A stretch of DNA of 24,598 nucleotides from a virus: IMG/VR virus record IMGVR_UViG_3300049440_000488, positions 1 through 24,598 of that record. One strand, written 5' to 3'. The position numbers and the translations under genes were made by a program. The notes under the pieces were generated by a model. That model saw nothing but the letters and a program-made list of their open reading frames with translations, had not been told where the DNA came from and did no database searches. Positions 1 to 24,598 of this stretch are shown here, piece after piece. How positions within the stretch are numbered: the first letter of the stretch is position 1; each line of letters begins with the position of its first letter.

Positions 1-363
1 GTGGAGTGTGAGCGTGCCTATCCCGCTCCGCCCGCTTTTGCCGTACGGGTCGTCTCCGCCATCGCGCTGGTCAGGGACGAGATGGCGCGGTTCATTCATC
101 AAAACAGCGCCTTGCAGCTCACCTTCGCCAAGGTTACTTATTTGCGTGATACCAGTTGCAACATCAATGGCACCGCTATCTGGGAGTACGCGGCGGGCTC
201 ACATCGTGTCAAAACCGCGCTTTACGTTGGATGGCGAAACAATACTCCAACCATCACGTGTGTTGAAGGCGAACCCGAAGCGGAAGATGAAACCGAAGCG
301 ACGGCCGGGTACATCGAGAATCAGCAAATGTACTCCGTGGCATTTGAGGAAAGAAACCGATGA
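1..363 (+). CDS. Hypothetical protein upstream of terminase
   Basis: A 120-residue reading frame begins with GTG at the very edge of the window, so the true start could lie further upstream. I do not recognise the family. The C-terminal third is acidic (EGEPEAEDETEA) and ends in MYSVAFEERNR. Its TGA stop overlaps the terminase ATG in an ATGA junction, which implies translational coupling and membership of the packaging operon. By position it could be a small terminase subunit or a packaging accessory protein, but no helix-turn-helix is obvious. A competing frame over the same bases (8-367) is rich in Pro, Ser and Arg and looks like a shadow. Confidence 0.5.
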   Translation: MECERAYPAPPAFAVRVVSAIALVRDEMARFIHQNSALQLTFAKVTYLRDTSCNINGTAIWEYAAGSHRVKTALYVGWRNNTPTITCVEGEPEAEDETEATAGYIENQQMYSVAFEERNR

Positions 364-2366
364 CTAAACCCAGCAAACGCCGGACAGTAAAGGACCGCAA
401 GAAACGACTTGACTCCGGTAGCGCACGTCAACTGCGAACAAAGGTCAAGTCTTCGCCCGCCTCGTCAGATATTGCCGATCATGAGACCTCCAGTGCATCA
501 GCATCTGCAAAGAAAACCAAAGTTCTCAAGCTCTCGCTCAAAGAGTTCGTCAAACGGGCATGGCGCATCCTTGAGCCTGTCAGTCCGCTCGTCTGGAACT
601 GGCATCTGGATCTCATCTGTGAATACCTCACGCTGGTCAGGAACGAAAAATTCAAAAAAGTTTGTGGCGATCTTGAAGGCATCATTTTCAACGTTCCTCC
701 GCGGACCATGAAGAGCCTGCTGATCACCGTTTTCTTTCCCATTTGGGTTTGGACCACCGATCCGTCGCGCCGTTTCATGTTCGTTTCGTACTCTGAGAAG
801 CTCAGCACACAGCACAGCATTTTCCGCCGTAGCATCCTTGAGTCAGAGTGGTACCAGAAAGAGTGGGGCAGCATCTTCACTTTGTCGCGTGATCAGAACG
901 TCAAGGGCCATTATGAGAATTCTGCGCGCGGCGTCATGTTCTCCACCGGCATGCAGGCCACGGCTACCGGCATGGGTGGTGATGTCTTGATCTTTGATGA
1001 TCCGCTCAACCCGGAACAAGCCATCAGCCAGGTGGAAAGGGAAGCCGTCAACCTGCGTTTTGATACCACTTTTCGCAGCCGCATCAATAATCCGGCAAAG
1101 GGCGTAAAGATCATTATTATGCAGCGCCTGCATGAGCTTGATCTCACCGGTCACGTGCTCGCCCGTGAAAGCAGCCGCTGGAAGCATGTCAGTCTGCCGG
1201 CGGTTGCTCCAAAAGACAAAGTTTGGGAATTTCCGTGGTCTAAGAAAATTGAAAATCAAAAATCCGGCGCGTTGCTCTGGCCTGCGCGTCTGCCGCAATC
1301 TTTTCTCGATAGCCAGCGCGTCGGCATGGGAAGCTGGGCTTTCAACGGACAATATCAGCAAACGCCCGCTCCGCTCGATGGCGGCATCATCAAGCGCCAA
1401 TGGGTTCGCTTCTATCGTCAATTACCAGAGAAGTTTGAGTTCATGGTCCAGTCCTGGGACTGCACGTTTAGCGGCGGCTGTGATAATGACTTCGTTGCGG
1501 GACAAGTTTGGGGCCGCTTCGGCGGAAAATATTTCATGCTGCCGTACCGCACTTATGACCGGCTTGATTTCGGCCCCACCATGGCCGCCATCAAGGCCTG
1601 CCATGCCAAATATCCTCAGGCGCACGCCGTGCTGATTGAAGATAAGGCCAACGGCCCGGCCATCATCAGTGAATTGCAGAAAGAAATCGCCGGCGTAGTT
1701 CCCGTAAATCCTGAAGGTGGGAAGCTTGCCCGCGCCCAGGCCACCGCGCCGCTGTGGGAATCCGGCAGCATTGAACTTCCCGATCCTCAGCTTTTCGGCT
1801 GCAACTGGATTGAAGATTACCTGCATAACATCTGCACATTTCCCAAGGCCGCGCATGATGATGATGTCGATGCCACTTCACAGGCCCTCATCTATATGCG
1901 CAGCCGTCTCGGCGGCGGCATCGTTGAGTTCTATCGTATGCAGGCGACTGGAGAACTTGCGCCCGGACAAACCATCAAGCCGTCTGAACGCGGCTCAAAA
2001 AATGGTCGTGGACCGCAGGCGACCTCGCCTGCGCCCAAGGACATTTCAGCTCCGGATTCTGTACTGGCCCGCAATGTACTGGCTGGCATAGCGCAGGGCA
2101 ATCAGATCCAGTGCAATTTCAAACAGTACCCAGAAGTCCGCGCGGCGCTGACCGACGTTGCGGTGAGATGGAGCGGATTGGAAGATCACCCTCATGCCTT
2201 GTGGGCATGCAGCGAGATTGAGCGATTGGATTTGTTGTTCTTGAATCGCAATGAGCCGGGGTTAATTTCGAGAACGACGGGACAAGGACAAGAAGGGGCA
2301 GATCAGAACCCCGCCGTCATCCCGAGTTCCGTAGATGAGGGCGCGTCTTCTTCAGCGCCCGAATAG
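360..2366 (+). CDS. terL: Phage terminase large subunit
   Basis: This is the packaging motor ATPase and nuclease that cuts concatemeric phage DNA and pumps it into the prohead through the portal. The ATPase domain shows a Walker A-like VPPRTMKS (112-119), Walker B VLIFDDP (209-215) and the coupling motif QRLHELDLTG (255-264). The RNase H-like nuclease follows, with acidic positions WD367, ED428 and the cluster HDDDVD (499-504). Residues 1-60 are basic and low-complexity. About 140 residues after the nuclease core form a Ser/Pro-rich linker and an unassigned tail, which makes this 668-aa protein longer than usual for the family. It overlaps the preceding gene by 4 nt. Both catalytic centres look intact. 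Confidence 0.93.
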   Translation: MTKPSKRRTVKDRKKRLDSGSARQLRTKVKSSPASSDIADHETSSASASAKKTKVLKLSLKEFVKRAWRILEPVSPLVWNWHLDLICEYLTLVRNEKFKKVCGDLEGIIFNVPPRTMKSLLITVFFPIWVWTTDPSRRFMFVSYSEKLSTQHSIFRRSILESEWYQKEWGSIFTLSRDQNVKGHYENSARGVMFSTGMQATATGMGGDVLIFDDPLNPEQAISQVEREAVNLRFDTTFRSRINNPAKGVKIIIMQRLHELDLTGHVLARESSRWKHVSLPAVAPKDKVWEFPWSKKIENQKSGALLWPARLPQSFLDSQRVGMGSWAFNGQYQQTPAPLDGGIIKRQWVRFYRQLPEKFEFMVQSWDCTFSGGCDNDFVAGQVWGRFGGKYFMLPYRTYDRLDFGPTMAAIKACHAKYPQAHAVLIEDKANGPAIISELQKEIAGVVPVNPEGGKLARAQATAPLWESGSIELPDPQLFGCNWIEDYLHNICTFPKAAHDDDVDATSQALIYMRSRLGGGIVEFYRMQATGELAPGQTIKPSERGSKNGRGPQATSPAPKDISAPDSVLARNVLAGIAQGNQIQCNFKQYPEVRAALTDVAVRWSGLEDHPHALWACSEIERLDLLFLNRNEPGLISRTTGQGQEGADQNPAVIPSSVDEGASSSAPE

Positions 2367-2675
2367 GAGCGAGGGATCTTTTGCTTGTTCAACAAGCGAG
2401 CATGTCGCGGCAAACTCACATCCGCGCAAGGTCGTGAGCTTCACACGTGCCGTCGCCAGGGCAACCCAATGACGCTCATTGGGCATAGACATCACCAACT
2501 CGAATGGCCCTCGGGTCGGCGGGAGCACCGTAATGCTTCTTCAGCTTCGCGATTAGCTTTTTGAATTCGGGCATTTAACGCCTGACAGCATAACTCAAGT
2601 ATGTTCAGCGAAACCCATGTGGCACAGCCGCCCTCGGCTGTGCGATTGTCGAAAGGCGCGGAACGTAACAGTCTT
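2367..2675. other. Intergenic region with two small palindromes
   Basis: No convincing gene lies here. Two hairpins can be seen. One at 2465-2483 has 8-bp arms CCCAATGA/TCATTGGG and a 3-nt loop. The other at 2622-2643 has 9-bp arms GCACAGCCG/CGGCTGTGC and a 4-nt loop, and resembles a REP-type unit. Terminase and the leftward gene beyond converge here, so the hairpins may help end both transcripts, although neither is followed by a T-tract. Confidence 0.55.
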
Positions 2676-3080
2676 TTACCCCGGCAGCCTGAACGCCCCA
2701 TCTTCGGTCTTTTCAATTTCGCCGGCTTCCGCCATGCGGCGCAACACGGTATGAATGGACGACAATAGATTTACCTGGCCCACGCCAATGCCCATCTTCA
2801 CCAGGTCCTCGCGGACATCGGTTGGGCTGAGCGCGGTCTGGTGTATGCGGAACAGCCGCCGTATGGAATCGGTAAATCCCGGCTTGGCGTCAATGCCAAA
2901 GCCCTCCACCATGAGCAGCTTGTCGATCTCCTCCGGGTCGGCGTCGCACAACTCGCCCAGGGCCTTGACTGTCTGCTTTAGTTTGCGGATCTTCTGCTCC
3001 AGAGCATCTCGTTTTTGCAGTTGTTCCAGCAGATCCTGCTTTGCTGTTGCGTATGCCTGCTTGTAAGTTTCGCGCGCCAT
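2676..3080 (-). CDS. Coiled-coil/winged-helix small protein (putative regulator)
   Basis: A 134-aa leftward protein sits inside the rightward phage structural region. Residues 1-45 (AKQDLLEQLQKRDALEQKIRKLKQ) form a charged amphipathic helix, likely a coiled coil. The C-terminal half (about 75-134) reads as a winged helix, with SPTDVREDLVKMGIG, then VLRRMAEAGEIEKTEDGAFRL as the recognition helix and wing. This pattern resembles HARE-HTH-like domains. The ATG follows a candidate promoter (3093-3121) whose -35 box lies in a perfect palindrome, which suggests autoregulation. A second protein with the same architecture (18625-19029) is carried by the transposon. The function is inferred only from the fold pattern. 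Confidence 0.65.
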   Translation of the reverse strand: MARETYKQAYATAKQDLLEQLQKRDALEQKIRKLKQTVKALGELCDADPEEIDKLLMVEGFGIDAKPGFTDSIRRLFRIHQTALSPTDVREDLVKMGIGVGQVNLLSSIHTVLRRMAEAGEIEKTEDGAFRLPG

Positions 3081-3092
3081 AAGTGTGTCTAA

Positions 3093-3131
3093 AGTCTAAG
3101 CAGTGTCTAAATAATTGTCAATAGTTGACAA
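3093..3131 (-). promoter_or_regulatory. Promoter and operator of the leftward winged-helix gene
   Basis: On the minus strand, TTGACA (3116-3121) and TAGACT (3093-3098) are 17 bp apart, just upstream of the ATG at 3080. The -35 box lies in a perfect 17-bp palindrome, TTGTCAATAGTTGACAA (3115-3131). Two copies of GTGTCTAAA (3085-3093 and 3103-3111) and a third GTCTAA between them cover the -10 and start region. This looks like a multi-site operator. The predicted leader is very short. Confidence 0.5.
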
Positions 3132-3186
3132 TGTCCGATAATAAGCGGAAAGTTCTCACAAAAATGAGAAAAAATGATTTTTACTA

Positions 3187-3216
3187 TTGACTTCAAAACA
3201 CGAGTTGTCGTATAAG
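3187..3216 (+). promoter_or_regulatory. Rightward sigma70-like promoter
   Basis: TTGACT (3187-3192) and TATAAG (3211-3216) are separated by 18 bp, in an AT-rich stretch that diverges from the leftward gene. An inverted repeat TTCTCA/TGAGAA (3153-3170) lies just upstream. Transcription would run into about 450 bp without a convincing gene before the ORF at 3682. Confidence 0.5.
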
Positions 3217-3681
3217 ATGTCTATGCAGGGCGGAAGTTGGTTCTGCATAGCCGGGAGCGGCGCCGGCTTAATCAAACGGCCTGCAACCTTTCCAAGGCCG
3301 GCGTATCGTTTGCGTCTGCTGCGGGAACCTCATTCTGGACTTTTGCATGTGGCGTCATCCGCCTGCCTCGGCAGGAATGCGCGCTCACATCGGAAGTAGG
3401 GCTTCAGGACCCTCGGGGGTTCTTGCTCCATCGCAGAATGATAGGTTCCCGAAAACCGTCAAAAAGTGCCCGCAAAATTTAAGCTCAAACAGGCTAACGC
3501 TTCTGCTAATGCTGCTGCTTTCAGGCCAGCCAAGGCTGAACTCTCTGACTTGAAGCCTGCAAGATAAAGACTGCCGTATCAAGTACCAAATACTAAATAC
3601 CAAGTACCAGGCACCAAATAATTCTGCCGTCCAGGCCGCTTCGATTGTTCACCGGTCTGCGTCCGGCGCAGAGGTGTTTCT
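3217..3681 (+). other. Transcribed-looking region with no clear gene
   Basis: It follows a good promoter but contains only short, overlapping, atypical frames. Visible structure includes ATGCAG/CTGCAT arms at 3223-3248, a CCTGCC/GGCAGG hairpin at 3362-3375, and a terminator-like AGGACCC/GGGTTCT stem at 3406-3423. A short open stretch (3445-3567, ending KAELSDLKPAR) is the most protein-like piece but has no proper start. A degenerate tandem repeat closes the region (3581-3620). Possibilities are a decayed gene, a leader RNA or a structured ncRNA. I cannot tell which. Confidence 0.4.
3581..3620. repeat. TACCAAATAC-type degenerate tandem repeat, copy 1
   Basis: This is a run of 7-10-bp units of the form TACCAAATAC/TACTAAATAC. 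A 25-nt core (3584-3608) matches positions 23053-23077 at 23 of 25 bases. It is intergenic and is probably a host-type dispersed repeat rather than a phage element. Confidence 0.6.
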
Positions 3682-3936
3682 ATGGCACACGATCATAACG
3701 GACGTGTCGGTCCGCCGCGCTGTGAAGAATGTAACGCACCCCTCAACGCAGATGAACGACGTTCGGTATCGGAGCTCTCGCGATCGCTCTGTGTCGACTG
3801 CTACTGCGCGCTCTATCCGTTTCCCGTCATGAAGAAGAAACGTCGTCGGCGTATCGCATTGCGTGCCAGTTCGTCGGCATTCTCACCCTTTGAGACTGCC
3901 ATACCGGCTGGTATCGAGTCTCTGCGGAGACCGTAA
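3682..3936 (+). CDS. Small zinc-ribbon protein (hypothetical)
   Basis: An 84-aa ORF begins with ATG after an AGAGGTG ribosome-binding site. It contains a CxxC-x19-CxxC arrangement (Cys14, Cys17, Cys37, Cys40) that should bind one zinc, in the style of small phage zinc-ribbon or DksA/TraR-like proteins. A basic stretch KKKRRRR follows at about 51-57. The last 25 residues are low-complexity. The ORF stands alone in an accessory zone. The zinc knuckle is seen in the sequence, but the role is unknown and the C-terminus may be decayed. Confidence 0.45.
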   Translation: MAHDHNGRVGPPRCEECNAPLNADERRSVSELSRSLCVDCYCALYPFPVMKKKRRRRIALRASSSAFSPFETAIPAGIESLRRP

Positions 3937-4046
3937 AACATCGCTCCTGAACGGATCCAATAATTCCGCTCTCAATAACTCACTTTTTACTCGATATGCC
4001 ATTCCAGACTCCGAGGTCGAGCCTTTGGGTGAGACCGAGCGCGGAG

Positions 4047-4081
4047 ACCCCAAAGCGCGCCGGGTTTGCGCGTTTTGGGGT
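4047..4081. repeat. Strong 13-bp hairpin
   Basis: Positions 4047-4059 pair with 4069-4081 over 13 bp (one G-T wobble) around a 9-nt loop. The stem starts ACCCC and ends with the CGCG core. It lies in the 369-bp gap between the zinc-ribbon ORF and the secreted protein. It could act as a bidirectional terminator, but its GC-rich palindrome without a T-tract also fits a dispersed host palindrome. No gene is evident in 3937-4305. Confidence 0.6.
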
Positions 4082-4154
4082 GCAGGGGTGAGGGAGCCAG
4101 CTCCGCTGCTGCATGGCGTGAGCCAACTAAAAAATAAATGCGATATCAAAATGC

Positions 4155-4216
4155 TTTGTCATCCTGAGCGATGCCCGAGGGGAGCATGGCGACCCAAGGG
4201 CGAGTCGAAGGACCTA
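4155..4216. repeat. Dispersed GTCATCCTGAGC...GAAGGACC repeat, copy 1
   Basis: This unit begins TGTCATCCTGAGCG and ends GAGTCGAAGGACC about 55 bp later. The same borders recur at 6614-6666 with a different centre. Such paired motifs are a common intergenic repeat type in some soil bacteria. Its presence inside the prophage suggests repeat spread after integration. Confidence 0.6.
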
Positions 4217-4305
4217 TGTATCTGGCCTTTCAAAGCCAGCAGAAATGCAAGCTCTGATCAGTATTGATCAATTTGTCGAAATCAAGAAATTACGGAGACA
4301 ATCTT

Positions 4306-4845
4306 ATGAACAAAAAAGCCGCATCCCTCTCTATTCTCGCCCTGTTGTGTGTCACTACGCTTTTCGTCTTCTCGCAAACTTCCAGCCAGTTCCCTGAGAT
4401 GGACAAAAACGGCAAGCCGGTGCTGCCGCGCCCCATGCCTCACCTGGTGTACTCTCCCACGGATCTGGCGCACAGCGGCGTTACTCTGCCGGCTTCAATC
4501 GGCGGCGCTACTCCAAACACCAACATCATTCGCGTTGGCGACGCGACCAAGATGACCGTCTTTGTTTCCTGCACCCAGAACGTAGATCTGGTCGTGAACG
4601 TCTATACTGCAGACGATCAGGGGCAATCCAGCCCGAACTTCACTCTTTATAACAGTTATGTCATTGCCACCGGCGTGGTTTCCGGGGCACAACAGGCATT
4701 CATCGCCAGTGAACTTGCCCCCAATGTCACCAGCGGGACACTGCAGATTCCGGTGCGTCTGCCTCAACTCGCAGTTTCTTTCTTTGAAAAGAACGACACA
4801 GCCGTCGCCGGCACCTGCACTGACCGCGTGATCGTCGGCTACTGA
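4306..4845 (+). CDS. Secreted protein of unknown function
   Basis: A 179-aa protein starts at ATG 4306 after ACGGAGA; the longer frame from 4264 begins with TTG and lacks such a site. Residues 1-23 form a signal peptide (basic MNKK, hydrophobic SILALLCVTTLFVF, then SQ). The mature part is Pro/Thr/Ser-rich and beta-like (KMTVFVSCTQNVDLVVNVYT), with two cysteines (VSCTQN and GTCTDR) that could form a disulfide. A signal peptide is unexpected in a capsid operon, so this is probably a lysogenic cargo gene acting outside the cytoplasm. I do not recognise a family. Confidence 0.65.
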   Translation: MNKKAASLSILALLCVTTLFVFSQTSSQFPEMDKNGKPVLPRPMPHLVYSPTDLAHSGVTLPASIGGATPNTNIIRVGDATKMTVFVSCTQNVDLVVNVYTADDQGQSSPNFTLYNSYVIATGVVSGAQQAFIASELAPNVTSGTLQIPVRLPQLAVSFFEKNDTAVAGTCTDRVIVGY

Positions 4846-4890
4846 CGTTGAAATTGAGTTAGATGCTTTCCGCGTGAAGACAAGTGTCAG

Positions 4891-4910
4891 GGCACGAGTT
4901 TACTCGTGCC
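4891..4910. repeat. REP-like hairpin GGCACGAG/CTCGTGCC
   Basis: A perfect 8-bp stem with a 4-nt TTTA loop sits between the secreted protein and the small gene at 5006. It is not followed by a T-tract. It looks like a short dispersed palindrome and could also slow transcription between the two genes. Confidence 0.5.
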
Positions 4911-5005
4911 GCAATGCGTCTCTGGGATTCACAATTCCTTGCTGCCGCAGGCTGGCGCGCAGCTCTCTATCAACACTGCAGAAGCGGTTTGGAGCGAAGC
5001 GACAT

Positions 5006-5173
5006 ATGAAATGGACAGGAGAATACGTTATCGATGACGCGGGCCAGTGCCGCTGGCATGAAGGCCTGCGCATTCACGATGAGCAAATGAAGTCCGCTTA
5101 CCGCAAGAACTCTCTCATTGAATTCATCATTGAAACTACCGCCGTGATGGGCGTGAAAGTGGGGATTGCCTGA
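5006..5173 (+). CDS. Small phage protein before portal
   Basis: A 55-aa protein beginning MKWTGEYVIDDAGQ, charged, ends in a hydrophobic IIETTAVMGVKVGIA stretch. The frame is open back to 4874, but that upstream portion is Arg/Ser/Cys-rich, spans the REP hairpin and looks non-coding, so the internal ATG with GGAG upstream is preferred. Only two bases separate its stop from the portal ATG, so it is probably co-translated with the portal. The function is unknown. Confidence 0.5.
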   Translation: MKWTGEYVIDDAGQCRWHEGLRIHDEQMKSAYRKNSLIEFIIETTAVMGVKVGIA

Positions 5174-5175
5174 CT

Positions 5176-6624
5176 ATGCCTGAAACACTCAATGGCGGAA
5201 AACTTACTGCCCTGGAACCCGGCTTCGTAGAGCGCGTCGGCCGCAAGCTGCGCAACACGCTCGACGTCTGGTTTGGTCCCGACCTGCCCATGGCGCCCAG
5301 CGCGCCCGCTGGTACTCCGCCGCGGACGCTCGATTATCCGGTCGGTTACAACATCAACATCCAGCCGCGCAACATGGAGCCAATCTCTTTTGACCAGATG
5401 CGCTCGCTGGCCGACTCGTTCGACCTTGTGCGCCTCTGCATTGAAACGCGCAAAGACCAGGTCAGCCGTATGCCCTGGGCGTTCCGCCTCAAGACTCAAC
5501 CCGGCGCGCCCAAGCGCTCGGCCAACACCAGCAACAGCGCCATTAGCGGCAATGACGATGAAGAGCAAGACCCGCGTCTCACACAACTCACAAATTTCTT
5601 TTCTTACCCGGACCGAGAACACAGTTGGCAGCAGTGGGTCCGCCTGCTGCTGGAAGACCTTCTCGTCCTGGACGCGCCAGTGCTCGTGCCCATCGTCTCT
5701 CAGGATGGAGAGCTGTGGTCTCCCGGAAAAACGCTTTATGCGTTGGAGGTCATTGACGGTTCCACCATCGCGCGCAAGATTGACGCAATGGGACGAACAC
5801 CGGCATCTCCGGCCATCGCATATCAGCAAATTCTCAAGGGCTTGCCCGCCGTCGATTTCACTGCTGACCAGCTCATCTATCGTCCGCGCAACGTGCGGGC
5901 ACACAAGTTTTTTGGCTTCTCGCCGGTCGAGCAGATCATTCTCACCATCAACATCGGACTTCGCCGCCAGATTCATCTACTGAATTACTACACTGAGGGC
6001 AACGTGCCGGAAGCCCTGGCGCAGGTCCCCAAGGAATGGTCGGCTGACCAGATCAGCGAATTCCAGGAATGGTTTGATAGCGCTCTGGCCGGGAACTCCG
6101 CCCGTCGCCGCCGGATCACCTTTGTTCCTGAGTGCGGTAATCTCCAGTTCACGCGCGATCCCATGCTGAAAGACGCGCTCGACGAATGGATCACCCGCAT
6201 CGTCTGTTACGCGTTTGGTCTCTCGCCGCAGCAATTTGTCAGCGTCATGAACCGCGCCACCGCTGAAACCAGCGTGGAGCAGGCCGCCGCGGAAGGCCTT
6301 GTGCCGATCCTTGGCTACCTGGCTGATACCATAAATTTCATCGTCGCTCGTCACTTCGGCTTTAACGACATCGAATTTGTCTGGGAGCAGGACCGCACTC
6401 TGAACCCGCTAGAGCAGGCCAAGATTGATGACATTTATGTTCGCGCGGGCGTGCTCTCTATCGACGAAGTTCGCGAAAGCCTCGGCAAACACCCCATCGG
6501 TGCGGGCAACGCTGTGATCACGACTCGAGGCGTTTTTCCCCTCGAGCTCAAAGGCGCACAGCAAAACCCTGAATCGCCAGAAGATATTCAAGCCGACGCA
6601 GAGGATAAAGCTCTGTCATCCTGA
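5176..6624 (+). CDS. Phage portal protein (HK97-like)
   Basis: A 482-aa portal protein forms the dodecameric DNA channel at the unique capsid vertex and docks the terminase. Family signatures include SFDLVRLCIETRKDQVSRMPW (about 87-107), the core around FGFSPVEQIILTINIGLRRQ, and the C-terminal FGLSPQQFVSV...TAETSVEQAA with VWEQDRTLNPLEQAKIDD. Its position between terminase and protease is canonical. The last codons and the TGA stop lie within a dispersed repeat (6614-6666), so the original C-terminus may have been replaced or clipped. Confidence 0.93.
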   Translation: MPETLNGGKLTALEPGFVERVGRKLRNTLDVWFGPDLPMAPSAPAGTPPRTLDYPVGYNINIQPRNMEPISFDQMRSLADSFDLVRLCIETRKDQVSRMPWAFRLKTQPGAPKRSANTSNSAISGNDDEEQDPRLTQLTNFFSYPDREHSWQQWVRLLLEDLLVLDAPVLVPIVSQDGELWSPGKTLYALEVIDGSTIARKIDAMGRTPASPAIAYQQILKGLPAVDFTADQLIYRPRNVRAHKFFGFSPVEQIILTINIGLRRQIHLLNYYTEGNVPEALAQVPKEWSADQISEFQEWFDSALAGNSARRRRITFVPECGNLQFTRDPMLKDALDEWITRIVCYAFGLSPQQFVSVMNRATAETSVEQAAAEGLVPILGYLADTINFIVARHFGFNDIEFVWEQDRTLNPLEQAKIDDIYVRAGVLSIDEVRESLGKHPIGAGNAVITTRGVFPLELKGAQQNPESPEDIQADAEDKALSS

Positions 6625-6666
6625 GCGGCACCGAGCGCCGCAGGCGTGAGGTAGAGTCGAAGGACC
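6614..6666. repeat. Dispersed GTCATCCTGAGC...GAAGGACC repeat, copy 2
   Basis: It has the same border motifs as the copy at 4155-4216. The left border TGTCATCCTGAGCG runs through the 3' end of the portal gene, coding Ser-Ser-stop. The centre (CGAGCGCCGCAGGCGTGAGG) differs from copy 1. Confidence 0.6.
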
Positions 6667-6749
6667 CCGACGATTCGAGTTGTAACAAAGGCGTGTCAGG
6701 GAGTTCTCACAAAACAAAGTTATTAGCACCATCCCGACAGATTCACCTT

Positions 6750-6772
6750 AGGCAGCTTACGGGCTGCCTTTT
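6750..6772 (+). terminator. Hairpin with T-tract before protease gene
   Basis: AGGCAGC (6750-6756) pairs with GCTGCCT (6763-6769) and runs into TTTT. It lies between portal and protease, just upstream of the protease ribosome-binding site. It is probably a weak or attenuating terminator that adjusts relative expression of portal and later head genes. Confidence 0.5.
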
Positions 6773-6786
6773 CCATTGGAGCCAAC

Positions 6787-7878
6787 ATGAAATCCATGAA
6801 CCTCTTCGCCCAGATCGCCAAGATAGACGAATCCAAACACGAAGTCTGGGGCGTTGCCACCGCTGAGATCGTCGACAAAGAAGGCGAAATTTTTGACTAT
6901 GACTCTTCCAAGCCTTACTTCAAGAACTGGAGCGACGAAATCGCCAAAGCCACCGACGGCAAGAGCCTGGGCAACGTTCGTGAAATGCACGTGCCCAGCG
7001 CCGTGGGTAAGCTCGTCGCTATCGCGTTTGATGACGACCTAAAACAAATTCGCGTCGGCGCCCGCATTGTTGACAGCGTCGCATGGCAAAAATGCATGCT
7101 CGGCGTTTACACCGGCTTCAGCATCGGCGGCGCTTATGTCGATGCATGGAAGGATGGCGAGTACATTCGCTTCACTGCCAATCCCGTCGAGATAAGCGTC
7201 GTCGATAACCCCTGCGTTCCCGGCGCGCACTTCACAGCCGTCAAAGTAGATGGCACTTGCGAAGTTCGTAAGTTCACTCGCACTAATGGCGGGACGGATC
7301 AAGCTCTCAAGATCGGTGCACGCCATTCCAAAGCCACTCTGGCACATCTTGATGCGATCAAGACCTGCATGGACAAGATGGCGCAAAACCATGAAGAAGC
7401 CGCCACCCACATGGACGCGCTTCTCGATCCTGACGATGCCGCTGCCACACGAGCGGCTTCCGCAAGCATGAAAAAGATCCCGGGCGATTCACGTTCCGGA
7501 GTAAAGACAGGAGATCAAAGCACAATGCTGGAAGCAAATGACAAAGCGCAATTGGAAAAGGCACGGGCCAGCTCCGCATCTGCGCCCGCCAAGCTGGCTG
7601 AAATGGAGCAGGAAGTAGCCGGCTTGCGCAGCGAAATGGAGAGCAATAACCAGGAGATCCAGCGTTCGCTGACGAATCTCCTTTCACTCGTAGAAAAACT
7701 TGTCTCGCCGCAGGAATCCACGAGCCGCGTGGCGCGCACTGGCGTGCCCACACATACCGTAACCAAGGAAGATGACGCGCGTCCCGCTCTGGCCAAGTCG
7801 GCCGGCGACCCCAGCGTTCATGAGCTACTCAAGCGCACTCTGCAAAAACCGCAGCCGGCTTCTGTTTATCTGCGCTAG
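6787..7878 (+). CDS. XkdF/S78-like prohead protease with scaffold-like tail
   Basis: A 363-aa protein starts at an ATG after TTGGAG. Residues 1-165 match the XkdF-like serine protease group: VREMHVP (His68), TGFSIGG (Ser112) and NPVEISVVDNPC (Glu135/Asp140) form a plausible catalytic set. The region 166-240 is a linker. Residues 247-310 are strongly coiled-coil (KAQLEKARASSAS, then EMEQEVAGLRSEMESNNQEI), like a scaffold. The protease would trim the scaffold and capsid during head maturation. An in-frame ATG at 7525 preceded by AGGAG could give a separate scaffold product. It lies directly upstream of the capsid gene. Confidence 0.82.
   Translation: MKSMNLFAQIAKIDESKHEVWGVATAEIVDKEGEIFDYDSSKPYFKNWSDEIAKATDGKSLGNVREMHVPSAVGKLVAIAFDDDLKQIRVGARIVDSVAWQKCMLGVYTGFSIGGAYVDAWKDGEYIRFTANPVEISVVDNPCVPGAHFTAVKVDGTCEVRKFTRTNGGTDQALKIGARHSKATLAHLDAIKTCMDKMAQNHEEAATHMDALLDPDDAAATRAASASMKKIPGDSRSGVKTGDQSTMLEANDKAQLEKARASSASAPAKLAEMEQEVAGLRSEMESNNQEIQRSLTNLLSLVEKLVSPQESTSRVARTGVPTHTVTKEDDARPALAKSAGDPSVHELLKRTLQKPQPASVYLR
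7509..7527 (+). promoter_or_regulatory. Possible internal translation start for scaffold
   Basis: AGGAG (7509-7513) lies 11 nt before an in-frame ATG (7525, codon 247 of the protease gene). Initiation here would give a 117-aa coiled-coil protein. Lambda makes its scaffold Nu3 from inside gene C in the same manner. The spacing is longer than ideal. Confidence 0.4.
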
Positions 7879-7960
7879 AGACCTCTCAACAGCCGGCTCT
7901 CCACAAAATTTCATTTCACTTTAAAGCCGCACTCTCCGGGCGGAGAAAAGGACTAGAAAA

Positions 7961-9454
7961 ATGTTTGGCGATCTCAGTCAGCAGACGTTCGATCTGCTCA
8001 ACAAGGCGGATCTGTCCTCCTTGAACAAAACCACCATCAGCCAGTCGACGATCAGCGGTGTGGCTGGCAACTTAAACGCGTTTGACCTGCGCGGGCCGGC
8101 GCTTCAGCTTTATCCGGTCATCACGCCGCTACGTAACCGCCTGCCTCGGCAGGTGAGCGACCGTGGCGATCTTGCCACCCGCTGGAAGGCGATTACTGGC
8201 GTTAACACGCAGGGCTTCGAACTCGGCGTTGCTCCGGGCCGTCGCTCGGCGGAAATGAGCGTCACTGAGCAGGATTACGTTGCGTCCTATGCGGGCCTCG
8301 GACTCGAAGCGTCCATCGACTGGGAAGCAGTCTGGTCCGGAGGAAAAGAGTTCGATAACAAAGCCACTCTTGTCCAGTCATTACTGCGCGCAGTCATGAT
8401 CGGGGAAGAGAATGTGATTCTCAACGGCAATGCATCCATGCCTTTGGGCACGCCAACTGCGCCAACCGTTACATTGGCCAACGGCGGAACGCTAGGCTCG
8501 GGACTGAGTCTTCTTGTTTTCGTGACGGCGCTCACTGCGCGAGCTCTGGCCAATTCCACGGTCTCCATCAGCGGCGTGCCTTACGGTCAGGTAACGCGGG
8601 TCAACATTGATGGTACGTCCACGCAGTACGGCGCGGGCGCAAGCGCTATCAGTACCGCATCGTCCGCTGCCGTGACCACTGCAGGCCAGCAGACCGTGGT
8701 CGCTACTGTGCCTGCTGTGAAAGGCGCGGCAGGATACGCGTGGTATATCGGCACCAGCGCGGCAACTGCGACCCTGAACACGATTACCACCGTGAACAAG
8801 GTCACCATCAGCGCTCCGGTTGCGGGCACTCAGTTGGCCAACGCTGCAAACTCCAGCACGGACGGATCTGCCAACGCTCTGGTCTTTGACGGCTTTCTCA
8901 CGCAAGCCTTGAAGTCTAATGCAGGCTACTTCAATTCGCTCGACGGCAACACTCTCACCGCTGATCAGGCCAATGGCATCGTGGAGATTGATACGGCCTT
9001 GCAGTGGTTCTGGGACAACAAGCGTCTCAGCCCCACGGAAATCTGGGTGAATTCGCAGGAAGCGCGCAACATCAACAAGAAAATAGTAGCTTCCGGCGGC
9101 GTGCCGCTGTTCCGGTTCACTTTGCCGGGCGGCACCGGATCGGAAGACGACAAGCCGGCTCTGCTGGGCGGCGCCAGTATCGCCAAGTACTGGAACAAGT
9201 TCACGCAGCAGTTCCTGGATATCCGCATCCATCCCAATCTGGCTCCGGGAACTATCTTCTTCAACAGCTCGGAAATCCCTTACCCGCTTTCCGGCGTGGA
9301 CAACGTTTCTTTTGTCCGCTGCCGCCGCGACTATTACCAGATCGAGTGGCCCGTGGTTTCTCGCCAGTATGTCTATGGCGTGTATGCCGACGAAGTCCTC
9401 GTCTGCCGCGCACCGTTCTCGCTTGGCGTAATTGCCAACGTGGCTAACGGATAA
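7961..9454 (+). CDS. Major capsid protein with Ig-like insertion
   Basis: A 497-aa capsid subunit follows the protease, with GGAGAAAAGGA as ribosome-binding site. The N-arm (QTFDLLNKADLSS) and the segment LQLYPVITPLRNRLPR, ATRWKAITG and LGLEASIDWEAV are typical of HK97-fold capsids with a short arm. Residues about 163-300 interrupt the fold with a Gly/Ala/Ser/Thr-rich beta domain. Its PAVKGAAGYAWYIG...NTITTVNKVTIS portion (about 250-285) resembles the FN3/Ig-like modules that decorate phage shells. The fold resumes at DGFLTQALKSNAGY. Two hairpins follow the stop, so this gene probably ends a highly transcribed unit. Confidence 0.87.
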   Translation: MFGDLSQQTFDLLNKADLSSLNKTTISQSTISGVAGNLNAFDLRGPALQLYPVITPLRNRLPRQVSDRGDLATRWKAITGVNTQGFELGVAPGRRSAEMSVTEQDYVASYAGLGLEASIDWEAVWSGGKEFDNKATLVQSLLRAVMIGEENVILNGNASMPLGTPTAPTVTLANGGTLGSGLSLLVFVTALTARALANSTVSISGVPYGQVTRVNIDGTSTQYGAGASAISTASSAAVTTAGQQTVVATVPAVKGAAGYAWYIGTSAATATLNTITTVNKVTISAPVAGTQLANAANSSTDGSANALVFDGFLTQALKSNAGYFNSLDGNTLTADQANGIVEIDTALQWFWDNKRLSPTEIWVNSQEARNINKKIVASGGVPLFRFTLPGGTGSEDDKPALLGGASIAKYWNKFTQQFLDIRIHPNLAPGTIFFNSSEIPYPLSGVDNVSFVRCRRDYYQIEWPVVSRQYVYGVYADEVLVCRAPFSLGVIANVANG

Positions 9455-9460
9455 ACGATT

Positions 9461-9496
9461 CATCGGCGGCTTGATTGCCGCGAATCGCCGCCGATG
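9461..9496 (+). terminator. Long hairpin after capsid gene
   Basis: CATCGGCGGC (9461-9470) pairs with GCCGCCGATG (9487-9496), and GATT/AATC extend the stem inward around a GCCGCG loop. No T-tract follows directly. It may protect the capsid mRNA 3' end or act together with the stem at 9534-9570. Confidence 0.6.
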
Positions 9497-9533
9497 CTCC
9501 TCGTCTGCCAACCAGCAGGCTTGAAGGAGAAGG

Positions 9534-9579
9534 AAGGCAGTCTGAGGTCCCTCTCTGCCCAGACTGCCTTTCTCTTTTC
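9534..9579 (+). terminator. Rho-independent terminator downstream of capsid gene
   Basis: AAGGCAGTCTG (9534-9544) pairs with CAGACTGCCTT (9560-9570) over 11 bp, followed by TCTCTTTTC. It separates capsid expression from the connector genes. Partial read-through is expected, since the next gene has no obvious promoter. Confidence 0.7.
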
Positions 9580-9633
9580 AACTTTCACACAACAGCGTTG
9601 CGCTGCGAACTGCTTCTTTTTTGGAGGTCACCG

Positions 9634-10206
9634 ATGGCTGCCGCACCTGACGATCTTTGCACCGTTGCAGAACTCAAATCGTGGCTGCCCAACCAGGGCA
9701 ATAACGATGACGTTACTCTGCAGAGCCTTATCACCAACGCCAGTCTGCAAGTCTTGCAGTACATCGATCGCCCGCACATTTTGTCGTCGGTGCTCGGCCC
9801 GCTGACGGAAAAATATGACGGCAATGACTCGGACCGGCTGCTTCCGCGCAATTTCCCCATCATTTCTGTCAGCAGCGTCAGCATCGATGGAGTGAGCATC
9901 CAGGCGGCAACCACTGCTACGACCGCAGGCTATCTGTGGGACGGGCGGCGGATTCTGCTGCGCGGCTTTCGCTTCTGTCGCGGTGTGCAGAATGTTCAAC
10001 TTTCGTATTCCGCCGGCTTTCCCAGCGTTCCGCTTGACCTGAAGCAGGCAGCGATTGAAGCGTTTGCATTGACCTATCGCCAGCGCGTTCGCATCGGCGA
10101 AAAATCCAACAGCATGAGCGGCCAGGTAAACGTGTCGTTCGATATGGGCGACGTTCCACCGCGCTCCATGGCCATTTTCAGCCAGTACAGGAGGTTGGCG
10201 CTGTGA
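9634..10206 (+). CDS. Head-tail connector protein (gp6-like)
   Basis: A 190-aa protein starts at ATG 9634, 7-8 nt after GGAGG. The frame is open to 9475, but that portion lies over the terminator. The N-terminus DLCTVAELKSWLPNQGNNDDVTLQSLITNASLQVLQYI fits the helical adaptor ring that binds under the portal. The middle is a beta region (VSSVSIDGVSIQ), and the end is QAAIEAFALTYRQRVRIGEKS. This is the usual architecture of HK97 gp6/SPP1 gp15-type connectors. The stop overlaps the next GTG start by 4 nt. Confidence 0.78.
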   Translation: MAAAPDDLCTVAELKSWLPNQGNNDDVTLQSLITNASLQVLQYIDRPHILSSVLGPLTEKYDGNDSDRLLPRNFPIISVSSVSIDGVSIQAATTATTAGYLWDGRRILLRGFRFCRGVQNVQLSYSAGFPSVPLDLKQAAIEAFALTYRQRVRIGEKSNSMSGQVNVSFDMGDVPPRSMAIFSQYRRLAL

Positions 10207-10667
10207 TTAGCGTTCAAATTGACGATTCCGCCGTGCAGCAACTTCAGCAGCGGCTTGCCGGACTCGCGCCTCGCGTGGTGGCCCAGGTTTATGAGGCATT
10301 GCAACCGCTCATTTATCAATCGCTGAGCACGGCAGTGCCAAAATATTTTGCTGGATCGGCGAGCAAAGGCAGTTCCAGTGATCTGCTTACGTCGCGTAGC
10401 GGCAAGTTGATGAATTCGGTCCTGCAGTCGATAGAGACCAAGATCGACGGCCAAAGTCTTACCGTCAGTATCGGTTCGGATCTGAAATACGCCCGTATTC
10501 ATGAATACGGAGGATTCGCGGGACGGGCGGGGCCGTTCAAGAAGAAAGACGGACGCCGTCCTTACATTCGGCCACGGCCTTATCTGCGCCCCGCAATCAA
10601 TGATCTTCAACAGGCATTGCCTGATCTGCTTGAGCAGGCAATCCAGCAAGTTCAGGTGTCAGAGTGA
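10203..10667 (+). CDS. HK97 gp10-like head-tail joining protein
   Basis: A 154-aa protein starts with GTG inside the GTGA overlap with the connector. It shows the family pattern: an N-terminal amphipathic helix (DDSAVQQLQQRLAGL), a central YARIHEYGGFAG (about 99-110) and the basic proline motif RPYIRPRPYLRPA (about 119-131) near the end. These proteins sit at the neck between head and tail. The stop overlaps the next gene by another GTGA. Confidence 0.8.
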   Translation: MISVQIDDSAVQQLQQRLAGLAPRVVAQVYEALQPLIYQSLSTAVPKYFAGSASKGSSSDLLTSRSGKLMNSVLQSIETKIDGQSLTVSIGSDLKYARIHEYGGFAGRAGPFKKKDGRRPYIRPRPYLRPAINDLQQALPDLLEQAIQQVQVSE

Positions 10668-11116
10668 TTTTTCCTCGTGAGCAAATTTATTCCGCGCTGT
10701 TCTCCGTGTTGCAGGGCGCGCTCCTCACGCCGGCTGGTCCGTTCAAAACGGTCAGCCGGCGCTGGCAGGACCCCTCTCAACTCTCGCCCGCAGACCGTCC
10801 ATCGTTGTATCAGGTGCAGAAGGACGAGTTGACGGGAACCAGCGTGAATGGCCTGCCGATTCATGCCAGGTTGACGGTTGATCTTGTTCTTTACACCGCC
10901 GGTGACAGCGAACCCAATTCGGTCCCTTCCACCGAACTGAATTCACTTCTGGACGCCGTGGAAGCGGCCATTCGCAGCGCGACGCCAGGGATTGCGCAGT
11001 CGCTGGGCGGCAAGGTTTCGCACTGCCGCATAGAGGGAAAGATTGAGATTGTCGAAAACGTTATTGGCTCCATGGCGCTCGCCGTTGTGCCGGTAGAAAT
11101 TCTCACCACCGCTTAG
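10664..11116 (+). CDS. Tail terminator/neck protein
   Basis: A 150-aa protein starts with GTG, coupled to the previous gene by a 4-nt overlap. It has an N-terminal helix (REQIYSALFSVLQGA), a substrate-like loop (FKTVSRRWQDPSQL), then strands and helices. This resembles lambda gpU/HK97-type tail-completion proteins that cap the tail tube. The order gp6-like, gp10-like, terminator, tube supports the call more than sequence motifs do. Confidence 0.6.
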   Translation: MIFPREQIYSALFSVLQGALLTPAGPFKTVSRRWQDPSQLSPADRPSLYQVQKDELTGTSVNGLPIHARLTVDLVLYTAGDSEPNSVPSTELNSLLDAVEAAIRSATPGIAQSLGGKVSHCRIEGKIEIVENVIGSMALAVVPVEILTTA

Positions 11117-11204
11117 ACACCACCTTCAGGTCACAAGCCGCGTTCATTCGGCGGCCTTCAATTTATGGGAGTGCAGGGCTGGCTCCCCAAAAGGAGAAAC
11201 AAAA

Positions 11205-11957
11205 ATGTTTGAATTTGGATCAGGCACCTTGTGGGGCTTTCCCGTCGGCGGCAATACCGCCGCCAACCCCACTCCCATGAAATTTGGAACGCTGCAGGAC
11301 GTTTCGCTCGATATCTCGGGTGACGTCAAGCAGCTTTACGGACAGAAACAGTTTCCCGAGGCTGTGGCCCGGGGAAAATGCAAGATCACCGGCAAGTCAA
11401 AGTTTGCCGCCATCAACGGCAAAATGCTTAATGACCTGTTCTTCGGCCAGACGATGCCGGGCGGCATGAAACAGGTGTCTCTTGATGAATCTCACGCGAT
11501 CCCCGCTACGCCTTTCCAGGTGACGATTGCCCCGCCAAACTCCGGCGTGTTTGTGCAGGATTGGGGAGTACGTTACGCGGCCACCGGGCTCCCATTTACC
11601 CGCGTTGCCTCCGCCCCTGTGCTGGGACAGTATTCCGTCACTGCAGGCGGGGTTTACACGTTTGCATCGGCGGATAACGTGGCTGGCGCCGTAGCTCTTA
11701 TCAGCTACACGTACTCGCTTGCGGCTGTCGGATCACAGCTCAATATCACCAACCAGCTCATGGGCTTTGCGCCGACCATCCAGGTGCTGCTGGAAAACGT
11801 TTACAGCGGCAACCAATTCAACGTGCTTCTTTACTCGGTTGTGGCGTCCAAGCTGACGTTCGCCACCAAGCAGGAAGATTTCATCATTCCAGAGTTTGAC
11901 TTTGAGGCCTTTGCTAACGCCGCCGGCCAAGTCATTGACATGTACTCCAACGAATAG
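11205..11957 (+). CDS. Major tail tube protein
   Basis: A 250-aa protein has a strong ribosome-binding site (AAAAGGAG). It is rich in beta and small residues, with TPMKFGTLQDVSLDISGDVKQLYG near the start, GKCKITGKSKFAAINGKML in the middle, and a C-terminus FIIPEFDFEAFANAAGQVIDMYSNE. This is the layout of siphovirus tube proteins, which polymerise as hexameric rings along the tape measure. It is followed by a clear terminator, as often seen for abundant structural proteins. Confidence 0.75.
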   Translation: MFEFGSGTLWGFPVGGNTAANPTPMKFGTLQDVSLDISGDVKQLYGQKQFPEAVARGKCKITGKSKFAAINGKMLNDLFFGQTMPGGMKQVSLDESHAIPATPFQVTIAPPNSGVFVQDWGVRYAATGLPFTRVASAPVLGQYSVTAGGVYTFASADNVAGAVALISYTYSLAAVGSQLNITNQLMGFAPTIQVLLENVYSGNQFNVLLYSVVASKLTFATKQEDFIIPEFDFEAFANAAGQVIDMYSNE

Positions 11958-11970
11958 CTCTCTCTCCAGT

Positions 11971-12003
11971 GCGGGCCGGACCCCTTGCCGTGCCCGCTTT
12001 TTT
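11971..12003 (+). terminator. Terminator after tail tube gene
   Basis: GCGGGC (11971-11976) pairs with GCCCGC (11992-11997), extended by an inner CGG/CCG, and is followed by six T. It should lower transcription of the chaperone genes relative to the tube gene. Confidence 0.75.
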
Positions 12004-12041
12004 CATACAACGGCTTTGCCAATTTCTATCAGGAGGAAATC

Positions 12042-12353
12042 ATGCTTAAGCAGCAAACTGTCCCCACATCGCTGGGACAACTCACGGTCTCATCGCTTAC
12101 ACTCGGTGAATTGCGCCTGCTCGATTCGCTGTTCCAGGAGAAACCTTCGGCGGAAAATTCCGGGCTGGCTTCGTTGCTTCGCTATCTGCCCGTGATCCAG
12201 AATGCCATAAGAAAAGTGCACCAGGACCTGACCGTGGAGCAGCTTGAGAACGGCCTTACCTTCGACGATTTCAATGTTCTTTTCAACGCGATGCTTGAAG
12301 TTTCGGGACTCAAGAAGGCGGTCGCGGGGGAACCGACTCCGGTACCGGTATAG
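12042..12353 (+). CDS. Tail assembly chaperone (G-like)
   Basis: A 103-aa protein starts at ATG 12042 after AGGAGG. It is acidic and helical (SLTLGELRLLDSLFQEK, LTVEQLENGLTFDDFNVLFNAMLEV), as expected for the short form of the tail chaperone that coats the tape measure protein before tube assembly. It sits between the tube and tape-measure genes. The 3' end overlaps an open -1 frame that runs into the next ORF, with a GGGGGAA slip site at 12326-12332. Confidence 0.65.
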   Translation: MLKQQTVPTSLGQLTVSSLTLGELRLLDSLFQEKPSAENSGLASLLRYLPVIQNAIRKVHQDLTVEQLENGLTFDDFNVLFNAMLEVSGLKKAVAGEPTPVPV

Positions 12354-12634
12354 CCGACTGGCCGTTTGTGTTTGGCCACGTCGCCACCGCTACCGGATGG
12401 ACGCTGCCTGAGATCGAGCAGCTGACTTTGTGGGAACTGAATGATCTTATGGCGTACTGGAAGGATTATCCGCCGACGCACGTTCTTGTAGCCGCTTATC
12501 TGATGGGCGGTAAGAAAAGCTCTGGAGGCAAAACTCGCCGGCAAGGCCAGAGCGATTTTGGTGAATTGACGCAGGCTGTGTCTTTTGCCGGAGGAAGTGT
12601 TACTCAAAAGCTTCCGCAGTTTTATAAAACCTAA
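12329..12634 (+). CDS. Frameshift extension of tail assembly chaperone (GT-like)
   Basis: The -1 frame relative to the upstream chaperone is open from 12299 to the stop at 12634. The part after the upstream stop reads ADWPFVFGHVATATGW, then TLPEIEQLTLWELNDLMAYW, a typical T-domain pattern. The only local start is GTG 12368, without a ribosome-binding site and inside the conserved stretch, so it is more likely made by -1 slippage at GGGGGAA, giving about 197 aa in total. The T part normally recruits tube subunits. The slip site is not textbook: P-site re-pairing is perfect, but the A-site has a mismatch. Confidence 0.65.
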   Translation, partial: GTDSGTGIADWPFVFGHVATATGWTLPEIEQLTLWELNDLMAYWKDYPPTHVLVAAYLMGGKKSSGGKTRRQGQSDFGELTQAVSFAGGSVTQKLPQFYKT

Positions 12635-12985
12635 CTTTATAAGGTCTAACCGTCACCGACTGCAACAGGGGCACTTTAGAATGTTCGTTTGTCGGAAGCA
12701 GCTAATTTTAATCTTTACAAGTGGTGAAACGTTCCCTTAGTATCTCGCAGTTCCAGGGAGATTATCTGACGCAAGTCGTACTGCTGCTGCTTTGAGCAGC
12801 GCCTCATCCCGGAGACGCAATGTTGAAAGGCCCGGCGACCGCTGGGCCCTGGATCAGTAAACTTATTGTCAAGCTTTGCAGGGAAACATTGAAAACATGC
12901 GAAATCGGCGCTAGACGAGGGTTCCTCGATATCAATTGCTTCACTTGTGGCATCCGCCGTGCAAATTTACAAACAGGAGAATTGA
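12635..12985. other. Non-coding gap with candidate moron promoter
   Basis: These 351 bp between the chaperone and the lipoprotein hold no convincing gene. The only sizeable frame (12820-13038) overlaps the lipoprotein and lacks protein character. A GGCCC/GGGCC inverted repeat lies at 12829-12848. Base composition is more AT-rich than in the head genes. Confidence 0.5.
12714..12743 (+). promoter_or_regulatory. Candidate promoter for lipoprotein moron
   Basis: TTTACA (12714-12719) and TAGTAT (12738-12743) are 18 bp apart, in the AT-rich gap upstream of the lipoprotein. It would allow expression independent of the late operon. Confidence 0.4.
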
Positions 12986-13642
12986 ATGCGCAAGATCGTG
13001 TTCTTGGTAATGCTGGCTGCTTTAGCCGGATGTTCTAGCAATACGTTAGGCAAAAAAATGGCGGCCGAGCTGATTCAAAAAGTCTATGACAAGGATTATG
13101 CCGCTATTCTTGCGGATTTGGGCCGTCTGGGATCAAGCTGCGTAATGATCTCCGATGACGGATCAACATGGACTCAAGATCTAACGCCTTCAAAGGACGC
13201 CGCGATACTTGCCCTCCAAGCGGTTGGATATGCCACAGTAACACCCGATGGTCCTGGGTTCTGGAGAGTGGAACTCACGGAAAAGGGCAAAGCTCTTCGT
13301 CATGGAGATCCATTGTCTGGTTCGGCTCGAAAGGGATGTGAAAATCAAACGGTGGAATTCCTTCTAGGCACTCGGGAAGTTACAAAGGTTACAAATATTA
13401 CAGGCGACGAAAAGACAGCAACGGTTGAGTATTCATGGAAGTGGAAAACCACAGAACTTGGCCAGGCGCTACGCAAGGATGGAAAAGCGTATGCAGTTCT
13501 TACCCCTGACCAGCGCAAATCTCTGACCCACCACACCACCCTCTTGTCGCCCGGTTTTCCAATTCCTGCGCCGGAAGAAGATGATGTCATTACAGGAACC
13601 GCTACTTTCGCAAAGTATGCAGACGGATGGCGCCCGAAATAA
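12986..13642 (+). CDS. Lipoprotein, probable lysogenic-conversion (moron) gene
   Basis: A 218-aa protein starts at ATG after AGGAG. The signal sequence ends in a clear lipobox, MLAALAGC with Cys16, so the mature protein should be lipid-anchored in the envelope. The mature part has charged helices (ELIQKVYDKDYAAILADLGRL), a Cys pair (SSCVMIS and KGCENQ) and beta-rich segments (EKTATVEYSWKWKTTELG). I do not recognise the family. It interrupts the usual chaperone-to-tape-measure order and has its own candidate promoter and terminator, the hallmark of a moron. Superinfection exclusion is one possibility, by analogy only. Confidence 0.75.
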   Translation: MRKIVFLVMLAALAGCSSNTLGKKMAAELIQKVYDKDYAAILADLGRLGSSCVMISDDGSTWTQDLTPSKDAAILALQAVGYATVTPDGPGFWRVELTEKGKALRHGDPLSGSARKGCENQTVEFLLGTREVTKVTNITGDEKTATVEYSWKWKTTELGQALRKDGKAYAVLTPDQRKSLTHHTTLLSPGFPIPAPEEDDVITGTATFAKYADGWRPK

Positions 13643-13662
13643 CCCCTCCCAGAATTCTCAGT

Positions 13663-13690
13663 AAAGCAGCCTGCGGGCTGCTTTTTTATT
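13663..13690 (+). terminator. Rho-independent terminator of lipoprotein gene
   Basis: AAAGCAGCC (13663-13671) pairs with GGCTGCTTT (13676-13684) over 9 bp with a TGCG loop, followed by TTTTATT. It insulates the moron from the tape-measure gene. Confidence 0.8.
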
Positions 13691-13729
13691 GCTCAAATTT
13701 GTCAACAGGAAAGGTCCGGAGCTATCGCC

Positions 13730-15451
13730 ATGCCAGACAATGAATTTTTGATCAAGATAACCGGTGACGCCAGCCAGGCCAAAGAGGCTATCAATGCGGC
13801 AAAAGAGCAGCTCGATAAGGCTGGTAAGTCAGTTGAGATGCTGGCCGACCTCATCGGCGTGAAGGTACCCGACGCTCTCAAGAAAATGATTGCGTCGAGC
13901 GAAGTGGTGGGACCGGCGCTGGCAGAAGCGTTTGGGCCTTTGTCATTGATCATCTTCGGCATTGAGATTTTGCAACGCGTTGCCGAGAAGATGGAGCAGA
14001 TGGATGAAGAGGCTGAAAAGCACCGCTTAGCATGGCAAGACATCGGTATAGCTTCCAACGATGCAACCACAAAAATTGAAGATGGGATCGAAAAGCAGGA
14101 GCAGAAGTACGTTGAAATCACGCAGGGCCCAATTGCCGGCATGGAATTTGCTTTGGGGCACATGCGCAGTGTTGCGCTTTCAGCCTTTGCCGATATTGCC
14201 GGAGCCATGGACAGGGTGGCTGCTGAACTAACCGAAGAGAGCAGTTGGTTCAACGTCAACAAGGAAGCGGCCGCCGATATCAAGGCCACGATAGGCGACA
14301 TGCATAAGGCGATGGACGACGCGGTCAAGGCCGCGCCGAAAGACCCGTTCGCGCCCATCATTGCGCAGGAAGGCGTACTAAAGGCCAAGATCGACGAAAC
14401 CAATGATACGATTGACCGCCGGTCTGCGAACATGGGCGCGGACAAGAGCCTTGTTGATCCACTGAAGCAAGAGGTTGCGCTTTATGAGGACATACTCTCC
14501 AAGCTTCGACTGCAGAAAGACTTGCAAGCTGAGGCTCTAAAGACCGCCAACGCGGAGATTAATAAAGCCAAGACAGATCGCAGTGTAACCATCGATGTCG
14601 CAAAAATCGAGGCGCACAAAAAGACCAACGACGCGATCATCCAGCAAGAGCAAGAGACAATTCGCGAGTTGGCTGCTGCCCACCAGATCAGCGCGGAAGA
14701 AGAGCTGTCCCTTAACAAAACAATTCTGGACCAGAAGTTCACCCAGGATGAGACGGCCCTCCAAAAGAAACTGGAGCAACTCAGCCGCGATCGCGACCGC
14801 AATGCCGCGCAAATCATTTCGGTTCAAGGCGAGATCAAGGCATTGACCACGCAGCACTATACCGAGCTGGAAAAGCTGAACGCCGACTATTACAAACAAG
14901 TCGACCACAACGGACAAGAGGCTGTAAGTAAAGCAGCATCGAAGATGCATGCGTTTTTGCAGCAGATAAAAGAATCGCAGCAGATCATTCTTGAATCGGC
15001 CAAGGCTCATGATCAGGCCATGGGCCAGATCGCAGATCAACGGCTTAACTTCGAACTGCAAATTGGCAAGATCAGTCAAACCAACTATGAGAAACAACTG
15101 CAATGGGAGATGGCCGAGACTTACGCGAATGAACGCGCCAAGCTTGAGGCCAAGCGTCAGGCCGCTGAAGGCAACCTGGTGGAACAGGCGAAGGTAGATG
15201 CGGAACTGCAAAAGCTGGACGATAAATATCGGGCCGAGTCAGAAAAGGCCGAGCAGCAGTCACTCCTGAGGCGCCGCCAGCAGTTCGACCAATATTTTAA
15301 ACAGGTCACCTCTGCCTTTAATACGGCATTGAATGGCTGGATGCAAGGAACGGAGACGGCCAGCCATGCCTTCGGCAAAATGTTTCAAGACATCATTTCT
15401 CAGCTGATTAATTTTGTGGAGCAATGGATCGAAAAGATTGCTTCAGGCTAA
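13730..15451 (+). CDS. Tape measure protein, probably truncated
   Basis: A 573-aa protein has a hydrophobic segment (FGPLSLIIFGIEILQRV, about 69-85) and very long helical, Lys/Glu/Gln-rich coiled coil (about 230-500). It sets tail length and enters the cell envelope during infection. The C-terminus SAFNTALNGWMQGTETASHAFGKMFQDIISQLINFVEQWIEKIASG resembles a segment that in related proteins is followed by a longer hydrophobic tail, but here a TAA ends it. No distal tail, baseplate or fibre gene follows, which fits a deletion at this point. Confidence 0.78.
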   Translation: MPDNEFLIKITGDASQAKEAINAAKEQLDKAGKSVEMLADLIGVKVPDALKKMIASSEVVGPALAEAFGPLSLIIFGIEILQRVAEKMEQMDEEAEKHRLAWQDIGIASNDATTKIEDGIEKQEQKYVEITQGPIAGMEFALGHMRSVALSAFADIAGAMDRVAAELTEESSWFNVNKEAAADIKATIGDMHKAMDDAVKAAPKDPFAPIIAQEGVLKAKIDETNDTIDRRSANMGADKSLVDPLKQEVALYEDILSKLRLQKDLQAEALKTANAEINKAKTDRSVTIDVAKIEAHKKTNDAIIQQEQETIRELAAAHQISAEEELSLNKTILDQKFTQDETALQKKLEQLSRDRDRNAAQIISVQGEIKALTTQHYTELEKLNADYYKQVDHNGQEAVSKAASKMHAFLQQIKESQQIILESAKAHDQAMGQIADQRLNFELQIGKISQTNYEKQLQWEMAETYANERAKLEAKRQAAEGNLVEQAKVDAELQKLDDKYRAESEKAEQQSLLRRRQQFDQYFKQVTSAFNTALNGWMQGTETASHAFGKMFQDIISQLINFVEQWIEKIASG

Positions 15452-15487
15452 TAAAACACAATAGCCAAGGTATAGAGCGGACACGCA

Positions 15488-15751
15488 TCAGCGTTTAAAC
15501 GCCACCCCGAACCGGTTGCCCGCCAACGACAGGCCGACCCTTTTATCGGTGATGAACCGTGCGAAAGCTTTGCTCATAGGGATGTCGTCTGAGCCTCTGG
15601 GGGATTGCGGCGGTGATGCCATTTCTTCAGCCGCAGTTTTGACGCGGTCAAAAAGTTCTGATGGACGGCTGAAAAGCAGCTTGAACAGCAAGCGATATTG
15701 TGCCTTGCGCCCTGATTCACATTCGGATTCTAGCGGAGCGCGCCGCCGCTT
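15488..15751 (-). pseudogene. Leftward coding remnant of unknown protein
   Basis: The minus strand is open from 15751 to the TGA at 15488 and reads as normal protein (ECESGRKAQYRLLFKLLF, then SELFDRVKTAAEEMASPP and SKAFARFITDKRVGLSLAG). There is no ATG. The first usable start is TTG at 15691, which would give 67 aa. It faces against the phage genes, directly after the truncated tape measure, where tail-tip genes should be. It looks like the 3' end of a foreign gene left by a rearrangement. The family is not recognised. Confidence 0.35.
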
Positions 15752-15813
15752 TCACGTTGCCGGCCGCGATTTTGTTTTTTGAGTGGACCATTTCTTTCAT
15801 GAGAGGGAACCCG

Positions 15814-15978
15814 ATGCAAATTCACTTTACAGATTTTGTTACCGCAGCGAACCTGCTGGTGCTGCTGGGGATTTATCGCAAGATGTCGATCATCGTGTAT
15901 CAGCACAAGCTCATGTGGACGGACTTTGCCGAGCGTAAAGGCATCAGCGCGAACGGCAAGCATGCGGCCAGTGTTTAG
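15814..15978 (+). CDS. Small membrane protein (hypothetical phage protein)
   Basis: A 54-aa protein starts at ATG after GAGAGGGA. Residues 9-20 (VTAANLLVLLGI) form one short membrane segment, then comes a basic, aromatic part (YRKMSIIVYQHKLMWTDFAERKGI). The size and layout would suit a small phage membrane protein such as a lysis accessory or a superinfection factor, but nothing diagnostic is present. Confidence 0.55.
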   Translation: MQIHFTDFVTAANLLVLLGIYRKMSIIVYQHKLMWTDFAERKGISANGKHAASV

Positions 15979-15979
15979 G

Positions 15980-16062
15980 ATTGGCCGCGAATGAACGCAA
16001 AACGCGCGAATACAAATCATTTGTTTTATGGTTCGTTTTCCTTCGCGTAATTTGCGGCCGAT
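15980..16062. repeat. 83-bp imperfect palindrome
   Basis: Arms ATTGGCCGCGAAT (15980-15992) and ATTTGCGGCCGAT (16050-16062) match with two wobble-type differences. Inside are further GCGAA/TTCGC stretches and ACAAAT/ATTTGT. The whole stretch between 15978 and the HNH gene can fold into a long hairpin. It resembles dispersed palindromic host repeats. Confidence 0.5.
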
Positions 16063-16110
16063 TATGACTCCACTCTCAACTGCTACAAGCGCTTTTTAAG
16101 GTGAACTCCA

Positions 16111-16374
16111 ATGAAACTTACTCCAAGAGAAAGATTTCTGGCCAAGGTGTGTCCCGAGCCAAACGGTGGGTGCTGGCTATGGCGCGGGATGGTGCGCCCT
16201 GACGGATACGGCGGGACGTCCCTGGACGGGAAGCCGCAAAGCGCGCACCGGGCGGCTTGGATACTGTTCCGCGGCGAGATTGGTCCGGGCTTGTTGGTAT
16301 GTCACAAATGTGATGTACGCGCTTGCGTAAATCCTGAGCACCTTTTCCTCGGAAGTTATGCGGACAATGGGTAG
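16111..16374 (+). pseudogene. HNH endonuclease, N-terminal fragment (split by transposon)
   Basis: This frame starts at ATG after AAGGTGA. It carries a complete HNH_3-type nuclease core: CWLWRG (21-26), AHRAAW, and VCHKCDVRACVNPEHL with His65, Asn74 and His77. The native frame ends at codon 86 (Asn, 16366-16368), where the insertion begins. The transposon terminus then supplies GGG-TAG, so an 87-aa product lacking the DNA-binding tail could still be made. The remainder lies at 19795-20060. Such enzymes are site-specific, homing-type phage endonucleases. Removing 16370-19786 and one GGACAATG restores 174 aa without a frameshift. Confidence 0.85.
16362..16369. repeat. Target site duplication, left copy
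   Basis: GGACAATG directly abuts the left inverted repeat and is repeated at 19787-19794. An 8-bp duplication is within the normal IS1-family range. Confidence 0.9.
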
Positions 16375-16388
16375 TGGTACAGTTTGAA
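16370..16388 (+). repeat. Left terminal inverted repeat
   Basis: GGTAGTGGTACAGTTTGAA is identical in reverse complement to 19768-19786. It contains the TAG that stops the disrupted HNH frame. Confidence 0.92.
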
Positions 16389-16402
16389 AAAGCCCAAAAG
16401 CA

Positions 16403-16445
16403 AAGGGCGACCAAACTCGGTCGCCCTTCACACTTAAAAAGTGTG
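16403..16445 (-). terminator. Tandem hairpins ending the TA operon
   Basis: Read leftward from the antitoxin stop, CACACTT/AAGTGTG (16429-16445) comes first, then a 10-bp stem AAGGGCGACC/GGTCGCCCTT (16403-16428) followed by T-rich sequence. The second shares its GGGCGAC/GTCGCCC stem with a hairpin near the other end of the element (19273-19298). Confidence 0.7.
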
Positions 16446-16447
16446 CT

Positions 16448-16966
16448 CTATGCCGCTTGGAGTTCCCACTGCTCATTAGTGACTTTGGCCACAACAGGCT
16501 TCTTATCCGCAGCATATTGATTCTCATGCCACTCAAGGAACATTTGTCTCAAACGTTGCCTCAATTCGGATAGATTGTTGTCGTCAAGAGCCGCAAGAGC
16601 ATAGTAAAGTCGGATAAATTTATCGTTTGTCTCGCTCAGTTTTTGGTGTCCATTTTCGCAACGAGAGAGTGTTTCTGCCTCAATACCGATTGAACGAGCA
16701 AACTCCACCTGTTTTTGACCGAGGCGCTTTCTGAGGAATCTTACTTCATCGCCGGTCATGGCTGATTCTTGTTCAATGAGATCACGCGCAATAAGCTGCA
16801 TGAGTTGCTTTACAGCAGGAATTTCGGGAACAATGCGACCATCGGGATACGTGAAATATCGAATTCCGACCAAATAGATATTCGACAATCCACTATCTAA
16901 AAAATGAAACGGTTTTTCTTCGGTCGCCACTTGTTCTATTCGTTGCTCAACGCTGTTTTGAGTCAT
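16448..16966 (-). CDS. XRE/MqsA-like antitoxin
   Basis: A 172-aa protein has a central helix-turn-helix: MTGDEVRFLRKRLGQKQVEF, then ARSIGIEAETLSRCENG (about 70-107). It is preceded by IPEIPAVKQLMQLIARDLIEQ. This order (short beta region, IPxI helix, XRE domain) matches MqsA/YgiT-type antitoxins, although the usual zinc cysteines are missing. It should neutralise the upstream protein and repress their transcription. Its ATG overlaps the toxin stop (ATGA), so the two are co-translated with the toxin first. It is the last gene before the left end of the element. Confidence 0.68.
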   Translation of the reverse strand: MTQNSVEQRIEQVATEEKPFHFLDSGLSNIYLVGIRYFTYPDGRIVPEIPAVKQLMQLIARDLIEQESAMTGDEVRFLRKRLGQKQVEFARSIGIEAETLSRCENGHQKLSETNDKFIRLYYALAALDDNNLSELRQRLRQMFLEWHENQYAADKKPVVAKVTNEQWELQAA

Positions 16967-17295
16967 TCATCCCTCCACCTAGTGACAACGGTGAACTCTC
17001 TGCGCAACGTGTCAACTGCAATAATGATTGTGATTGGTTCTGAATCGATGGAGAGTCCATCGATTTCATATTTGTGCTGCCATTCGCCCCGATTAAACTT
17101 CTGTCGAGCAATTGTCCACTCCCCTTCTAAGGCATGGATAACATCATCCGTGCTAAGCCCGCGTTCCAGGTGGTCAAAGAGGGCATGGAAAGTCTCCGGA
17201 TTGTGCTCGTCAGGAGCCCTTTCCAACGCCTCCAGAACCAACTTCTTTAGTTCAGCTGCAGACAGCGGCTCGGGGATAAACCCTGTGCTTGACAT
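16963..17295 (-). CDS. Putative toxin (DUF4258-like, RelE/BrnT-type)
   Basis: A 110-aa protein starts at ATG 17295, with AAGAAAGG 8-9 nt upstream. A TTG at 17325 would add ten residues but lacks a site. The N-terminal half is helical (AAELKKLVLEALERAP). The C-terminal half, LERGLSTDDVIHALEG...WQHKYEI...ITIIIAVDTLRREFTVVTRW, fits the strand pattern of DUF4258-type proteins, small relatives of the RelE/BrnT fold. It overlaps the antitoxin by 4 nt and follows the transposase by 48 bp on the same strand. A role as an mRNA-interfering toxin is inferred from fold pattern and gene pairing. Confidence 0.58.
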   Translation of the reverse strand: MSSTGFIPEPLSAAELKKLVLEALERAPDEHNPETFHALFDHLERGLSTDDVIHALEGEWTIARQKFNRGEWQHKYEIDGLSIDSEPITIIIAVDTLRREFTVVTRWRDE

Positions 17296-17343
17296 AAAGT
17301 TAAGCCTTTCTTGATATTTTGTCAACTAATATGTTTACTGATT

Positions 17344-18183
17344 CTATTGATTACCTTTATTTTCAATCATTTCAAGCAATTCCTCTATTGACCAAACGTG
17401 ATCTGTAAGCCCCGCTTCCATCGCTGGCGTGACTCTCAGCGTTTTGTGAATCCGGCAAAAGTTGTAGTGCATGAAATGCAGGGCGACCGCATGACCGTGG
17501 TTTTCAACCTTTTTAGAAAAGCCATTTGTCAGGCGCGTGAATCGGCGCATTCCCATTCTCATTGTTAGGTTCTGACGTTCTACAAAAGACGTGCTGATAT
17601 GGTCAGGGTCAGGATTGCCGGAGATCGTTGCGGTACGGCATCCAATGCACGTTGCGGGGCTGTAGCGGCTTTCATCCAAACTGGACGGCATGCCATAAAT
17701 CTTTACAAGCATGCTGTAATCAACATCGCCGCCAAAGGCATCTTCCACGGCATCCACGTAAACTCTGTGACCGTCTGTAGTGAGTTGAAAGCGATTTGAA
17801 ATTCTGCTGGCCAGATCACGCATGAAGAATTGGGCAGTAGAAATGCCGCGATTCCCAAGGCAGTACGAGATGATTAGTTTTGTATCGGCATCAATCGCTG
17901 TCCAAGTCCAGCAATCGCCAGCACCTTTAGCCATTTGTTCTTCGGTGACATTCTTTTGCTTCGCATAAACGAAAGACCAAATTTCATCGCACTGGACACG
18001 GCGCACTTTCAGGTTACGAATAGCGCGATTGTGGTATTCAGCGCAAGCGCATCCAATCTGTTCCAACAGTCTCAGGATTGTTACCTTTGAAACCCCCGTC
18101 ATTCTCACGATGGCATTAATGGAAACGCCCTCGACCAGTGCCGCGATTACTTGGGTGCGCTTTTCAGTCTTAAGCAGGTTCAT
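17344..18183 (-). CDS. IS1-family transposase (ISMhu11-like)
   Basis: A 279-aa DDE transposase made from one ORF, without the frameshift used by classical IS1. Residues 8-45 form a helix-turn-helix (VIAALVEGVSINAIVRMTGV, then SKVTILRLLEQIG). Diagnostic motifs follow: QCDEIWSFVYAKQKN (Asp66), WTWTAIDADTKL, LTTDGHRVYVDAVEDAFG (Asp137) and FVERQNLTMRMGMRRFTRLT (Glu202) with HYNFCRIHKTLRVTPAMEAGL. All catalytic candidates are present, so it is probably active. A strong promoter (18193-18221) containing an operator-like repeat controls it. The TA genes lie immediately downstream and may be co-transcribed. Confidence 0.93.
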   Translation of the reverse strand: MNLLKTEKRTQVIAALVEGVSINAIVRMTGVSKVTILRLLEQIGCACAEYHNRAIRNLKVRRVQCDEIWSFVYAKQKNVTEEQMAKGAGDCWTWTAIDADTKLIISYCLGNRGISTAQFFMRDLASRISNRFQLTTDGHRVYVDAVEDAFGGDVDYSMLVKIYGMPSSLDESRYSPATCIGCRTATISGNPDPDHISTSFVERQNLTMRMGMRRFTRLTNGFSKKVENHGHAVALHFMHYNFCRIHKTLRVTPAMEAGLTDHVWSIEELLEMIENKGNQ

Positions 18184-18192
18184 AATGACCTA

Positions 18193-18221
18193 ATCTTATG
18201 CTTGAGCGGTCAAGCAGTCAA
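18193..18221 (-). promoter_or_regulatory. Transposase promoter with operator
   Basis: On the minus strand, TTGACT (18216-18221) and TAAGAT (18193-18198) are exactly 17 bp apart. The spacer is filled by the semi-palindrome CTTGAGCGGTCAAG (18201-18214). A repressor bound there would block RNA polymerase. Confidence 0.65.
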
Positions 18222-18269
18222 GCATAAAATAAACTATTTTTTCCTCTTGACTCTGCTTGAGCGGTCAAG
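18199..18269. repeat. Paired 16-bp operator-like direct repeats
   Basis: TGCTTGAGCGGTCAAG occurs at 18199-18214 and 18254-18269, 55 bp apart. Each lies in the -35/-10 spacer of one of two divergent promoters and contains arms CTTGA/TCAAG. Half-sites (TCAAGCA at 18218-18224) lie between them. The layout suggests one regulator co-repressing transposase and cargo. The regulator may be one of the element's own DNA-binding proteins. Confidence 0.65.
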
Positions 18270-18276
18270 ATACTAT
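18247..18276 (+). promoter_or_regulatory. Rightward promoter, candidate leaderless transcript
   Basis: TTGACT (18247-18252) and TACTAT (18271-18276) are 18 bp apart. The expected start site is at or next to the ATG at 18283, so the mRNA would have no ribosome-binding site. The spacer holds the second copy of the operator-like repeat. Confidence 0.5.
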
Positions 18277-18282
18277 TTATCC

Positions 18283-18444
18283 ATGCCAAGAAAGAAAAAT
18301 AAGGCCGCGCAAGCCCTTGGCAGGCTTGGGGGGTTAAAGGGTGGCAAGGCAAGAGCCAAGAAGCTATCGCCGGAACAAAGGTCGGCAATAGCATCCAAGG
18401 CTGCCCAAGCAAAATGGGCCAAGCACCGCGAACCCGGTGTATAA
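18283..18444 (+). CDS. Small basic protein (Gly/Lys/Ala-rich)
   Basis: A 53-aa protein, MPRKKNKAAQALGRLGG, then LKGGKARAKKLSPEQRSAIASKAAQAKWAKHREPGV. This pattern (xxALGRLGGxKGGKARAxxLxPEQRxxIAxKAAxAxWA) recurs among small bacterial proteins without a settled function. It is strongly basic with a helical second half, so nucleic-acid binding is likely. It diverges from the transposase across the twin operator region, which makes it a candidate regulator of the element. No ribosome-binding site is present, in line with a leaderless mRNA. Confidence 0.68.
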   Translation: MPRKKNKAAQALGRLGGLKGGKARAKKLSPEQRSAIASKAAQAKWAKHREPGV

Positions 18445-18448
18445 TTAA

Positions 18449-18580
18449 CTCGTAAAAAGACACGAGCTGCCTAAAATGGTGGCTTCCCATACGCTCAGTG
18501 CAGGCATCCCGCCAAGGAAAAGACTGCACTGGGCGTTTCGTGTTATGGCCCGGAACTACGGGAAACCCCCGTGGTAGCCC
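18449..18580 (+). ncRNA. Highly structured intergenic region in transposon
   Basis: Downstream of the small basic gene, several stems nest. Outer ACACGA (18460-18465) pairs with TCGTGT (18538-18543). Inside are a short GCC/GGC stem (18469-18483) and a 12-bp stem (18492-18503 with 18524-18535, one G-T pair). A separate 8-bp stem follows, ACTACGGG/CCCGTGGT (18555-18575). An early CTCGT/ACGAG alternative (18449-18466) competes with the outer stem. This could be an elaborate terminator, a small RNA or an attenuator. No ORF explains it. Confidence 0.4.
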
Positions 18581-18624
18581 AAGCTAGGTATCTAACTTCA
18601 TCTTCAGACCTCTAAAAAATCCTC

Positions 18625-19029
18625 CTACGCAATACGCGCATACATGATTGGTGCCTTGGGTGTAAGTCCAGCACGAGCCTCGATTGCTCCCTGTTTCGCC
18701 ATCCTTCTCAGCACCTTGGAAACTGCCAAATATTTGTCTTTGGACGTAAATTTAAATCCGTTCTGCTCCATTTGATCTGCTACGTGCCTCGCACTAACTA
18801 GCCCAGTGGAATGCTGTACAACCGCAACCGCTTCGCGGACTAACTTTGGATTGCGACTCTTGCGCTTGCCGTATTTCCGTGGCAATGGCAATTCTGCCTG
18901 CTGGGGCGCGGCGTTACCGTTGCGCTGCGCAAACAGATGGCGCACTTCCGGCGCGATATCCGGGTCATTCAGCAACTCATGCAGTTGCTGTAATTTTCTA
19001 GATTTGCTTTGGAGAATATCAAATGCCAT
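18625..19029 (-). CDS. Winged-helix cargo protein
   Basis: A 134-aa protein starts at ATG 19029; a TTG at 19062 would add 11 residues, but that lies upstream of the predicted start site. Residues 1-40 are helical and charged. A basic linker (RKYGKRKSRNPK) follows, then a winged helix: SARHVADQMEQNGFKFTSKD, YLAVSKVLRRMAKQGAIEAR, and a wing ending MYARIA. The same architecture, including VLRRMA-x2-G-x-IE, is seen in the prophage gene at 2676-3080. Palindromes and direct repeats at its promoter suggest autoregulation. It may control the element or act as a host-interfering factor. Confidence 0.68.
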   Translation of the reverse strand: MAFDILQSKSRKLQQLHELLNDPDIAPEVRHLFAQRNGNAAPQQAELPLPRKYGKRKSRNPKLVREAVAVVQHSTGLVSARHVADQMEQNGFKFTSKDKYLAVSKVLRRMAKQGAIEARAGLTPKAPIMYARIA

Positions 19030-19041
19030 AACGGTAAATAG

Positions 19042-19092
19042 ATAATACCCCGTTAGCGGCAATAGCGCAACACGCTATTTTTAGCGGCAATA
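19042..19092 (-). promoter_or_regulatory. Promoter and operators of the winged-helix cargo gene
   Basis: On the minus strand, TTGCGC (19065-19070) and TATTAT (19042-19047) are 17 bp apart, about 12 bp from the ATG, so the leader is very short. TTAGCGGCAATA occurs twice (19053-19064 and 19081-19092). A 7-bp inverted repeat AATAGCG/CGCTATT (19061-19079) overlaps the -35 box. Confidence 0.6.
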
Positions 19093-19138
19093 CCCAAGCG
19101 GCTTAGGTGCCATAGAATACAGGGCAAAGCCTAGATTT

Positions 19139-19258
19139 TTACCGTTCTGTGGCTTCCCGCAGAATACGGGCGGCTACCTGATTCACGTCCTCGCGGCGGG
19201 TAGTTGGCTTTTTTGCGGTTTTCTTTTTTAACGGTGTTTTTTTTGATTTCTTCGGCAT
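19139..19258 (-). CDS. Lys-rich mini-protein, 39 aa
   Basis: A short frame from ATG 19258 to TAA 19139 encodes MPKKSKKTPLKKKTAKKPTT, then RREDVNQVAARILREATER. The first half is a poly-basic tail like those of histone-like or ribosome-binding peptides. The second is an amphipathic helix of the kind found at the start of small RHH or antitoxin-like proteins. It lies between the 112-aa gene and the winged-helix gene, all on the minus strand. A TAAAAT -10-like box is just upstream. Composition supports coding, but the role is unknown. Confidence 0.5.
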   Translation of the reverse strand: MPKKSKKTPLKKKTAKKPTTRREDVNQVAARILREATER

Positions 19259-19272
19259 GGCTCTATTTTACA

Positions 19273-19298
19273 GGGCGACCCGTTAAACCGAGTCGCCC
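19273..19298 (-). terminator. Hairpin after the 112-aa cargo gene
   Basis: GGGCGAC (19273-19279) pairs with GTCGCCC (19292-19298), 18 bp past the stop of the leftward gene at 19316. It shares its stem with the hairpin at 16405-16426, so the two ends of the element carry a related palindrome in addition to the terminal repeats. Confidence 0.55.
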
Positions 19299-19315
19299 AA
19301 ACTGCTTAACTCCGA

Positions 19316-19654
19316 TTAGCGTTTCTTGCGTTGCTTGGCAAGTTGCTTTCTGCGTTCTTTGGCCTGAATGAGAACGTCGTTTGGATCACGGATGTACTTT
19401 TCCCAGCGTTGCCGTGCTTTGCCGTATTCGTTCCAATCGTCAAGCTCAAGCTGGTGTAGAGTCTCAAGAAATTCTTGGTTAAATTCGGATTGAAGTTCCT
19501 GAGCAAAACCGGGAAACAATTTTGCAACTTTGGATTTGAACAGTCCGGTGTTCCGTAGCGTGTGAAGGTGTTTAACGACTTCAGAAAAAGCAGTGTTGAG
19601 GTTGGACAGGGTTTCGTATATCCCTGTCTTTTGGGTAACATCAAGAGCAGCCAT
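19316..19654 (-). CDS. Hypothetical cargo protein, 112 aa
   Basis: It starts at ATG with AAAGGC 6 nt upstream, inside a leader hairpin (CCTTTC/GAAAGG, 19661-19674) that could hide the site. The protein is predicted almost entirely helical (GIYETLSNLNTAFSEVVKHL, then FAQELQSEFNQEFLETLHQL) with aromatic DDWNEYGKARQRWEKYI and a basic tail KERRKQLAKQRKKR. I do not recognise the family. It is the gene nearest the right end of the element. Alternative frames over the same bases look non-coding. Confidence 0.6.
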   Translation of the reverse strand: MAALDVTQKTGIYETLSNLNTAFSEVVKHLHTLRNTGLFKSKVAKLFPGFAQELQSEFNQEFLETLHQLELDDWNEYGKARQRWEKYIRDPNDVLIQAKERRKQLAKQRKKR

Positions 19655-19767
19655 GATTCGCCTTTCACGAAAGGTGATTTGTGGTTAGGGGCTTGACCGT
19701 GGTTACACACGGGCCTGCCCCGCTCTCTTTATGGCTGTTTTTGAGATGGAAAACAAGAGGCTGGAAA

Positions 19768-19786
19768 TTCAAACTGTACCACTACC
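19768..19786 (-). repeat. Right terminal inverted repeat
   Basis: TTCAAACTGTACCACTACC is the exact reverse complement of the left terminus at 16370-16388. Homology stops at base 20 on both sides. Confidence 0.92.
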
Positions 19787-19794
19787 GGACAATG
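19787..19794. repeat. Target site duplication, right copy
   Basis: GGACAATG follows the right inverted repeat without a gap and matches 16362-16369. Confidence 0.9.
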
Positions 19795-20060
19795 CGCGCG
19801 ATAGGGAGGAAAAAGGCAGAAGTATGCGCGGTGAAAAGAACCATAGTTCCAAACTTTCAGTGGAACAGGTGAGCAGAATCAAAGCCGTGCTGGCCGAAGA
19901 CCGGATGTATGTGAGCGAGATTGCGCGCGAATATGGCGTAACACCTTCAACCATTGCCGCTATCGCAAAAGGAACGACTTGGCGTCATGTGAAGGCGGCT
20001 GGGCCTGCGGCAGCGGAAACCCCCGCCTTGCCTTCGAGTGTGGCGTCTGGAGACTCGTGA
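19795..20060 (+). pseudogene. HNH endonuclease, C-terminal fragment
   Basis: This is the remainder of the gene begun at 16111. In the restored frame it continues ADN-ARDREEKGRSMRGEKN, then SKLSVEQVSRIKAVLAEDRM and YVSEIAREYGVTPSTIAAIAKGTTWRHVK. That is a helix-turn-helix typical of the C-terminal targeting domain of phage HNH enzymes. An internal ATG at 19824 after AGGAAAAAGG could still give a 78-aa DNA-binding protein without the nuclease. Separated from its catalytic half, this piece cannot cut DNA. Confidence 0.83.
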
Positions 20061-20067
20061 GAACGCC

Positions 20068-20304
20068 TTAGTGCCGCATGGCAAGGGCTGCAATGTCGGG
20101 ATCTTTCGACTGCGCGTGCTTCCAGCGGTTGTGGCCTGCGCTCAAGATAACAGCGGGAATAGGTAGATAAGAGGCAGGAGAAAGCAGTCCAGCGATCGCG
20201 GCCAAAACGGGGAAGACGTCGAAAGAGGTAGGGTAATCGCCGGAATCAGAAAGGCAAGAGCCCAACGCGGGAACGCGGAGAAAGAGCTTAAGCCAACGTG
20301 GCAA
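20068..20304 (-). CDS. Doubtful small ORF downstream of nucleotidyltransferase
   Basis: A 78-aa frame starts at an ATG that overlaps the 3' end of the nucleotidyltransferase by 17 bp. It contains one hydrophobic stretch (VFPVLAAIAGLLSP) and ends HNRWKHAQSKDPDIAALAMRH. No family is recognised and no ribosome-binding site is clear. It could be the translation of an intergenic repeat-like stretch, which would explain its odd Pro/Ser composition. Confidence 0.25.
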   Translation of the reverse strand: MPRWLKLFLRVPALGSCLSDSGDYPTSFDVFPVLAAIAGLLSPASYLPIPAVILSAGHNRWKHAQSKDPDIAALAMRH

Positions 20305-20983
20305 CGTCTTTCAGACGCACCACGAAATTTGGCAAGCGGGCCTGACTGGCGTTATCAGGCAAGAGATAGCCAGGTAGAGCATCCATAAATTGTGGAGTCG
20401 CGAGCAATTTGTTTATTTCAAGGGTGATGTAAATTCTGACATCGTGGGGCGCCAGCACAATTTCCTCTACGATCTCAGGCCGCCCGTCCAGCACCGACAC
20501 TAAATCTTCCAGGTCATGGCTTGCCATGTAGTCCTGCCTGCCACGACCGGCAAATGCCTCCAACTTGGTGGCACAAAAGTGCACGGCAGTCACGGCACGG
20601 ATGCGGAGTCCATTAGGAAGAATGTGTTGTCGCGCCGTATCCATAGCCGCTTTGTACCAGCGATTAGAAAAACCGAGAATCTTCTCGTCCAGGGGCATGA
20701 GATCGAAAATGATTCTCTGCTGCCGCCACCGGCAGATGGGAGCGCCCAGGGAATCGTCTTCAGTAAAGCCAATGTCTCTGAGCCTTTCAGAGAAATCCAC
20801 GTAAGCGGCATATGAGCCTATTGCGGCGATAGCATCCACGTCATAAGAGGTACGAATGGCGGCAGCAGCCTGGTCAGTGATGAACAATGCAGTGGTGCCG
20901 CCTCCGACAAACACAAGCTCGGCAAGGAGCGGTTCCAGGCGACGCGCTGCTTCGGCAAGCAATTGAAGATTAGGATGAGGCAT
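20288..20983 (-). CDS. Nucleotidyltransferase, AbiEii/type IV toxin-like
   Basis: A 231-aa protein of the DNA polymerase beta-type nucleotidyltransferase group. It shows VFVGGGTTALFIT (GGGT 27-30), TSYDVDAIA (Asp48, Asp50) and IIFDLMP (Asp94), the expected metal-binding set. CATKLEAFAGRGRQDYMASHDLEDLVSVLDGR follows, a segment characteristic of AbiEii-like proteins. Such enzymes transfer nucleotides to tRNA or other targets and act as toxins in abortive infection. It overlaps the upstream winged-helix gene by 14 bp, so the two are a coupled pair. It lies outside the transposon and belongs to the prophage cargo. Confidence 0.78.
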   Translation of the reverse strand: MPHPNLQLLAEAARRLEPLLAELVFVGGGTTALFITDQAAAAIRTSYDVDAIAAIGSYAAYVDFSERLRDIGFTEDDSLGAPICRWRQQRIIFDLMPLDEKILGFSNRWYKAAMDTARQHILPNGLRIRAVTAVHFCATKLEAFAGRGRQDYMASHDLEDLVSVLDGRPEIVEEIVLAPHDVRIYITLEINKLLATPQFMDALPGYLLPDNASQARLPNFVVRLKDVATLA

Positions 20984-21500
20984 TCGCGGACCGTAACCTT
21001 TTGACCAGCTCTTGTTCAGCTATATTGCGCTCACGCGCCCGGCCGCTGCGGACGGCGTCGAGCAGCGCCAGATACTCGTATAACAAAGGATCTTTTGAAC
21101 AGGCGACAGGCACGGTTTTATACAGGGGCTGGAAAGAAATACCGCGAACGTGACCCTCATGCCAAGGCCAGACTGGTGGCAGCTCATCCGCCGGCAAGAT
21201 TTCAGCATTGAGGGGCGGCGCCGCATACGAGGTCGGGAGACCACGAGTTGGCTGGCCTAGCTCTGCGGGGAAAACGTATTTGAAGCCATGCAGCAAGAAT
21301 TCCTCAAGCGCTGAAACGTTGGGTTTGCTCTTCATTTCCGTACCATGCAGAAGTCTGGCGACCTGGAGCCGCTTCATTGCTCCGTGTACTTCTGAGGGGC
21401 TCAGCCGCAGATCGCCGGCAATAGCGGATATTGGCGGTCTCTCTCCCGGATAACAGCAGAGCTTCATTACGACCATTACGTCCTGAGGTTTCAAGGCCAT
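20970..21500 (-). CDS. Winged-helix partner/antitoxin of nucleotidyltransferase
   Basis: A 176-aa protein. Residues 1-60 form a MarR/IclR-like winged helix (PQDVMVVMKLCCYPGERPPI, then LRLSPSEVHGAMKRLQVARLL). The C-terminal part is a longer Pro-rich region (about 75-130) ending in a helix with ALLDAVRSGRARERNIAEQELVKRL. It is the first gene of the leftward pair and starts 12 bp from the palindrome in the shared promoter region, so it probably represses the operon. A function as antitoxin or regulator of the nucleotidyltransferase is inferred from pairing and overlap. Confidence 0.68.
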   Translation of the reverse strand: MALKPQDVMVVMKLCCYPGERPPISAIAGDLRLSPSEVHGAMKRLQVARLLHGTEMKSKPNVSALEEFLLHGFKYVFPAELGQPTRGLPTSYAAPPLNAEILPADELPPVWPWHEGHVRGISFQPLYKTVPVACSKDPLLYEYLALLDAVRSGRARERNIAEQELVKRLRSANASS

Positions 21501-21508
21501 GCCAATAT

Positions 21509-21542
21509 TTTATATTCGCGATTCGCGAATCGCAAATATATT
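21509..21542. promoter_or_regulatory. Overlapping divergent promoters with palindromic operator
   Basis: GCGATTCGCGAATCGC (21518-21533) is a perfect palindrome. Flanking ATATT/AATAT extend it to 28 bp with one mismatched pair. Leftward boxes TTTGCG (21531-21536) and TATAAA (21509-21514) and rightward boxes TTCGCG (21515-21520) and TATATT (21537-21542) each have 16-bp spacers. One bound dimer would therefore cover both promoters, linking the TA pair and the endolysin. The -35 boxes are weak. Confidence 0.6.
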
Positions 21543-21585
21543 CATTTGTTCTTCTATCTCATTGATTTTACTGGAGGATATGGAA

Positions 21586-22095
21586 ATGGCCGATTTCAAA
21601 CTGGCTTTTTTACTCACGCTGCAGCATGAAGACTCAACCCGCTCCGGCAAGGTCACCGTCGATGCCGGAGGACGCACTCGTTTTGGCATTGCGGAAAAGT
21701 TCCATCCTGATCTGCCCGAAGAGTTTTTTACCGGTTCCGCGGAAGAAGCGCTGGCGGAAGCCGAGAAGATTGAAGAGCGTGAATACTGGAACACCATGCG
21801 CCTGGCGGAAGTAGAGAACCAGAACGTGGCCAACAAGCTTTTTGATATGGGCGTGAACATGGGCGTGCGGCAGGCGGCGGTTTATGCGCAGCGCGCCGCG
21901 AACTCCCAGTGCCTGCAGCTCACAGAAGATGGCAAGATGGGGCCGAAGACCCTGGCGGCCATTAATGCCATTGATCCGCAAACCTTTTACGGGTTGCTGT
22001 GCCAGTTCAGCGCATGGCACTACCGTCACATCGCTGCCAACAATCCGGCTCAGGCTGTGAATTTGGCGGGATGGCTGAAAAGGGCAAGCGCTTGA
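21586..22095 (+). CDS. Endolysin, GH108-type muramidase
   Basis: A 169-aa protein starts at ATG 21586, 8 nt after GGAGG; the longer frame from 21499 runs through the operator. The N-terminus has FLLTLQHEDSTRSGKVTVDA then GGRTRFGI, matching the HEGG...D-GG-T-GI pattern of GH108 lysozymes, with Glu at residue 15 as the likely acid. LFDMGVNMGVRQAAVYAQRA follows, then a C-terminal peptidoglycan-binding-like part (LTEDGKMGPKTLAAINAI). It has no signal peptide, so release through the downstream holin-like protein is expected. Confidence 0.83.
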   Translation: MADFKLAFLLTLQHEDSTRSGKVTVDAGGRTRFGIAEKFHPDLPEEFFTGSAEEALAEAEKIEEREYWNTMRLAEVENQNVANKLFDMGVNMGVRQAAVYAQRAANSQCLQLTEDGKMGPKTLAAINAIDPQTFYGLLCQFSAWHYRHIAANNPAQAVNLAGWLKRASA

Positions 22096-22227
22096 GCCGA
22101 TTAGTCCCCAAGGCCTTGAAGGCTTGCGGTCAAGTAAAAAGGCAAGAGTCATAGCCAAAAGCCAAAAGCCGCTTGCTCTCCATGATCCGAACTTAAAAAC
22201 AATCCAAATTGAAAAGAGGACAACACC

Positions 22228-22986
22228 ATGAACCTTGCAACCTGGTTCAAGGGGCTGGGCGTATTTGCGCTGAGCTCAATGATTACCGCGCTGGCCACCA
22301 TGCAACTGGATCCGGCGAGCTTTAACTTCTCCAAAGTCGGGCTGACGAAAATTGGAGCGGCAGCGCTGGTGATTGGCGTGAAATCGGTGCTGCTGTATCT
22401 GAAACAGTCGCCGCTGCCGGGAAACCAGCCCGCGCGCATTACTGACTGGACAAAGATCACCAGCGTGCTGGCGTTTTGCGTCGCCATTCCTGCATGCGCG
22501 CTGCTGGCGGGATGCGTGAGCACATGGGACCAGACGACATACGAGTCCCTGGCCGCGAGCAAAGCGCTGATCGATTGCGCCGTGGCAGGCTACAACCACT
22601 TTGATGCCGACATCCGGCACGCATGCGCCGTCGGTTCACAGGATGGCGCGCAGGATGCGGCGTTTGATCCGCGCGCGTTTTATCTGCCGCAGACGCGCGA
22701 AGCGCAACAGGCCGTGGAGAAAGCGCGCCAGGCGCAGATTGCCGCGGTGGACGCCTTTGCCGCGTATGCGGTGGCCAAAGTGGCAAAAGACAAATCAGCA
22801 ACGTTGCAGGAAAAGCAAGCAGCGGTTGTGGGATTGCTGGAGCAGATTCCCGGGCTGCTGAACGCGGTGCGGGGACTGATGGGGAAGAAGCCGGTGAGTG
22901 AATTGAAGCCGCCGGATGTTCAAGATCCGGTGGCGGCGATTGTGGCGCTGAAGCCCGCTCGATTTTCAGGGGCTCAAGCCCACTAA
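22228..22986 (+). CDS. Holin-like/lipoprotein fusion
   Basis: A 252-aa protein starts at ATG after AAGAGGA. Residues 8-25 and 40-58 (GLGVFALSSMITALATM and KIGAAALVIGVKSVLLYL) are two membrane spans like small phage holins. After a short linker (PGNQPARITDWTK) comes a second export signal, SVLAFCVAIPACALLAGC, with a perfect lipobox at Cys96. The remaining 156 residues are Ala-rich and helical (REAQQAVEKARQAQIAAVDAFAAYAV), like outer-membrane spanin or entry lipoproteins. This looks like a holin joined to a lipoprotein gene. Its place after the endolysin supports a lysis role. Confidence 0.62.
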   Translation: MNLATWFKGLGVFALSSMITALATMQLDPASFNFSKVGLTKIGAAALVIGVKSVLLYLKQSPLPGNQPARITDWTKITSVLAFCVAIPACALLAGCVSTWDQTTYESLAASKALIDCAVAGYNHFDADIRHACAVGSQDGAQDAAFDPRAFYLPQTREAQQAVEKARQAQIAAVDAFAAYAVAKVAKDKSATLQEKQAAVVGLLEQIPGLLNAVRGLMGKKPVSELKPPDVQDPVAAIVALKPARFSGAQAH

Positions 22987-23039
22987 TTTTTTAAAGCGCT
23001 TCCGCAGGCCTGAAGGAAGGCCTGTTTCACCCCCTGATC

Positions 23040-23080
23040 ACCAAATACCAATTACCAAATACTGAATACCAAATACCGAT
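23040..23080. repeat. TACCAAATAC-type degenerate tandem repeat, copy 2
   Basis: This is a tandem array of TACCAAATAC-like units directly upstream of the small gene at 23099. Its 25-nt core (23053-23077) matches copy 1 (3584-3608) at 23 positions. The two copies are in the same orientation, about 19.5 kb apart. Confidence 0.6.
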
Positions 23081-23098
23081 TTTCCACGAGGTGCAATC

Positions 23099-23392
23099 TT
23101 GGCAACAAATCCTGTAACCAGCATTTCCACCGCAGACAAACTGAAACAGACGCTGAAGACGGTGACGGACGCAGCGTTATTCATTGAACAGATCCTTGGC
23201 GCAGTCGCGCCGGCCGGCGGACCGGGCAGTTTTGATGCGGCCACAATAGAACGCGTAACAGCGGCATTTGGCAACCTGGCGGTGGTCGCAATTCAAGCTG
23301 CCCACGATGTGGCAGGAAAAGAGTTGACGCCAGAAAGCGTGATGGCGCTCATGCCGGTGAGCACGCCATTGCAGCCTGCCGTCGAGGGATAA
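23099..23392 (+). CDS. Small phage protein after lysis genes
   Basis: A 97-aa protein starts with TTG (no ATG fits) after ACGAGGTG. It is helical and small-residue-rich: ISTADKLKQTLKTVTDAALF, then EQILGAVAPAGGPGSFDAAT and NLAVVAIQAAHDVAGKELTP. It has no convincing membrane span and no recognised family. The position after the holin fusion suggests a late or lysis-linked role. No gene is seen in the 273 bp between it and the integrase. Confidence 0.5.
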   Translation: MATNPVTSISTADKLKQTLKTVTDAALFIEQILGAVAPAGGPGSFDAATIERVTAAFGNLAVVAIQAAHDVAGKELTPESVMALMPVSTPLQPAVEG

Positions 23393-23665
23393 AAAGGGCG
23401 GAGGCACAAAGCGTGATCAGGCAAGGACGGGGGCGGCCATCGAAAAGAAATCCCAATCCTGATCAATGCCGAAATGCAGTTTGAGATGTTCTGGTTCCAG
23501 GGCTTTTTCACTAAAAACTATATGTTGTGGGCCAGGGCCCCATGGCCGCCTATATTTTGTTGTAGCGAACGAAAGACGAATCGCATAGAATGACTTTCGA
23601 ACCCAAGTAACGGCTGCACCCGGCTACTTCCTACGGCCGGAGCGCCGCAAAGCAGGCCCCGAACT

Positions 23666-24598
23666 ATGAGAGTGATGACGCCATTACAGTTTCGCACGCT
23701 TCCTTTTGAGGAGGCAGCCAGGCACTGGCTGGAGATCAAGAAAATGCACAGCAAAAAGCCCCGGACAATCGAAATGTATGAATGGTATGTACGAAATCTG
23801 AGCAAAATGTTTGCCGGGGTGTTGCTGTCGCAAATTCATATTGGGCATTTTCTGGAATATGAGCGCCAACGGCGGATGGAAGCAGGCGCGTCGTGCGTGA
23901 ATCATGAGTTGAATACGCTGGCACAGATTCTGAAAGCAGCTGACTTATGGGACTTGATCGAAAAACATTATAGGCCGTTGCCGCTCCCCAACTGGACGCC
24001 GCCGAAGGTATTGACCGCGGAAGAAGAAGAAAGGTTCTTTCGCGTGGTGGCGGGCAATCCGGATTGGAGCGTGGCGTACTGGGCTGTGTCGCTGACGAAT
24101 AACACTTCAGCGATGGGAATCGAGTTGCGGCACCTGCAGATGAAACATGTCTTTCTGGAGCACGAGCCGCCAACGATCCATATTCCCGATACTAAAGTGA
24201 AGAATGAATTTCGTGCACGCGTGGTGCCGCTGAACGCAGTCGCCGTGAAACAAGTGGGCAGGATCATTGAGAGAGCGAAACGTCTGGGAGCCTGGCATCC
24301 CGACCATTACATTTTTCCCTATCGGCTGAAGCGCGGCAGCTATGACGTGACTAAGCCGGCGTCGACATACTTTATACGGTCGGCATTCAGGACGATGCGC
24401 AAAAAGACCGGTCTGGAGTGGCTGCAGCCGCGAAACTTTCGCAACCAGATCATCACGAAACTGTTTGAATCCGGTGCGCCCGACGAAACGATTATGTCAA
24501 TCGCAGGTCACCAGTCCATAAAAATGTCGCGCTACTATTCAAGAATCCGAATAACCGCAAAAGCCGAAGCGCTCAATGCCATCTGCCCAGGAACGTGA
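23666..24598 (+). CDS. int: Tyrosine recombinase (phage integrase)
   Basis: A 310-aa site-specific recombinase has an N-terminal SAM-like core-binding domain (FEEAARHWLEIKKMHSKKPR, then TIEMYEWYVRNLSKMF) and a C-terminal catalytic domain. The Tyr nucleophile is in MSRYYSRIR (Tyr290 or 291), with GHQS His282 and the hairpin Lys (TKVKNEF, 177 or 179). Two positions are unusual: box I reads NTSAMGIELRHLQ instead of TG-x-R-x-x-E, and the HxxR box reads RNFRN (256-260), with Arg259 kept and the His replaced. The N-terminus is weakly supported, since an ATG at 23675 is nearly as good. The gene ends on the last base of the window. Confidence 0.85.
   Translation: MRVMTPLQFRTLPFEEAARHWLEIKKMHSKKPRTIEMYEWYVRNLSKMFAGVLLSQIHIGHFLEYERQRRMEAGASCVNHELNTLAQILKAADLWDLIEKHYRPLPLPNWTPPKVLTAEEEERFFRVVAGNPDWSVAYWAVSLTNNTSAMGIELRHLQMKHVFLEHEPPTIHIPDTKVKNEFRARVVPLNAVAVKQVGRIIERAKRLGAWHPDHYIFPYRLKRGSYDVTKPASTYFIRSAFRTMRKKTGLEWLQPRNFRNQIITKLFESGAPDETIMSIAGHQSIKMSRYYSRIRITAKAEALNAICPGT

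Follow-up and report, generated by a model that had tools for sequence, protein, structure and literature searches.

Does a toxin–antitoxin (TA) gene pair that directly follows an insertion sequence (IS) transposase in phage DNA belong to the element as cargo, and what would such cargo do? The question is raised by two small minus-strand genes in a 24,598-bp virus record, here called the window. The original prediction described a toxin-first TA pair carried by an IS1-type element, and the reading frames were recovered as described: a 110-aa toxin gene (16963..17295) overlaps a 172-aa antitoxin gene (16448..16966) by ATGA, and the transposase gene, on the same strand, stops 48 bp ahead of the ATG of the toxin. 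Because terminase, portal, head-tail and integrase families were matched in the window, it is classed by gene content as a prophage or phage fragment. A 573-aa gene within 13730-16369 resembles a tape measure gene by eye (no PHROG match), and genes for a tail tip, baseplate or fibres could not be recognised behind it; this may mean a defective prophage or an incomplete record. Two overlapping minus-strand genes at 20288-20983 and 20970-21500 resemble, on visual inspection, a nucleotidyltransferase with an AbiEii-like GG...DxD motif and a winged-helix partner, and are perhaps a second TA-like pair; a Pfam search with the 231-aa protein of these two genes gave no match.

The ends of the element place the TA pair truly inside the IS. 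A 19-bp terminal inverted repeat (TIR), GGTAGTGGTACAGTTTGAA, lies at 16370..16388 on the plus strand, and its partner was located by sequence pair search at 19768..19786 on the minus strand. The first 17 bp match at 17 of 17 positions (minus strand, 19786-19770), and a comparison of both ends showed the repeats to be perfect over 19 bp. When GGTAGTGGTACAGTTTG was searched in the window, exactly two sites were obtained, at 16370 (plus) and 19786 (minus), the chance expectation of the TIR search in shuffles being 0.04 matches with up to three mismatches allowed. Identical 8-bp target-site duplications (TSDs), GGACAATG, flank the repeats at 16362..16369 and 19787..19794. The insertion interrupts a phage HNH endonuclease gene on the plus strand, leaving a 5′ part at 16111..16369 (phrog_1872, 2e-26) and a 3′ part at 19795..20060; HNH matches end at residue 86, where GGTAGTGGTACAGTTTG starts. 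Joining the flanks with one copy of GGACAATG gave a 174-aa open HNH frame, which scores 8e-31 and covers several HNH families further than the broken piece. Given the TIRs, the identical flanks and the restored HNH frame, 16370-19786 is a single insertion, 3,417 bp long. It has 47.7% GC, versus 54.6% in the rest of the phage record. The 19-bp TIR, the 8-bp TSD (8-9 bp being the IS1 range) and the restored target gene agree with IS1 membership and bear out the claim that a toxin-first TA-type pair is cargo of an IS1-type element. The element is intact and may be capable of transposition.

The transposase is an IS1-type DDE protein of 279 aa (17344..18183, minus strand), which matches PF03400 (1.8e-8; 35.2 bits, cut-off 24.1) and, under the cut-off of 100 bits, NF033558 (2.4e-18; 66.8 bits). 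Divergent from it is the gene of a small protein of 53 aa (18283..18444, plus strand), here named KGG after its motif LGGxKGGKARAxxLSxExRxxIAxKAAxARW. In a profile search, whose seed was supplied by 27 of the elements counted, the KGG protein was found to be encoded by 63 of 69 family elements and nowhere in the 428 kb of DNA that flanks them; it may be a new factor in transposition or regulation. The KGG sequence also occurs at the N-terminus of cargo proteins of about 340 aa that resemble the tallied P63C-domain proteins. Two copies of the palindrome TTGAGCGGTCAA (18202..18213, upstream of the transposase, and 18257..18268) lie between the divergent transposase and KGG genes, and the palindrome itself also occurs in elements of other phyla. 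Seven elements have this 12-mer directly ahead of the transposase gene (8 copies versus 0.02 expected); it is absent from the 428 kb of flanks and is a putative operator. Two further minus-strand ORFs, of 145 aa (18625..19062; no match in Pfam or PHROG) and 112 aa (19316..19654; no significant match), complete the element, so that its TIRs enclose, as passengers with no part in transposition, the TA pair and these two ORFs. Thus, the pair is confirmed as cargo, but not as the sole cargo. No resolvase or res site was seen in the window element.

The family assignments of both proteins, as originally proposed, were upheld by alignments of homologues more clearly than by the window proteins alone. 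The toxin by itself reached 16.5 bits against Pfam DUF4258 (PF14076), below the cut-off of 25, and all 16 aligned toxin sequences matched this family at E 0.1 or better (best 7e-12); on this alignment, the toxin is classed as a diverged DUF4258 protein. Its ATG start agrees with the start of the homologue at locus L119, and an alternative TTG start giving 120 aa is also open. Homologues located before MqsA-type genes are 37-57% identical, and H37, D51 and T105 are conserved. Structure prediction from the single sequence gave a poor model (pLDDT 57), with three helices followed by four strands and no PDB match; the alignment profile gave only chance matches, and nothing credible, against PDB sequences. 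A RelE/BrnT-type (BECR) fold is predicted for the toxin from the listing of DUF4258 among BECR-fold toxin families (PMC11980606). The toxin alignment had too little conserved sequence to serve as a viral-contig query, and a plasmid search with the toxin returned no match.

The antitoxin carries a C-terminal XRE/HTH domain and aligns with MqsA-like proteins over its whole length (TIGR03830 1e-10, HTH_31 3e-6). The window protein scored 41.5 bits against the MqsA-family model TIGR03830, below the cut-off of 61.8, and 12 of 12 aligned sequences matched this model. The antitoxin profile aligned to positions 1-120 of E. coli MqsA at E 1e-3 (PDB 3gn5, 2kz8), and BLAST homologues beside DUF4258 toxins are 42-49% identical. 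The N-terminal CxxC...CxxC zinc site is absent in the window antitoxin and in L118, partial in L119 and L120, and complete in distant relatives (L121-L126 and others). This gradient would most simply be a loss series rather than a separate origin, with the window antitoxin standing at the end without zinc cysteines in a range of MqsA-type proteins that also occurs in chromosomes without the IS. The suggestion of a distinct antitoxin subfamily therefore stands for the missing MqsA zinc cysteines and falls short in that the series is not specific to the IS.

Relatives of the pair also lie in chromosomes. Antitoxin relatives were present in 4 of 20 genomes holding related elements and in 16 of 396 genomes of the same phylum, and a small gene precedes the relative in nearly all loci. 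Around the closest pairs (L118-L120), 9-12 kb of chromosome contain no such element; homologous pairs free of a nearby element of this kind lie in Acidobacteriota chromosomes (L171-L173). In viral contigs, one antitoxin search gave no relative and another gave a single relative at 31% identity; searches of plasmids gave only weak matches.

The element family was explored from the window transposase, and the frequencies given here are therefore not population estimates. Transposase relatives were found in 35 viral contigs and 316 genome contigs (80 of the latter were kept), including Acidobacteriota, Verrucomicrobiota, Planctomycetota, Nitrospirota, Actinomycetota, Pseudomonadota, Myxococcota and other phyla. 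Paired ends were sought by script with the consensus GGTANTGNNNCAGTTTGA, and 67 relatives had such ends together with an identical TSD of 8 bp (once 9 bp); two were duplicates, leaving about 65 non-redundant elements. Their lengths range from 1.1 to 4.8 kb with a median of 3.0 kb, and the transposase itself needs less than 1 kb. The TIRs of these relatives enclose differing passenger genes. The closest transposase, in L038 (90% amino acid identity), has only transposase DNA in common with the window element and a ClpP-like gene where the window element has the TA pair. Because cargo turns over in this way, the TA pair is interchangeable rather than fixed in the transposition module. We consider the chances slightly below even that this is an undescribed, cross-phylum element family with a KGG and transposase backbone, which shuttles TA and anti-phage genes among chromosomes, prophages and other replicons with frequent exchange of cargo.

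The cargo of the relatives bears on what the pair may be for. One reading, which is possible but tentative, is that the TA pair mainly acts in defence or competition as one among many such cargoes of the element family. In 140 cargo proteins, Pfam families included HTH, P63C, M78, PemK, SocA-type, NYN, GmrSD and AAA, and PADLOC matches included PD-Lambda-2_B (7), RmrA (4), capP and AriA/PtuA; PD-Lambda-2_B, RmrA, capP, AriA/PtuA, GmrSD, PemK, SocA-type and M78 all speak for defence. PADLOC matched 214 models in the cargo versus 28 in 139 flanking control proteins, which belong mostly to housekeeping Pfam families; these figures count models, several of which may match one protein, and give qualitative support only. 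Against this reading, the controls also contain defence genes (AriA, mad), and many cargo genes, such as P63C and those of no assigned family, are not defence genes. L006, L009, L018, L037, L051, L054, L068, L106 and L108 share a recurrent two-gene cargo, whose products have about 160 aa and about 385 aa; in L006 and L068 only its first gene is intact. Its counts are in keeping with the numbers of PD-Lambda-2_B and M78 matches. Related cargo sets such as this pair may have been inherited together and not arisen as independent events.

TA genes recur in the family in several forms. A second complete element (L139:5177-8259), from the same phylum sample and with its own TIRs and the TSD GTAGTTTT, contains in order KGG, a DUF4258 toxin, an MqsA-type antitoxin with cysteines and the transposase. 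Compared with the window element, the L139 pair sits across the transposase, and it is only distantly related to the window pair, which suggests a separate capture. In L044, whose element ends match poorly, the row is KGG, MqsA, MqsR (PF15723, 4e-21) and transposase, and in L140 a HigB-like gene adjoins a transposase for which element ends were looked for and not found. TA genes thus appear to have been captured repeatedly, each kind being rare. The DUF4258/MqsA pair occurs at only 2 of about 145 transposase loci examined, by which a fixed place of this TA in the element was ruled out.

That the pair mainly serves as an addiction module stabilising the element, as proposed for TA pairs of the Tn3 family (PMC7157771), is conceivable but rather doubtful. 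It would fit the position of the window pair 48 bp behind the transposase and of the L139 pair just before it, both on the transposase strand; however, the cargo of most related elements is of another kind, its orientation and its side differ from element to element, and the MqsR/MqsA pair of L044 is on the opposite strand.

In the favoured reading of a captured pair, the following mode of action is proposed. Promoter-like sites were located upstream of the transposase, and no strong promoter was found on the toxin strand immediately ahead of the toxin gene. Because the 48-bp gap has no clear promoter or terminator on the toxin strand, the pair may be transcribed by read-through from the transposase promoter, and in that way could make loss of the element costlier. 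The toxin would act as a BECR-fold, RNase-like growth inhibitor and the MqsA-like antitoxin would neutralise or hold it. The pair could then raise the cost of element loss, act against phage or competing elements, or both; addiction and defence are both possible benefits of carrying TA genes.

It is unlikely that the two genes are no TA at all but encode a regulator and a small protein that does something else. DUF4258 toxins have an activity undescribed experimentally (PMC11980606), which leaves room for such a role, but the conserved order of toxin then antitoxin, the overlap and the pairing of a small gene with an MqsA-type antitoxin in about 20 homologous loci argue against it, as do the 17 DUF4258-MqsA fusions already reported (PMC11980606). 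A chance neighbourhood of pair and transposase is extremely improbable: homologous pairs do exist without any such element, but the window pair lies between matched TIRs with an 8-bp duplication, the joined flanks restore the target gene, the same TA type recurs in L139, and the ends would have to be coincidental, at about 4^-8 for the TSD alone. Most probably, a transporter IS of IS1 type, with TIRs, an 8-bp TSD and KGG, captured a chromosomal-type DUF4258/MqsA pair and entered the HNH gene of a prophage.

Among known TA systems, the window pair resembles MqsR/MqsA (YgiUT) in that the toxin comes first and the antitoxin profile spans nearly all of E. coli MqsA; it differs in having a DUF4258 toxin in place of MqsR and an antitoxin without zinc cysteines. 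The family match and the pairing with MqsA agree with the DUF4258 (PF14076) toxins of PMC11980606, whereas the usual order there is antitoxin then toxin, the reverse of that in the window and its homologues, and the subgroup of the window toxin has a longer N-terminus. For the TA pairs of Tn3 transposons, a role in establishment has been proposed (PMC7157771). As in those transposons, TA genes of type II appear to be repeated and independent acquisitions here; unlike them, the window element family has no fixed TA position, and no resolvase or res site was seen.

Transporter ISs, which carry passenger genes, are already recognised as a class (PMC9330008, PMC3129680), and PMC3129680 cites for the concept Siguier et al. 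2009, who dealt with IS1595 and IS1. The window element shares with them passenger genes unrelated to transposition within one TIR pair, and its family differs from those known in being IS1-type (PF03400), with a near-constant KGG gene, interchangeable cargo and a spread over many phyla. The concept is thus known, and the family is apparently without a description in the openly readable literature searched, where none was found, ISfinder and subscription papers lying outside that search. With the IS1 family (NF033558, PF03400), it has in common the transposase domain, a TSD of about 8 bp and a TIR starting GGT; unlike IS1, it has a single ORF of 270-290 aa that scores below the NCBIfam IS1 cut-off, elements mostly of 2-4.8 kb and the TIR GGTAGTGNNNCAGTTTGAA. 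Defence genes are mostly known from large islands, prophages and plasmids. If the proposed role of the family is true, a 2-5 kb element with a single transposase would be among the smallest vehicles for exchangeable TA and defence-type genes, and its clean, defined ends would allow cargo to be easily listed across genomes, thereby offering a direct route to new TA and defence genes.
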